In this document: positions 1 through 64,000 of the stretch, piece by piece | How the letters are laid out: the number at the start of each line of letters is the position of its first letter | Position numbering within the stretch: position 1 is the stretch's first letter | NCBI GenBank assembly: GCA_947474395.1 | Contig: CANJID010000010.1 | Coordinates: 1 to 64,000 of the forward strand | Direction of reading: 5' to 3' | DNA length: 64,000 nucleotides | Source of the DNA: Caulobacterales bacterium | GTDB taxonomy: Bacteria; Pseudomonadota; Alphaproteobacteria; Caulobacterales; Caulobacteraceae | Notes under the pieces: generated by a model | The model's input: only the letters and a program-made list of their open reading frames with translations | What the model was told of the DNA's origin: nothing | Databases searched by the model: none | Position numbers and translations under genes: made by a program

Positions 1-105
1 CCCTACAAGGACACCTCGGGTCCCGCCGTGAACCCGATGATCAAGATCACCAACATCGTCGCCCTGCTGCTGCTGGCGGTGCTGGCCAAGGGCGTGCTGG
101 GCTAA
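1..105 (+). CDS. hppA: H+-translocating pyrophosphatase, C-terminal end (partial)
   Basis: Only the last 34 codons lie in the window, and the gene enters from the left edge. The translated tail reads [12 protein letters not shown], then a hydrophobic segment, ending VLAKGVLG. This matches the highly conserved C-terminus of membrane-bound proton-pumping inorganic pyrophosphatases: the KDTSGP(A/S)NP motif followed by the last transmembrane helix. The family couples PPi hydrolysis to proton export across the inner membrane. The identification rests on this short tail alone, so subtype (potassium dependence) cannot be judged. Confidence 0.85.
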
Positions 106-114
106 AAGTCTAAT

Positions 115-255
115 CCCTCTCCCCGGTGGGGAGAGGGAGGGGCCCGTTCGCGTAGAGAATGGGAAGGTGAGGGGGGCTGGCGTGGTGCAGTTTCACCCTT
201 GGCCCCCTCACCCGGAGCGCTGACGCGCTCTCGACCTCTCCCCACCGGGGAGAGG
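115..255. repeat. Intergenic palindromic repeat element (two inverted GC-rich units)
   Basis: Positions 115-137 form a perfect 10-bp inverted repeat (CCCTCTCCCC / GGGGAGAGGG) around a 3-nt loop. Positions 235-255 form a second one with the complementary loop. Between them GGTGAGGGGGGC and GCCCCCTCACC face each other, so the whole 141-bp segment can fold as one long imperfect hairpin. It sits between two genes converging on it (hppA plus, bamE minus) and could work as a bidirectional terminator. Related partial copies occur at 37022-37042 and 46061-46086, which suggests a dispersed REP-like family. Confidence 0.7.
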
Positions 256-263
256 GAAACAGA

Positions 264-740
264 TCAGCGGCCGGGGCGCTGGCCCGGATCGACCTGGTCC
301 TGCGGGATCATCCCGCCCTGGCCGATGTTGCCGAGAATCTGCTCCAGCACCGTCAGCTCGCGGCCCCGGGTTGGGGTCTGCCGCTTGGCGATGGCGATCT
401 GGTAGCCGTCCTTCAGGCTGTAGTTTTTCACCGCCGAAACCTTCTCGTCCTTGTCGAAGGTGATGGCGACGACGGACCGCGTTCGCACGCGGGGGTTCTT
501 GTACGCGATCTTGTCGGTCACCTGGGTGATGTAGAACCAGGTGTTCGAATCGAAGGTGGCCTGGGCCGAGGGCGATCCCAGACGGGTCAGGACCGTCGAC
601 TTGGTGTCGGTGGCCACCTTGACGTCCTCGGGCTTGTCCTCGACCGCCTGGAAGCCGTTGTAGGCCGTGGTCGGGGCGCAGGCGCTCATGCCCATGAGGC
701 AGGCGGCGACGCTGAAGGCGAGTACGGACTGTCGAACCAT
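264..740 (-). CDS. bamE: Outer membrane protein assembly factor BamE (SmpA/OmlA lipoprotein)
   Basis: 158-residue lipoprotein. The signal peptide ends in a lipobox (MSAC, Cys21), so the mature protein should be lipidated. A SmpA/OmlA-type domain follows, with the LTRLGSPS turn (residues about 52-59), the NTWFYI strand and a hydrophobic VVAITFD strand, as in BamE. BamE supports the BAM complex, which inserts beta-barrel proteins into the outer membrane. The C-terminal tail (about 125-158) is polar and Gln/Gly/Pro-rich and looks disordered. It is transcribed away from the bc1 chaperone gene, with about 95 bp between the starts, an arrangement familiar in alphaproteobacteria. Confidence 0.88.
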   Translation of the reverse strand: MVRQSVLAFSVAACLMGMSACAPTTAYNGFQAVEDKPEDVKVATDTKSTVLTRLGSPSAQATFDSNTWFYITQVTDKIAYKNPRVRTRSVVAITFDKDEKVSAVKNYSLKDGYQIAIAKRQTPTRGRELTVLEQILGNIGQGGMIPQDQVDPGQRPGR

Positions 741-834
741 GATGTCGCTCGTCGAACGGCGCGCACGCCGGGCTAAGTCTTTGACCTATCGCTCCCGCGC
801 CCCTAGTTCAATCCGCAACCATTGTCGCGGCCAG

Positions 835-1398
835 GTGGCGGAATTGGGACCTTCGATCCTCAGGAAGCTATTCTCCACCCGCCCGGCGATCTTGGCCGGA
901 CGGCGCCTCTACGCCTCGGCGGCGGCCCAGGCGCGGCTGCCCGACTTCTACCTGAAGGGCGGGGTGAAGGATTCGCCCGAAGGCCGTTTCGAACTCTACA
1001 GCCTGCACGTGACCCTGCTTTTGCACCGACTGAAGGACCAGGGGCCGCGGGCGGCCGAGACGGGCCAGGCCCTTTTCGACGCCTACCTGCGCAGCCTCGA
1101 CGACGCCCTGCGCGACCTCGGCGTGGGCGATCTTTCCGTCGGCAAGAAGATGCGCAAGCTGGGCGAGGCCCTGTACGGCCGGGTGAAGGCCTATGACGCC
1201 GTCCTCGGCCCGCCGGCGGATCGCCCCGGTCTGGAGGCCCTGATCGCCCGCACCGTGCTGGAAGGCGCTTTGGAGGAAGAGGTCGCGGTCCTCGCCGCCT
1301 ATGTCGCCGCCACCGCCGAGGCCCTGGCCTCCACCCCCATCGAGACCCTGCTGGAGGACGATCCGAACTGGATCGCGTTCGCTCATGAAGACGCCTGA
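835..1398 (+). CDS. Ubiquinol-cytochrome c chaperone family protein (CBP3/UQCC1-like)
   Basis: About 187 residues. The core reads GRFELYSLHVTLLLHRL, ETGQALFDAYL and GVGDLSVGKKMRKLGEALYGRVKAYDAAL-like, the hallmark of the CBP3/UQCC1 family. In mitochondria this family assists assembly or translation of cytochrome b in the bc1 complex; the bacterial role is presumed similar. The reading frame extends further upstream, but that part is antisense to bamE and not family-like. I place the start at GTG 835; TTG 844 is equally possible and no ATG lies near the conserved ILRKLF segment. Its end overlaps the DUF177 start by 14 bp, so translation is probably coupled. Confidence 0.82.
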   Translation: MAELGPSILRKLFSTRPAILAGRRLYASAAAQARLPDFYLKGGVKDSPEGRFELYSLHVTLLLHRLKDQGPRAAETGQALFDAYLRSLDDALRDLGVGDLSVGKKMRKLGEALYGRVKAYDAVLGPPADRPGLEALIARTVLEGALEEEVAVLAAYVAATAEALASTPIETLLEDDPNWIAFAHEDA

Positions 1399-1912
1399 CG
1401 TTCCCTGGTCCGTGCCTGTGCGCCTCGTCGAGGTGGGCCGCGGCTTCGACCGGACCCTGGCCCCGGACGAGGCCACCCTGAAGCGGATCGCCGCCGGCCT
1501 GGACCTGGCTGCGCTCAACAGCTTCATCGCCAAGGTGAAGGTCAGCCCATGGCTCGACGGGGCCGAGGTCGAGGGCCGGTGGAAGGCCGAGCTCGCCTAC
1601 ACCTGCGGCCTGACCCTGGACCCGTTCGATTCGGCCCTGGAGGGGGAATTCCGCCTGCGCCTGCTGCCGGCGGACAGCCCGAACGCTCCGGCGGAGGAGC
1701 CCGAGGCGGTGATCGACCTCGAGGGCGAGGATCCGCCGGACCTGCTGGAGACGGACGTCATCGACCTCGGCGTCTATCTCGTCGAGCACCTGGCCCTGGA
1801 GCTGGATCCCTTTCCCCGCAAGCCGGGCGCGGCCTTCGAGCCCCCGCCCGAGCCCGAGGTCCCGTCGCCCTTCGCGGTGCTGGTCCAACTGCGCCCGAAG
1901 GACAAAACCTGA
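1385..1912 (+). CDS. DUF177 (YceD-family) protein
   Basis: 175 residues starting at ATG 1385, inside the end of the upstream gene. The protein shows the DUF177/YceD layout: an N-terminal beta region, a central AYTCGLTLDPFDSALEGEFRL segment and a later DVIDLGVYLVEHLALELDPFPRKPGA segment, which is the strongly conserved part. YceD proteins precede rpmF-plsX-fabH in many bacteria, and in plants and E. coli they are linked to 23S rRNA maturation. Here plsX follows directly but rpmF is elsewhere (32.1 kb). The second conserved Cys typical of the family is not evident; only one (TCGL) is seen. Confidence 0.85.
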   Translation: MKTPDVPWSVPVRLVEVGRGFDRTLAPDEATLKRIAAGLDLAALNSFIAKVKVSPWLDGAEVEGRWKAELAYTCGLTLDPFDSALEGEFRLRLLPADSPNAPAEEPEAVIDLEGEDPPDLLETDVIDLGVYLVEHLALELDPFPRKPGAAFEPPPEPEVPSPFAVLVQLRPKDKT

Positions 1913-2048
1913 GGGCGCGAAGCCGCAGGGGAGCCCGCTTGCATCAGGCTTGCGGCGCGCTAAGGTCCGCCCCCGTTGCGGTCCGACCCCGGCGCAACGC
2001 CAAAACGAGCGCGCCGGCAGCCGGCCCGCGAGGGAGCGCCAAGGCCCC

Positions 2049-3125
2049 GTGACCAGACCGGTCGTGATCTCCATCGACGCCATGGGCGGCGACCACGGAC
2101 CTTCCGTGGCCGTGCCCGGCGTGGCGATCGCCGTCCAGCGACTGGCCGGGCGCGACGTCCGCTACCTGCTGCATGGCGACGCCGCCCTGATCGAGGCCGA
2201 GCTCGCCCGCCATCCCGCCGCCCGGGCCGTCAGCGAGGTCCGCCACACCGACCGGGCGGTCGCCGCCGACGAGAAACCCGCCCAGGCGCTTCGCCGCGGC
2301 AAGGGCACCAGCCTGTGGAACGCCATCGAGGCGATCCGCGACAAGGAAGCCGACGCCGCCGTTTCCGCCGGGAATACCGGCGCCCTGATGGCCATGTCCA
2401 AGCTGATCCTGCGCATGTCCGTGGGGCTGGACCGTCCCGCCATCGTCGCCAGCTGGCCGACCGCGCGGGGGGTCTCCGCCGTCCTCGACGTCGGCGCCAA
2501 CATCACCAGCGACGCCACCCAGCTTGTGGAGTTCGCCATCATGGGCGCGGCCTTCCACGCCGCCGTCCACTCCAAGGACCGCAGCCGCCGCTCCACCGTC
2601 GGCCTGCTCAACGTCGGCTCCGAGGACGTGAAGGGCCACGAGGAGGTGCGCGAGGCGGGCCGCCTGCTGCGCGAGACCAGCCTCGACCTCGACTACTACG
2701 GCTTCGTCGAGGGCGACGACATCGCCAAGGGCACGGTGGACGTGGTCGTCACCGACGGCTTCACCGGCAACATCGCCCTGAAGACCGCCGAGGGCATGGC
2801 CAAGCATTTCTTCGTCCCCATCATCCGCGAAACCCTCACCTCGACCCTGCTGGCCAAGCTCGGGGCGGTGATCGCTTCGGGCGCGCTGAAGCAGATGAAG
2901 GGGCGGCTCGATCCCTCCAGCGTCAACGGCGGCCCGCTTCTGGGCCTCAACGGGGTGGTGGTGAAAAGCCACGGGGGGACCGACGCCAAGGGCTTCGCCA
3001 ACGCCCTGAAGGTCGCCGCCGACCTCGCCGCCAGCGACTACGCCGAGCAGATCGCCCGCAACATGGACCGCTTCGGCGCGGCCCTGCCCGGCGTCCAGGC
3101 CGCGGCGGCGGAGGGCGCGGAGTGA
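2049..3125 (+). CDS. plsX: Phosphate acyltransferase PlsX
   Basis: 358 residues. It converts acyl-ACP plus phosphate to acyl-phosphate, the first committed step toward bacterial phosphatidic acid (PlsX/PlsY route). Visible family motifs: VVISIDAMGGDHGP at the N-terminus, AAVSAGNTGALMA, VLDVGAN, LLNVGSEDVKGHE, VDVVVTDGFTGNIALKT and GVVVKSHGGTDAKGFANAL near the C-terminus. I chose GTG 2049, just before the conserved start, with an AGGGAG-like ribosome site upstream; longer in-frame starts add unrelated sequence. It overlaps fabH by a GTGA stop/start junction, so the two are probably translationally coupled. Confidence 0.96.
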   Translation: MTRPVVISIDAMGGDHGPSVAVPGVAIAVQRLAGRDVRYLLHGDAALIEAELARHPAARAVSEVRHTDRAVAADEKPAQALRRGKGTSLWNAIEAIRDKEADAAVSAGNTGALMAMSKLILRMSVGLDRPAIVASWPTARGVSAVLDVGANITSDATQLVEFAIMGAAFHAAVHSKDRSRRSTVGLLNVGSEDVKGHEEVREAGRLLRETSLDLDYYGFVEGDDIAKGTVDVVVTDGFTGNIALKTAEGMAKHFFVPIIRETLTSTLLAKLGAVIASGALKQMKGRLDPSSVNGGPLLGLNGVVVKSHGGTDAKGFANALKVAADLAASDYAEQIARNMDRFGAALPGVQAAAAEGAE

Positions 3126-4099
3126 GCGTGATCCGTACCGCCGTCACCGGAGTCGGGGCCTACCTTCCCGAACAGATCGTCACCAACGCCGACCTCGCCA
3201 AGATCGTCGAGACCAGCGACGAGTGGATTCAGGAGCGCACAGGCATCAAGGAGCGCCGCAGGGCGGCTCCCGGTCAGTGCACCTCGGATCTCGCGGTCGA
3301 GGCCGCCCGTGAGGCTCTGGCCAAGGCGGGAAAGACGCCCGCGGACGTCGACCTCGTGATTGTAGCCACCACCACCCCGGACCTCACCTTCCCGGCCACC
3401 GCGGCGATCGTGCAGCGCAAGCTGGGGGTTCCGGTCTGCCCGGCCTTCGACGTCCAGGCGGTCTGCTCGGGCTTCGTCTACGCCCTGACCGTCGCCGACG
3501 GCTTCGTCGCCCGCGGCCACGCCCGCTGCGCCCTGGTGATCGGGGCCGAGACCATGACGCGCTTGCTGGATTACGCCGACCGCGGCACCTGCGTCCTCTT
3601 CGGCGACGGGGCCGGGGCGTTCGTGCTGGAGCCGGTGGAAGGGCAGGGGACCACCGCGGATCGGGGCATGCTCGGCTTCGCCCTGCGCGCCGACGGCCAG
3701 AAGCAGGACCTGCTCTACATGGACGGCGGCCCGTCCTCGACCGGCACGGTCGGCCACCTGCGGATGGTCGGAGCCCAGGTGTTCCGCCACGCCGTGGTCA
3801 ATATCGCCGAGGCCGTGGAGGCCGCCGCCGCCCAGGCCGGGATCTCCGTCCCCGACGTCGACTGGTTCGTGCCCCACCAGGCCAACCAGCGCATCCTGCA
3901 GGGCGTGGCCCACCGGCTGGGCCTGGACGAGAACAAGGTGATCTCGACGGTCGCCCTTCACGCCAACACCTCGGCCGCCTCGATTCCGCTGGCTTTCGCC
4001 GAAGGGATCGCCGATGGACGGATCAAGCCCGGACAGCTTCTGTTGCTCGAAGCCATGGGCGGCGGGTTCACCTGGGGCGCGTGCGTGCTGCGGCTTTAG
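3122..4099 (+). CDS. fabH: 3-oxoacyl-ACP synthase III FabH (KAS III)
   Basis: 325 residues. It condenses acetyl-CoA with malonyl-ACP to start type II fatty acid synthesis. The nucleophilic Cys is at 115 (QAVCSGFVYAL), His252 lies in WFVPHQANQRI and the catalytic Asn in LHANTSAAS. The SDEWIQERTGIKERR segment near residues 35-50 is diagnostic. The start is GTG 3122, overlapping the plsX stop by 4 bp. The same frame is open far upstream through plsX, but that extension is a high-GC shadow. It belongs to the DUF177-plsX-fabH-ihfA membrane lipid block. Confidence 0.97.
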   Translation: MSVIRTAVTGVGAYLPEQIVTNADLAKIVETSDEWIQERTGIKERRRAAPGQCTSDLAVEAAREALAKAGKTPADVDLVIVATTTPDLTFPATAAIVQRKLGVPVCPAFDVQAVCSGFVYALTVADGFVARGHARCALVIGAETMTRLLDYADRGTCVLFGDGAGAFVLEPVEGQGTTADRGMLGFALRADGQKQDLLYMDGGPSSTGTVGHLRMVGAQVFRHAVVNIAEAVEAAAAQAGISVPDVDWFVPHQANQRILQGVAHRLGLDENKVISTVALHANTSAASIPLAFAEGIADGRIKPGQLLLLEAMGGGFTWGACVLRL

Positions 4100-4186
4100 G
4101 ACTGGCTCCAAAGCTTTGACTTGACGCCGCTTTCAGGCCGTGCAGCGATAAAGAACATTAGGGGTGTGGGGAGGGCGCGCATACCC

Positions 4187-4501
4187 ATGAAGGGCGAAAC
4201 TTTGACCCGGGCCGATCTGGCCGAGGGTGTGCACACAGAGGTGGGGCTAACCCGCCAGGATTGCGCCGGTCTGGTCGAGCGCACGCTCGAACTGGTCTGC
4301 GAGGCTCTCGAGCAGGGCGAGATCGTGAAACTGTCCGGCTTCGGCGTGTTCCAGGTCCGGGCCAAGCGCGCCCGCATGGGCCGCAACCCCAAGACCGGAG
4401 AGCCCGCCGCCATCGACCCACGTCGGGTGATCAGCTTCCGCGCCTCCCAGGTGATGAAGGCCAAGGTCGACCGCGCCCAGGCCCAAGCCGGCCGGCACTA
4501 G
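4187..4501 (+). CDS. ihfA: Integration host factor subunit alpha
   Basis: 104 residues, a DNA-bending protein of the HU/IHF family that works as a heterodimer with IhfB in recombination, replication and transcription. The IHF-alpha signature is clear: LTRADLAEGVH, the helix GLVERTLELVCEALEQGEIVKLSGFGVF, and the beta-arm with RMGRNPKTGEPAAI followed by RRVISFRAS. The start is ATG 4187; the upstream extension does not look like the family. It sits 87 bp after fabH and just before a MerR-type regulator, an order commonly seen in alphaproteobacteria. Confidence 0.96.
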   Translation: MKGETLTRADLAEGVHTEVGLTRQDCAGLVERTLELVCEALEQGEIVKLSGFGVFQVRAKRARMGRNPKTGEPAAIDPRRVISFRASQVMKAKVDRAQAQAGRH

Positions 4502-4509
4502 AGGCCCCA

Positions 4510-4944
4510 GTGGCGAAGGGTCCCGACGCCTTCCGCACCATCTCCGAGGCCGCCGACTCTCTTGGCGTGCCCCAGCATGTGCTGAGGTTCTGGGAGACCA
4601 AGTTCTCCTTCATCCGGCCGATGAAGCGCGCGGGCGGGCGCCGGTTCTACCGGCCCCAGGACCTCGATGTCCTGCGCGGGGTGCGCCGCCTCCTCCACGA
4701 GGAGGGCTACACCATCAAGGGCGTGCAGCGGCTGCACAAGGAACACGGGGTCAAGCGCCTCGTCGCCGCCGCCAACGGCGACATCCCGGCGAGCCTGCAA
4801 TCCCCCGCGGACGAGGGTGCGGGCGACGCCGCTCACAGCCCGATCCTGCAGTCCGACGCCCGCAGACGCCTGCAGGCCGTCCTCACCGACCTCGAGGCCG
4901 TGAAGGACCGCATCGACACCCTGATCGAAGACGGCCGTCGCTAA
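4510..4944 (+). CDS. MerR family transcriptional regulator
   Basis: 144 residues from GTG 4510, 8 bp after ihfA. The N-terminal winged helix-turn-helix is clear (FRTISEAADSLGVPQHVLRFWETKFSFIRPMKR, then GGRRFYRPQDLDVLRGVRRLLHEEGYTIKGVQRL). The C-terminal part (about 95-144) ends in an amphipathic helix (RRRLQAVLTDLEAVKDRIDTLI) that could form the dimer coiled coil. No Cys cluster for metal sensing is present, so it is not a MerR/CueR-type metal sensor. Its position behind ihfA is conserved in related genomes, but the target is unknown. Confidence 0.9.
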   Translation: MAKGPDAFRTISEAADSLGVPQHVLRFWETKFSFIRPMKRAGGRRFYRPQDLDVLRGVRRLLHEEGYTIKGVQRLHKEHGVKRLVAAANGDIPASLQSPADEGAGDAAHSPILQSDARRRLQAVLTDLEAVKDRIDTLIEDGRR

Positions 4945-4995
4945 CGGATTTGCCGATTGCTATGGCGATGCGGGGCCTCTAAGAGGGCCGTCCGT

Positions 4996-5072
4996 CGGAG
5001 CGTAGCGCAGCCTGGTAGCGCACTTGTCTGGGGGACAAGGGGTCGTGGGTTCGAATCCCGCCGCTCCGACCA
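4996..5072 (+). tRNA. tRNA-Pro (GGG anticodon)
   Basis: 77-nt cloverleaf with encoded CCA. The 7-bp acceptor stem CGGAGCG pairs with CGCTCCG, the discriminator is A, and CCA is at 5070-5072. The anticodon stem CTTGT/ACAAG holds the 7-nt loop CTGGGGG (anticodon GGG). The T arm has the standard GTTCGAATC. Confidence 0.96.
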
Positions 5073-5156
5073 CTTTCTTCCCGAGCCCGGCGGAGCGCCC
5101 CCAGCGCGCCAGGCTAAAGTGGTTCCGGTTTAGCCGTCCGGCGCGCGGCATAGAAT

Positions 5157-5354
5157 CTACCGGCCGCGGTTCATCCAGGTGATCAGGGGCAGGAGCGGGG
5201 CGCCCCACGCCACGCCCACCACAACGAAGAAGGCGAGCTGCGCCGCCCAGTGCCTGGGCACGTAGTCGGCGACGGTCACCGCCAAGGCGACGTACAGCGC
5301 CAGGAACAGCAGGATTCCCGCCGAGCCGATCAGCTTGCGGATGCGGGCGAGCAT
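5157..5354 (-). CDS. Small two-helix membrane protein (DUF2842-like)
   Basis: 65 residues with two hydrophobic segments (about 10-30 and 40-60) and a basic N-terminus MLARIRKLIG. Length and pattern (LxLYxxLAVxVADYVPxHW... and a C-terminal LPLITWMNR) resemble the short alphaproteobacterial DUF2842 family of unknown function. A good ribosome site (AGGAG, about 5 nt before ATG) supports the start at 5354. It is probably an inner-membrane protein. Confidence 0.75.
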   Translation of the reverse strand: MLARIRKLIGSAGILLFLALYVALAVTVADYVPRHWAAQLAFFVVVGVAWGAPLLPLITWMNRGR

Positions 5355-5410
5355 GGGGGCTCCTGGCGGCGGATAAACTCGCGGCCATCAAGCCCCGATG
5401 CGCCTCGGGT

Positions 5411-5659
5411 TCAACCCCTGCGCACGAGACCCAGCAGGAACAGCAGGACGATCGCGCCCACCGCCGAGACGGCGAGGCTTCCCCAGAAGCCCGCGTACGA
5501 GAAGCCGAAGGTGTGGGCCAGCCAGCCGCCGATGAAGGAGCCGACCACCCCGACGATCAGGTTGGTGAGGATGCCGTGCTGGCGGTTCATCACCCGCTCG
5601 GCGATCCAGCCGGCCAGGATGCCGATGACGATGGCCCCGATAATCCCTACCCCGCTCAT
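5411..5659 (-). CDS. GlsB/YeaQ/YmgE family membrane protein
   Basis: 82 residues with three glycine-rich transmembrane segments. The sequence shows the transglycosylase-associated/GlsB signature: IGAIVIGILAGWIAERV, then ILTNLIVGVVGSFIGGWL, then AVGAIVLLFLLGLV. Members are small inner-membrane proteins often induced by stress; the molecular function is unknown. A strong ribosome site (GGGAGG, 5 nt before ATG) fixes the start at 5659. The DUF2842-like gene follows 56 bp downstream on the same strand, so they may be co-transcribed. Confidence 0.9.
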   Translation of the reverse strand: MSGVGIIGAIVIGILAGWIAERVMNRQHGILTNLIVGVVGSFIGGWLAHTFGFSYAGFWGSLAVSAVGAIVLLFLLGLVRRG

Positions 5660-5814
5660 GGTCGCCTCCCTCTAGCCGTCCGGTCATGGGCGGCGTCCCC
5701 GGAATGCAGGGACGTCTGGCCGGTTCCCTCGACCCTCGCCGATCTTGATGCGTGACGCACGGGCGTTCTGCGGCTAGGGGAACCGGGCCGGCGGGGGGCC
5801 GGGAAGGGCGTTCA

Positions 5815-6858
5815 ATGCGTTGGAGCTTGAATCTGGAGCGGTCCCGGACCACCGCGATCTGGCTCTTCGCCGTCGCGTTCCTGGTCGTGGCCATGGTGAT
5901 CGTCGGCGGCGCCACGCGCCTGACCGGCTCCGGCCTCTCCATCACCGAGTGGAAACCCGTCACGGGCGCCCTGCCGCCCCTGTCCGACACGGGCTGGCTC
6001 GCCGAGTTCCAGAAGTACCAGGCCACCCCGCAATACCGGCAGGTCAACGCCGGCATGGCGCTTGGCGACTTCAAGGCGATCTACTGGTGGGAATGGACCC
6101 ACCGCCTGCTCGGCCGCCTCGTCGGGGTGGTGTTCGCCGTTCCCTTTCTCGCCCTCCTGGCGCTCAAGCGGATTCCCCAGCGGCTGGTCTGGCGCTGCTG
6201 GCTGATCCTGGGCCTTGGCGGCCTGCAGGGGCTGGTGGGCTGGTGGATGGTGGCGAGCGGCCTCTCCAAGCGCGTCTCGGTCGCCCCCGAGCGGCTGGCG
6301 GGACACCTCGGCCTCGCCCTCGTTATCCTCTGCGCCTGCGTCTGGACCGGCTTCGAGGCCTGGTACGGCAAGGCCCGCACCGCCATGGACCCGTCGCCGC
6401 GCTGGCGGATGGCGAGCTGGCTGCTGTTCGCCCTGGCCTTCGTGCAGATCCTCCTGGGCGCCCTGGTGGCCGGGAACGACGCGGGGCTGGTCTATACCGA
6501 CTGGCCCTTCATGGGCGGGCGCCTGTTCCCGCAGGACTATGTGGCCATGGGGCAGGGGGTCTGGCGCAGCCTGCTGCACAGTCAGGCGGCCGTGCAGTTC
6601 AATCACCGGATCGGCGCCTACCTGCTGTTCGCGGCCTCCGCGGCCTTCGCCCTCGCCGGATCGCAGAGCCGCGTGCTGGTGGTCCCCGCCCGCAGCCTGG
6701 GCTGGCTGGCCTTCATCCTGGTCCTGGCTCAGGCGACGCTGGGCGTCTTCACCTTGCGCCTCAGCTCGCCCCTGGCGCTCAGCCTGGCGCACCAGCTCGG
6801 GGCGGTGATCGTGCTGACGGTCCTCTTGATCCTGGCCTGGCGCGTGCGCCGGAATTGA
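5815..6858 (+). CDS. ctaA: Haem A synthase (COX15/CtaA)
   Basis: 347 residues with about eight transmembrane helices. It oxidises the C8 methyl of haem O to a formyl group, giving haem A for aa3-type cytochrome oxidase. Family motifs: GGATRLTGSGLSITEWKPVTGALPP after the first helix, WEWTHRLLGRLVG with a haem-ligand His, the second-half repeat AGLVYTDWPFMGGRLFP and FNHRIGAYLL with another His. The start at ATG 5815 gives the usual short basic N-terminus (MRWSLNLERSR). Just after the stop, a weak hairpin (CGGTA/TACCG, 6861-6876) followed by T-rich sequence may end transcription. Confidence 0.95.
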   Translation: MRWSLNLERSRTTAIWLFAVAFLVVAMVIVGGATRLTGSGLSITEWKPVTGALPPLSDTGWLAEFQKYQATPQYRQVNAGMALGDFKAIYWWEWTHRLLGRLVGVVFAVPFLALLALKRIPQRLVWRCWLILGLGGLQGLVGWWMVASGLSKRVSVAPERLAGHLGLALVILCACVWTGFEAWYGKARTAMDPSPRWRMASWLLFALAFVQILLGALVAGNDAGLVYTDWPFMGGRLFPQDYVAMGQGVWRSLLHSQAAVQFNHRIGAYLLFAASAAFALAGSQSRVLVVPARSLGWLAFILVLAQATLGVFTLRLSSPLALSLAHQLGAVIVLTVLLILAWRVRRN

Positions 6859-6934
6859 TCCGGTATCATATTACCGTATTCTAGTTTTCCCTTATGCTGC
6901 ATGGGTTTGCCGCACCTGTAGCGACATTGTTTGT

Positions 6935-6963
6935 TTGACAGCCCGCGCGGCCTTCCCTAAGGA
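6935..6963 (+). promoter_or_regulatory. Candidate promoter for rplM-rpsI
   Basis: A perfect TTGACA at 6935-6940 is followed by a 17-bp spacer and TAAGGA at 6958-6963. The -35 is consensus, but the -10 matches TATAAT only partly. It lies about 60 bp before rplM in the 167-bp gap after ctaA, which otherwise holds no gene, and the local sequence (6860-6935) is less GC-rich than its surroundings. The assignment is by inspection only. Confidence 0.4.
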
Positions 6964-7025
6964 AGCGCCTCCTGCGGCGGACGCCCTACCGGCGAGCGCC
7001 GTCCTCTATCCGGAAGTTTCCTTCA

Positions 7026-7499
7026 ATGATGAAGACCACGGTTTCCTTGAAGCCGGCGGACGTCGAGAAGAAGTGGATCCTGATCGACGCCGAGAATGTC
7101 GTCGTCGGTCGCCTGGCCACCTTCGTCGCCATGCGCCTGCGCGGCAAGCACCGCCCCGACTACACCCCGCACGTCGACTGCGGCGACCACGTCGTGATCG
7201 TCAACGCCGACAAGGTGAAGTTCACCGGCCGCAAGCTGGTGCAGAAGATCTACTACCGCCACACCGGTCACCCCGGCGGCGTGAAGCAGCGCACGGCGGG
7301 CCAGGTGCTCGACGGCCGCTTCCCCGAGCGGGTCCTGGAAAAGGCGGTTGAGCGGATGCTGCCCAAGGAAAGCCCCTTGGCCCGCGCCCAGCTGACCCAC
7401 CTGCATATCTATGCCGGACCCGAGCACAAGCACGCGGCCCAGCAGCCCGAAACCATCGCGTTCGCCGAGCGGAACGCCAAGAACGTGCGGAGCCAATAG
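7026..7499 (+). CDS. rplM: 50S ribosomal protein L13
   Basis: 157 residues. Ribosomal protein L13 signature: [46 protein letters not shown] near the N-terminus, [15 protein letters not shown] in the middle, and a C-terminal [17 protein letters not shown]13 is an early 50S assembly protein. Two consecutive ATG codons (7026, 7029) make the exact start uncertain by one residue. rpsI follows after 3 bp, the universal L13-S9 operon. Confidence 0.98.
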
Positions 7500-7502
7500 G
7501 TT

Positions 7503-7994
7503 ATGGCGTCAGACGTGCAGCCGACCGGCGGCCAGGGCCTCGAAGCCCTGCAAGCCATCGCCACCCCGCAAGCCGACGCTGTGGTGCGTGAGCCCCAGAT
7601 CGACAAGTTCGGTCGCTCCTACGCCACGGGCAAGCGCAAGAACGCCATCGCCCGCGTGTGGATCAAGCCGGGCTCCGGCAAGATCACCATCAACGAGCGC
7701 GACCAGGAGGTCTATTTCGCACGCCCCGTGCTGCGGATGATGATCGCCCAGCCGATGGTGATCGCCGACCGCGCCACCCAGTTCGACGTGATCGCCACGG
7801 TGCAGGGCTCGGGCCTTTCCGGCCAGGCCGGCGCCATCCGTCACGCCATCTCCAAGGCGCTCACCTATTACGAGCCGGGCCTTCGCGCCGTCCTGAAGCC
7901 GCACGGCTTCCTGACGCGGGACAGCCGCATCGTCGAGCGCAAGAAGTACGGCAAGGCCAAGGCCCGCCGCAGCTTCCAGTTCTCGAAGCGCTAG
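7503..7994 (+). CDS. rpsI: 30S ribosomal protein S9
   Basis: 163 residues. The S9 core starts around residue 38 ([29 protein letters not shown]) and runs to the invariant C-terminus [11 protein letters not shown]. The first 35 residues (Gln/Ala/Pro-rich) are an extension beyond the usual about 130-residue bacterial S9; alphaproteobacterial S9 proteins often have one. The C-terminal Lys-Arg tail reaches the P-site tRNA in known ribosome structures. It is followed by a strong terminator. Confidence 0.98.
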
Positions 7995-8020
7995 TCGCGA
8001 ACGCAACAGACGTTCGGCGA

Positions 8021-8050
8021 GGGGCGCTTCGGCAACGAAGCGCCCCTTTT
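8021..8050 (+). terminator. Rho-independent terminator of rplM-rpsI
   Basis: A perfect 10-bp stem (GGGGCGCTTC / GAAGCGCCCC) with a 6-nt loop is followed directly by TTTT. It starts 26 nt after the rpsI stop and 18 nt before the argC start, so it separates the ribosomal operon from argC. Confidence 0.9.
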
Positions 8051-8067
8051 CGCATTTGGAGCACGCC

Positions 8068-9051
8068 ATGACCGCCAGGGTGTTCATCGACGGGGAAGCC
8101 GGGACCACCGGCCTGCAGATCCGCCAGCGGCTCGAAGCCCGAGGCGACATCGCCCTGATCAGCATCGATCCCGCCCGCCGCAAGGACGCGGACGCCCGCG
8201 CCGAGATATTGAACTCGGCGGACGCGGCGATCCTGTGCCTGCCCGACGACGCGGCGCGCGAAGCCGTGGCCCTGGTGACTTCCAACTCCACCCGGATCAT
8301 CGACGCCTCCACGGCGCATCGGGTCGCTCCGGGCTGGGTCTACGGCTTCCCGGAAATGGCCAAGGGGCACCGCGCGGCGGTGGCCGAGTCCCGGCGCGTG
8401 TCCAACCCCGGCTGCTATCCCACCGGCATGATCGGCCTGACCCGGCCCCTGACGGAGGCGGGCCTCTTGCCCCGCGACTTCCCGGTGACCGTCAACGCCA
8501 TCTCCGGCTACACCGGGGGCGGCAAGGGATTGGTCGAGGAGTTCGAGAAGCAGCCGATCCCGCAGGGGACGGCCGACGCCTATCGCCCCTACGGCCTGAC
8601 CCTGTCCCACAAGCATGTGCCCGAGATGCAGACCTACGGCGGCCTGTCCCATCCGCCCCTGTTCGCGCCCTCGGTCGGCCGGTTCGCCCAAGGCATGATC
8701 GTGGAGCTGCCCCTGCAGCTCTGGGCGCTGCCGGGCAATGTCACGGCGGTGCAGCTCCACCAGGCCCTCGCCGACGCCTACGCCGGCGAACGCTTCGTCG
8801 AGGTCGCCTCGCTGGATGATGCCGCCGCCCTGCAGAAGGCTAGAGCGGGCGCCGGCGGCTACGTCGCCGGTCTGGATCCAGAGGCCCTGAACGGCACCAA
8901 CCGCATGCGCCTCTTCGTCTTCGCCAACGAGGACAAGCGGCAGGCCCGGCTCCTGGCCCTGCTCGACAACCTCGGCAAGGGCGCCTCGGGCGCGGCGGTG
9001 CAGAACCTCAACCTGATGCTGGGACTAGACGAAGACGCGGGTCTGGGCTGA
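8068..9051 (+). CDS. argC: N-acetyl-gamma-glutamyl-phosphate reductase (type 2)
   Basis: 327 residues. It reduces N-acetylglutamyl phosphate to the semialdehyde with NADPH in arginine synthesis. The N-terminus VFIDGEAGTTGLQI is the Rossmann motif of the short AGPR type 2 branch. The catalytic Cys is residue 116 in SNPGCYPTG, and SGYTGGGKGLVE and LSHKHVPEMQ follow. Type 2 enzymes have this compact length. ATG 8068 has a GGAG ribosome site 7 nt upstream, just after the rpsI terminator, so argC needs its own promoter or read-through. Confidence 0.95.
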   Translation: MTARVFIDGEAGTTGLQIRQRLEARGDIALISIDPARRKDADARAEILNSADAAILCLPDDAAREAVALVTSNSTRIIDASTAHRVAPGWVYGFPEMAKGHRAAVAESRRVSNPGCYPTGMIGLTRPLTEAGLLPRDFPVTVNAISGYTGGGKGLVEEFEKQPIPQGTADAYRPYGLTLSHKHVPEMQTYGGLSHPPLFAPSVGRFAQGMIVELPLQLWALPGNVTAVQLHQALADAYAGERFVEVASLDDAAALQKARAGAGGYVAGLDPEALNGTNRMRLFVFANEDKRQARLLALLDNLGKGASGAAVQNLNLMLGLDEDAGLG

Positions 9052-9083
9052 AGTCTCGACGCACGCCCAGGCTGTGGGGGATC

Positions 9084-9608
9084 ATGAAGCCATCGGCCGA
9101 GCTGTTCGTCGTCTTAGGGGCCGTCCTCGCCGCGGCGGCGTCAGCGCACGCCGGCGCTCCCGCTCCCAAGCTGCCGGAAGGCCGCTTGCTGCTGGTGAGC
9201 GGCAGCCGCAATGGAGCGTTCTTCCTTGTCGTGGACGAAAGCGCCAAGCGAGGCGACGTGGTGACAGCCTCGCTTTACCAGGTCTTCGACCCTCCGATCC
9301 AGGTCAGCGCGCGGGCGTCGGTTCAAGGCGTGGCGCGCGAGACCATCGTCTGTAGCAATGCCACCTATACGTAGCTTGGCTCGACAAGTTTCGACGAAGC
9401 CGGCAAGGCAGTCATCTCTCTGCCGAACTTTCCCCCGCAAGCGATCGCGCCGAACAGCGTCCACGACTTCATTTCGCGGGTGATGTGCAAGGGCGTTCAG
9501 CTTCCGCAGTCCAATATGATCAACGGTCATGCCAACGCACTGCTCATGGCTCGGGCGCTGCTGCGCTCCCAGCGGGAGGGCAGCCAGAAGCCGGCCCCAA
9601 GGCCGTAG
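9084..9608 (+). pseudogene. Secreted small protein gene interrupted by an in-frame amber codon
   Basis: The gene starts at ATG 9084 with a clear signal peptide (MKPSAELFVV..., cleavage near SAHA-GAP). It runs in frame to TAG 9372-9374 after 96 codons. The same frame then stays open for another 77 codons to TAG 9606-9608, with protein-like composition (FDEAGKAVISLPNFPPQAIAP, then DFISRVMCKG). The break lies in CSNATYT-stop-LGSTSFDEAG; a Trp codon (TGG) mutated to TAG would restore a 174-residue exported protein. The second part has no good start or ribosome site. The two Cys (CSN and MCKG) fall on either side of the stop and may have paired. Family not recognised; it may be small and surface-related. 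It converges with phaC, whose stop is 1 bp away. Confidence 0.65.
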
Positions 9609-9609
9609 G

Positions 9610-11664
9610 TTAGGACCGCACCTGCACGTATGACCCCGGCGCGTCCTCCAGCGCCTTGAGCGGGCCTTTGGCGGGATCGCGGGCCGGAACCTGCTTGCCT
9701 GAGCGGGGGCCGAGCCAGGCGCTCCAGTCGGGCCACCAGGAGCCGGGGTGCTCGACGGCGTCGGCGGTCCACTCCTCGACCGAGGCGGGTAGTTTCGGGT
9801 TGGTCCAGTATTGGTACTTGTTGGCCGCCGGGGGGTTGATCACCCCGGCGATGTGGCCCGACCCCGCCATGATGAAGTTGACCGGCCCGCCGAAGAGCTT
9901 GGCGCCCCGGAAGACCGAGCGCATCGGGGCGATGTGGTCCTCCTTGCTCGACTGGACGTAGATCGGGGTCTTCACCGCCCCGAGGTCGAGCTTCACCCCG
10001 CCCAACTCCAGCTCGCCCTTGGCCAGGGCGTTGTCCTTATAGAACCGGCGCAGGTAGCCCATGTGCAAGGCCTTGGGCATTCGCGTGGCGTCGGAGTTCC
10101 AGAACAAGAGGTCGAAGGCCGCCGGCTCCTTGCCCATCAGGTAGTTGGAGACGAAGAACGACCAGACGAGGTCGTTGGCGCGCAGCGAATTGAAGGTGTC
10201 GGCCATGGCCCGGCCCGGCAGGACCCCGCCCGCCGCATCCATCTTCTGCTCCAGCTCGCCCAGCCACTCCTCGTTGGTGAAGAGGAGGAGATCGCCCGCT
10301 TCCTCGAAATCCTGCTGGGCGGCGAAGAAGGTGGCGCTGGCCACCCGCCTGTCCTTCTTGGCGGCCATGTGGGCGAGGGTGCAGGCCAGGAGCGTCCCGC
10401 CGATGCAATACCCAACGGTGTGGGTTTCGCTCGTCCCCGCCTGCTTCAGGGTCTGCTCGACGGCGGCGTAGGCGCCCTCGCGCATGTAGTCCTCGAGGGT
10501 CATTTCGGCGAGTTCGGCGTCGGGATTGACCCAGGAGGCGACGAAGACGGTGAAGCCCTGGCTCGACAGCCAGCGGATCATCGAGTTCTCGGGGCGCAGG
10601 TCCAGGATGTAGAATTTGTTGATCCACGGCGGCAGGATCAGGATCGGGGTCTCGAACACCGTCGGGGTTGTGGGGCTGAACTGCAGGAGCTGGAACAGGC
10701 GGTTCTGGAACACCACCTTGCCCGGCGCGGTCGCCACGTTTTCCCCGACCTTGAAGCGGTCCACGTCGGTCTGGCTGACGGCGAGCTGGCCGTTCCCTCG
10801 CTCCAGGTCGGCGGCGAAGTTCTCCGCCCCCCGCACCAGGCTCTCGCCTTGGGTCTTCATCGCTTCGCGTAAGGCGACCGGGTTGGAGAGCAGGAAGTTC
10901 GACGGCGAGAAGGCGTCGGTGAGCATCCTGGTGAAGAACTCGATCCGCCGCTTGGTCATGGGATCGACGCCCTCGACCCCCGAAACCAGCTCGTTCAGCC
11001 AGTTGGAGGTGAGCAGGTAGGACTGCTTCATCACGTCGAACATCGGGTCGCGCCAGGCGGGGTCGGCGAAGCGCCGATCGCCCCGCGCGGGCTCGGCCGC
11101 CGGTTCGACCGGTTCGCCCGCTGCCCGCGCCGCCGTGGTCCGCCACAGCTCCATGTAGCGGTCGAAGAGGTCGGCCTGGGCCCTGACCAGCTTGTCCGGC
11201 TGGGCGGCGAGGCCGCTGATCACCTCGGCCATGGCCGGGCCGACCTTGAAGGGATCGGGGCTGAGGGCGGCGGGACGGTCGGCCTGGCGCAGCGCGGCTT
11301 CGGCCATCGCGCCCTGGGCGGTCATCGCCGCCCGCGCCAGATTCTTCGACAGGGTCTCCAGCGCTTCCCGCTGATCGGGTGCGAGAAGGGCGAGGGGGTC
11401 GAGCGGTTCAGCCGCGGCAGCCTGGGGCCTGGGTTGAGGCGGGGGGGCGGTCGCTTCCGGCGGGCGATTCGGCGGCGGGGCTGATTCGGGGGGCGCCTTG
11501 GCGGGCTTCGCGGGTTTGGCTTTCAGCTTTTCCTTCGCCGCCTTGGCCTTCTGCTTGCCCTTGCCCTTGCCCTTGGCCTTCGCGGTCTCGGCGGGGCTCT
11601 CCTTCGCCTTGGAACGGCGTTCTTTCTTGGGGAGCTTGCCCGCCCGATCCGCCATCGCCGCCAC
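9610..11664 (-). CDS. phaC: Class I poly(3-hydroxyalkanoate) synthase PhaC with basic N-terminal extension
   Basis: 684 residues. It polymerises 3-hydroxyacyl-CoA into PHA granules, a carbon store. The catalytic triad is visible: Cys420 in GYCIGG (the lipase-like box), Asp576 in SSKEDHIAP and His604 in GSGHIAGV. Typical motifs also include PPWINKFYILDL, VASWVNP and FWNSDATRMP. Class I enzymes are usually about 570-600 residues; here the first about 85 residues are a low-complexity Lys/Ala/Pro stretch (repeats of AKGKGKGKQKAK and KAKPAKPAK type). No phaAB or phasin gene is adjacent, so it stands alone. ATG at 11655 is an alternative start. Confidence 0.93.
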   Translation of the reverse strand: MAAMADRAGKLPKKERRSKAKESPAETAKAKGKGKGKQKAKAAKEKLKAKPAKPAKAPPESAPPPNRPPEATAPPPQPRPQAAAAEPLDPLALLAPDQREALETLSKNLARAAMTAQGAMAEAALRQADRPAALSPDPFKVGPAMAEVISGLAAQPDKLVRAQADLFDRYMELWRTTAARAAGEPVEPAAEPARGDRRFADPAWRDPMFDVMKQSYLLTSNWLNELVSGVEGVDPMTKRRIEFFTRMLTDAFSPSNFLLSNPVALREAMKTQGESLVRGAENFAADLERGNGQLAVSQTDVDRFKVGENVATAPGKVVFQNRLFQLLQFSPTTPTVFETPILILPPWINKFYILDLRPENSMIRWLSSQGFTVFVASWVNPDAELAEMTLEDYMREGAYAAVEQTLKQAGTSETHTVGYCIGGTLLACTLAHMAAKKDRRVASATFFAAQQDFEEAGDLLLFTNEEWLGELEQKMDAAGGVLPGRAMADTFNSLRANDLVWSFFVSNYLMGKEPAAFDLLFWNSDATRMPKALHMGYLRRFYKDNALAKGELELGGVKLDLGAVKTPIYVQSSKEDHIAPMRSVFRGAKLFGGPVNFIMAGSGHIAGVINPPAANKYQYWTNPKLPASVEEWTADAVEHPGSWWPDWSAWLGPRSGKQVPARDPAKGPLKALEDAPGSYVQVRS

Positions 11665-11738
11665 CTCTCGCCTTGCGCAGCCTTTCTTAAGGCTCGATCA
11701 TCGCATAAGACCGGCCCGAATAGTGGCCCGGCAAGGCG

Positions 11739-12209
11739 ATGTTTCGAGCGAAGTCCCACATGCGCGGCGGATTGGCGGCGGCAGGCTGGCGAGTCGCCCT
11801 GGTTCTTACCGGGGCGGCGGGGCTGTGCGGCTGCGCGAACGCGCTCGCCCTGCTCGATCCGCCGCCGGTGGACCCGACCTCCGCGGTCGCCCCCCAGGTG
11901 ACGGCGGCCTCCCGCGCCGACCTGCCCACGCCCAGTTTCCGCGACATTCCGCCGACCCCGACGAACGTGCGTGCCGCGCCCGCCGTCCAGGCCGACGAGG
12001 CCGCGGTCCTGGCCCAGCGCCAGCGGCTGCAGGCTGTCGCCGCCGCCAACCCGGTGACGGACCCCAATACCGAGGCCTTTGCGGCCCAGGCCCGAGCTAG
12101 AATCCCGGAAAGCGAACGGACGGCCCCGCCGCCTGACGCTTCCGGGACCGAAGAGCTCGCCGCCCGGCTGCGCGCCCTTGCGACGCCGCCGCCCTCGCCA
12201 ACCCGCTGA
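11739..12209 (+). CDS. Hypothetical lipoprotein, Ala/Pro-rich
   Basis: 156 residues. The N-terminus has a hydrophobic signal segment ending in the lipobox LCGC (Cys32), with a second Cys at 30, so it is probably a lipoprotein. The rest is Ala/Pro-rich and mostly disordered, with an AVLAQRQRLQAVAAAN helix. The usable start may be ATG 11739 or the later Met (11760). It is divergent from phaC (74 bp between) and lies 35 bp before the aminotransferase gene on the same strand. Function unknown. Confidence 0.7.
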   Translation: MFRAKSHMRGGLAAAGWRVALVLTGAAGLCGCANALALLDPPPVDPTSAVAPQVTAASRADLPTPSFRDIPPTPTNVRAAPAVQADEAAVLAQRQRLQAVAAANPVTDPNTEAFAAQARARIPESERTAPPPDASGTEELAARLRALATPPPSPTR

Positions 12210-12244
12210 ATGAGATTGGCCGCGACCGCCGTCGCGGACCCGAC

Positions 12245-13461
12245 ATGACCCACGAATTCCATCGTATCCAACGCCTCCCGCCCTACGTGTTCGAGGAGGT
12301 GAACCGCATCAAGGCCCGACTCCGCGGACAGGGCATCGACATCATCGACTTCGGCATGGGCAATCCCGACATGCCGACGCCCAAGCACATCGTCGACAAG
12401 CTGATCGAGACCGCCCGCGACCCCAAGTCCGGGCGCTATTCGGCCTCCAAGGGCATCGTCGGCCTGCGCCGGGCCATGGCCGGCTATTACGAGCGCCGCT
12501 TCGGGGTGAAGCTGAATCCGGACACCGAGGTGATCGCGACGCTCGGCTCCAAGGAGGGCTTCGCCAACCTGGCCCAGGCCCTGACCGCCCCGGGCGACGT
12601 CATCATCGCCCCGAACCCGGCCTATCCGATCCACGCCTACGGCTTCATCATGGCCGGCGGCGTGATCCGCCACGTGCCGGCCCTGTCGCCGGAGGAGTAC
12701 CTGTCGGGCATCGCCCAGGCCTGCACCGACAGCCAGCCGGCGCCCTCGATCCTGGTGGTGTCCTACCCCTCCAACCCGACCGCCCAGTGGGTCGACCTCG
12801 ACTTCTACAAGGAGGTCGTGGCGATCGCCCGCAAGCACGACCTGCTGGTGCTGTCGGACGTGGCCTATTCGGAGATCTACTTCGACGACAACCCGCCACC
12901 CTCGATCCTGCAGGTCGAAGGGGCGATGGACCTCGCTGTCGAGATCAACAGCCTGTCCAAGACCTACGCCATGGCCGGCTGGCGGGTCGGGATGGTGGTC
13001 GGCAACGCCCGCATGTGCGCGGCGCTGGCCCGGGTGAAGTCCTACCTCGACTACGGCGCCTTCACGCCCGTCCAGGTCGCCGCCGCCGCGGCGCTCAATG
13101 GTCCCCAGGACTGCGTCTCCGAGATCCGCGCCATCTACAAGTCGCGCCGGGACGTGCTGGTCGACTCCATGGCCCGCGCCGGCTGGGACATCCCCAGCCC
13201 GCCCGCCTCCATGTTCGCCTGGGCGCCGATCCCGGAGAAGTTTCGGTCGGCCGGCTCCATGCTCTTCTCCAAGCTCCTGATCGAGGAGGCCGAGGTCGCG
13301 GTGGCTCCCGGCGTCGGCTTCGGCGAGAACGGCGAGGGGTTCGTGCGCATCGGCCTGGTCGAGAACGAGCACCGCATCCGCCAGGCCGCCCGCAACGTGC
13401 GCCGCTTCCTGGCCAACGCCGACGAGATCCTCGAGCGCCACCACAACAGCGTAGGCGCCCA

Positions 13462-13465
<4 letters not shown>
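12245..13465 (+). CDS. alaC: Aminotransferase class I (alanine/glutamate-pyruvate type, AlaC-like)
   Basis: 406 residues, PLP-dependent aminotransferase fold type I. The PLP lysine is Lys239 in SLSKTYAMAGWRVG. Other motifs: IDFGMGNPDMPTPKHI, GRYSASKGIVGLRRAMAGYY, NPAYPIHAYGFIMAGG and SYPSNPTAQWVD. This set fits the AlaC/LL-DAP-aminotransferase-like clade, which in many proteobacteria sits just before homoserine dehydrogenase. It likely makes alanine from pyruvate and glutamate. It overlaps hom by ATGA, so the pair is co-translated. Substrate assignment by sequence is uncertain within this clade. Confidence 0.88.
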
Positions 13466-14748
<1,283 letters not shown>

Positions 14749-14810
14749 GAATCCGCCACATAAGCGGCTGCGTCGCGAGCGCGCCCGCACACCACTGGAG
14801 AACGCTGGGA

Positions 14811-15791
14811 ATGACCTCCACAGAGCCGGTCGCGAAGTTCGAACGCAACTTCGCCATGGACGCGGTCCGCGTGACGGAGGCGGCCGCCATCGCCGCCCGC
14901 ACCCTTGTCGGCCGAGGCGACGAGAAGGAGGCCGACCAGGCCGCCGTGGACGCGATGCGAACGGCGCTCAACAAGATCGACATCCAGGGCCTGATCGTGA
15001 TCGGCGAGGGCGAGCGCGACGAAGCGCCCATGCTCTACATCGGCGAGAAGGTGGGCACGGGCAAAGGCGCGCGGATCGACATCGCGCTGGATCCCCTGGA
15101 AGGCACGACCCTGACCGCCAAGGCCATGGCCAACGCCCTGGCCGTGGTCGCCTTCGCCCCTCACGGCTGCATGCTGAACGCCCCGGACACCTACATGGAC
15201 AAGATCGCCATCGGTCCGGGCTATGCCGAGGGGGTGGTCGACCTCGACGCGTCGGCCGCCGACAATGTGCGCGCCCTGGCCAATGCCAAGGGCGTCAAGC
15301 CGACCGAGATCACCGCCTGCGTGCTCGACCGGCCCCGCCATGCGGAAATCATCGCCGGCCTGCGCTCGGTGGGCTGCCGCATCCAGCTGATCACCGACGG
15401 CGACGTGGCCGGGGTCATCAACACCACTGACCCGGACACCGGCATCGACATCTACATCGGCCAGGGCGGAGCGCCCGAGGGCGTCCTGGCCTGCGCCGCG
15501 TTGAAGTGCGTCGGCGGCCAGTTCCAGGGCCGACTGGTGTTCCGCAACGAGGATGAGAAGGCCCGGGCCCGCCGCCTCGGCCTGAACGACGACCAGTTCG
15601 ACCGCAAGTACTCCCTGAACGAGCTGGTCCGTGGCGACGCGGTCTTCGCCGCCACGGGCGTGACGAGCGGAAACCTGCTGGACGGGGTGAAGGTGGATCG
15701 CGGCTTCATCTACACCCACTCGGTCGTGATGAACTCCCAGACCGGCACCGTCCGCCAGATTCGCATGAAGCGGCCCTTCAACGAGGGCTGA
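14811..15791 (+). CDS. glpX: Class II fructose-1,6-bisphosphatase GlpX
   Basis: 326 residues. It dephosphorylates fructose-1,6-bisphosphate in gluconeogenesis. GlpX motifs: VTEAAAIAARTLVGRGDEKEADQAAVDAMR, LIVIGEGERDEAPMLYIGEKVG (metal site), IALDPLEGTTLTAKAMANALAVVA, YMDKIAIGP, VLDRPRHAEII, ITDGDVAGVI and GQGGAPEGVLACAALKCVGG. A TGGAGAA ribosome site precedes ATG 14811. It lies 62 bp behind hom, an order commonly seen in alphaproteobacteria. Confidence 0.97.
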   Translation: MTSTEPVAKFERNFAMDAVRVTEAAAIAARTLVGRGDEKEADQAAVDAMRTALNKIDIQGLIVIGEGERDEAPMLYIGEKVGTGKGARIDIALDPLEGTTLTAKAMANALAVVAFAPHGCMLNAPDTYMDKIAIGPGYAEGVVDLDASAADNVRALANAKGVKPTEITACVLDRPRHAEIIAGLRSVGCRIQLITDGDVAGVINTTDPDTGIDIYIGQGGAPEGVLACAALKCVGGQFQGRLVFRNEDEKARARRLGLNDDQFDRKYSLNELVRGDAVFAATGVTSGNLLDGVKVDRGFIYTHSVVMNSQTGTVRQIRMKRPFNEG

Positions 15792-15841
15792 TCGAATCGG
15801 CGCACAATCACTCTCTTTGGCGAGATGCCAAGTCCTCCGAG

Positions 15842-17665
15842 ATGGATGTGCCCGACATGGCGGACGGAAGCGGCTCCATCCACTTCCTTGGCGTCTCGCG
15901 CTCCCTGACCGGGCGGGCGTGGCGCGAGCGGCCGTCCGATCCGGCGATCGCCCGCTCTCACGCCCTGAAGCACGGCCTGTCCGAACCCCTGGCCCGGGCG
16001 CTGGCCGCCCGCGGCGTGGGCGAGAGCGACGCGGAATCCTATCTCAATCCCACCCTCAAGGCCCTGTTCCCCGACCCCTCCAGCTTCATGGACATGGACC
16101 GGGCGGCGCAGGTGCTGATCGACGCCATCGAGCGTAAGCGCCCCTGCGCGGTCTTCGCCGACTATGACGTGGACGGCGCCTCCAGCGCGGCCTTGCTGGT
16201 GCGCTATTTCAGGAAGCTCGGCTGCGAGCTGCCGATCTACGTCCCCGACCGCATGACCGAGGGCTATGGCCCGAGCGCCGCCGCCTTCAAGCACCTGAAG
16301 GAGCAGGGCGCCGAACTCGTCATCACTGTCGACTGCGGCGCGGCCGCCCAGGACGCCCTGACGGCCGCCGCCGGGATCGGCCTCGAGGTGGTGGTGATCG
16401 ACCACCACATGATGCGGGGCGACACGGTTCCGCCCAACGCGGCCCTGGTCAATCCGAACCGGCCCGGCTGCGGATCAGGCCAGGGCGACCTTGCCGCCGC
16501 CGGCGTCGCCTTCGTGCTGCTGGCCGCCCTCAACCGCGAAGCCCGCAAGCGGGGCCTCTTCGCCGAGAGCCCAGAGCCTGACATCCGCCAGTGGCTGGAT
16601 CTGGCCGCCATGGGCGCGGTCTGCGACGTCACCCGCCTGACCGGCTTCAACCGGGCCCTCACGGCCCAGGGGCTGAAGGTCATGTCCAACTGGGGCAATC
16701 CGGGGCTGAAGGCCCTGCTGGAGGTCGCCCAGACCAAGCCGGGTCCGGCCACCGTCTTCCACGCCGGCTTCGTACTGGGGCCCCGCATCAACGCCGGCGG
16801 GCGCATCGGCCGCTCCGACCTCGGCGCGCGCCTCCTCTCCACCGACGACCCGGTCGAGGCCATGGCCCTGGCGCAGGAACTCGACGCCCTCAACGCCACC
16901 CGCAAGCAGGTCGAGCGCGAGGCCTTCGACGAGGCCGTGCGCCGGGTCGAGCGGGAATCCAACTTCGACCCGGACGCCCCCCTGATCCTGGCCGCCGACG
17001 AGGCCTGGCATCCCGGGGTGGTCGGCATCGTGGCGGGGCGCCTGCGCGAGCGGTATCGCCGCCCCGCCGTGGTCATCGGCCTGGATCCTGTCGCGGGGAT
17101 CGGCAAGGGCTCGGGCCGCTCCCAGCCGGGGGTCAACCTCGGCCGGGCGGTGCAGGCGGCCTTCGACGAGGGCCTGCTGCTGGCCGGGGGAGGGCATCCC
17201 ATGGCGGCGGGGCTGACCGTTCGCACCGAACAGATCCCGGAGCTGCGGGCCTTCCTCTCGGAGCGCCTCGCGGCCGAGACCGCACAGGCCACGGCCGAGG
17301 ACGTGCTTGAGATCGACGCCCTGGTCAGCCCGGGCGCGGCGGGCCGGGCGATGCTGGAGGACTTCCGCCGCCTGGAGCCCTTTGGCCCCGGCAACCCGGA
17401 GCCCCTGTTCGCCGCCGCCGGCCTGATGGTCGCCGAGGCCATGCCGGTCCGCGGAGGGCACGTGCGCTGCGTCCTGACCGATGGCATGGGCGCGAAGCTC
17501 CGGGCGGTGGCCTGGCGGGCCGAGGACACCGACCTCGGCCGGCGCATCCTCTCCCGCGAGGGCGGGCTCCACGTGGCCGGAAAGCTGAAGGCCGACGACT
17601 GGAAAGGCCGCGACGGGGTGGAGTTGGAGATCGAAGACGCCGCCGATCCGAGAAGAGCGGGCTGA
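15842..17665 (+). CDS. recJ: Single-stranded-DNA-specific exonuclease RecJ
   Basis: 607 residues, a 5'-3' ssDNA exonuclease used in recombination and mismatch repair. It shows the DHH phosphoesterase motifs: FADYDVDGASSAALL (motif I), TVDCGAAAQDAL, VIDHHM (motif III, DHH), and LAAMGAVCDV. The DHHA1 part has the GPRINAGGRIG and SGRSQPGVNLGRAVQAAFDEGLLLAGGGHPMAAGLTV signatures, and an OB-fold-like C-terminus follows. In-frame Met codons at residues 1 and 6 are both possible starts. It is downstream of glpX by 50 bp, probably in the same transcript as hom-glpX. Confidence 0.95.
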   Translation: MDVPDMADGSGSIHFLGVSRSLTGRAWRERPSDPAIARSHALKHGLSEPLARALAARGVGESDAESYLNPTLKALFPDPSSFMDMDRAAQVLIDAIERKRPCAVFADYDVDGASSAALLVRYFRKLGCELPIYVPDRMTEGYGPSAAAFKHLKEQGAELVITVDCGAAAQDALTAAAGIGLEVVVIDHHMMRGDTVPPNAALVNPNRPGCGSGQGDLAAAGVAFVLLAALNREARKRGLFAESPEPDIRQWLDLAAMGAVCDVTRLTGFNRALTAQGLKVMSNWGNPGLKALLEVAQTKPGPATVFHAGFVLGPRINAGGRIGRSDLGARLLSTDDPVEAMALAQELDALNATRKQVEREAFDEAVRRVERESNFDPDAPLILAADEAWHPGVVGIVAGRLRERYRRPAVVIGLDPVAGIGKGSGRSQPGVNLGRAVQAAFDEGLLLAGGGHPMAAGLTVRTEQIPELRAFLSERLAAETAQATAEDVLEIDALVSPGAAGRAMLEDFRRLEPFGPGNPEPLFAAAGLMVAEAMPVRGGHVRCVLTDGMGAKLRAVAWRAEDTDLGRRILSREGGLHVAGKLKADDWKGRDGVELEIEDAADPRRAG

Positions 17666-17729
17666 AACCGCTGCCGGAGGGTTGCGCCCCGTTCGCAAGC
17701 CGGGATATACCGCCCGCTTCGCCGACAGC

Positions 17730-17804
17730 GGTCCCTTCGTCTATCGGTTAGGACACCAGATTTTCATTCTGGGAAGAGGGGTTCGACTCCCCTAGGGACT
17801 ACCA
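17730..17804 (+). tRNA. tRNA-Glu (TTC anticodon)
   Basis: 75-nt cloverleaf with encoded CCA at 17802-17804. The acceptor stem GGTCCCT pairs with AGGGACT, including a G1-U72 wobble at the end. The anticodon stem CCAGA/TCTGG holds the loop TTTTCAT (anticodon TTC). The T arm AGGGGTTCGACTCCCCT is canonical. Confidence 0.95.
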
Positions 17805-17850
17805 TCGCCGGCGTTGCTCAATGTCGCAGCACCGTCCAAAAATGCCCCTG

Positions 17851-17871
17851 CACCATGTGGAAAACATGGTG
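17851..17871 (+). promoter_or_regulatory. Perfect hairpin upstream of the double cold-shock gene
   Basis: CACCATGT and ACATGGTG form an 8-bp perfect inverted repeat around the 5-nt loop GGAAA. It lies 46 nt after tRNA-Glu and 46 nt before the cold-shock start. There is no T tract, so it is not a typical terminator. It may be a 5' UTR structure (cold-shock mRNAs often have regulatory leaders) or an operator for a dimeric protein. Confidence 0.5.
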
Positions 17872-17917
17872 TAAGGTCGCCTGTCCGTCAGTGGGGCGAC
17901 GGGCAGCAGGGGGCTGC

Positions 17918-18583
17918 ATGTCGAGTTTTGATTACGAGGGGCTTGAGGCGCACGACGAAGCGGTGCGCATCAGCGGCCGGGTCAAGTGGTTTGACCCCGG
18001 CAAGGGCTATGGCTTCATCGTTCCGGACGATCCCGGCCAGACCGGCCTGAAGGACGTCCTGCTGCATGTCACCAGCCTCCGGCAATCGGGGCGGGACACG
18101 GCGCCGGAAGGCTCCACCATCGTTTGCGACGCGGTGAAGCGTCCGAAGGGGTGGCAGGTCTCGGCGATCTTCCAGTTCGACGAGTCCACCGCGCCGCCGG
18201 AACGCACCGAGCGGCCGCGCTCCTACGAGGACAGCGGCTTTCGCCGGGACCGTGGCGGCTTCGACCGCGGCGGCGGCCGCGACAGTCGCGGCGGCGGCTT
18301 TTCCCGCGACGGCGGCGACGGCTTCTCCGCCCGTCCTGCGCCTCGCCGCCCGGTGGCGGCCGACGGCCCGCTGGAACGCGCCAAGGTCAAGTGGTTCAAC
18401 CGCACCAAGGGCTACGGCTTCGTGGTCCGCGAGGGCGAGGCCGGCGACATCTTCATCCACATCGAGACGCTTCGCCGTTGCGGTCTGGAGGACCTCCAGC
18501 CGGGCGAGGACGTGATGGTGCGCTTCGCCGAGGGCCCGAAGGGCCTGGTCGTGGCCGAGATCGAGTGTTCCGACCTGGCTTGA
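17918..18583 (+). CDS. Double cold-shock-domain protein
   Basis: 221 residues with two CSDs. CSD1 (about 15-85) has [17 protein letters not shown] and [12 protein letters not shown]2 (about 150-218) has [35 protein letters not shown]. Both carry the RNP-1 pattern K-G-Y-G-F. Between them is a linker of about 60 residues rich in Arg, Gly, Asp and Ser ([21 protein letters not shown]), like RGG RNA-binding tracts. Two-CSD proteins are typical of Caulobacter (CspC/CspD type) and are nucleic-acid chaperones, some for stationary phase. ATG 17918 is chosen; an upstream in-frame start adds about 21 residues overlapping the hairpin. Confidence 0.92.
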
Positions 18584-18595
18584 CCTAGCTAGAGA

Positions 18596-19396
18596 GTGTC
18601 CTGCGTGCAGCGTATCTGGCGACCGCTTCTTCTGCTTCTTGCGATCGCGCTGTGCCTGCCCGCGTGCGCCTCCGCCGCGCAGGCGCCGACCCCGCAATAC
18701 GGCTACACCGTCGTGCGCGCCTATCCGCACGACCGAGAGGCCTTCACCCAGGGCCTGTTCTGGCTCGACGGCTATCTCTACGAGGGCACGGGCCTGGAGG
18801 GCCGCTCCTCGATCCGCAAGGTGCGGCTCGAGACCGGCGAGGTGGTGCAGCAGCGTGACGTGCCGGCCGCCTATTTCGGCGAGGGCATCGTCAACTGGGC
18901 CGGCCGGCTGATCGAGATCACCTGGCGCTCCGAGATGGGCTTCATCTATGACCTGATGACCTTCCAGCTCCAGGGGCAGTTCGCCTATCCGGGCGAAGGC
19001 TGGGGCCTGACCCAGGACGGCCGGCGCATCATCATGAGCGACGGCAGCGCCTACCTTCGCTTCCTAGACCCCGTCACCCTGAAGCAAACCGGTCGAGTGC
19101 GCGTCACCGAGGCGGGACGGGCGGTGGATCAGCTCAACGAGCTGGAATATGTGCGCGGCGAGGTCCTGGCCAACGTCTGGCAGACCGACACCATTGTGCG
19201 CATCGATCCCGCCACCGGCCGGGTCGTCGGGCGTATCGACCTGTCGGGGCTGTTGAACCCCTCCGAGATCGTCCCCGGCCAGACCGACGTCCTGAACGGC
19301 ATCGCTTATGACGCCGCGGGCGACCGCCTGTTCGTCACCGGCAAGCAGTGGCCCAAGCTGTTCGAGGTGAAACTGGTCCGCAAACCGGCGAGCTGA
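18596..19396 (+). CDS. Glutaminyl-peptide cyclotransferase (bacterial/plant-type beta-propeller)
   Basis: 266 residues, exported: a hydrophobic signal segment ends LCLPACASAAQ, so either a lipoprotein (Cys24) or signal peptidase I cleavage. The mature part matches the five-bladed QC family: VVRAYPHDREAFTQGLFWLDGYLYEGTGLEGRSSIRKV, FGEGIVNW, EGWGLTQDGRRIIMSDGSAYLRFLDP, LNELEYVRGEVLANVWQTD and VLNGIAYDAAGDRLFVTGKQWPKLFEV. It forms pyroglutamate at the N-terminus of exported proteins. The start is GTG 18596 or GTG 18605, with the AGAGAG ribosome site fitting 18605 better. It follows the cold-shock gene by 12 bp. Confidence 0.9.
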   Translation: MSCVQRIWRPLLLLLAIALCLPACASAAQAPTPQYGYTVVRAYPHDREAFTQGLFWLDGYLYEGTGLEGRSSIRKVRLETGEVVQQRDVPAAYFGEGIVNWAGRLIEITWRSEMGFIYDLMTFQLQGQFAYPGEGWGLTQDGRRIIMSDGSAYLRFLDPVTLKQTGRVRVTEAGRAVDQLNELEYVRGEVLANVWQTDTIVRIDPATGRVVGRIDLSGLLNPSEIVPGQTDVLNGIAYDAAGDRLFVTGKQWPKLFEVKLVRKPAS

Positions 19397-19459
19397 GGCT
19401 GCAAGTCTCGGCGGGTCCCGAATCTCTGTAGCCTCCGCCCGAGAGCAGCGGAGGCCTCC

Positions 19460-19627
19460 ATGGCGTCGAACACCGATTCCGATACTGAACTACTCGCCCG
19501 CCAGACGGCCGCGCTCGAACGCATCGCCGACGCCCTGGAGGCCATCCAGGCCCAGGGCAAGCAGAACCAGCACAACATCTATCGCATGGCCAACGCCGCC
19601 GCCGCGGACAAGGCCGCGGGCGGCTAA
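19460..19627 (+). CDS. Small hypothetical protein (55 aa)
   Basis: A 55-residue reading frame from ATG 19460 to TAA 19625-19627, with an excellent ribosome site (GGAGG at 19450-19454, 5-nt spacer). The protein is acidic at the N-terminus, then helical: [17 protein letters not shown] with hydrophobic heptad spacing, then [19 protein letters not shown]. It looks like a short amphipathic/coiled-coil protein. Codon use resembles its neighbours. No family recognised. Confidence 0.65.
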
Positions 19628-19688
19628 CCACCCCCGCGCGTTGCGGGACGGGCCGCCCCGTGGCAAGAACCCCCGCATACCGGTGAGA

Positions 19689-19765
19689 CGGGGCGTAGCG
19701 CAGCCTGGTAGCGCATCTGCTTTGGGAGCAGAGGGTCGCAAGTTCGAATCTTGCCGCCCCGACCA
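19689..19765 (+). tRNA. tRNA-Pro (TGG anticodon)
   Basis: 77-nt cloverleaf with encoded CCA. The acceptor CGGGGCG pairs with CGCCCCG, the discriminator is A, and the CCA is at 19763-19765. The anticodon stem TCTGC/GCAGA holds the loop TTTGGGA (anticodon TGG). The T arm GTTCGAATC is canonical. Its body is similar to the tRNA-Pro(GGG) at 5 kb. Confidence 0.96.
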
Positions 19766-19799
19766 GCCGGAACCGGGTTCGAACTGATTGAGGCCAAGA

Positions 19800-20105
19800 A
19801 TGCTCGCGCGCATCTACCGCCCCGCCAAGTCGGCCATGCAGTCCGGTCTCGCCAAGACCAAGGACTGGGTGCTGGAGTTCGAGCCGGCGTCGGCCAGAGT
19901 CCCCGACCCCCTGATGGGCTGGAGCTCGTCGTCGGACATGAACGGCCAGGTGCGTCTCGCCTTCGAGAGCCAGGAGGAGGCGGTGGCCTACGCCCAGAGC
20001 CACGGCATCGCCTTCCAGATCGCGGAACCCAAGACCCCGCGCCGCATCATCAAGGCCTACGCCGACAACTTCTCCTACCAGCGCAAGCAGCCCTGGACTC
20101 ACTGA
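19800..20105 (+). CDS. Complex I accessory subunit NDUFS4-like (ETC complex I subunit)
   Basis: 101 residues. The sequence shows the NDUFS4/ETC_C1 family pattern: [66 protein letters not shown] and the C-terminal [15 protein letters not shown], a hallmark of the mitochondrial 18-kDa AQDQ subunit. It is one of the supernumerary subunits retained by alphaproteobacterial NADH dehydrogenase, but no nuo genes lie here. The start is ATG 19800; a TTG 12 nt earlier adds 4 residues. It sits between tRNA-Pro and tRNA-Arg. Confidence 0.93.
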
Positions 20106-20121
20106 GCGCCCGGTCCTTTTA

Positions 20122-20198
20122 GATCCCGTAGCTCAACCGGATAGAGCATCCGCCTTCTAAGCGGACGGTTGCAGGTTCGAGTCCTGCCGGGGTCGCCA
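20122..20198 (+). tRNA. tRNA-Arg (TCT anticodon)
   Basis: 77-nt cloverleaf with encoded CCA at 20196-20198. The acceptor GATCCCG pairs with CGGGGTC (one T-G wobble), with discriminator G. The anticodon stem TCCGC/GCGGA holds the loop CTTCTAA (anticodon TCT). The T arm GGTTCGAGTCC is standard. Confidence 0.95.
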
Positions 20199-20350
20199 GG
20201 CCGGAATCCTCAGGACGGGTGTCGCGGATGAAACAATCCGCTCATCTTGCGGCCATGTTCTGGCGGTAGTGTCTTTCTCCACAGGACGGACATGGCCGAC
20301 TCGTTGCGTTGCGACGCCCCGGGCAGGCCTATTTCGCGGAGGCGTTGGAC

Positions 20351-21718
20351 ATGGCCTCGGTCACCAAGGACCTGCAGGCGGCGATCGCCGTCACCCGCTT
20401 CGGCCTGGGCGCCCGCCCGGGCGAGATCGACGCCGCCAAGGGCGATCCGCAGGGCTGGCTCAAGGCCCAGATTCGCCGCCAGGGCGCCGACCAGCCGCAG
20501 GGCGACCTCGGCTCCATCCGCGAGAACTTCGCGGCCCTGGACGCCCGCCAGCAGGTGATCCGCAACGGGGCGGCCGATCCGGCCATGCGCCGCGAGGCCA
20601 CCGCGCCGCTGCGCGAGGGGGTGATCGACGAGATGCTGGCGAGGGCCCGTCTTGCGGCGACCACGCCGGCGGGTTTTCGCGAGCGCTGGACCCTGTTCTG
20701 GGCCAACCACTTCACCGTCGCCGCCAAGGCCCTGCAGGTCGCCGCCGCCGTCGGACCCTTCGAGCGCGAGGCCATCCGCCCCAACGTCTTCGGCCGGTTC
20801 GAGGACCTGCTGGTCGCCTCCACCCGCCACCCGGGGATGCTGCTCTACCTCGACCAGGCCCAGTCGCTCGGACCCAACAGCCAGGTGGCGACGCGCCAGC
20901 GCCGGGGCGGGCTGAACGAGAACCTCGCCCGCGAGATCATGGAGCTGCACACCGTCGGCGCGGACGCCGGCTACACCCAGGCCGACGTGACCGAGTTCGC
21001 CCGCGCCCTGACCGGCTGGTCCATCGGCGGCCAGCAGGTCCCCGAGGCCCAGCGCGGGGCCTACATCTATCGCGCGGCGATGCATGAGCCCGGCGAGCGG
21101 ACCATCATGGGTCGCCGCTACGGGACCGGGGGCGAGGACCAGGCCCGCCGGGTGCTCGCCGACCTGGCAGGAGACCGCCGCACGGCCAGACACCTGGCCC
21201 GCAAGATCGCCGTGCACTTCGTCGCCGACGACCCGCCCGCCGCCCTGACCGCCCGCCTGGAGGCGGCCTGGACCACGAGCGGCGGCGATCTGTCCGCCGT
21301 GGCCGCGGCCCTGATCGCCGCGCCCGAGGCCTGGGAGCCGCAGGCCCGCAAGCTGAAGACCCCCTATGAGTTCATCGTCTCCGGCTATCGCGCGGCGAGC
21401 GTCCAGCCCCGCGACGGGCAGCGCGAGGTGGCCGTGGCCCTGACGGCCCTGGGCCAGCGCCCCTGGGCCGCGCCCCAGCCCAACGGCTGGTCGGAAATGG
21501 CCGCCGACTGGGCCCCGCCCGACGCCATCGTCAAGCGCCTGACCTGGGCCCAGGCCTTCTCCAACGCCTACGCCCCGCAGGGCTCGCCCGCCGAGATCGC
21601 CGACTCCGTGCTCGGCGCGCGGCTCTCGCCCGTCACCCGCCAGGCGGTCAGCCGCGCCGAGACCCGGCCCGAAGCCTTCGCCATCCTCCTCATGTCGCCG
21701 GAGTTCCAACGCCGATGA
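20351..21718 (+). CDS. DUF1800 domain-containing protein
   Basis: 455 residues. DUF1800 signatures: VTRFGLGARPGEI, ERWTLFWANHFTV, FEREAIRPNVFGRFEDLLVASTRHPGMLLYLDQAQSLGPNS, GLNENLAREIMELHTVGADAGYTQADVTEFARALTGWSI and LARKIAVHFVADDPP. The role is unknown, but DUF1800 and DUF1501 genes are almost always paired. ATG 20351 has GGAGG about 9 nt upstream; the frame stays open further upstream without family similarity. It has no obvious signal peptide, unlike its partner. It overlaps DUF1501 by ATGA. Confidence 0.92.
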   Translation: MASVTKDLQAAIAVTRFGLGARPGEIDAAKGDPQGWLKAQIRRQGADQPQGDLGSIRENFAALDARQQVIRNGAADPAMRREATAPLREGVIDEMLARARLAATTPAGFRERWTLFWANHFTVAAKALQVAAAVGPFEREAIRPNVFGRFEDLLVASTRHPGMLLYLDQAQSLGPNSQVATRQRRGGLNENLAREIMELHTVGADAGYTQADVTEFARALTGWSIGGQQVPEAQRGAYIYRAAMHEPGERTIMGRRYGTGGEDQARRVLADLAGDRRTARHLARKIAVHFVADDPPAALTARLEAAWTTSGGDLSAVAAALIAAPEAWEPQARKLKTPYEFIVSGYRAASVQPRDGQREVAVALTALGQRPWAAPQPNGWSEMAADWAPPDAIVKRLTWAQAFSNAYAPQGSPAEIADSVLGARLSPVTRQAVSRAETRPEAFAILLMSPEFQRR

Positions 21719-22902
21719 CCCGTTTCGATCTACCCACCCGCCGCTCGTTCCTCGCCCTTGGTGCGGGCCTGTCCCTGACGATGTACGGAGGCGGCGCCTT
21801 CGCGGCCGGCGCGCCCATGCGGCAGAAGCTGGTGCTGGTGGTGGCGCGGGGGGCGATGGACGGCCTGTCGTTGGCCCCGCCCATCGGCGATCCCAACTAC
21901 GCAGCCCTGCGCGGACCCATCGCCATCCCCGCCGACGCTGTCCTGAAGCTCGACGGTACGTTCGGCCTGCATCCCAAGCTCGACGGCCTGCACCGCATGA
22001 TCCAGTCCGGACAGGCCCGGCTCGCCCCCGCCGTGGCTCTGCCGCAGCGCATCCGCTCCCATTTCGAGGCCCAGGACCTCCTGGAGACCGGCGGTCCGCG
22101 CTCCTATGCGCTCAAGACCGGCTGGCTGAACCGCGCCGTCCAGGCGATCCAGGTCGCCCACCCGATCCAGGCCATGTCACTAGGGGCCCAGCGCCCGCTC
22201 GTGCTCACCGGCCCGATCCAGAGCCAGTCCTGGTCGCCGGGCCGCCCCGTCAACGACAGCGCCGAGCGCGTGGCCGCGGTCCTGCAGGACCTCTACGCCA
22301 ACGACCCCTTGCTGGGCCCGGCGCTCGCCAGCGGCCTGCAGACCGAAAGCATGGCGGCGGGCATGGGGACAGGCCAGCCGGTCGCCCCGCAGAACGTCGC
22401 CGCCCTGGTCGCCACCGCCGCCAAGTTCCTCACCGCGCCGGACGGCCCGTCGATCGCGGTCCTGTCCCTCGACGGGTTCGACACCCACGCGCGGCAGGGC
22501 GCGGCGGAGGGCCAGCTCGCCGTTCGTTTCAACACCCTCGACCAGACCCTGACCGGCCTGCAGACAGGGCTTGGGCCCGCCTGGAAGGACACGGTGGTGA
22601 TCGTCGCCACCGAGTTCGGCCGCACAGCGCGGATCAACGGCACCCAGGGCACCGACCACGGCACGGCCTCGGCCCTGGTCCTGGCGGGCGGGGCGGTCAA
22701 GCCGGGCGGCATGATCGGCGACTGGCCGACGCTGGCCGACAATAAACTGTTCGAAAACCGCGACCTGGCCCCGACCCTGGACGTCCGCTCCGTGTTCAAG
22801 GGCGTCCTGGCCGACCACATGGGCCTCGACCGCTCGGTGCTGGAGACCGCCGTCTTCCCAGAAAGCGCCGACGCTCCCGCCGCTAAGGGGCTGGTGGCGT
22901 AG
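21715..22902 (+). CDS. DUF1501 protein with Tat signal
   Basis: 395 residues. The N-terminus TRRSFLALGAG followed by a hydrophobic stretch and AFA is a twin-arginine (Tat) signal, so the folded protein is exported to the periplasm. The body matches DUF1501, an alkaline-phosphatase-fold family: KLVLVVARGAMDGLS at the start, IRSHFEAQDLLETGG, and later DTVVIVATEFGRTARIN-GTQGTDHG and LAGGAVKPGGMIGDWP. The usual metal-binding D and H residues are present in VLSLDGFDTH and TDHGTA. Partner of the DUF1800 gene, with which it overlaps by 4 bp; substrate unknown. Confidence 0.92.
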   Translation: MTRFDLPTRRSFLALGAGLSLTMYGGGAFAAGAPMRQKLVLVVARGAMDGLSLAPPIGDPNYAALRGPIAIPADAVLKLDGTFGLHPKLDGLHRMIQSGQARLAPAVALPQRIRSHFEAQDLLETGGPRSYALKTGWLNRAVQAIQVAHPIQAMSLGAQRPLVLTGPIQSQSWSPGRPVNDSAERVAAVLQDLYANDPLLGPALASGLQTESMAAGMGTGQPVAPQNVAALVATAAKFLTAPDGPSIAVLSLDGFDTHARQGAAEGQLAVRFNTLDQTLTGLQTGLGPAWKDTVVIVATEFGRTARINGTQGTDHGTASALVLAGGAVKPGGMIGDWPTLADNKLFENRDLAPTLDVRSVFKGVLADHMGLDRSVLETAVFPESADAPAAKGLVA

Positions 22903-23086
22903 TCGGGACCGGCTGCGGCGCAGGCTGCGGCGCGGGCTGCAGATGGTCCTTGATGATCCGCGCCATCAAGACAGAGTCGGCCTCGATCGCCGGCGGCTCT
23001 CCGAAAACCAGAGTCCAGATGTCCTGAAGCTCCCGCTTCAGCCCATCGTCCTTCCTGCGCATCCATGCCTCCGTGAAGGCGGCCAT
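22883..23086 (-). CDS. Small hypothetical protein (67 aa)
   Basis: 67 residues, converging with and overlapping the DUF1501 3' end by 20 bp. The N-terminal half is charged and helical (WMRRKDDGLKRELQDIWTLVFGEPPAIEADSVL is broken only by Gly/Pro), and the C-terminus is a Pro/Ala/Gln tail (PAPQPAPQP repeat). Start ATG 23086; a second Met at residue 9 (23062) is plausible. The composition looks like a genuine protein. No family recognised. Confidence 0.5.
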   Translation of the reverse strand: MAAFTEAWMRRKDDGLKRELQDIWTLVFGEPPAIEADSVLMARIIKDHLQPAPQPAPQPVPTTPPAP

Positions 23087-23127
23087 CTAAAGCAGATGGG
23101 GGACGGGAAGTTTTGTTGAATCCGGGG

Positions 23128-24342
23128 TTAACCGAGCTTAGCTGTGGACGCCCTGTTGAACGCGTCGAAACCGCGCCTCAGGTCGGCGATCAGGTCGGCA
23201 GGGGATTCCTGGCCGACGTGCAGGCGGATCACTGAGCCGTCCGGGGTCCAGGGCACGGCGGTGCGGCCGAGCTTGAACTGGGGATCGCAGTGGATCGCCA
23301 GGCTCTCGAACCCGCCCCAGGAGAAGCCCAGGCCGAACAGCTCCAGGGCGTCGAGGAAGGCGTGGGTGGCTGCTTCCGGCGCCGGCATCAGTACGAAGGA
23401 GAAGAGGCCGCAGGCGCCGGTGTAGTCGCGCTTCCAGAGTTCGTGGTCGGGAAAGCCGGGGAGGGCCGGGTGGAGCATGCGCGCGACCTCCGGCTGCTGT
23501 TCCACCCAGCGCGCCACCTCCAGCCCGGCCTCGCCGTGGGCCGCCATGCGGGTCGCCAGGGTCCGAAGTCCGCGAAGCCCCTGGTAGGCGTCGTCGGGGG
23601 AGACCGCCCAGCCGGTGTCCCGCACCCCGAGCTTCAGCTTCGTCGCCAGGTCCTGCCGGTTGGTGGCGCAACTGCCCAGGAAGACGTCCGAGTGGCCGCA
23701 GACGTATTTGGTCAGGGCCTGGACGCTGAGGTCAACGCCGTGGGCCAGCGGCTTGAAGGTCAGACCCGCCGCCCAGGTGTTGTCGATCAGGGTCAGGATC
23801 CCCCGCGCCGAGGCGGCCTTGGCGATGGCCGGCACGTCCTGCATCTCGAAGGTCAGGGAGCCGGGGCTCTCCAACACGATCAGCCGTGTGGCGGACGTCG
23901 CCATGGCCATGATCTCGTCCGCCGTGGCGCGGGCGCCGACGTAGCGGGTCGTCACGCCGAACCTCGTCAGGAACTGGTCCATGAAGCGGCGGGTGGGGGC
24001 GTAGACGCAATCCACCGCGATGAGATCGTCGCCGGCTCGCAGCACCGAGAGCATGGCGCCCGCCACCGCCGCCGCGCCTGAGGAATAGAGCTGCACGTGA
24101 GCCGCCCCCTCCAGCTCGCAGAGGGCGTCGGCCAGGGCGTCGTGAACGGCGAGCCCCATGCGGCCGTAGGTCTGGTGCTTGCCGTCGTAGAGCGCCTCGG
24201 CGTTCGGCAGGATCACCGTGGAGGCGCGCTGCAGCGGCGGGGAGACCGTGTGGGCGGCGAGGTTCTGCGGGCTGGCCTCGCCGGCGCGGATCAGGCGGGT
24301 GGCCTCGCCCAGCTTCGGGTCGCGTTTCGGCGGCTTGGCCAC
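23128..24342 (-). CDS. metC: Cystathionine beta-lyase-type PLP enzyme
   Basis: 404 residues, Cys/Met-metabolism PLP family. The PLP lysine is Lys212 in ALTKYVCGHSDVFLGS; other motifs are YGRMGLAVHDALADALCELEGA, YSSGAAAVAGAMLSVLRAGD, VLESPGSLTFEMQD, LIDNTWAAGLTFKPL and GLGFSWGGFESL. The WGGFESL motif and absence of the gamma-synthase Tyr set favour MetC (cystathionine to homocysteine) over MetB. The start is GTG 24342, 2 bp after the sseA stop, so cysK-sseA-metC forms a tight sulfur operon. Its exact substrate cannot be proven by sequence; other C-S lyase roles are possible. Confidence 0.87.
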   Translation of the reverse strand: MAKPPKRDPKLGEATRLIRAGEASPQNLAAHTVSPPLQRASTVILPNAEALYDGKHQTYGRMGLAVHDALADALCELEGAAHVQLYSSGAAAVAGAMLSVLRAGDDLIAVDCVYAPTRRFMDQFLTRFGVTTRYVGARATADEIMAMATSATRLIVLESPGSLTFEMQDVPAIAKAASARGILTLIDNTWAAGLTFKPLAHGVDLSVQALTKYVCGHSDVFLGSCATNRQDLATKLKLGVRDTGWAVSPDDAYQGLRGLRTLATRMAAHGEAGLEVARWVEQQPEVARMLHPALPGFPDHELWKRDYTGACGLFSFVLMPAPEAATHAFLDALELFGLGFSWGGFESLAIHCDPQFKLGRTAVPWTPDGSVIRLHVGQESPADLIADLRRGFDAFNRASTAKLG

Positions 24343-24344
24343 CG

Positions 24345-25187
24345 TCAGGCGCCCGTGGCGACGGGGGCGTCGGCCCGCGCGCCCCATTCGGTCCAGGAGC
24401 CGTCGTAGACGGGCGTATTCCAGTCTCCCAGACGGGCGCGGCCGAGGACGATCATGCAGGCGCTGATGCCGGAGCCGCAGCTGGCGGTCAGCGGCTCGGC
24501 CAGGTGCAGGTGATGGGCGGCGAACGCAGCGGCGAGCTCGTCCCCGGCCTTGAAGGTCCCGTCGGTGGCGAGGAAGGCGGTTGCGGGCAGGCTCTTCGAG
24601 CCCGGCATGTGGCCGGCGCGTAAGCCCGCACGCGGCTCCGGCATTTCACCGCGGAAGCGCGGGGCCGAGCGGGCGTCGGCCACCTGGCGACCGGCCCGCA
24701 ATTCGTCGCGCACCTGCTCGAAGTTACGCACCAGGGCCGGGTTGGGGCGGGCGGTGAAGGGGCGGGGCGCGATCGCAGGGGTCCCGGTCTCCACCGGGCG
24801 GCCCTCGGCCAGCCACTTGGGCAGGCCGCCGTCCAGCACCTTGACGCTGTCGTGGCCGAACACCCGGAACATCCACCAGACCCGGGAGGCCGGCACCATG
24901 CCGTCGGCCGCATAGACCACCACGCAGGTCTCGTCCCCGATGCCGAGGGCGCTGGTCGCCTCCGCGAAGGCGTCAGCCGTGGGCAGCATGTGGGGCAGGG
25001 GGTCGGCGTGGTCGGAGACGGCGTCGATGTCGAAGAAGCGCGCGCCGGGGATATGGGCGCGGCCGTATTCCTCCCGCCCGTTGCGATCCACCCCGGGCAG
25101 GAACCAGCTGGCGTCGAGCACCACGAGCTGCGGATCGTTCAGCCGCTCGGCCAGCCAGTCGGTGGAGACCAGGGGATCGGTCGTCAT
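24345..25187 (-). CDS. sseA: 3-mercaptopyruvate sulfurtransferase / rhodanese
   Basis: 280 residues with two rhodanese domains. Domain 1 (about 5-130) has the WFLPGVDRNGREEYGRAHIPGARFFDID signature. Domain 2 carries the active-site loop CGSGISA with Cys237. The CG(S/T)G(V/I)(T/S)A loop is typical of mercaptopyruvate sulfurtransferases rather than thiosulfate sulfurtransferases. It moves sulfane sulfur from 3-mercaptopyruvate to acceptors. It lies between cysK and metC in one operon, 1 bp after cysK, which fits cysteine-derived sulfur handling. Confidence 0.92.
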   Translation of the reverse strand: MTTDPLVSTDWLAERLNDPQLVVLDASWFLPGVDRNGREEYGRAHIPGARFFDIDAVSDHADPLPHMLPTADAFAEATSALGIGDETCVVVYAADGMVPASRVWWMFRVFGHDSVKVLDGGLPKWLAEGRPVETGTPAIAPRPFTARPNPALVRNFEQVRDELRAGRQVADARSAPRFRGEMPEPRAGLRAGHMPGSKSLPATAFLATDGTFKAGDELAAAFAAHHLHLAEPLTASCGSGISACMIVLGRARLGDWNTPVYDGSWTEWGARADAPVATGA

Positions 25188-25188
25188 C

Positions 25189-26190
25189 TCAGCTCATCCA
25201 CGGCGGGGTGGGCAGGCCCTTTTCCCGCAGGAAGGCCGGATTGAAGAGCTTGCTCTGATAGCGCTGGCCGTAGTCGCAGAGGATGGTGACGATGGTCTTG
25301 CCGGGCCCCAGGTCCCGCGCCAGGCGGATCGCGCCGGCGATGTTCACCCCCGTCGAGCCGCCCATGCACAGGCCCTCGTGCATGACGAGGTCGTAGACCT
25401 GCTCCAGGGCCTCGGCGTCCGGGATCTGGTACGCGTGGTCCATGCCGACGCCCTCCAGGTTGGCGGTGACCCGCCCCTGCCCGATCCCCTCGGTGATGGA
25501 GGAGCCCTCCGACTTCAGCTCGCCCGCGGTGTACCAGTTGAACAGGGCCGCCCCGTAGGGATCGGCGATGCCGATGGCGACGTGCCGGTTCTTCTCCCGC
25601 AGCGCCATGCCCACGCCGGCGAGGGTCCCGCCCGAGCCGACGGCGCAGATGAAGCCGTCCACCTTGCCGCCGGTCTGGGCCCAGATCTCGGGGCCCGTGG
25701 TGGCGATGTGGGCCTCGCGGTTGGCGACATTGTCGAACTGGTTGGCCCAGATGGCGCCGTTGGGCTCGGTCTTGGCCCTCTCGGCCGCCAGGGTCCCGGA
25801 ATAGCGGACATAGTTCATCGGGTTGGCGTAAGGCACCGCGTCCACCTCCACCAGCTCGGCGCCCAGCAGGCGGATGGCGTCCTTCTTCTCCTGGGTCTGG
25901 GTGCGGGGGATGACGATCAGGGCGCGATAGCCGAGCGCGCCTGCGACCATGGCCAGGCCGATGCCGGTATTGCCCGCGGTGCCCTCGACGATCAGGCCGC
26001 CGGGCTTCAGGTCACCCCGCCGCTCGGCGTCGCGGATGATGTAGAGCGCGGCCCTGTCCTTCACCGACTGACCGGGGTTCATGAACTCGGCCTTGCCCCA
26101 GATCTCGCAGCCGGTGGCCTCGCTGGCGCGGTTCAGGCGGATCAGGGGGGTGTCGCCGATCGCGTCGACGACATTGCGGGCCACGGTCAT
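25189..26190 (-). CDS. cysK: Cysteine synthase A (O-acetylserine sulfhydrylase)
   Basis: 333 residues, fold type II PLP enzyme. It makes cysteine from O-acetylserine and sulfide. The PLP lysine is Lys44 in PGQSVKDRAA; the phosphate-binding loop is VEGTAGNTGIG, the Gly-rich CAVGSGGTLAGVG follows, and GSTGVNIAGAIRLA is near the end. It heads the cysK-sseA-metC operon. The asparagine loop TSGNTG of classic CysK is TAGNTG here, as is common in alphaproteobacterial enzymes. Confidence 0.94.
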   Translation of the reverse strand: MTVARNVVDAIGDTPLIRLNRASEATGCEIWGKAEFMNPGQSVKDRAALYIIRDAERRGDLKPGGLIVEGTAGNTGIGLAMVAGALGYRALIVIPRTQTQEKKDAIRLLGAELVEVDAVPYANPMNYVRYSGTLAAERAKTEPNGAIWANQFDNVANREAHIATTGPEIWAQTGGKVDGFICAVGSGGTLAGVGMALREKNRHVAIGIADPYGAALFNWYTAGELKSEGSSITEGIGQGRVTANLEGVGMDHAYQIPDAEALEQVYDLVMHEGLCMGGSTGVNIAGAIRLARDLGPGKTIVTILCDYGQRYQSKLFNPAFLREKGLPTPPWMS

Positions 26191-26255
26191 GAAGGTCTCG
26201 AAACTCGGGAAATTCGGCAGGGCGTGACCCTATGCAGGGCGAGCGTTTCGCGCAA

Positions 26256-27653
26256 TCACCGGAGCGCCTTGTAGGCGTCGAGAGCCCGGGTTCGCGCCGC
26301 CGTGTGCTCGACGATGGGCGCCGGATAGGCGGGAGCGGCCAAAGGCGCCTCCCACGGGCGATGCGCCAGGGCGTCCGGCAGGGCGGCCAGCTCCGGGACC
26401 CAGAGCCGGACATAGGCGCCCTTCGGGTCGAACCGCTCGCCCTGCAGGGTGGGGTTGAAGATGCGGAAGAACGGCGAGGCGTCCGGGCCGCAGCCCGCCA
26501 CCCACTGCCAGTTCATCGGATTGGAGGCGGGGTCGGCGTCGACCAGCGTGTCCCAGAACCAGCGCTCGCCGATCCGCCAGTCGATCATCAGGTGCTTGAT
26601 CAGGAAGGAGGCGGCGATCATCCGCACCCGGTTATGCATGTATCCCGTCGCCCAAAGCTCGCGCATGCCCGCATCGACGATGGGATAGCCGGTCATGCCC
26701 CGCCGCCACGCCCCCAGCCCCTTCGGGTCGTCCCGCCAGGGGAAGCCGTCGATCCCGTCGCTGAAGTTGCGCGTCGCCATGTCGGGGCGGCGATGCAGGA
26801 GGTGATGGGCGAATTCGCGCCAGCCCAGCTCCGACAGGAACTTGGCCCGCGCCCCGGTATGTCCGAGGCGTCGGGCGGCCGCGAACACCTGGGTGGGACT
26901 GATCTCACCCCAGGCCAGGTGCGGAGACAGGCGCGATGTGACGGCTTCGGCGGGCCGGTCCCGCCCCTCCACATAGTCGGCGAGGCCGCCGTCGAGGAAG
27001 GCTTCCAGCCGCGCCTGCGCGCCGGCCTCGCCCGGAGTCCAGTCGTGGAATCCCTCCGACCAATCCGGCGCCGTGGGCGAAAGGCGCCAGTCTGCGATCT
27101 CTTCGGAGGGCAGGGCAGGGGCGCCCGCCATCCGTCCGGGCGCGGGGGCCGGCATGGGCTCGCGCTCGTCCAGGGCCACGAGGGCCGCACGCCAGAACGG
27201 GGTGAAGACGCGATAGCCGTCGCCGGATTTGCTGGTGAACCGCTCGGGATCGAGCAGCAGGCTTCCGTTGAAGCTCCGCGCCTCGACGCCGCCGAGCGCA
27301 ACCTGCACGGCGGCTTCCGCATCGGCGGTCCCCGCCACCCGGTTCCAGGCGACCAGCGCCGCGTCGATCTCCCGCGCAACCTCAGGAACCACCTCGGCGG
27401 GATCGCCCTGGCGCAGCACCAGCCCGACGCCCCTGGCCTTCAGGTCGGCCGCCAGGGCCCGCAGCGAACGGTCGAGCCACCAGAGCGAGGCCTCGCCCGG
27501 CGCGCGGGGATCGCCGCCGCCGCGGTCGAGCACGAACAGGGCCGCCACCGGCCGCCCGGAGGCGACCGCCGTTTCCAGGGCCGGATTGTCGGATAGGCGC
27601 AGGTCGCGTCGGAACCAGACAAGGGCGGGGGAGACGCCCGGATTTTCGCTCAT
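26256..27653 (-). CDS. phrB: Deoxyribodipyrimidine photolyase (cryptochrome/photolyase family)
   Basis: 465 residues. It repairs UV pyrimidine dimers with light energy. N-terminal alpha/beta antenna domain (LVWFRRDLRLSDNPAL; AALFVLDRG), then the FAD domain with TSRLSPHLAWGEISPTQVF, FLSELGWREFAHHLLHRRPDM, GMTGYPIVDAGMRELWATGYMHNRVRMIAASFLIKHLMIDWRIGERWFWDTLVDAD and NPMNWQWVAGCGPDASPFFRIFNP. The conserved Trp residues for electron transfer (W-containing motifs ending ANPMNWQW) are present. It lies 65 bp upstream of cysK on the same strand but is probably a separate unit. Confidence 0.96.
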   Translation of the reverse strand: MSENPGVSPALVWFRRDLRLSDNPALETAVASGRPVAALFVLDRGGGDPRAPGEASLWWLDRSLRALAADLKARGVGLVLRQGDPAEVVPEVAREIDAALVAWNRVAGTADAEAAVQVALGGVEARSFNGSLLLDPERFTSKSGDGYRVFTPFWRAALVALDEREPMPAPAPGRMAGAPALPSEEIADWRLSPTAPDWSEGFHDWTPGEAGAQARLEAFLDGGLADYVEGRDRPAEAVTSRLSPHLAWGEISPTQVFAAARRLGHTGARAKFLSELGWREFAHHLLHRRPDMATRNFSDGIDGFPWRDDPKGLGAWRRGMTGYPIVDAGMRELWATGYMHNRVRMIAASFLIKHLMIDWRIGERWFWDTLVDADPASNPMNWQWVAGCGPDASPFFRIFNPTLQGERFDPKGAYVRLWVPELAALPDALAHRPWEAPLAAPAYPAPIVEHTAARTRALDAYKALR

Positions 27654-27732
27654 GGGGTCATCTTGTGCGCGCCGGGCCGCTGGTCCACACCTACCTCAGC
27701 CATTGGAGCTCATCCTTGAATCCGGACCTATC

Positions 27733-28584
27733 ATGTCGCGTCTGAGTCTGAAGGCCTGGAACCTGGAGATCGGCGACGGCGCCCCCCTGGTTTGCATCGC
27801 CGGCCTCAACGTCATCGAGGACCTGGACCTGGCGCTGGAAACCGCCCGGACCCTGAAGGCCGCGACGGCGGCGCTTCGCATGCCCTTCGTCTTCAAGGCC
27901 AGCTTCGACAAGGCCAACCGGTCTTCGCTGAAGAGCTATCGCGGCCCGGGCCTGAAGGAGGGCCTGCGCATCCTCGCCGAGGTGAAGGCCCAGGTCGGCG
28001 TGCCCATCGCCACCGACCTGCACGAGGAAAGCCAGGTGGAGGCGGTCGCCGCCGTCGCCGACATCGTGCAGATTCCGGCGTTCCTGTGCCGCCAGACCGA
28101 CCTGGTCCTGGCGACAGCGCGGGCCGTGCAGGCCTCCGGCGGCTGGCTGCACGTGAAGAAGGGGCAGTTCCTCGCGCCCTGGGACGCCAAGAACATCCTC
28201 GACAAGATCAAGGAAGGCACGACCGGCGACTTCACCATCCTGTGCGAACGGGGGGCGTCCTTCGGCTACAACAACCTGATCGTCGACATGCTCGCCATCC
28301 CCGAGATGAAGAAGCTCGGCGTGCCCGTGACCATCGACGCCACCCACGCGGTCCAGCTTCCCGGCGCCGACCCGAGGACCAAGGGCGGCTCCACCGGCGG
28401 CCGGCGCGACGGCGTGTCCGTTATTGCCATGGCCGCCGTCGCGGCGGGCGCCGACGGCGTCTTCCTGGAATTCCACCCCGACCCCGACAAGGCCCTCTGC
28501 GACGGCCCGAGCTGCCTGCCCCTGGATGGCGCGGGGGCGCTACTGGCGAAGCTGCAGGCCATCCACGTCGCCGCGCGGGGCTGA
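27733..28584 (+). CDS. kdsA: 3-deoxy-8-phosphooctulonate synthase (KDO-8-P synthase)
   Basis: 283 residues. It condenses arabinose-5-phosphate and PEP to KDO-8-P for LPS inner core. KdsA motifs: VCIAGLNVIEDLDLALETA, FVFKASFDKANRSSLKSYRGPGLKEGL, VPIATDLHEESQVEAVA, QIPAFLCRQTDLVLATA, VKKGQFLAPWDAKNILDKI, ERGASFGYNNLIVDM and TIDATHAVQLPGA. ATG 27733 gives the standard length; upstream in-frame sequence is not family-like. The Asn/Cys position suggests neither subclass firmly by eye. Confidence 0.96.
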   Translation: MSRLSLKAWNLEIGDGAPLVCIAGLNVIEDLDLALETARTLKAATAALRMPFVFKASFDKANRSSLKSYRGPGLKEGLRILAEVKAQVGVPIATDLHEESQVEAVAAVADIVQIPAFLCRQTDLVLATARAVQASGGWLHVKKGQFLAPWDAKNILDKIKEGTTGDFTILCERGASFGYNNLIVDMLAIPEMKKLGVPVTIDATHAVQLPGADPRTKGGSTGGRRDGVSVIAMAAVAAGADGVFLEFHPDPDKALCDGPSCLPLDGAGALLAKLQAIHVAARG

Positions 28585-28592
28585 GCGGCCCG

Positions 28593-29384
28593 GTGTCCCT
28601 GAGCGCCGCCCAGATCGATCAGTTCGTCGAACGGGGCTTCGTCAGGATCGAACGAGCCTTCTCCCCGACACTTGCCGCGGACGTCTGCTCGCTGCTCTGG
28701 CGACAGGCCCACTGCCGTCCGGATGATCCGGCGACCTGGACCCGACCCGTCGTCAGGCTGCCCGACTGCTCCGCTGCGTCGGCGGTCCAGGCCCTTAACA
28801 CCCCTGTTCTTCGCCAGGCCTATGAGCAGCTCGTCGGCGAGGGCGCGTGGATTGCTCCGCAGGCCTTGACCGATATCTCCATTCGTCTGCCCGGTGCGAC
28901 CAAGCCCGGCGCCTGGCATGTGGACGTCAATTTTCGCGACGAGGACGCCGATCCACAGGACCCCTATTCCTGGCGGGTCAGCGTCATCCCCAAGAACTTC
29001 GCCCTGCTGCTGTTCGTGCATTTGAACGACGCGGGAGCGGCCGACGGGCCGACCTACCTGCGCCCGGGCTCGCACCTGTCCTTGGCCCGGCGCCTCGAAC
29101 CGGCCGGCGAACGTGGGGTGTGCTTGAGCGAACTGGTCGAAGCCGGCTTCGGCGAGGTCGCTGACGACGAGGTGGTTTTGACCGAGGGGGAGGCGGGCAC
29201 GGTGTATCTTTGCCATCCGTTCCTCGTGCATTCGGCCGGCGCCCATACCGGCTCTCGTCCCCGCATCCAGGCCACGCCGCCACTGGCGCCCTGCGCGCCC
29301 CTCCGCCTCAACACACCGAACGGCCAGTGTTCTCCCGTTGAGCGGGCGATCCGATTGGGGCTGGGACATAGGCCGGCCAGCTAG
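28593..29384 (+). CDS. Phytanoyl-CoA dioxygenase (PhyH)-like 2OG-Fe(II) oxygenase
   Basis: 263 residues from GTG 28593, 8 bp after kdsA. Opens FVERGFVRIERAFSPTLAADVC, typical of PhyH proteins. The iron triad is visible: His109 and Asp111 in WHVDVNF, and His213 in FLVHSAGAH, followed by SRPR, whose Arg would bind 2-oxoglutarate. A jelly-roll core (LLLFVHLNDAGAADGPTYLRPGSHL) lies between. It is probably a non-haem iron hydroxylase of unknown substrate. Being right behind kdsA hints at a lipid or LPS substrate, but that is only neighbourhood inference. Confidence 0.82.
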   Translation: MSLSAAQIDQFVERGFVRIERAFSPTLAADVCSLLWRQAHCRPDDPATWTRPVVRLPDCSAASAVQALNTPVLRQAYEQLVGEGAWIAPQALTDISIRLPGATKPGAWHVDVNFRDEDADPQDPYSWRVSVIPKNFALLLFVHLNDAGAADGPTYLRPGSHLSLARRLEPAGERGVCLSELVEAGFGEVADDEVVLTEGEAGTVYLCHPFLVHSAGAHTGSRPRIQATPPLAPCAPLRLNTPNGQCSPVERAIRLGLGHRPAS

Positions 29385-29494
29385 GAAGTTCGCCGCCACT
29401 GGCCTCCGCGCGCCTGCGATGATAGACGGGCCGCTTGATTTCGGGGCGGGTCGTCCGCACCTGGAATGAAAGCCGTCCGGAACGCGTCACGCCC

Positions 29495-29968
29495 ATGCTG
29501 CTCTCGATCCTTCTCGTCATCCTGATCATCGTCTGCGTCGCCATGATCGGCGTGATCCTGCTGCAGCGCTCCGAAGGGGGCGCGCTCGGCATGGGTGGCG
29601 GGCCGTCCGGCTTCATGACCGCCCGCGGGGCAGGGGACCTGCTCAGCCGCACCACGGCGATCCTGGCGGCGATCTTCTTCGGCCTCTGCATCCTGCTGAC
29701 GGTGATCTCCGGCCACATCAAGGGCGGCGGCTCGGTCGTCGACAGGCTGAAGGTGGACGCCCTGAACCCCGACGCCCTGAAGCCGCCGGTTACGGCCCCG
29801 GCCCAGACCGCGCCGGAACAGCCCGTGGGCTCCGGCTTCGAGGCCCCGCGCCCCGAGGTCAACACCGCCCCCGGCGGCTTCGGCCCGCCGCCCGCGGGCG
29901 CGACGCCCGGCGCGGCCCCGGCTCCGTTCGGCGCTCCCGCTCCGGCCCAGGCTCCCGCCCGGCCGTGA
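29495..29968 (+). CDS. secG: Preprotein translocase subunit SecG
   Basis: 157 residues. The first about 75 residues are the SecG family: TM helix 1 (LLSILLVILIIVCVAMIGVILLQ), the loop RSEGGALGMGGGPSGFMTARGAGDLLSRTT, then TM helix 2 (AILAAIFFGLCILLTVI). It stimulates protein export with SecYE. The C-terminal about 80 residues are a Pro/Ala-rich tail, longer than in E. coli SecG (110 aa). ATG 29495 gives a start right at the first helix. It lies upstream of pyrG. Confidence 0.92.
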   Translation: MLLSILLVILIIVCVAMIGVILLQRSEGGALGMGGGPSGFMTARGAGDLLSRTTAILAAIFFGLCILLTVISGHIKGGGSVVDRLKVDALNPDALKPPVTAPAQTAPEQPVGSGFEAPRPEVNTAPGGFGPPPAGATPGAAPAPFGAPAPAQAPARP

Positions 29969-30044
29969 TCCCTTGTTAATGCCGCGTCATTTGGGCCCGC
30001 GCGATTCGCGGCGCTTCCCCGCGCGCGAATCGGAACTAAGCTGA

Positions 30045-32029
<1,985 letters not shown>

Positions 32030-32110
32030 AGCTTCAGGTCTTTTCGGGCATACACCCGCGCTCCCGTTTCGCAGCGCGTCCGCGCCGCCCCAGCCCTACG
32101 AGATTCTCCC

Positions 32111-32293
32111 ATGGCCGTTCCTAAGCGAAAAACCTCCCCCTCGCGGCGGAACATGCGCCGCAGCCACGACGCCCTGAAGCCGAACTCCTATGTCGAAGAC
32201 AAGGAAACCGGCGAGCTGCGCCGTCCGCACCATGTCGACCTGAAGACCGGCATGTACAAGGGCCGCCAGGTCCTGACGCCGAAGGAAGACTAG
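32111..32293 (+). CDS. rpmF: 50S ribosomal protein L32
   Basis: 60 residues. Starts [23 protein letters not shown], the signature of L32. No zinc Cys pair is present; this is the Cys-less form common in alphaproteobacteria, with ELRRPHHVD in that region. It has its own leader and terminator and is far from the DUF177-plsX-fabH block with which it is joined in E. coli. Confidence 0.97.
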
Positions 32294-32338
32294 GGCGTAT
32301 CCGGCGCCTCGCGCGCCGGTTTTCTCCAGCCTGATTCG

Positions 32339-32368
32339 CGGACGCCGCCTCACAGCGGCGTCCGTTTT
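32339..32368 (+). terminator. Rho-independent terminator of rpmF
   Basis: A perfect 10-bp stem (CGGACGCCGC / GCGGCGTCCG) with the 6-nt loop CTCACA and a TTTT tail. It begins 45 nt after the rpmF stop. The remaining gap to macA (about 120 bp) holds no gene I can see. Confidence 0.9.
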
Positions 32369-32489
32369 GCTGCGGGAAAAACGCAACCTTCCCGCGCTTC
32401 TGACTCGCCCTCGTCCAAAAAACGACGCATTCCGGCGACGCCCTGGCCAAGCTTGGACGTTGAAGGGACGAGCGGGGGAAAAGCACGTC

Positions 32490-33695
32490 ATGAACAGTAG
32501 GCGTCTGGTGCTTGTGGGCGTGGCCTTGGTCGCGATCGTGGCGATCGCCGGTGTGGCGATGAACGCCATGAAGGGCCCGCCCGCGCACAGGTTCGTGACC
32601 CAGGCCGTGGTCCTGGGCGACATCGAGAAGGCGGTCCTGGCGAGCGGGGCCCTGCTGCCCTCCGAGGTGGTCAGCGTCGGCGCGCAGACGTCGGGCCAGA
32701 TCATGTCGATGAAGGTGAAGCTGGGCCAGCAGGTGGAGCCCGGCCAGCTCATGGCCGAGATCGATCCCACCATCCTGAAGAACCAGGTCCGCCAGGCCGA
32801 GACCCAGCTCGGGCAGGCCAAGGCCCAGCTCGGCCAAATGACCGCCCAGTTCGCGCTGCAGGAAGGCAATATGAAGCGCGAGCAGACCCTGATGGATCGG
32901 GGCGTGGGCGCCCAGGCCAAGCTCGATTCCGCCATCGCCGCCTTCAAGGGCGCCGCCGGGACGGTCACCCAGATCGAGAACAACGTCAGGAACCAGGAGC
33001 TCAACGTCGAGCTCGCCAAGACCAACCTGGAGAAGGCCAACATCCGCGCGCCGATCTCCGGGGTGGTGGCCGAGATCGTCGCCCACGAGGGCCAGACGGT
33101 CAGCACGAACCAGCAGGTCCCGACCATCGTCAAGCTGGCGAAGATGGAGACCATGACCGTGCGGGCCCAGGTCTCCGAGGCGGACATCATCAAGGTCCAC
33201 CCGGGCCAGAAGGTCTATTTCACCATCCTGGGAGATCCCGGCCGCCAGTATCACGCGACCCTTCGGACCCGTGAGCTGACCCCCGCGGGGGGCGTGCTCG
33301 ATCCCACCGGGGGCGGGGTGCAGAAGGGGGCGGTCTACTACAACGCGCTGTTCGAGGTGCCGAACAAGAACGGCGACCTCCTGCCGGCCATGACCGCCGA
33401 GGTGCATGTGGTCCTGGCCGAGGCCAAGCAGGTCCCGACCGTGCCCGTGACGGCGCTGGGCGACGTCGGCCCCGACGGGCTCTACACCGTGCGGGTGATG
33501 AAGGCCGATGGCGTGGTCGAGGCGCGCAAGGTCGCCATCGGCCTGGCCAACGCCATCAACGCCGAGGTCAAGACCGGCCTGAAGGTCGGCGAGCAGGTGG
33601 TGGTGGGCGAGGCGGACGCGAAAGCCCCCGCGGCCGCGGCAGGCGGCTCGGGCGGCAAGCCCCTCTTCCCCGGCCTGGCGGCCCCCCAGTCGTGA
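32490..33695 (+). CDS. macA: MacA-type periplasmic adaptor of an ABC efflux pump
   Basis: 401 residues. Starts with a short cytoplasmic part and one membrane anchor (LVLVGVALVAIVAIAGVAM). Then comes the membrane-fusion-protein architecture: lipoyl half (GALLPSEVVSVGAQTSGQIMSMKVKLGQQVEPGQLMAEID), a Gln/Ala-rich coiled-coil hairpin (about 115-190), the second lipoyl half (LEKANIRAPISGVVAEIVAHEGQTVSTNQQ), a beta-barrel and membrane-proximal domain. It works with MacB to carry substrates across the envelope to a TolC-like channel, which is not found in this window. It overlaps macB by GTGA. Confidence 0.92.
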   Translation: MNSRRLVLVGVALVAIVAIAGVAMNAMKGPPAHRFVTQAVVLGDIEKAVLASGALLPSEVVSVGAQTSGQIMSMKVKLGQQVEPGQLMAEIDPTILKNQVRQAETQLGQAKAQLGQMTAQFALQEGNMKREQTLMDRGVGAQAKLDSAIAAFKGAAGTVTQIENNVRNQELNVELAKTNLEKANIRAPISGVVAEIVAHEGQTVSTNQQVPTIVKLAKMETMTVRAQVSEADIIKVHPGQKVYFTILGDPGRQYHATLRTRELTPAGGVLDPTGGGVQKGAVYYNALFEVPNKNGDLLPAMTAEVHVVLAEAKQVPTVPVTALGDVGPDGLYTVRVMKADGVVEARKVAIGLANAINAEVKTGLKVGEQVVVGEADAKAPAAAAGGSGGKPLFPGLAAPQS

Positions 33696-35647
33696 GCGGC
33701 ACGCTCCTTCGCCTCAGCGGCGTCTGGAGGGAATATCAGGCCGGCGACCACACGGTTGCGGCGCTGAAGGCGATCGACCTCGTCATCGAGGCCGGCGAGA
33801 TGGTCGCCATCATGGGGGTCTCGGGGTCGGGCAAGTCGACCCTGATGAACATCCTGGGGTGCCTGGATCGGCCGACCCAGGGCTCCTACGAGATCTATGG
33901 GCGCAACACCGCCGAGCTGTCGCCGGACGAGCTGGCGGCCCTGCGGCGCGAATATTTCGGCTTCATCTTCCAGCGCTACCACCTGCTGCCCGACCTCGAC
34001 GCCCAGGCCAATGTCGAGGCGCCCGCGATCTACGCGGGGTGGGACGGACGGCGGCGCCGCGAGCGCTCCATGGCCCTCCTGACCCGGCTGGGCCTCTCCG
34101 ACCGCCTGGATCACCGCCCCAACCAGCTTTCCGGCGGCCAGCAGCAGCGGGTCAGCGTCGCCCGCGCCCTGATGAACGGGGGGGAGGTGATCCTGGCCGA
34201 CGAGCCCACCGGCGCCCTCGATTCCCGCAGCGGCGCCGAGATGATGACCCTCCTGGAGGAGCTGAACGCCGAGGGCCACACCATCGTCCTGGTCACCCAT
34301 GACGCCAAGGTCGCCGCCCACGCCCGCCGCATCGTCGAGATCAAGGACGGAGAGATCGTCTCCGACCGTCCCACCGGCCGCCCCGCGCCGGAACAGGCCC
34401 GCCCGCACGCCGCGCCGCCCAAGGCCGGGACGCGGTGGCTCGCCAGCCTGACCCAGCCGAAGGAAGCCCTGCGCATGGCCCTGGCGGCGATGAACGCCCA
34501 CCGCCTGCGCACCTTCCTGACCATGCTGGGGATCATCATCGGCGTGGCCTCGGTCACCTCCATCGTGGCCCTTGGCGCGGGCTCGCGGCAGGCGGTTCTG
34601 GGCGAGATCGGGGCCATGGGCTCGGATACCGTCACCGTCTATCCGGGGGTGGGGGCGGGCGATCCACGCGCGGTCGAGGTCCACACCCTGACCGTCACCG
34701 ACGCTGAGACCCTGAAAGCCCAGTCCTACGCGGACGGGGTCACCCCGACCGTGGACACCAAGGGCCTGCTGCGGTTCGGCAACGTCTCCGTGCCCGGCTC
34801 GATCAACGGGGTCGGCGAGCAGTACTTCAAGGTGCGCAACGTCCGCATCGCCGAGGGTCGCGCCTTCGGCCGCGACGACGTGGCCGGCTACGTCCAGGAC
34901 GTGGTGATAGACGCGGCCACGGCCAAGAGCCTGTTCCCCAACGGGGCCGATCCCATCGGCAAGACCATTTTCGTCGCCGGCATGCCCGCCAGTGTCGTCG
35001 GGGTCGCCGCGCCCAACGCCAACGTCATCTTCGGGACCGGCGACGAGCTGCGCGTCTTCGCCCCCTACACCACGGTCATGGCCCGCATCCTCCACGAGCC
35101 GGACCTGCGCAGCGTCATCATCCGCCTGGCCGAGGGCGTGCCCTCGCCGGTGGCCGAAGGCGCTATCACCCGGCTCCTGAACCTGCGTCACGAGAAGACC
35201 GACTTCTATCTCGTCTCCAGCGACAGCGTGCGTCGCACGGTCGGGGCGGTGACGGTCGTCCTGTCCCTGCTGATCGGCGGCATCGGCGCCATCTCGCTCC
35301 TGGTCGGCGGGATCGGGGTGATGAACATCATGCTGGTCTCGGTCACCGAGCGGACCCGCGAGATCGGGGTGCGCACGGCCATCGGCGCCCGGCGCTCGGA
35401 CATCATGGCCCAGTTCATCATCGAAGCCGTGCTGGTCAGCCTGATCGGCGGCGGCCTGGGCGTCCTGCTTTCCTTCGGCGTCGGGGCGGTGTTCGCCCAG
35501 TTCGTGCAGGCTTTCCGCATGATCTATTCGCCGGGCTCGATCATCGCCGCCTTCGCCACCGCCAGCCTGATCGGCCTGGTGTTCGGCTGGCTGCCCGCCC
35601 GCAACGCCGCGCGCCTGGATCCCGTGGCGGCCCTGGCGCGGGAATAG
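33692..35647 (+). CDS. macB: MacB-type ABC transporter (ATPase-permease)
   Basis: 651 residues, GTG start overlapping macA. The nucleotide-binding domain (about 1-230) has Walker A GVSGSGKST, signature LSGGQQQRVSVARAL, Walker B VILADEPTGALDS. Then a MacB core: one TM near 275 (FLTMLGIIIGVASVTSIVAL), a large periplasmic domain (about 300-520), and three TM helices (GGIGAISLLVGGIGVMNIMLVSVTERTREIGVRTAIGARR, the FtsX motif, onward). The complex pumps macrolides, toxins or lipopeptides by mechanotransmission. The natural substrate here is unknown. Confidence 0.95.
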   Translation: MSGTLLRLSGVWREYQAGDHTVAALKAIDLVIEAGEMVAIMGVSGSGKSTLMNILGCLDRPTQGSYEIYGRNTAELSPDELAALRREYFGFIFQRYHLLPDLDAQANVEAPAIYAGWDGRRRRERSMALLTRLGLSDRLDHRPNQLSGGQQQRVSVARALMNGGEVILADEPTGALDSRSGAEMMTLLEELNAEGHTIVLVTHDAKVAAHARRIVEIKDGEIVSDRPTGRPAPEQARPHAAPPKAGTRWLASLTQPKEALRMALAAMNAHRLRTFLTMLGIIIGVASVTSIVALGAGSRQAVLGEIGAMGSDTVTVYPGVGAGDPRAVEVHTLTVTDAETLKAQSYADGVTPTVDTKGLLRFGNVSVPGSINGVGEQYFKVRNVRIAEGRAFGRDDVAGYVQDVVIDAATAKSLFPNGADPIGKTIFVAGMPASVVGVAAPNANVIFGTGDELRVFAPYTTVMARILHEPDLRSVIIRLAEGVPSPVAEGAITRLLNLRHEKTDFYLVSSDSVRRTVGAVTVVLSLLIGGIGAISLLVGGIGVMNIMLVSVTERTREIGVRTAIGARRSDIMAQFIIEAVLVSLIGGGLGVLLSFGVGAVFAQFVQAFRMIYSPGSIIAAFATASLIGLVFGWLPARNAARLDPVAALARE

Positions 35648-37006
<1,359 letters not shown>

Positions 37007-37021
37007 TCCGGCGTCTCACAG

Positions 37022-37042
37022 CTCGCCCCGGTGGGGAGAGGG
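37022..37042. repeat. Partial copy of the intergenic palindrome family
   Basis: A single GGTGGGGAGAGGG unit with its partial inverted partner, like the unit at 115-137, lies 15 nt after the eno stop. It may help end eno transcription. The whole gap 37007-37132 contains no gene. Confidence 0.5.
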
Positions 37043-37132
37043 AATAAAGCCTGGCCCCAAAGTGCAGCGGAAACCTCGCGTTAAGCACGTCGGCTCAAGG
37101 TCCTCACCTGTTCGCCGCGTGGGGTTCCGCCG

Positions 37133-37429
37133 TTGTTAGCCAAGCTCAGGCCCTACCTGCCCACGGCGCTGCTCGCCTGTCTGATGTTCTATTTCGGATT
37201 CCACGCCCTGACCGGTGATCGCGGCCTGCTGACCGGCCAGCGGCGCGAGGAGACCCTGGTCGCCCGCACCGCCGAACTGAAGCGCATCCGGCTCGAGCGG
37301 GCCGACCTCGAACAGCGGGTGCTGCTGCTGCACGATTCCCACCTCTCCCGGGACCTTCTTGAAGAAAGGGCGCGGGTTCTGCTTGGGTTCGCTGATCCAC
37401 GCGATTATGTGATCCGCACGGCGCGCTGA
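37133..37429 (+). CDS. ftsB: FtsB/DivIC-type septum formation initiator
   Basis: 98 residues. One N-terminal TM helix (ALLACLMFYFGFHALT), then a coiled coil (TLVARTAELKRIRLERADLEQRVLLLHDSHLSRDLLEERARVLLGF-type heptads) ending in the conserved LGFADPRDYVI. FtsB joins FtsL and FtsQ at the division site. The only suitable start is TTG 37133 with GGGG about 8 nt before. It lies between eno and pdhA, a position known for this gene in Caulobacterales. Confidence 0.85.
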   Translation: MLAKLRPYLPTALLACLMFYFGFHALTGDRGLLTGQRREETLVARTAELKRIRLERADLEQRVLLLHDSHLSRDLLEERARVLLGFADPRDYVIRTAR

Positions 37430-37477
37430 AGCTCTATAGTCGCCGTCAATAGTGGAACGATGAGGGAAACGGCCGGA

Positions 37478-38485
37478 ATGGCGCGACAGACCCAGGCGCG
37501 GAAAAACGGCGCGGCCAAAACGGCGCCGCGTAACGATATTCTGCTCGACGCCTACCGGGACATGCTCATGATCCGCCGCTTCGAGGAGCGGGCCGGCCAG
37601 CTCTACGGCATGGGTCTGATCGGCGGCTTCTGCCACCTCTACATCGGCCAGGAAGCGATCGCCGTCGGCATGCAGCAGGCCGCTCGCCCCGGCGACCAGA
37701 TCATCACCGCCTACCGTGACCATGGCCACATGCTGGCCGCCGGCATCGACCCCAAGGTGGTCATGGCCGAATTGACGGGCCGCAGCGCGGGCATCTCCCG
37801 CGGCAAGGGCGGCTCGATGCACATGTTCTCGGTGGAGAAGGGCTTCTTCGGCGGCCACGGCATCGTCGGCGCCCAGGTCAGCCTCGGCACCGGCCTGGGA
37901 TTCTCCAACAAGTACAACGACAACGGCAACGTCAGCTTCACCTACTGCGGCGACGGCGCCATCAATCAGGGCCAGGTGTACGAGAGCTTCAACATGGCCG
38001 AGCTCTGGAAGCTCCCGGTCGTCTATGTGATCGAGAACAACCAGTACGCCATGGGCACCAGCGTCGAGCGCTCCTCCTCCGAGGTCGAGCTCTACAAGCG
38101 GGGCCTGTCGTTCAACATTCCCGGCGAGCAGGTCGACGGCATGGACGTGGTCGCCGTGCGCGAGGCCGCCATCAAGGCCGTGGAGCACGCCCGCACCAAG
38201 GGACCGATCATCCTGGAGATGAAGACCTACCGCTATCGCGGCCACTCGATGTCCGACCCCGCCAAGTACCGCAGCCGCGACGAGGTCGACGAGGTGCGCA
38301 CCAAGCGCGACCCGATCGACCACCTGAAGGCCCTTCTCGAGAAGGAAGGCATGGCCGACGAGGCCTCCCTCAAGGAAATCGACACTGAGGTGAAGCGGAT
38401 CGTGGCCGAGGCCGCCGAATTCGCCCGCACCGCGCCCGAGCCGGACCCGGCCGAGCTCTACACCGACGTCTACCTAGAGGCGTGA
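37478..38485 (+). CDS. pdhA: Pyruvate dehydrogenase E1 component, alpha subunit
   Basis: 335 residues. It decarboxylates pyruvate with thiamine diphosphate. Core motifs: [46 protein letters not shown], the TPP-binding [17 protein letters not shown]...[16 protein letters not shown], and [15 protein letters not shown], a conserved phosphorylation-loop motif of the mitochondrial type. ATG 37478 ([10 protein letters not shown]) has the better ribosome site; ATG 37460 is the alternative. It overlaps pdhB. Confidence 0.96.
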
Positions 38486-38487
38486 CG

Positions 38488-39843
38488 ATGACCGATATCC
38501 TCATGCCCGCGCTCTCTCCGACCATGGAGGAGGGCACCCTCGCCAAGTGGAACATCAAGGCCGGGGACACTGTCTCCTCCGGCCAGATCATCGCCGAGAT
38601 CGAGACCGACAAGGCGACCATGGAGGTCGAGGCCGTCGACGAAGGCGTGGTCGACGCCATCCTCGTGCCTGAGGGCTCCGAAGGGGTGAAGGTCAACACG
38701 CCCATCGCCCGCCTGAAGGGCGAGGGCGGGGCGTCCTCGCCGCCGCCCGCCGCCGCGCCTGCCGCCGAACCGGCCCCCGCCGCCGCCAAGGCTCCGGAAG
38801 CCGCCGCGCCGCCGCCCGCCGCCCGCGTCGCCAACGACCCCGAAGTCCCCGCCGGGACCACCTTCAAGCGCCAGACCGTGCGCGACGCCCTGCGCGACGC
38901 CATGGCCGAGGAGATGCGGCGCGATCCCAAGGTGTTCCTGATGGGCGAGGAAGTCGCCCAGTACCAGGGCGCCTACAAGGTCTCCCGCGACCTGCTGCAG
39001 GAGTTCGGCGAGAAGCGGGTGATCGACACCCCGATCACCGAGCACGGCTTCGCCGGCCTCGCCGCCGGGGCGGCCTTCACCGGCCTGCGTCCCATCGTCG
39101 AGTTCATGACCTTCAACTTCGCCATGCAGGCGATGGACCAGATCATCAACTCGGCCGCCAAGACCCGCTACATGTCCGGCGGCCAGATGCAGTGCCCGAT
39201 CGTTTTCCGCGGCCCCAACGGCGCGGCCGCCCGGGTCGGCGCCCAGCACAGCCAGGACTATTCGGCCTGGTACGGCTCGGTGCCCGGCCTGAAGGTGGTC
39301 GCTCCCTACGACGCCGCCGACGCCAAGGGCCTGCTCAAGGCCGCCATCCGCGACCCGAACCCCGTGGTCTTCCTCGAGCACGAGATGATCTACGGCACCG
39401 AGTTCGACGTGCCGGAGGTCGACGACTGGGTGCTGCCGATCGGCAAGGCCAAGGTCCGTCGCGAAGGGCGGGACCTCACCATCACCGCCCACTCCCGCGC
39501 CGTCGGCATGGCGCTCGCCGCCGCCGAGATCCTGGCCGGGGAGGGCATCGAGGCCGAGGTGGTGGACCTGCGCACCCTGCGTCCGCTCGACACCGAGACC
39601 ATCATCGCCAGCGTCCAGAAGACCAGCCGCCTGGTCACGGTCGAGGAAGGCTGGGGGCCCTACGGCGTCGGCGCCGAGGTCTGCGCCCAGGTCGCCCTGA
39701 ACGCCTTCGACTACCTCGACGCCCCGCCCATGCGGGTGCACTGCGAGGACGTGCCCATGCCCTACGCGGCGAACCTGGAGGCCCTGGCGATCCCCTCGGT
39801 CGACAAGATCGTCAAGGCGGCCAAGACCGTCTGCAACCGCTAG
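38488..39843 (+). CDS. pdhB: Pyruvate dehydrogenase E1 beta subunit with N-terminal lipoyl domain
   Basis: About 451 residues. The first about 78 residues are a lipoyl domain ([21 protein letters not shown]; lipoyl-Lys in [13 protein letters not shown]), followed by a Pro/Ala linker, then the transketolase-like E1-beta ([73 protein letters not shown] and [12 protein letters not shown]). Lipoylated E1-beta is a known alphaproteobacterial feature. ATG 38488 has AGAGG 7 nt upstream; GTG 38482 overlapping pdhA is possible. The lipoyl part is almost identical in DNA to that of pdhC. Confidence 0.96.
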
Positions 39844-39898
39844 GCCGATGGCGGGCCCAGACCCTCATCGCCTCACCCTTTCGAGCCGGGACTAATCC

Positions 39899-41191
39899 AT
39901 GGTCGACATCCTCATGCCTGCGCTCTCGCCCACCATGGAGGAGGGCAAGCTCGCCAAGTGGAACATCAAGGCCGGGGACACGGTGAAGTCCGGCCAGATC
40001 ATCGCCGAGATCGAGACCGACAAGGCGACCATGGAGGTCGAGGCCGTCGACGAGGGCGTGGTCGAGGCCATCCTCGTGCCCGAGGGCTCGGAAGGCGTGA
40101 AGGTCAACGCCCCCATCGCCCGTCTGAGGGGGGAGGGCGAGGCGGCTTCCGCTCCGCCGCCCCCCGCGAAGGCTGAAGCCGCGCCGGCTCCCAAGGCCAA
40201 CGGCAATGGGGCGGCCGCAGCTTCGCCGGCGCCGGCTCCCGCACCGGCCGCTGCAGGGCCTGCCCCGGCCGCGCCCCGCGCCGCCGACGGCGCACGCATC
40301 TTTGCCTCCCCGCTGGCCCGCCGTATCGCCAAGGAGCGCGGCGTGGATCTTTCCGGCGTGAAGGGCTCGGGCCCGCACGGCCGCATCGTCCGCGCCGACG
40401 TCGAGGGCGCCAAGCCCGGCGCCGCCCCGCGATCTGCAGCCGCAGCCCCCGCGCCCTCAGGAGCGTCTTCCAAGTCCCTGGCGCAGCTCGGGATTCCGGA
40501 CGGAAGCTATACCCTCGTCCCGCTCGACGGCATGCGCAAGACCATCGCGCGCCGCCTGACCGACAGCTTCCGCGACATCCCGCACTTCCCTCTGAGCATC
40601 GACATCGAGATCGACCGGATGCTGGAAGCGCGCGTCAAGATCAACGCCGCCCTGGAGAGCCAGGGGGTGAAGGTCTCGGTCAACGACATCCTCATCAAGG
40701 CCTGCGCCCAGGCGCTCAAGGCGGTGCCGGAAGCCAACGCTTCCTTCACCGCCGAGGGCATCGCCCTGCACCACCACGCCGACGTGGCTGTGGCGGTGGC
40801 CATCGAGGGCGGGCTGATCACCCCGATCATCCGCGCGGCCGAGACCCGCACCCTGGCCGATATCTCCAAGGCCATGAAGGACCTGGCGGCTCGCGCCCGC
40901 GACCGCAAGCTGAAGCCCGAGGAGTTCCAGGGCGGCACCTTCTCACTGTCCAACCTCGGCATGTTCGGCATCAAGTCCTTCGCCTCGATCATCAACGAGC
41001 CGCAGGGCTGCATCCTCTCGGTGGGGGCGGGCGAACAGCGCCCCGTCGTGCGCGGCGGCCAGCTCGCCGTCGCCACCGTCATGACCGTGACCCTGACCTG
41101 CGACCACCGCGTGGTGGACGGCTCCATCGGGGCCAAGTGGGTCCAGGCCTTCAAGGGCTTCGTCGAAGACCCGGTGACCATGCTCGCCTAG
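39899..41191 (+). CDS. pdhC: Dihydrolipoamide acetyltransferase (PDH E2)
   Basis: 430 residues. Lipoyl domain (1-78, [13 protein letters not shown]), a long Ala/Pro linker, the peripheral-subunit-binding domain ([35 protein letters not shown]), a second linker and the acyltransferase domain with active-site [15 protein letters not shown] (His and Asp). It transfers the acetyl group to CoA and forms the complex core. It follows pdhB by 55 bp and precedes lpd by 28 bp. Confidence 0.97.
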
Positions 41192-41219
41192 CGGCGGCAG
41201 ACAAATTCGGAGCGAAAGC

Positions 41220-42626
41220 TTGAGCGACTTCGACATCATCGTCATCGGTGCCGGTCCCGGCGGCTATGTGGCGGCCATCCGCGCCGCCCAGCTTGGGCTG
41301 AAGACCGCCATTATCGAGCGGGAGAACCTGGGCGGCATCTGCCTCAACTGGGGCTGCATCCCCACCAAGGCCCTGCTGAAGTCGGGCGAGGTGTTCGAAA
41401 AGCTCGGCCACCTCGAGGACTACGGCCTCGCCGCCGAGAAGCCTTCCTACGACTTCACCAAGGTCATCGCCCGCTCGCGCGGCGTGGCCAAGCAGCTCTC
41501 GTCGGGGATCGCCTTCCTGATGAAGAAGCACAAGATCGAGGTGATCGACGGGACGGCCAAGCTGGAGAAGGGAACGCCCGCTCCCAAGGTGGTCGTGGCC
41601 CTCAAAGCCGGCGGCAGCCGCACCGTCACCGCCGCCAAGGGCGTGATCGTCGCCACCGGCGCCCGCGCGCGCGTCATCCCCGCGGCGGGCCTGGTCCCGG
41701 ACGGCGAATTCATCTGGACCTACCGCGAGGCCATGGTCCCGACGCTTGCTCCGAAGTCCCTGGTGGTGGTCGGCTCCGGCGCCATCGGCCTGGAATTCGC
41801 CAGCTTCTACAGGGCCCTGGGCTCGGAAGTTACGGTGATTGAGGCGATGCCGCGGATCCTGCCCGTCGAGGACGAGGATATCTCCGCCGCCGCCCAGAAG
41901 GCCTTCGAGAAGCGCGGGCTGAAGTTTCGCGTCGGGGCAAAGGTCTCCAAGCTGTCGAAGGAGGGCAATGGGGTCTCCATCGCCTTCGACGTCGGCGGCA
42001 AGTCTGAAACCCTGAAGGCCGACCGCGCCATCGTGGCGGTGGGCATCGACGGCAATGTCGAGAACCTGGGGCTCGAGGCCCTGGGGGTGAAGATCGACCG
42101 TGGCCACATCGTCAACGACAAGCACGGCGCCACCAACGTGCCGGGCCTCTACGCCATCGGCGACGTCGCCGGCCCTCCCTGGCTCGCCCACAAGGCCAGC
42201 CACGAAGGCGTCCACTGCATCGAGCACATCGCCGGCAAGGGCGGGCCCGACGTGGACGCCCCGATCCCCGGCTGCACCTACACCCAGCCCCAGATCGCCT
42301 CGGTCGGCCTCACCGAGGCCCAGGCCAAGGAGAAGGGCTTTGAGCTGAAGGTCGGCCGCTTCCCCTTCAAGGTGAACGGCAAGGCCATCGCCGCGGGCGA
42401 CACGGATGGCTTCATCAAGACCGTGTTCGACGCCAAGACGGGCGCCTTGCTGGGCGCGCACATGATGGGCGCCGAGGTCACCGAGATGATCCAGGGCTTC
42501 GCCCTGGCCATGACGCTGGAGGCTACCGAGGCCGAGATCATGGCCACCGTCTTCCCGCACCCGACCATGTCGGAGGCCATGCACGAGGCCGTGCTCGACG
42601 CCTACGGCAAGGCCCTGCACATCTGA
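41220..42626 (+). CDS. lpd: Dihydrolipoyl dehydrogenase (PDH E3)
   Basis: 468 residues. FAD motif IIVIGAGPGGYVAAIRAAQLG, redox pair Cys41-Cys46 in GICLNWGCIPTK, NAD motif VVVGSGAIGLEFASFY, the C-terminal His-Glu pair in FPHPTMSEAMHE. It reoxidises dihydrolipoamide for PDH. The start is TTG 41220 (MSDFDIIV), with GGAGCGAAAG upstream. The pdhA-pdhB-pdhC-lpd order is the classic alphaproteobacterial arrangement. Confidence 0.96.
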   Translation: MSDFDIIVIGAGPGGYVAAIRAAQLGLKTAIIERENLGGICLNWGCIPTKALLKSGEVFEKLGHLEDYGLAAEKPSYDFTKVIARSRGVAKQLSSGIAFLMKKHKIEVIDGTAKLEKGTPAPKVVVALKAGGSRTVTAAKGVIVATGARARVIPAAGLVPDGEFIWTYREAMVPTLAPKSLVVVGSGAIGLEFASFYRALGSEVTVIEAMPRILPVEDEDISAAAQKAFEKRGLKFRVGAKVSKLSKEGNGVSIAFDVGGKSETLKADRAIVAVGIDGNVENLGLEALGVKIDRGHIVNDKHGATNVPGLYAIGDVAGPPWLAHKASHEGVHCIEHIAGKGGPDVDAPIPGCTYTQPQIASVGLTEAQAKEKGFELKVGRFPFKVNGKAIAAGDTDGFIKTVFDAKTGALLGAHMMGAEVTEMIQGFALAMTLEATEAEIMATVFPHPTMSEAMHEAVLDAYGKALHI

Positions 42627-42636
42627 GGGCGCGGCC

Positions 42637-43251
42637 ATGCTGAACTTCGAGGCCCTGGCCAGGCGGCCCGTCACCACGGCGCCGTTCCCGCACGTGACGG
42701 CCGAAAAGCTGCTGCCGACCGAGGCGAAAGACGCCCTGGCCAAGGACTTCCCGGATACCTCGAAGACCGGCTTCTTCCCGGTGGAGGACCTGACCTTCGG
42801 CCCGGCCTTCGCCGAGCTGATCGAGGACCTGCGCTCAGACGAATTCGCCCGCATCATCGGCGAAAAGCTGGACCGCGACCTGGTCGATCGGCCCAAGATC
42901 ATCGTCGTGCGCAAGTGGTCGGCGACCAAGGACGGGCGGCCCCACACCGACGGCGCCGACAAGGTGGCCACGGCCCTGGTCTATCTCAATGACGATTGGG
43001 GCGGGGCGGACGGGAGCCTGCGCATGCTGGAGGGCCCCGATGTGGACGGTCCCGGCACCGACCCGATTTCCGCCACTTACGGCAGCTTGGTCAGCTTCGC
43101 CCGCGCCGACAATTCCTGGCACGGTCACCGGCCCTTCGCCGGCGAGCGGCGGGTGATCCAGACCACCTGGCTGCTGGACAGCGACGCCGCCGCCCGCAAG
43201 GACAAGCGGCATAAGCGCACCCATTTCTTCAAGAGTCTCTGGCCGTTCTAG
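42637..43251 (+). CDS. 2OG-Fe(II) oxygenase superfamily protein
   Basis: 204 residues, 10 bp after lpd. The likely iron triad is His103 and Asp105 in PHTDGAD and His162 (or His164) in SWHGHRPF, with ERRVIQTTW giving the 2-oxoglutarate Arg. The core VATALVYLNDDWGGADGSLRML is the double-stranded beta-helix signature of prolyl-hydroxylase-like enzymes. The substrate is unknown. Its position behind pdh and before an envelope-related lipoprotein gives no clear hint. Confidence 0.82.
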   Translation: MLNFEALARRPVTTAPFPHVTAEKLLPTEAKDALAKDFPDTSKTGFFPVEDLTFGPAFAELIEDLRSDEFARIIGEKLDRDLVDRPKIIVVRKWSATKDGRPHTDGADKVATALVYLNDDWGGADGSLRMLEGPDVDGPGTDPISATYGSLVSFARADNSWHGHRPFAGERRVIQTTWLLDSDAAARKDKRHKRTHFFKSLWPF

Positions 43252-43258
43252 CCAGGTC

Positions 43259-44308
43259 CTAATGCTTGACCTGGGGCGGGACGGCGATGGATTGCCCGGC
43301 GCCGCGTTCGGCGATGAAGGCCAGGAGGGCGTCGAGCCAGGGCCCTCGCACGGCATCGGCTTCCTGGTGTAGCGGCCCGCGCCCGCCGGGATAGGCGGTG
43401 AGATCGCAATGGGCCATGGCCTTGCAGGCGCTCGCTGCCGCCACACTCGATCCGCCGCCGACGGTCATCCGCACCGGCGCCTGGACCGCGTTCAGCGCTA
43501 CCGGATCGCGCGCCATGTCCTGGGTCTGTTGCAGGGCGTCCAGCCACCCCCACGTCAGGCCGTCGACCCGGAGCGCCGGATTGGCCCGGCCCCAGGCCCC
43601 AATCACCCCCGACCGCGCAGAATCATGGCCGGCGATGGTCACGGGCCCCGCGAAGCCGAACACCGGCGTGCGCCCCAGCCCAGCCTTGGTCACCCAGCGG
43701 GCGGTCGCCTGCGTCTGCGGACTGGCGATGGCGGCCAGGGCAGGGGAGTCCAGGACCGCCCCGCTGGCGGGCAGGCCCTTGCCCATGGCGGCGAGCGCGA
43801 TGGTCGCGCCCATGCCGTCGGCGACGATCACCAGGGGCTGGCCGTCGTGGGGCCGGATCACCTGGCGCACCATCTGGTTCAGGGCCTCGATATTGACCGC
43901 CGAGTCCTTCACGTGGGCGCGCATCCCAAGGCCGGTGTAGCGGTCCGAGCCGCCCTGGCCCGCCCAGTCCAGCACCCAGACGGCGTAGCGATGATCCACC
44001 AGGGCTCGCGCCGTCTCGAACCAGGCCTCGGCGGGTTCGCCCGCGCCGGGGAGCAACAGCACCTGGGCCTGGGGCGCGAAGGGCGGGCTCGCCACCCCGT
44101 AGCGCAGGGATGGGGCGTCCTTCACCGTCACCGCGCCCCAGGTCCAGCCCTCGGGGGGATAGAACCGGCTCTCCAGCCCGGGAGGAACGTGGCTGGCGTC
44201 GTTGTCCACGGGCTTGGGCGAACAGGCGGCGAGCGCGCAGATTGCGAGCAGGCCCGCGACCGTACCGCGCGCGATCTTCACTTCAGCTTGATCCTTAGGC
44301 CTGAACAT
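43259..44308 (-). CDS. Alpha/beta-hydrolase-fold lipoprotein lacking the serine nucleophile
   Basis: 349 residues from ATG 44308 (an upstream extension overlaps lipA antisense and is not credible). N-terminal signal with lipobox LAAC ([15 protein letters not shown] then [10 protein letters not shown]), so a lipoprotein. The fold resembles lysophospholipase/Hydrolase_4: [48 protein letters not shown], and a late [11 protein letters not shown] His. At the nucleophile elbow, where GHSMG is expected, there is A163-D-G-M-G, so Gly165 replaces Ser. This suggests a non-hydrolytic or altered activity. Convergent with the 2OG oxygenase gene and divergent from lipA. Confidence 0.75.
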
Positions 44309-44345
44309 CCGATCTAAGGTCCCCACCCAGCCGGTCGCGGAATTG

Positions 44346-45296
44346 ATGGCCACAGTCATAAACACCCTCGACCGGCGGCCGCGGCATCCTGAAAAGCAGG
44401 CCCGCCCGGACAGCCCCCGACTCCCCAAGCCCGACTGGCTGCGGGTCCGCGCGCCGGGCTCCCCCGGCTATCTCGAAACCCGCGACATCGTCAAAGCCCA
44501 TGGCCTCGTGACGGTATGCGAAGAGGCCGCCTGCCCCAACATAGGCGAATGCTGGTCGGTCAAGCACGCCACCATGATGATCATGGGCGACACCTGCACG
44601 CGGGCCTGCGCCTTCTGCAACGTACGCACCGGCGCGCCGGACCCCCTCGATCCCACCGAGCCGGAACGGGTCGGCCTGGCGGTGGCCAAGATGGGTCTCG
44701 CTCACGTGGTCATCACCTCTGTCGACCGGGACGACCTCGCGGATGGCGGGGCGCTCCATTTCGCCGAGACCGTACGGGCGATCCGCCGCCTCGCGCCGGG
44801 CGCCACCATCGAGATCCTGACCCCCGATTTCCTGAGGAAGCCCGCCAGCGCCGCCGAGGCGGTGATCGATTCGGGGCCCGACGTCTTCAACCACAACCTC
44901 GAGACCGTGCCGCGCCTCTACCTCGGTGTCCGCCCGGGCGCCCGCTACTTCGCCTCCTTGCGCTTGCTGGAGCGGGTGAAGGAGCGCGATCCCCTCCAGT
45001 TCACAAAATCCGGCCTGATGGTCGGGCTGGGCGAGGCGAAGGAGGAGGTGATGCAGGTGATGGACGACATGCGCTCGGCCGGCGTCGACTTCATCACCAT
45101 CGGCCAGTACCTGCAGCCGACGCCCAAGCACGTGCCCATCGACCGCTACGTCTCGCCGGAGGAATTCAAGGCCTATGAGGCGATCGCCTGGGCCAAGGGC
45201 TTCCTGATGGTCTCGGCCAGCCCCTTCACCCGTTCGTCCCACCACGCGGGCGAGGACTTCGCCCGGCTGAAGGCGGCCAGGGCCGCCGCAGGCTGA
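44346..45296 (+). CDS. lipA: Lipoyl synthase
   Basis: 316 residues, a radical-SAM enzyme that inserts sulfur into octanoyl groups on lipoyl domains, such as the ones in pdhB and pdhC. Two iron-sulfur clusters are visible: auxiliary Cys58, Cys63 and Cys69 ([12 protein letters not shown]) and the radical-SAM Cys84, Cys88 and Cys91 (CTRACAFC). The C-terminal RSSHHAG motif with conserved Ser is present. ATG 44346 is the start (a TTG directly before it reads in the same frame). It is 7 bp before the RatA gene. Confidence 0.97.
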
Positions 45297-45303
45297 GGCG
45301 GCG

Positions 45304-45771
45304 ATGCACAAGCACCGGGTCGTCCACGTCCTGCCCTATACGCCGGAGCAGCTGTTCGAGCTGGTGGGCGACGTGCGCCGCTACCCCGAATTCGTGCCCT
45401 GGATCTCCCACCTACGGGTCGACGGGGAGAAGGTGGAGGCCGAGGGCGTCACCGTGCTGGACGCCGAGGTCTCGGTCGGTTTCGCCTTCCTCACCGAGCG
45501 GTTCGCCACCCGGGTGCGGCGCGACGCCAATACCAGGACAATCACCGTCAGCCTGCTGCGCGGGCCGTTCAAGCGGCTGTCGAACGTCTGGAAGTTTGAG
45601 CCCGATCCCACTGGTTCCAAACTGGTCTTCGAGATCGACTTCGAGTTCAAGTCCCGGCTGCTGGAGGCCCTGCTGAAGGCCAACTTCGACCGCGCCGTGG
45701 ATAAGATCATCAGCTGTTTCGAGGCCCGCGCCGAAGCCCTCTACGGCGGCGCCAAGGTCGCCGTGGCCTAA
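45304..45771 (+). CDS. RatA/COQ10 START-domain protein
   Basis: 155 residues. START/polyketide-cyclase fold: VLPYTPEQLFELVGDVRRYPEFVPWISHLRV at the N-terminus, then GFAFLTERFATRVRRD, RGPFKRLSNVWKFEPDPTGSKLVFEIDFEFKSRLLEALL. This is the COQ10/RatA family, which binds ubiquinone-like lipids in mitochondria and is named as a toxin (RatA) in E. coli. A quinone-chaperone role is more likely here, and the pdh/lipA setting fits respiration. It lies just behind lipA. Confidence 0.9.
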   Translation: MHKHRVVHVLPYTPEQLFELVGDVRRYPEFVPWISHLRVDGEKVEAEGVTVLDAEVSVGFAFLTERFATRVRRDANTRTITVSLLRGPFKRLSNVWKFEPDPTGSKLVFEIDFEFKSRLLEALLKANFDRAVDKIISCFEARAEALYGGAKVAVA

Positions 45772-45776
45772 GCGCC

Positions 45777-46058
45777 ATGATGTTCGCCAAGCGCCTGCGC
45801 GAGCCCGTCATGCGCGGCGAGATCACCTGCAGCGTCCGCATCTGGCAGCGCCCGCACGTGAAGGTCGGCGGCCGCTACCGCCTCGGCGCCGGCGTCGTCG
45901 AGGTCACCGGCCTGCGCCAGATCAGCCTCGCCGACATCACCCCGGCGCTCGCCCGGCGGTCGGGGTTCGAGGGCCTGGTGGACCTGCTGAAAGTCGCCAA
46001 GCACGGCCCCGGCGAAACCGTCTACCTGGTCGATTTCGAGTACCGGGCGGACGCCTGA
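45777..46058 (+). CDS. Small protein, possible ASCH/PUA-like fold
   Basis: 93 residues, 5 bp after the RatA gene, so in the same operon. The pattern LREPVMRGEITCSVRIWQRPHVKVGGRYRLGAGVVEVTGLRQISLADITPALARRSGF is like ASCH domains (a PUA-related RNA/nucleotide-binding fold): a basic start, a VGxxYRLGxG turn, then a helix with ITxxxARxSGF. The identification is by eye and weak, and the family's function is unclear. ATGATG offers two starts (45777 or 45780). Confidence 0.6.
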   Translation: MMFAKRLREPVMRGEITCSVRIWQRPHVKVGGRYRLGAGVVEVTGLRQISLADITPALARRSGFEGLVDLLKVAKHGPGETVYLVDFEYRADA

Positions 46059-46060
46059 TT

Positions 46061-46086
46061 CCCCCTCTCCCCTCGTGGGAGGTGGG
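46061..46086. repeat. Degenerate copy of the intergenic palindrome family
   Basis: CCCCTCTCCCCTCGTGGGAGGTGGG has the same CTCTCCCC/GGGGAG character as the units at 115-255 but with a less perfect stem. It fills the 32-bp space between two convergent genes (ASCH-like plus, CinA-type minus) and may act as a bidirectional terminator. Confidence 0.4.
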
Positions 46087-46090
46087 CAAT

Positions 46091-46606
46091 CTAAGCCAAA
46101 GTCTCCAACAGCATCTCTAGCGCCGTCCTCACGCTCGCCAGCCTTACGGCGGAGCGGCCGATGTCGCCGAAGCGCATCTCGCGAGCGAGGGTAGGGACGC
46201 CCGACCGCGCCGCCGCGAAATGCACCAGTCCGACCGGCTTGGCCTCGCTGCCGCCGCCGGGGCCGGCGATCCCCGTGATCGCCACCGTCAGTCCCGCGCC
46301 GGATGCCGCCAGGGCCCCGTCGGCCATGGCCCGCGCCGTCTGCTCTGACACCGCCCCATGCGCCTCCAGCAGGGCGGCAGGCACGCCCAGCAGGGCCTGT
46401 TTCGCGGCGTTGGAGTAGGTGACGAAGCCGCAGGTGACCACGTCCGAGGATCCGGCGATCTCGGTCAGGGCGCCGGCGACCAGCCCGCCGGTGCAGCTCT
46501 CGGCCGTGGCGATGGTGACGCCCCCGGCGCGGGCGGCGGCCAGGACGGCAAGGGCGAGGTCTTCGATATCTTTGGGAAACACGCAGCGCTCCTGACCAGA
46601 CGCCAT
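46091..46606 (-). CDS. CinA C-terminal domain protein (nicotinamide-nucleotide amidase type)
   Basis: 171 residues; start taken at ATG 46606 with an in-frame ATG at 46645 possible. It is the CinA/PncC fold alone: LALAVLAAARAGGVTIATAESCTGGLVAGALTEIAGSSDVV, FVTYSNAAKQALLGV, TARAMADGALAASGAGLTVAITGIAGPGGGSEAKPVGLVHFA. The ATAESCTGG motif with Ser is the active site. It deamidates NMN in E. coli (PncC, pyridine nucleotide salvage). No N-terminal MoeA-like part is attached. Confidence 0.9.
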   Translation of the reverse strand: MASGQERCVFPKDIEDLALAVLAAARAGGVTIATAESCTGGLVAGALTEIAGSSDVVTCGFVTYSNAAKQALLGVPAALLEAHGAVSEQTARAMADGALAASGAGLTVAITGIAGPGGGSEAKPVGLVHFAAARSGVPTLAREMRFGDIGRSAVRLASVRTALEMLLETLA

Positions 46607-46669
46607 TGTCAACGAAGCCGACGCAGCCGCAAGATCGCGGACCATAGGGACGGGCGTCCAAACAAAGCG

Positions 46670-48898
46670 ATGACCAGCGTCGCCACCACCGAAGCCGCTC
46701 CGGCGCGCGTCACGGGCGCCGCGCCTTGGGTCTTTGTGTTCGCCGTCTTCGCCAGCGCGGCCCTGGTGTTCCTGGCCGAGCCGATGATCGCGCGAATGGT
46801 GCTGCCGGCCCTGGGCGGCTCGCCGGCGATCTGGAACACCAGCCTGGCCTTCTTCCAAGTCGCGCTCCTGACCGGCTACGGCTACGCCCACGTCCTGCAG
46901 CGATTAGGCTCCGTGCGGATGCAGATGGCCGTCCATGTGGCGGTCCTGGCGCTCGCCGCCCTGGTCCTGCCGCTGCGGGTCTCGGACCTTCTGGGCGCGC
47001 CCTGGGAGCAGGCGCCCGCCCTTTGGTTGGCCGCCACCCTGGCGCTGTCGATCGGCCCGCCCTTCGCCGTGCTCTCGGCCACCGCGCCCCTGCTGCAGGC
47101 CTGGGCCGCGCGGCTCTACCCCACCCCGCCGGGGGGGCGTGACGCCTACGCCCTCTACGCGGCCTCGAACCTCGGCAGCCTCCTGGCGCTCGCCGCCTAC
47201 CCCATGCTGGTCGAGCCGCTGCTGGGCCTGCACGCCCAGGCCCTGTGGTGGAGCCTGGCCTACGGCGGCTTCGCCCTGTTGCTCGCAGCCCTGGCGGTGA
47301 CCGCGAGACATGCGCCACCGTCCCCCGTCGCCGACGCCGAACCGATCGAGGCTGCTCCTCCGTCCACCTGGCGCCAGCGCCTGACCTGGATGCTGCTGGC
47401 CGCCGCCCCCGCCAGCCTTCTGGCCGGGGTCACGGCGCACATCACCGCCGACGTGGCCTCCGCGCCCTTCCTGTGGGTGATCCCGCTGGAGCTCTATCTC
47501 CTGACCTTCGTCATCGCCTTCGTCGGCAAGGCGAGGGTCCCGCCCACCTGGCTCCTCCTGCTGCAGCTGATCGCCGTCGCCGGAGCCCTGGTTCTGGTCT
47601 CAGACCTCGACACGCCCTGGCCCGAACAGCTCGCCGGCCAGCTCTCGGCCTTCTTCCTCACCGCCATGCTCTGCCACCAGACCCTGGCCGCCCGCCGCCC
47701 GCCCGTTGGCCGGCTGACCGAGTTCTACCTGTGGATGTCGCTTGGCGGTGTGCTGGGCGGCAGCTTCAACGCCTTTATCGCCCCGGTGATCTTCGACGAG
47801 GTGTGGGAGTATCCCATCGTCCTGGTGCTGGCCTGCCTGGCCCGTCCCACCGGCGGCCGGCCCCTGACGATCTGGCAGACCGGCTTCCTGGCCGCGGGCC
47901 TGGTCTGGCCCATTCCGTTGCTCATCCCGCGCCTGCCCATCCCGGACGAGGTCAGGAGCGCGCTGCTGCTGGTCCCGGCGGTGATGGCCCTGATGCTGCA
48001 CCAGCGCAGGCTGGCCGTGGTCGGGCTCCTGGCCATGATCGCGCTGGCCAGCGAGGTGAACGGCATGGGGCGTTATCGCGAGCATCACCGCAGCTTCTTC
48101 GGGGTCGCCCACATCACCGAGCAGTCGACCGAGGCGCTCGGGACTATCCGCACCATGGTCCACGGCACCACCCTGCACGGCGCCCAGGCGCTGTCGGAGG
48201 AAAAGGAGTGCCAGCCGACCACCTACTACGCGCCCCACGCCCTCATCGGTCAGGTCTTCGCCACCGAGCAGGCGCGGCGTCCCGGTATGCGCATCGCCGC
48301 GGTTGGCCTTGGGGCGGGGACGGTGGCGGCCTTCGTGCGCCCGACCGACAGCATGCGCTTCTTCGAGATCGACCCCGTGGTGGGGCGCATCGCCTTCGAC
48401 CCCTCCAAGTTCTCCTTCGTGAAGGGCTGCGCCAAGGGTCCGGTGGACCTGGTCCTGGGCGACGCGCGGGTGTCTTTGACCCGCGAGCCGGCAAGCTCCT
48501 ACGACCTGATGCTGGTCGACGCCTTCTCCTCGGACAGCGTGCCGACACACCTTCTGACCACTGAGGCGTTGAGGCTCTACCTCAGCCGCCTGAAGCCGGA
48601 CGGGGTTCTGGTGCTGCACCTCTCCAACCGCAACCTCGCCCTCTCAGGCCCGGCGGCGGCGACGGCCAAGGCGGCGGGGGCGACGGCGCGGGTGGGGATG
48701 CACTGGACCACGGCGGAGACGGTCTATTACGTCGAGGCCTCGGGGGTCGCCCTGCTGGTCGCCCGTAACCCCGCGGCCCTGGAGGCCTACAACGGCCTCA
48801 CCGACTGGACCCCGCCGCAGACCCATTCACGGCCGTGGACGGACGATTACACCAACGTCTGGGGCGCCATGATCGACCACTTCCGCAGCCTGTACTGA
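46670..48898 (+). CDS. Fused membrane/spermidine-synthase-like protein
   Basis: 742 residues. N-terminal about 420 residues hold about 12 hydrophobic helices (starting PWVFVFAVFASAALVFLAEPMIARMVLPALGGSPAIWNTSLAFFQVALLTGYGYAHVL), a transporter-like region. The C-terminal part (about 500-742) is an SAM-dependent methyltransferase/spermidine-synthase-like fold (RIAAVGLGAGTVAAF, MRFFEIDPVV, DLVLGDARVSL, YDLMLVDAFSSDSVPTHLLT, LHLSNRNL). Such fused proteins are common but their substrate is unknown. Start ATG 46670; much longer upstream in-frame ORF is antisense to the CinA-type gene and dismissed. Confidence 0.85.
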   Translation: MTSVATTEAAPARVTGAAPWVFVFAVFASAALVFLAEPMIARMVLPALGGSPAIWNTSLAFFQVALLTGYGYAHVLQRLGSVRMQMAVHVAVLALAALVLPLRVSDLLGAPWEQAPALWLAATLALSIGPPFAVLSATAPLLQAWAARLYPTPPGGRDAYALYAASNLGSLLALAAYPMLVEPLLGLHAQALWWSLAYGGFALLLAALAVTARHAPPSPVADAEPIEAAPPSTWRQRLTWMLLAAAPASLLAGVTAHITADVASAPFLWVIPLELYLLTFVIAFVGKARVPPTWLLLLQLIAVAGALVLVSDLDTPWPEQLAGQLSAFFLTAMLCHQTLAARRPPVGRLTEFYLWMSLGGVLGGSFNAFIAPVIFDEVWEYPIVLVLACLARPTGGRPLTIWQTGFLAAGLVWPIPLLIPRLPIPDEVRSALLLVPAVMALMLHQRRLAVVGLLAMIALASEVNGMGRYREHHRSFFGVAHITEQSTEALGTIRTMVHGTTLHGAQALSEEKECQPTTYYAPHALIGQVFATEQARRPGMRIAAVGLGAGTVAAFVRPTDSMRFFEIDPVVGRIAFDPSKFSFVKGCAKGPVDLVLGDARVSLTREPASSYDLMLVDAFSSDSVPTHLLTTEALRLYLSRLKPDGVLVLHLSNRNLALSGPAAATAKAAGATARVGMHWTTAETVYYVEASGVALLVARNPAALEAYNGLTDWTPPQTHSRPWTDDYTNVWGAMIDHFRSLY

Positions 48899-48901
48899 GC
48901 C

Positions 48902-50041
48902 TTAGACCGGCATCTCCACGCAGGCGACGGCCTGGGCGGCGAGGCCTTCCTCGCGGCCGGCAAAGCCCATGCCTTCGGTGGTGGTGGCCTTTACGCTGAC
49001 GCGGTCCAGCGGCAGGTCCAGCAGCTCGGCGAGGCGCTGGCGCATGGCCTGGCGGTGCGGCTTTATCTTCGGGCGCTCGCACACCAGCGTCACATCGACG
49101 TTGGCGAGGCGCCCCCCCTTGGCCTGCACCAGCTTCAGGGCATGGACCAGGAAGATGTCGGACGAGGCGCCCTTCCACTGCGGGTCGGTCGGCGGGAAGT
49201 GGTCGCCGATGTCGCCCTCGCCGATGGCGCCCAGGATGGCGTCGGTCAGGGCGTGCAGGCCCGCGTCGGCGTCGGAGTGGCCGATCAGGCATTTGTCGTG
49301 GGCGATCTTCACGCCGCAGAGCCACACCCCGTCGCCGTCGCCGAAGCGGTGGGCGTCCAGCCCCATGCCGATGCGGGCGATGCGCGCGGCCCCCGCCAGT
49401 CGCTCGGCCATGGGAAAGTCCTCCGGATAGGTCAGCTTCATCAGCAGGGGATCGCCCGGCGTCAGGGCGACGCGGCCACCCGCGCGCTCGATCACCGCGG
49501 CGTCGTCGGTGGGTTCCGAATCGCCCGGCCAGGCGGCGTAGGCGCTGTTCAAGGCGTCGAGGCGGAAGGCCTGCGGGGTCTGGGCCCGCCACAGGCCGTC
49601 GCGGGGCGTGGTCTCGATCCGGTCGCCTACCTGCCGCTTCAGAGTGTCGCTGACGGGCAGGGCGGGGATGGCGCCCTCGGAGGTCTCCAGCGCCTTCAGG
49701 AGGTTCGCGACGTGGGCCGCGGTGACGAAGGGCCGGGCGGCGTCGTGGATCAGGACGGCTTCCGCCCCAGCCGCCGCCGCCAGGCCGTTGCGCACCGAGC
49801 CGGAGCGGGTCGCGCCCCCGTCGGCGAGGCTCCAGCGGGGAAGGCCGGCCAGTGCGGCCTCCGCCGTCGCGCGGTCCTCGGGACGCACCACCAGGGCGAT
49901 TTTTTCGGCGCCGGCGCCCAACAAGGCCTCGACCGACCAGCGCACAACGGGCTTGCCGGCAAGATCGCGCCACTGTTTCGGCGTCTCGGCGCCCGCTCTT
50001 GAGCCAGACCCTGCGGCCACAATGACGGCGGAAAATCTCAT
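48902..50041 (-). CDS. ispDF: Bifunctional IspD-IspF (MEP pathway)
   Basis: 379 residues, two enzymes of non-mevalonate isoprenoid synthesis. IspD (about 1-225): VIVAAGSGSRAGAETPKQW, LADGGATRSGSVRNGL, IHDAARPFV, TPQAFRLDALNSAY. IspF (about 226-379): RIGMGLDAHRFGDGDGVWLCGVKI, LIGHSDADAGLHALTDAILGAIGEGDIGDHFPPTDPQWKGASSDI, ATTTEGMGF. Fusion is common in alphaproteobacteria. Start ATG 50041. It is divergent from ntrB, whereas in many relatives ispDF and dusB precede ntrB on the same strand; no dusB is present here. Confidence 0.95.
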   Translation of the reverse strand: MRFSAVIVAAGSGSRAGAETPKQWRDLAGKPVVRWSVEALLGAGAEKIALVVRPEDRATAEAALAGLPRWSLADGGATRSGSVRNGLAAAAGAEAVLIHDAARPFVTAAHVANLLKALETSEGAIPALPVSDTLKRQVGDRIETTPRDGLWRAQTPQAFRLDALNSAYAAWPGDSEPTDDAAVIERAGGRVALTPGDPLLMKLTYPEDFPMAERLAGAARIARIGMGLDAHRFGDGDGVWLCGVKIAHDKCLIGHSDADAGLHALTDAILGAIGEGDIGDHFPPTDPQWKGASSDIFLVHALKLVQAKGGRLANVDVTLVCERPKIKPHRQAMRQRLAELLDLPLDRVSVKATTTEGMGFAGREEGLAAQAVACVEMPV

Positions 50042-50110
50042 CCTACGGCTTCTGCGATGGGAATTGGTGATTGTCCAGCTAGACGCGGGCGCCATAACCG
50101 CCTAAAAAGA

Positions 50111-50127
50111 GTGCAACCCTGGTGCAC
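50111..50127 (+). promoter_or_regulatory. Palindrome in the ispDF-ntrB intergenic region
   Basis: GTGCA-N7-TGCAC forms a perfect 5-bp inverted repeat of 17 bp. It ends 13 bp before the ntrB start. It contains TGCAACCCTGGTGCA, which resembles the TGCACC-N5-GGTGCA NtrC site but with 2 bp shorter spacing. It could be an operator for autoregulation of ntrBC, or an unrelated site. Confidence 0.4.
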
Positions 50128-50140
50128 AAATTCTAGTCAG

Positions 50141-51258
50141 ATGGTGACCCTTCCCCTGCCCGCCCTCACTCCGGAGACCCTGCGCGACCTCAGGGCGGCG
50201 GCGTTTGAGCATAGTCCCTGGCCCGCCCTGATGTTCACGGACGAGGGCGGACTGATCTCGGCCAACGAGGCGGCCGAGGCCCTGTTCGGCCACGGCCTGT
50301 CGCTTCTGGCCCGGCGCCGGTTCTTCCAGGAAGCCCTGCCTGAAGACGCCCTGGGCGCCCTGGTGCGCCGCGCCCGCCAGACCGAGACCCCGATTCGCGA
50401 GCACCGGCTGGTGATCGACCTGCCCGGCCAGCCGCCCTTCGAGAGCGAGGCCGCGGCGCTGCCCCTGCCGAGCGGGGCGATCCTTCTGACCCTGGGGCCC
50501 CGCTCCCAGGCCCCCGGCGGCGACCGGGCGACCGAACAGATCCGCTCCGTGGCCGGGATGGGCCGCACTCTGGCCCATGAGATCAAGAACCCGCTGGCCG
50601 GCATCCGCGGCGCGGCGCAGCTGCTTAAAACCAACGCCGATCTCGAGGATTCGGCCTTCGCCCAGCTGATCATCGACGAGACCGATCGCATCCGGCGCCT
50701 GATCGACCGGGTGGAGGCCTTCTCCGACCAGCGCCAGCCCGAACGCCAGCCCGTGAACATCCACGTCGTGCTCGACCGGGTCCGCGCCCTGGTGGCCACG
50801 GGCATCGGCGAGGGACTGGTCTTCAACGAGATCTACGACCCGTCCCTGCCGTTCGCCTGGGGGGACGAGGATCAGCTGATCCAGATTTTCCTCAACCTGG
50901 TGAAGAACGCGGCCGAGGCGGCCCATGCCCGAGGGGACGGCCGGGGCGAGGTGGTGCTGTCCACCGCCTACCGTCACGGCGCGCGGCTGCGCGGACCTCA
51001 TTCGGGCGACCGCCGCGGCGCACCGCTGGAAATCCGCGTGCAGGACAACGGGCCGGGCGTGCCGCCGGACCTGCGCGACCACCTGTTCGAACCCTTCGTC
51101 ACCACGAAGTCGCAAGGGACGGGCCTCGGCCTGACCCTCGCCGCCAAGCTCGTGGCCGATCACGACGGCTCTATCGAGTTCGACTCCGAGCCGGGCCGCA
51201 CTGTTTTCCGCGTTCGTCTGCCGATTGAACCGGTTCCTCCCCCCGAAAGCACCGCCTC

Positions 51259-51262
<4 letters not shown>
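50141..51262 (+). CDS. ntrB: Nitrogen regulation sensor kinase NtrB
   Basis: 373 residues, soluble. PAS domain (about 25-120, [24 protein letters not shown]), then HisKA with phosphoacceptor His in [24 protein letters not shown], then the HATPase ([60 protein letters not shown]). It phosphorylates NtrC when PII signals nitrogen limitation. ATG 50141 or GTG 50144 is the start. It overlaps ntrC by ATGA. Confidence 0.94.
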
Positions 51263-52680
<1,418 letters not shown>

Positions 52681-52745
52681 CGACTAACGTGCTCTTAAGG
52701 CAACATAGCTGTTGAATTAAAGGCGCAGTCCCTTAGCCTGTCGCC

Positions 52746-54977
52746 ATGGTCGGAACGCCGATTTCCGAGGCGACGGACGGGACCGCTCGCCTTGCTGCCG
52801 CGGACGGGCGCGGGCCCCTGCGTTACATCTTCTACGCCGGCTTCGCGGTGGCCTTCGCGGTCACCGCCCTGGCCATCTTCCTGACCACCTCCCAGCCCGC
52901 CGCCCGACCGCTCGCCTCGGCCAGCCAGTCGGTGCTGCTGGTCCTAAGCCTCAACCTGCTCCTGGTCCTGGCCCTGACCGCCGTCGTGGGCCTGCGGGTC
53001 TGGCGCCTGTTCGGTCCGGGGGTGAGCGACGCCGGGGTGAGGCTGCACCGCCGCTTCGTGATCCTGTTCGCCATGGCCGCCGTGGCGCCGGCGATCATCG
53101 TCGCCCTCTTCTTCGGCCTCCTGGTCACCCGGGGCGTGGAGGACTGGTTCAGCCAGCGGGTCCGCACCGTGGTGGAGAACGCGGTCACCGTCGCCCGCTC
53201 CTACGTCAACGAGCAGCAGGCCTATGTGGCCAGCCACATCGGGCCCATGGCCGACGACCTGAACCGCGCCGAGCCGCTGTTCGAACGCAACCGCATCGCC
53301 TATTCGGTGCTGCTGACCGAGCAGCTCGCCGCCCGCGACCTCCTTGCCGTCTATGTGGTGGATTCGGAAGGGCGGGTCCTGGCCCGCGCCGAAGGCCAGA
53401 CCGCTCCGCCCTACGCCACGCCGCCCCGCGATTACCTGGAGCACGCCGACGCCGTTCCCAGCGTCGCCCTGGAATCCAACGATCTCGTCCGGGCGGTCTT
53501 CCGCCTGAAGGCCTATCCGGACGCCTTCGTCTATGTGGTCCGGCCCATGGGGCAGGGGATCGTCAGTCAGCTTCGCCGCTCGGAGGAGGCGGTGGTGGCC
53601 TACCGCGACGCCGACGCCAACCGGGGACGCATCCAGACCATCTTCGTGCTGTCTTACGTCGCCACGGCCCTCCTGGTGCTGGTTGGATCCGTGTGGGTGG
53701 GCCTCAGCGTCGCCACCCGCATCGCCGCTCCCATCGCCCGGCTGGTGCAAGCCGCGGGGCAGGTGTCGGGCGGGGACCTTCATGCTCGCGTCGACACGCG
53801 AGGCGACCCTGAAGAGATCGCCGTCTTGTCCCATGCGTTCAATCAGATGACGAGCGATCTTCAGGGCCAGCAAGCCGCCCTGCGCGCCGCCGGGGACGAC
53901 GCGGAGCTGCGCCGACGCTTCATCGAGGCCGTGCTGTCCGGGGTGAGCGCGGGGGTGATCGGCCTCGATCCCGCCGGCAATATCTCCGCCATCAACGCCC
54001 GCGCCCTGACGCTCCTGGGCCTGACCGACGCCGCCGCCCGGGGCCATCCCCTGGCCGAAGCCGCCCCCGAACTCGCCCCTATCGCCGCCCGGGCCGCCGA
54101 GGCCGGCGACGACGCCGAGGAGGAGGTGGACGTGATCCGCCGCAACGACACCCGCCGCCTGCGGGTGCGGGCCTCCAGCGAGGCCGAGGGCGGGCTGGTC
54201 CTGACCTTCGACGACATCACCCGCCTGGTGGCCGCCCAGCGCAACGCCGCCTGGCGCGACGTCGCCCGCCGCATCGCCCACGAGATCAAGAACCCGCTCA
54301 CCCCGATCCAGCTTTCGGCCGAGCGGCTTCGGCGCAAGTACCGCAGCGAGATCGTCAAGGACGTCGAGACCTTCGACCGCTGCACCGACACCATCATCCG
54401 CCAGGTCGGCGACATCGGCCGGATGGTGGACGAGTTCTCGGCCTTCGCCCGCATGCCAGCTCCCAAGTTCGCCGCCGCCGACGCCGCGGAGCTGCTGCGC
54501 CAGGCCGTGTTCGCGCAGCGGGTGGCCTATCCAGACGTGACCGTGGACATGGAGGCCCCGGATGAGGCCATCCCCATGGTCTGCGACGCCGCCATGGTGG
54601 GTCAGGCCCTGGCCAATGTGCTGAAGAACGCCGGGGAGGCGGTCATGGCGCGCGTTCTGGCCGAGCCGGAGCCTGCGGGCCGCATCAAGGCCCGCGTGGT
54701 CGCCGACGACACCAACCATCTGCAGTTCGAAGTGGAGGACAACGGCGTGGGTTTGCCGTCCAAGGATCGTGACCGCCTCACCGAGCCCTACGTGACCACC
54801 CGCGAGAAGGGCACGGGCCTGGGGCTCGCCATCGTCAAGCGTATCGCCGAGGAGCACGGCGGGGAGCTGGAGCTGACCGACGCGCGGGTTGGGGCAGGCG
54901 CCCTGGCCATCCTGCGCTTCCCCCGCGCCGCCACCGCCGGGGCCAGTCGCCCGCTGAGCACGGAGACCGCGGCATGA
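52746..54977 (+). CDS. ntrY: Membrane sensor kinase NtrY
   Basis: 743 residues. The N-terminus has about four TM helices (about 30-150), with the periplasmic part between about 125 and 285, then a TM (FVLSYVATALLVLVGSVWVGLSVA), a HAMP (ATRIAAPIARLVQAAGQVSGGDLHARVDTRGD), a PAS (FIEAVLSGVSAGVIGLDPAGNISAIN), HisKA with His in [21 protein letters not shown] and HATPase (NVLKNAGEAVM; VEDNGVGLP; GTGLGLAIVKRIAEEHGG). It senses redox, nitrogen or envelope signals with NtrX. It is 65 bp after ntrC and overlaps ntrX by ATGA. Confidence 0.94.
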   Translation: MVGTPISEATDGTARLAAADGRGPLRYIFYAGFAVAFAVTALAIFLTTSQPAARPLASASQSVLLVLSLNLLLVLALTAVVGLRVWRLFGPGVSDAGVRLHRRFVILFAMAAVAPAIIVALFFGLLVTRGVEDWFSQRVRTVVENAVTVARSYVNEQQAYVASHIGPMADDLNRAEPLFERNRIAYSVLLTEQLAARDLLAVYVVDSEGRVLARAEGQTAPPYATPPRDYLEHADAVPSVALESNDLVRAVFRLKAYPDAFVYVVRPMGQGIVSQLRRSEEAVVAYRDADANRGRIQTIFVLSYVATALLVLVGSVWVGLSVATRIAAPIARLVQAAGQVSGGDLHARVDTRGDPEEIAVLSHAFNQMTSDLQGQQAALRAAGDDAELRRRFIEAVLSGVSAGVIGLDPAGNISAINARALTLLGLTDAAARGHPLAEAAPELAPIAARAAEAGDDAEEEVDVIRRNDTRRLRVRASSEAEGGLVLTFDDITRLVAAQRNAAWRDVARRIAHEIKNPLTPIQLSAERLRRKYRSEIVKDVETFDRCTDTIIRQVGDIGRMVDEFSAFARMPAPKFAAADAAELLRQAVFAQRVAYPDVTVDMEAPDEAIPMVCDAAMVGQALANVLKNAGEAVMARVLAEPEPAGRIKARVVADDTNHLQFEVEDNGVGLPSKDRDRLTEPYVTTREKGTGLGLAIVKRIAEEHGGELELTDARVGAGALAILRFPRAATAGASRPLSTETAA

Positions 54978-56386
54978 GCGCCCCCACCGGAGCCATGTCC
55001 GGGGACATACTGGTGGTCGACGACGAGGCGGATATCCGCGACCTCGTGGCCGGCATCCTCGAGGACGAGGGCTATTCGGTCCGCACCGCCGCCGATTCCG
55101 ACGCGGCCATCGGCGCCCTGAAGGCGCGGCGGCCCTCGCTGCTGATCCAGGACATCTGGATGCAGGGCGGCGGGCTCGACGGTCTGGAGGTGCTGGACCT
55201 GGTCAAGGGCATCGACCCGGACCTGCCTGTGGTGATGATCTCCGGGCACGGCAACATCGAGACCGCCGTCAGCGCCATCAAGCGCGGCGCCTACGACTTC
55301 CTGGAGAAGCCTTTCAAGTCCGACCGCCTGCTGCTGGTGGTCGAGCGCGCCCTGGAGGCGTCGTCCCTGCGGCGCGAGAACCGGCGTCTCAGGGCCCAGG
55401 CCCTCACCCCGGATGGCTTCGTCGGCCATTCCGCCCCGGCCCAGGCCCTCCGCTCGCTCATCGCCAAGGTGGCTCCCGCCAACAGCCGGGTGCTGATCTC
55501 CGGTCCCCCGGGCTCCGGCAAGGAGCTGGTGGCGCGGCTGATCCACCAGAACAGCGGCCGGGCCCGCGCCGACTTCGTCGCCATCGGCGCGGCGGGCGTG
55601 ACCCCCGAGCGTATGGACCTCGAGCTCTTCGGCGAGGAAGGCGAGGGGACCAGGCCGCGCAAGATCGGCGTGTTCGAGCGCGCCCACGGCGGCACCCTCT
55701 TCCTCGACGACGTCGACGCCATGCCCCGCGAGACCCAGAGCCGCATCCTGCGGGTCCTGGTCGAGCAGCGCTTCCGCCGTGTCGGCGGCGACACCGACGT
55801 GCAGGTGGACGTGCGGGTGGTCTCTTCGACCTCCAAGGACCTGCGCATCGAGATCGCCGAGGGCCGTTTCCGCGAGGACCTGTTCCACCGCCTGAACGTG
55901 GTGCCGGTGCGAGTGCCGGGTCTGGCCGAACGGCGCGAGGATATCGCCGAGCTGATCGCCTACTTCATCGACCGGGTGGCCGAGGCCACCGGGCTGCCGC
56001 GGCGGATCCTGGGCGAGGACGCGGTGGCCACGCTCCAGGTGCACGACTGGCCGGGCAACGTCCGGCAGCTGCGCAACAACATCGAGCGCCTGCTGATCCT
56101 GGCCGCGGGCGATCCGTCCGAGGTGATCACCGCCGAGATGCTGCCTTCCGAGGTCGCCGCCGCCGGCTCGGCCGCCATGATGGGGCCCGAAAGGATCATC
56201 GCCCTGCCGCTGCGCGACGCCCGCGAACTGTTCGAGCGCGAGTACCTGACCGCCCAGATCCTGCGCTTCGGCGGCAATATCTCCCGCACCGCCGCCTTCA
56301 TCGGCATGGAGCGCTCGGCCCTGCATAGAAAGCTCAAGTCCCTCGGCGTCAGCCCCCTGCGCGGGGGCGAGGACGAGGAGGAGTAG
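54974..56386 (+). CDS. ntrX: Response regulator NtrX lacking the GAFTGA loop
   Basis: 470 residues. Receiver with Asp60 (LIQDIWM), AAA+ domain with Walker A SGPPGSGKELVAR, Walker B GTLFLDDVDAM, and a C-terminal HTH (GGNISRTAAFIGMERSALHRKLKSLG). After LELFG (216-220) the loop reads EEGEGTRPRKIG, with no GAFTGA, so it should not use sigma54 in the usual way. It likely regulates by sigma70 or as repressor. The start may be Met8 (54995). It is partner of NtrY and the second regulator here without the loop. Confidence 0.93.
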   Translation: MSAPTGAMSGDILVVDDEADIRDLVAGILEDEGYSVRTAADSDAAIGALKARRPSLLIQDIWMQGGGLDGLEVLDLVKGIDPDLPVVMISGHGNIETAVSAIKRGAYDFLEKPFKSDRLLLVVERALEASSLRRENRRLRAQALTPDGFVGHSAPAQALRSLIAKVAPANSRVLISGPPGSGKELVARLIHQNSGRARADFVAIGAAGVTPERMDLELFGEEGEGTRPRKIGVFERAHGGTLFLDDVDAMPRETQSRILRVLVEQRFRRVGGDTDVQVDVRVVSSTSKDLRIEIAEGRFREDLFHRLNVVPVRVPGLAERREDIAELIAYFIDRVAEATGLPRRILGEDAVATLQVHDWPGNVRQLRNNIERLLILAAGDPSEVITAEMLPSEVAAAGSAAMMGPERIIALPLRDARELFEREYLTAQILRFGGNISRTAAFIGMERSALHRKLKSLGVSPLRGGEDEEE

Positions 56387-56389
56387 GCG

Positions 56390-57253
56390 GTGTCCCGCGT
56401 CGCCTACGTCAACGGCATGTACCTGCCCCACGGCCAGGCCGCGGTGCACGTGGAGGATCGCGGCTTCCAGTTCGCCGACGGCGTCTACGAGGTCTGGGCG
56501 GTGTTCGGGGGACGGCTGGCCGATTCCGACGGCCACTTCGAGCGGCTGGACCGGAGCCTCTCCGAGCTGCGCATCGCCGCGCCCATGAGCCGGGCGGCGC
56601 TTCAGATTGTTCTTCGCGAGACCATCCGGCGCAACCGGGTGGTCGACGGCATGGTCTATCTGCAGGTCACGCGCGGCCAGGCCCGCCGCGACCACGCCTT
56701 TCCGGCGGACGACACCCCGCCCACCGTCGTCGTCACCGCCCGCGCCGTGGACTACGCGGCCATGGAGGCCAAGGCGGCCAAGGGGGTGGCTGTCGCGACC
56801 ATGGCCGACCAACGCTGGGGGCGCTGCGACATCAAGACGGTGGGCCTCCTGCCCAACGCCCTGGCCAAGCAACAGGCCAGGGAGGCGGGCGCCTACGAGG
56901 CCTGGCTGGTGGACGAGCTCGGCCTCGTCACCGAAGGGGCCTCCACCAACGCCTGGATCGTCGATGCGGAGGGGGTCTTACGGACCCGCGACACCCAGGC
57001 CAACATCCTGCGCGGCGTCACCCGCAAGAGCCTGATCGAGATCGCCCGCGAGGCCGGCCTGCCCGTGACTGAGCGGCCCTTCACCGTCGCCGAGGCCAAG
57101 GCCGCGAAGGAGGCGTTCCTGACGGCGGCCTCGGCCTTCGTCACGCCGATCGTCGCCATCGACGGCGCAAAGATAGGCGATGGGCGCCCCGGACCTGTGA
57201 CGATGCGCCTGCGCGCCCTATATTTAGGCTACGCCCGCAATAGCGTGGGCTGA
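56390..57253 (+). CDS. dat: D-amino-acid aminotransferase (class IV PLP)
   Basis: 287 residues. It interconverts D-alanine and D-glutamate, feeding peptidoglycan. Class IV PLP pattern: VNGMYLPHGQAAVHVEDRGFQFADGVYEV, YLQVTRGQARRDHAFP, PLP Lys149 in RCDIKTVGLLPN, TEGASTNAWIV and ILRGVTRKSLIEIA. The RGFQFADGVYEV stretch and length fit Dat, but branched-chain types are similar. GTG 56390 start, 3 bp after ntrX. This ntrX-dat-hfq order is conserved in alphaproteobacteria. Confidence 0.88.
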   Translation: MSRVAYVNGMYLPHGQAAVHVEDRGFQFADGVYEVWAVFGGRLADSDGHFERLDRSLSELRIAAPMSRAALQIVLRETIRRNRVVDGMVYLQVTRGQARRDHAFPADDTPPTVVVTARAVDYAAMEAKAAKGVAVATMADQRWGRCDIKTVGLLPNALAKQQAREAGAYEAWLVDELGLVTEGASTNAWIVDAEGVLRTRDTQANILRGVTRKSLIEIAREAGLPVTERPFTVAEAKAAKEAFLTAASAFVTPIVAIDGAKIGDGRPGPVTMRLRALYLGYARNSVG

Positions 57254-57355
57254 CCCTCTGCTGCGCCTTGCGAGGCGCCAGCCGCGGGCCTAGCATTCCA
57301 GCCTTCATGTGTGTGAGGACGCCTTGTCCTCGTCTGTCCGGTAAAAGGACTTCCG

Positions 57356-57610
57356 ATGTCGAACGATAAGAAACAGAACCTGCAGGATACTTTCCTCAAC
57401 AGTGTCCGCCGGTCCAAGACCCCGCTGACCATCTTCCTCGTGAACGGCGTCAAGCTGCAGGGCGTGGTCACCTGGTTCGATAATTTCTGCGTGCTGCTGC
57501 GCCGCGACGGCCAATCGCAGCTCGTCTACAAGCACGCCATTTCCACCATCATGCCCGCCCAGCCGGTGCAGCTCTATGAACCTGGGGCGGAGGGCGAAGT
57601 CGAAGATTGA
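57356..57610 (+). CDS. hfq: RNA chaperone Hfq
   Basis: 84 residues. Sm1 and Sm2 motifs are intact: [59 protein letters not shown]. It pairs sRNAs with mRNAs as a hexamer. The C-terminal tail is short and acidic ([11 protein letters not shown]), as in other alphaproteobacteria. The 102-bp gap after dat may hold its promoter. The stop overlaps the hflX start. Confidence 0.97.
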
Positions 57611-58959
57611 GCCAATCCCATAGTTCCGCGCGTTCAGGGGGGATGGATCGTCGTCCCCCCGTAGAACGCGCGCTTGTCGTGCACCCCCAGCGCTCGGTGA
57701 AGTCCCTGCGCTCAGCACAGGCGCGCTTGGAAGAAGCCGTCGGCCTCGCCCGCGCCCTCGACCTCGAGATCGTCGGGACCGAGATCGCGCCCCTGCGCCA
57801 GCCCAACCCCGCCACCCTGTTCGGCAAGGGCAAGGCTGCGGAGATCGGGGCCCTGGCCACGGAGCTTGAGGCCCATGTGGTCGTGGTCGACGACGCCCTC
57901 TCGCCGATCCAGCAGCGCAATCTGGAGAAGGCCTGGAACACCAAGGTCGTCGACCGCACGGGCCTGATCCTGGAGATCTTCGCCCGCCGCGCCCGCACGG
58001 CCGAGGGCAAGCTGCAGGTCGAGCTGGCGCGGCTGGAGTACGAGCGCTCGCGGCTGGTGCGCACCTGGACCCACCTGGAGCGCCAGCGCGGCGGCACGGG
58101 GGGCACCGGCGGTCCCGGCGAAACCCAGATCGAGCTCGACCGGCGTCAGATCGCCGACCGCATCGTCAAGCTGAAGCGCGAGCTGGTGGAGGTGCGCCGC
58201 ACCCGCACCCTCCACCGCCAGGCCCGCAAGCGCACGCCTTTCCCGGCCATCGCCCTGGTGGGCTACACCAACGCCGGCAAGTCGACCCTGTTCAACCGCC
58301 TCACCGGAGCGGGGGCCCTGGCCGAGGACATGCTGTTCGCCACCCTCGACCCAACGGTCCGGGCCCTGCGCCTGCCCGGCGGTCGCCCGGCGATCCTGTC
58401 CGATACGGTGGGTTTCATCTCCGACCTGCCGCACGAGCTGGTCGAGGCCTTCCGCGCCACCCTGGAGGAGGTGCAGGAGGCCGATGTGATCCTGCACGTG
58501 CGCGACATCTCCAGCGCCGACAGCGAGGCGGAGGCGCAGGACGTGCGCACCGTCCTGCGCGAGCTGGACCTGGAGGAGGCCGATCCGCGGCTGATCGAAG
58601 TCTGGAACAAGCTCGACCTCGTGCCGGAAGAAGACCGCCCCATGATCGAGACCCGCGCCGCCCGGGCCGGAGAAAGCGGCGGACCGACCGCCGCGGCCCT
58701 TTCCGCCGTCACCGGAGAGGGGTGCGACAACTTGTTCCGTATACTGGCGGACAAGGTGGATCATGCGCCGCCGGTCGAGGTTCTGGCGCCCCCCGGTGAC
58801 GGCCGCGCCGTGGCCTGGCTCTACCAGCACGGCCGGGTGACGGCACGGCACGACGAGGCGGACGGGGCCATGCGGCTGTCTGTTCGCCTTGATAATCAAG
58901 CGCTTGGACAGTTCGAGCGCCTGTTTCCCGAAGCCGTCCTGAAGGCCGCCGCGGAATAG
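57607..58959 (+). CDS. hflX: GTPase HflX
   Basis: 450 residues. N-terminal HflX domain ([91 protein letters not shown]), the GTPase G1 [11 protein letters not shown]3 DTVGF, G4 NKLD. It splits stalled ribosomes. The start is TTG 57607, overlapping hfq by TTGA; ATG 57643, with AGGGGGG directly abutting, is an alternative and would drop the first 12 residues. The hfq-hflX pair is classic. Confidence 0.93.
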
Positions 58960-59000
58960 GCGCTCTGCGTCGGCGGGCGCGGCGGCGGCGACCCCGCCGT

Positions 59001-59041
59001 CATGGTGTATTTGGCATTAAGCTTACCTGCCGTACACCATG
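59001..59041. repeat. Inverted repeat at the hflX/S-layer-like gene junction
   Basis: CATGGTGTA (59001-59009) and TACACCATG (59033-59041) are perfect 9-bp inverted repeats with a 23-nt spacer. Right after them CGTTTACT occurs twice (59049-59056 and 59068-59075). The interval is clearly less GC-rich than its surroundings. It lies between converging genes and could be a bidirectional terminator or the scar of a mobile element. Confidence 0.55.
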
Positions 59042-59088
59042 TACTTGACGTTTACTGTACTTCCTACCGTTTACTTTACAGAGCGGCG

Positions 59089-59472
59089 CTACATTCGCCT
59101 GAATGGTGAGTGTGGGTTGCCCTCGCCGATAATGCCGAGGTTCTGGGCGAAGTTGATGTAGCGGTTCTCCAGGCTGAAGCCCTGGTAGTAGGCGTCGTTC
59201 AGGTCGGTGGTGTTGCTCGCCGAATTGACCAGGTAGCTCAGGCCGCCCTGGGTCGGGGTCTTGCCGGTGAAGAACTGGTAGGACTGCAGGGCCACGGCCG
59301 TGTCGGCGTCGGCGGTGTTGACCACATAGTATTGGGCCTGGGCGTCAGAGATCTGGCCGTTGCGCGAAGCCTGGGCGATCTCGTCGAGGATGGCGCTCTG
59401 GGTCGCGTTGGGCGCGAGGCCGATGTGGACGTTGGAGTACATGCTCGCGAGCTGAGCCGATGTGTAAGCCAT
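59089..59472 (-). CDS. Truncated RsaA-like S-layer N-terminal (DUF4214-type) protein
   Basis: 127 residues from ATG 59472, with AGGAG about 10 nt upstream. It aligns by eye with the N-terminus of Caulobacter RsaA: MAYTSAQLASMYSNVHIGLAPNA, then TAVALQSYQFFTGKTPTQGGLSYLVNS, NTTDLNDAYYQGFSLENRYINFAQNLGI. In RsaA this N-terminal part anchors the S-layer to LPS and precedes a long Gly/Thr-rich export and crystal region. Here the protein ends abruptly with GEGNPHSPFRRM and a stop, and no continuation is found in any frame before hflX. So this is a fragment or a mini-anchor. A leading 33 codons upstream in frame are not part of the family. Confidence 0.75.
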   Translation of the reverse strand: MAYTSAQLASMYSNVHIGLAPNATQSAILDEIAQASRNGQISDAQAQYYVVNTADADTAVALQSYQFFTGKTPTQGGLSYLVNSASNTTDLNDAYYQGFSLENRYINFAQNLGIIGEGNPHSPFRRM

Positions 59473-59716
59473 GGACGTGTAGCTCCTGGGCGACGGGGGG
59501 AGGGCGCCCGGCGTTGCGCCGCGTGATTGCGGCTTGAAGGGGTGACGATTGACTTGGTGAAATCCAACCATCGCCTCGCAAATTTTCCGATCTTGCCTGT
59601 ATGGGCGTATCGGCGGCGAGTGTTGGCGGACCTGAGGACGCCCATTGGGCTGGGCGATGAGGTTCTAAAATAGAATTCTTCGCCACTCCTCTGGCGGTTA
59701 TTAACGTATGCAAAAT

Positions 59717-59744
59717 GCTATACAGCGATGATTAGTTCCGTTAA
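59717..59744 (-). promoter_or_regulatory. Candidate promoter of the S-layer-like gene
   Basis: On the minus strand TTAACG (59744-59739), a 16-bp spacer and TATAGC (59722-59717), each matching 4 of 6 positions of the sigma70 consensus. It would give a leader of about 240 nt before ATG 59472. Long leaders are plausible for abundant surface proteins. Confidence 0.35.
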
Positions 59745-59862
59745 GTCGATAATAAACTTAGAATATTGTCGTCATTGCTTAGCTTGTACTTACTATTTTT
59801 CTACCGTTCCGCGCTGATTCCGGCCGCGCGGTTGGGGTCGGGTTCGCGGGGAGGGCGGTGAT

Positions 59863-59889
59863 CCCGGTCGGGCGCTGGGCCCGACCGGG
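59863..59889 (-). terminator. Terminator-like hairpin after the hemerythrin gene
   Basis: A perfect 11-bp stem (CCCGGTCGGGC / GCCCGACCGGG) with the 5-nt loop GCTGG. It lies 11 nt beyond the hemerythrin-protein stop on the minus strand. There is no T tract, so it may act with Rho or as an RNA-stabilising hairpin. Confidence 0.65.
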
Positions 59890-59900
59890 ACAGGGCCGAA

Positions 59901-60416
59901 CTAGGCCAGGGCCGTGCCCGTCAGGGTGGAGGTCTTCGGGCGAGGCGTGCCGCCGGCCTTGTAGTCGGCGATGAGCTGGGTCTTCTCGGCGGCCATGCGC
60001 TCGCCGAGGTCGTCCATGTCGAGGCCGGCCTTGCGCGCCTGGGCGAACATGCCCTCGACCCGCTGCTCTTCCTCCTTCACGTGGTGCTCGATCATCTCGG
60101 ACAGCACCTTGACTTTGGCGTCGTAGAACTCGTCGTCCGGGCCGCCGGCCTCGATCTCGGCGATCAGCACCTTGGCGCCGTCGTGCTCGACATAGGCCTC
60201 CTTCAGGAGGTCCTCTTCGACCGCGCCCTCGCAGGCCGGATAGAAGATGTCTTCCTCGATCTTGGTATGGACGGTCAGCTCCAGGCAGATCTGTTCGGCA
60301 AGGGCGCGCTTGCGGCCCTCACCCTTGGCGTTCTCGAAGCTAGCGAACAGCTCTTCGACCTTGCGGTGGTCCGCTTTCAGCAGGGCGATCGCGTCGAGCT
60401 TAGGGGCGTTGGCCAT
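59901..60416 (-). CDS. Hemerythrin HHE domain protein
   Basis: 171 residues. The four-helix hemerythrin pattern is visible: ALLKADHRKVEELF, ICLELTVHTKIEEDIFYPAC, YVEHDGAKVLIAEIE and EMIEHHVKEEEQRVEGMF, with the His and Glu ligands for a di-iron centre. It may bind O2 or NO, or sense iron. ATG 60416 is chosen, with a GGAGAA ribosome site; the longer frame upstream is not family-like. The C-terminal tail is Thr/Pro-rich. Confidence 0.92.
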   Translation of the reverse strand: MANAPKLDAIALLKADHRKVEELFASFENAKGEGRKRALAEQICLELTVHTKIEEDIFYPACEGAVEEDLLKEAYVEHDGAKVLIAEIEAGGPDDEFYDAKVKVLSEMIEHHVKEEEQRVEGMFAQARKAGLDMDDLGERMAAEKTQLIADYKAGGTPRPKTSTLTGTALA

Positions 60417-60506
60417 GGGGGGTTCTCCAGTTGGAACTGGATGAGCCAACGGCGTCGCCAACGGATCGTTCCGACTTCTAACCTTTGATGGATTTGGCCG
60501 AGGGGC

Positions 60507-61319
60507 CTATTCCGCGGCCTTGCGCTCGGCGGCCTTGGCCTGGTCCCACAGGCCTTCCATCTCCGGCAGGGTCGCGTCCGTAGGCGTACGCCCCGCGCCC
60601 GCGAGCGCCTGTTCGATGAACTGGAAGCGTCGCACGAACTTGGCGTTGGCCGAGCGCAGGGCGTCCTCCGGATCGACCTCCAGCTTCCTGGCCAGGTTGG
60701 CGCAGACGAACAGCAGGTCGCCCAGCTCCTCGCGGGCCTTGGCCTGGTCGCCGGCCTCGATCTCGGCCTCCAGCTCGCCCAGCTCCTCGTGCAGCTTCTT
60801 GAGGATCGCCGCGGCGTCGGGCCATTCGAAGCCGACGCGGGCGGCGCGCTTGGTCAGCTTGGCGGCGCGCAGCAACCCCGGCAATCCCACCGGCACGTCG
60901 TCCAGCACGCTGCCAACCTCGCCTTTGCCCTTGGCCTGGCGCTCGCCGGCCTTGATGGCTTCCCAGCCCTCGGTCTGCTCGGCGATGTCGGCATAGGAAT
61001 GCTCCCCGAAAACATGGGGGTGACGGCGGATCATCTTGTCGCAAACCGCGTCGACTACGCCGTCAAAGTCGAAGGCGCCTTGCTCCTGGGCCATGCGGGC
61101 GTGGAAGACGACCTGGAACAGCAGGTCCCCGAGCTCGTCGCGCAGGTCCGTCAGGTCGTTCCGCTCGATCGCGTCGGCGACCTCATAGGCCTCCTCGACC
61201 GTGTAGGGGGCGACGGTGGCGAAGCTCTGCTCGATGTCCCACGGGCAGCCGCCAACGGGGTCGCGCAGGCGCGCCATGATGGCGATCAGGCGCTCGATCG
61301 GCGGGGGCTCGTGGGCCAT
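60507..61319 (-). CDS. mazG: Nucleoside triphosphate pyrophosphohydrolase MazG
   Basis: 270 residues with two MazG domains. MazG-1: RLRDPVGGCPWDIEQSFATVAPYTVEEAYEVADAIERNDLTDLRDELGDLLFQVVFHARMAQE. MazG-2: EWPDAAAILKKLHEELGELEAEIEAGDQAKAREELGDLLFVCANLARKLEVDPEDAL, with EExxE and DLLF metal motifs. It hydrolyses noncanonical NTPs and lowers (p)ppGpp. ATG 61319 fits, upstream codons are not conserved. A typical full-length MazG. Confidence 0.95.
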   Translation of the reverse strand: MAHEPPPIERLIAIMARLRDPVGGCPWDIEQSFATVAPYTVEEAYEVADAIERNDLTDLRDELGDLLFQVVFHARMAQEQGAFDFDGVVDAVCDKMIRRHPHVFGEHSYADIAEQTEGWEAIKAGERQAKGKGEVGSVLDDVPVGLPGLLRAAKLTKRAARVGFEWPDAAAILKKLHEELGELEAEIEAGDQAKAREELGDLLFVCANLARKLEVDPEDALRSANAKFVRRFQFIEQALAGAGRTPTDATLPEMEGLWDQAKAAERKAAE

Positions 61320-61456
61320 GGGCAAGCCTGGGGATGCGGGGCAGGGGAGCTTCCCGCGATAGACTGAGCCGCGCGGGGCCACAAGCCGTCTAAGCCCCTA
61401 GCTAGGGCGGCCGCACCGCCCTATGTGGGACGCACGACATCGTCTCGGGGGGCCGC

Positions 61457-62385
<929 letters not shown>

Positions 62386-62389
<4 letters not shown>

Positions 62390-63147
62390 ACCTCCACGCC
62401 ATCCGCGCGATCTACGTCTTCGAGCTGGCCCGCACCTGGCGGACCCTGATGCAGTCGATCCTCTCGCCGGTGCTGTCGACCTCGCTCTATTTCGTGGTGT
62501 TCGGCTCGGCCATCGGCTCGCGCATGACCGCCATCGACGGCATCACCTACGCCGCCTTCATCGTGCCCGGCATGACCATGCTGGCGCTCCTGACCGAGAG
62601 CATCTCCAACGCCTCCTTCGGCATCTATTTCCCGAAGTTCGTGGGCACCATCTACGAGATTCTGTCGGCCCCGATCTCGGCCATGGAGATCGTGATCGGC
62701 TATGTCGGGGCGGCGGCCACCAAGTCGATCATCCTGGGGATCATCATCCTGATCACGGCGCGCCTGTTCGTGCCGTTCCACATCGTCCACCCGGTCTGGA
62801 TGGCGGCCTTCCTGGTGCTGACGGCGGTGACCTTCAGCCTGTTCGGCTTCGTCATCGGCATCTGGGCCGACAGCTTCCAGAAGCTGCAGGTGATCCCCCT
62901 GATGATCGTCACGCCCCTGACGTTCCTGGGCGGCAGCTTCTACTCGATCAAGATGCTCCCGCCGGTCTGGCGCGAGATCACCCTGTTCAACCCTGTCGTC
63001 TACCTGATCAGCGGCTTCCGCTGGGCCTTCTACGGCACCTCGGACGTGGGGGTAGGGGTGAGCCTGGGCATGATCGGCGTCTTCCTGGCCCTGCTGCTGA
63101 CCGTGATCTGGTGGATGTTCAAGACGGGCTACAGGCTCAAGACCTGA
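62386..63147 (+). CDS. ABC-2 transporter permease
   Basis: 253 residues with six hydrophobic segments (starting around residue 25). The ABC-2 membrane pattern: [71 protein letters not shown], then [41 protein letters not shown], the family's signature C-terminal motif. Forms the membrane part for the upstream ATPase; YadH-like. It may export a lipid or polysaccharide precursor. Confidence 0.93.
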
Positions 63148-63242
63148 CGCCTCACGAAATCGCTTGAAAGAGATCGCCCGGCGCGGGCCATCCGCAATCG
63201 CCGCGAGCCGGTAAGCTCCACGGATCATTCCGCGAGGCTTCG

Positions 63243-63968
63243 ATGAAACCGGCTGCCTGTCTTTCCGCCCTGGCGCTTCTGGCGACGGCAAGCATCGCCC
63301 ACGCCGCGGCGCCGGCCAACACCGGGCCCCAGTCACCGACCGGCCTGACTGGGATGTGGATGCGCAAGCAGGGGGGCGACGGCTCGCCGCGGGTTCCGCT
63401 GCCCCTGTCCGCGGCGGGTAAGGCGGCCCAGGCCAAGGCGGACGCCGAACTGGCGGCCGGCAACGTCATCGGCACGCTGAAGTGCGATCCCGTCGGCATG
63501 CCGGGGATGATGACCAACGAGTTCGCCCTGCAGTTCCTGGAGATTCCCGGGCGGATCGTCATCGTCTCGGAGATGAGCCCGCTCAGCCGGCAGGTCTATC
63601 TGGGCAAGCCCCAGGGCGACGGTGGCAACGGCCCGATGTTCAACGGCCATTCGGTCGGCCATTGGGAGGGCAAGACCCTGGTGATCGACACCGTCAATTT
63701 TCAGCAGCCGGAAAATCCGATCGTCTTCGGCGGGCTGCGTTCGGCCAGCCTGCACCTGACTGAGCGTTATCACCTGGAAGACGCGGGCCAGACCCTGGTG
63801 GGGGAGCTGACCTTCGAGGATCCCAAGCTCCTGACCCAGACCTACAAGTCCACGGTCCGGTTCGAACGCCTGCCCAATGACGCCGAACTCTGGGAATACG
63901 CCTGCCTCGTCGGCGGCGAAGGCTGGCAGGACCGCTTCGCGGGAGATACGGCGGCGGCGAAGAAGTAG
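63243..63968 (+). CDS. Secreted protein of unknown function
   Basis: 241 residues with a clear signal peptide (MKPAACLSALALLATASIAHAA). The mature part has CDPVGMPGMMTNEFALQFLEIPGRIVIVSEMSPLSRQVYLG, then GHSVGHWEGKTLVIDTVNF and LHLTERYHLEDAGQTLVGELTFEDPKLLTQTYK, a pattern shared by many periplasmic proteins of unknown function in Sphingomonas/Caulobacter. It has a beta-rich look. 95 bp separate it from the ABC-2 permease gene. Confidence 0.8.
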   Translation: MKPAACLSALALLATASIAHAAAPANTGPQSPTGLTGMWMRKQGGDGSPRVPLPLSAAGKAAQAKADAELAAGNVIGTLKCDPVGMPGMMTNEFALQFLEIPGRIVIVSEMSPLSRQVYLGKPQGDGGNGPMFNGHSVGHWEGKTLVIDTVNFQQPENPIVFGGLRSASLHLTERYHLEDAGQTLVGELTFEDPKLLTQTYKSTVRFERLPNDAELWEYACLVGGEGWQDRFAGDTAAAKK

Positions 63969-64000
63969 CGACCGACGACGGACCGGCTACGGCCCAAAGA

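Follow-up and report, generated by a model that had tools for sequence, protein, structure and literature searches.

Anchoring of RsaA, the S-layer protein of Caulobacter crescentus, was reportedly abolished by small changes within its first ~225 residues in the work of Ford et al. in 2007. The N-terminal domain of this protein (Pfam RsaA_NTD, PF19198; structures 6t72 and 6z7p) is the closest described system to the locus analysed here. In excerpts from the structural study (PMC6978808), RsaA_NTD comprises residues 1–249, of which 2–243 were built; a Ca2+ loop at residues 77–100 is tied to LPS binding, and a contact is formed between Asp30 in one subunit and Lys142 in the adjacent one. Excerpts from a second source (PMC3034196) state that RTX proteins carry an uncleaved secretion signal at the C-terminus, that in C. 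crescentus the genes directly downstream of rsaA are rsaD and rsaE, and that the C-terminal half of Sap, the S-layer-associated protease of the same organism, resembles the N-terminal region of RsaA. The RsaA anchor domain is, on this evidence, also carried by non-S-layer proteins. According to part of a 2025 survey (PMC12700997), an S-layer is found in 7.8% of Caulobacteraceae species.

The window, a stretch of 64,000 nucleotides from a Caulobacteraceae genome, contains a 127-codon open reading frame (ORF) with the start of such a domain (MAYTSAQL...GEGNPHSPFRRM*). Its predicted coordinates hold (Table 1), and the strand, absent from the original prediction, is minus; the plus strand over the same interval has a stop codon in the corresponding frame. 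Very probably the ORF is a paralog, truncated at its 3' end, of a secreted RsaA-like protein with an N-terminal anchor, and it is probably a young pseudogene.

Table 1. Features around the RsaA-like fragment, in window coordinates, and a further locus of the same genome (last line)
Feature	Position	Strand	Remarks
hflX, left neighbour	57607..58959	+	convergent with the fragment; stop at 58959
Low-G+C segment between hflX end and break	59000..59118	.	G+C 0.46 versus 0.69 for the window; only short or weak matches elsewhere
127-codon ORF, probable 3'-truncated RsaA_NTD gene	59089..59472	-	start ATG 59472, stop TAG 59091-59089
Nine non-homologous codons, NPHSPFRRM	59092..59118	-	read past the break
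RsaA-homologous part, codons 1-118	59119..59472	-	Pfam RsaA_NTD positions 2-64 of 185
Ribosome-binding site AGGAG	59483..59487	-	ten bases ahead of the ATG; common to the C59 paralog
Hemerythrin-domain protein, right neighbour	59901..60461	-	beside hflX in 0/12 relatives
mazG	60507..61382	-	directly adjoins hflX in 5/12 relatives
Likely S-layer locus	G000:C11:18913-30628 (partly L036)	-	RsaA_NTD protein and type I secretion genes

An RsaA-like start and the point at which it ends

The likeness to the RsaA N-terminus on which the original prediction rested is far above chance. The ORF scores 98.9 bits against the RsaA_NTD profile, above the curated membership cut-off of 27, and a phmmer search of solved structures matched three sequences, all of them RsaA (6t72, 5n8p and 6z7p; E 4e-28 to 9e-27). 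The alignment begins at the start methionine, spans window residues 1–116 at most (it ends at 114–116, depending on the structure) and is free of gaps against RsaA residues 1–114. It was implied that only the part following the LPS-binding domain had been lost, and this is wrong, as most of the domain itself is also missing. The ORF retains 63 of 185 profile positions (about a third of the model), or about half of the 243-residue anchor domain seen by cryo-EM, and so falls short of a complete domain with ~185 profile positions and the 6t72 fold. It is a fragment of an RsaA_NTD member and not a complete member. The lattice domain, several hundred residues that follow the anchor in RsaA, is likewise absent from the ORF, which stops after nine non-homologous codons. 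Compared with RsaA, the window copy therefore stops before half of the domain and has neither the lattice domain nor the C-terminal end.

Protein and RsaA_NTD profile searches of the same genome each gave 23 matches. The 22 other copies cover at least 165 of the 185 profile positions, which leaves that in the window as the sole short copy. Its closest paralog, on contig C59, belongs to a 791-codon open frame (757 codons when counted from the methionine that aligns) and shares 80% protein identity over residues 1–119 and, by blastn, 84% DNA identity. The last nine residues of the window ORF do not align with the continuation of any of the 22 paralogs.

The position of the break was located by a blastn search of 58900–60500 against 19 stretches of the same genome, 18 containing the 22 other copies and one the window copy. 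Leftward, DNA similarity to C59 stops at 59117; for the other 21 copies it ends at 59117–59119 in 16 and at 59133–59149 in five that are more distant. In the 5' direction the likeness to C59 extends as far as 59489, just past the ribosome site. No paralog matched anything to the left of 59117 in the 19 stretches, and reading the six frames of 58941–59121 by eye revealed nothing RsaA-like continuing. The statement that the remainder of the gene is missing in all frames is thus confirmed, and a continuation after a frameshift is ruled out by the same two results. Because similarity to the longer paralogs halts at one sharp point, truncation, one of the two explanations first offered, is supported.

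Beyond the break lies the 119-base segment of low G+C content, for which little likeness was found elsewhere. Searched against its own genome, 58961–59130 gave itself and 40 other matches of 16–38 bases; 39 of the 40 fall in the first 46 bases of the stretch, which are the G+C-rich end of hflX. A search with 58996–59122 of 299 family genomes (its own included) gave a single 20-base match in each of five others (E 0.002–0.06), and blastn of 58996–59117 against 105 loci returned only the loci of these five. The stretch 58996–59122 had no plasmid matches; four weak matches to Klebsiella phages (41–42 bases, E 0.1–0.4) were taken as chance, and an exact 24-mer from the stretch was absent from viral contigs. 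Neither a tRNA nor an Rfam match was found at the break, and in the assembly itself there is no repeat at the break and no second copy of the tail. A mobile-element scar was accordingly rejected: the matches in the genome, the family and the phages are short or weak, and plasmids gave none. A second low-G+C stretch (0.42) lies upstream of the fragment at 59661–59835, between it and the hemerythrin gene. The likeness of the two low-G+C flanks was equalled in 28 of 500 shuffles and is unconvincing.

The break follows Gly118 and falls between helices 101–115 and 119–126 in a predicted model of the complete C59 domain. This model (pLDDT 94.4, pTM 0.90) matches 6t72 with E 3.4e-17 and TM 0.93, so that the C59 paralog is predicted to share the RsaA fold. 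The window fragment gave a model of pLDDT 68.7 and pTM 0.47. Averaged over ten-residue blocks, its pLDDT is 69–88 for residues 1–50 and 56–67 for residues 51–120, versus 88–96 for blocks of residues 1–120 in the full domain; residues 119–127 fall under 50. The assigned helices are nearly alike in the two models. The C59 prediction used 18 own-genome alignment rows (C5, C73 and two C7 copies omitted) and that of the fragment used 20 (C5, C73 and one C7 copy omitted). A half-domain deprived of its packing partners fits the low confidence of the fragment's model. Because the alignment to RsaA residues 1–114 is ungapped, Asp30 and the Ca2+ loop region, as numbered in the excerpts cited above, can be placed in the fragment, and Lys142 and all beyond it are lost.

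Expression signals, selection and neighbourhood

The good ribosome site that had been noted is indeed present and is common to C59. The candidate promoter fared less well, as a sigma-70 scan of 58900–60500, which covers that promoter type only, found 0 sites against a shuffle mean of 0.4; the low-G+C stretch at 59661–59835 likewise contains no sigma-70-type promoter. Over the ~240 upstream bases compared, no region common to C59 was seen (score 10.0, shuffle mean 10.4).

The window copy keeps 22 of 22 conserved columns, defined by one residue in at least 90% of the 22 other copies, and differs from C59 with dN 0.130 and dS 0.412. Sequence decay, which might have served as proof of a pseudogene, was thus not detected. 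With six other paralogs used to polarise the changes, six synonymous and five non-synonymous ones fell on the window branch and nine and eight on the C59 branch; 31 were unresolved, so that power is low. As the 118 codons that were kept have not decayed, the truncation may be recent, or some constraint may persist.

Synteny was compared over 3.7–4 kb around hflX in 12 relatives. These were drawn from 41 genomes without another member of the genus, in which the hflX end was matched in 15 others; of the 15, G002, G004 and G022 were set aside because their matches were short or weak. hflX is present in all 12 stretches and mazG in nine, but neither the fragment nor the hemerythrin gene (E up to 1e-5) lies beside hflX in any of them. 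A conserved stand-alone module next to hflX is therefore not seen among these family-level relatives, the 41 source genomes including no member of the same genus. Since the hflX and mazG matches are under 100 bases apart in five of the 12, the fragment together with the hemerythrin gene appears to be an insert specific to this lineage.

The domain elsewhere in the genome and the family

In 12 of the 22 other copies the domain is C-terminal, 2–30 residues from the end of the ORF; in nine it is N-terminal, and one, on C5, was left unplaced, being interrupted by a TAA stop. The 12 share the layout of Sap (excerpts of PMC3034196), in which a complete domain sits at the far end of a longer protein; in contrast, the copy in the window is the cut-short beginning of a protein with the opposite layout. 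A Pfam scan of ten of the C-terminally anchored proteins found that the anchor is preceded by M10/serralysin-like, CAP, CHRD, Calx-beta or RTX parts. Examples are L034:2799-8925 (C57), L035:2939-4465 (C30), L074:1741-3246 (C49), L076:1884-3845 (C73) and L080:5068-7680 (C6). With Sap as the printed precedent in those excerpts, a C-terminal RsaA_NTD looks like a general means of tethering secreted proteins to LPS.

The window protein was matched in nine of 119 family genomes, its own included. RsaA_NTD occurs in at least 29 of 298 family genomes (again including its own), from at least five of 22 genera, with up to 10 matches scored per genome; among the matches listed, all end at profile position 174 or later.

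Damaged copies of the domain, like that in the window, were also encountered. G092:C6:199847-200029 (L086) is a 92-codon piece without either end, in which similarity seemingly halts, by eye, shortly past the window's Gly-Glu-Gly; the window copy lacks only one end. The C5 copy (G000:C5:51643-51939; L075:5647-5940) is interrupted by its internal TAA stop only. In G013:C157:4424-4780 (L085), a copy lies in a 145-codon frame and RsaA-like sequence resumes in another frame, the result of a frameshift or an assembly error.

The genome was also examined for a full S-layer gene, and a likely candidate was found on contig C11. An RsaA_NTD protein of 1074 codons (30628–27404) lies there with matches to PrtD (21920–20298) and HlyD (20187–18913), both over the cut-off, on the same strand and 5.5 kb downstream. 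Its arrangement recalls that of rsaA, rsaD and rsaE, and judging by this layout the gene of the 1074-codon protein is likely the strongest candidate for the genuine S-layer gene. No type I secretion genes were found near the window ORF, as matches to the PrtD and HlyD families above the cut-off are confined to C11 and do not occur on C10. The lone RsaA-like start in the window does not mean that the S-layer has been lost, since a full-length candidate stands near type I secretion genes on C11.

Origin and fate of the fragment

The source of the fragment would have been a gene for a secreted RsaA-like protein anchored by its N-terminus, the gene on C59 being the one it resembles most. An origin from the C59 gene itself is not claimed, as the two are paralogs at 84% DNA identity. 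Partial duplication, or insertion followed by deletion, would have produced the fragment. Its ribosome site, start and 118 codons sit between hflX and mazG, and after Gly118 the unrelated low-G+C DNA supplies nine codons and a stop. The fragment lacks the C-terminal end of its relatives, the end at which type I secretion signals of the RTX class sit, so that the product, if made, would lack it too, and it would presumably be unable to fold into a complete O-antigen-binding domain. These two losses suggest a young pseudogene. The other damaged copies (C5, G092 and G013) were counted in favour of this reading; the lack of decay in the kept codons, the intact start and ribosome site, the retention of Asp30 and the Ca2+ loop region, and a break marked by no repeat, further tail copy or tRNA were counted against it.

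The original prediction also offered a stand-alone anchor module. A functional 127-residue protein, exported and binding LPS alone, could draw on the intact start and ribosome site and on the conserved residues and Ca2+ loop region that are retained, but the idea is not borne out because the anchor domain is itself reduced to 63 of 185 positions. Its model without the second half is of low confidence, inspection by eye shows no signal peptide at the N-terminus and the C-terminal end has been lost, making such a function very unlikely. One relative, G118, does encode a 272-aa protein consisting of little more than RsaA_NTD (G118:C1:2261294-2262112; L091:2295-3113), but its domain is complete (residues 84–269 of 272) and illustrates the form that a stand-alone version takes. 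By eye, this protein has an apparent lipoprotein signal peptide (LAAFGVASC), and it is a genuine candidate for an LPS-binding module that stands alone and may be exported by another route.

An assembly error, fusing the beginning of a paralog to the sequence flanking hflX so that the real gene is longer or elsewhere, would be easier in an assembly of 103 contigs with 23 related copies, and contig C59 ends just 258 bases from where the closest paralog begins. That paralog, however, is only 84% identical in DNA, too divergent for the usual misjoin, and the tail sequence occurs only once in the assembly; we regard such an error as very unlikely.

That the half-domain is made and disturbs the subunit contacts of intact RsaA-like proteins, as a dominant-negative or decoy peptide, is most unlikely, for although it retains the Ca2+ loop region and, by the ungapped alignment, Asp30 of the Asp30–Lys142 contact reported in the excerpts of PMC6978808, no secretion route is visible and no conservation across species was found at the hflX locus of the 12 relatives. 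Little credence can similarly be given to selection of the translated ORF as a half-domain that would modulate intact RsaA_NTD proteins, for example by capping contacts at the Asp30 face.

The window ORF is best regarded as an ordinary truncated paralog, and the size and variety of its family are of more interest than the ORF itself. A literature search on RsaA and its domain found no such family expansion in titles and abstract openings, although its absence from print is not claimed. The genome holds 23 copies of an LPS-anchoring domain, with copies arising and decaying.
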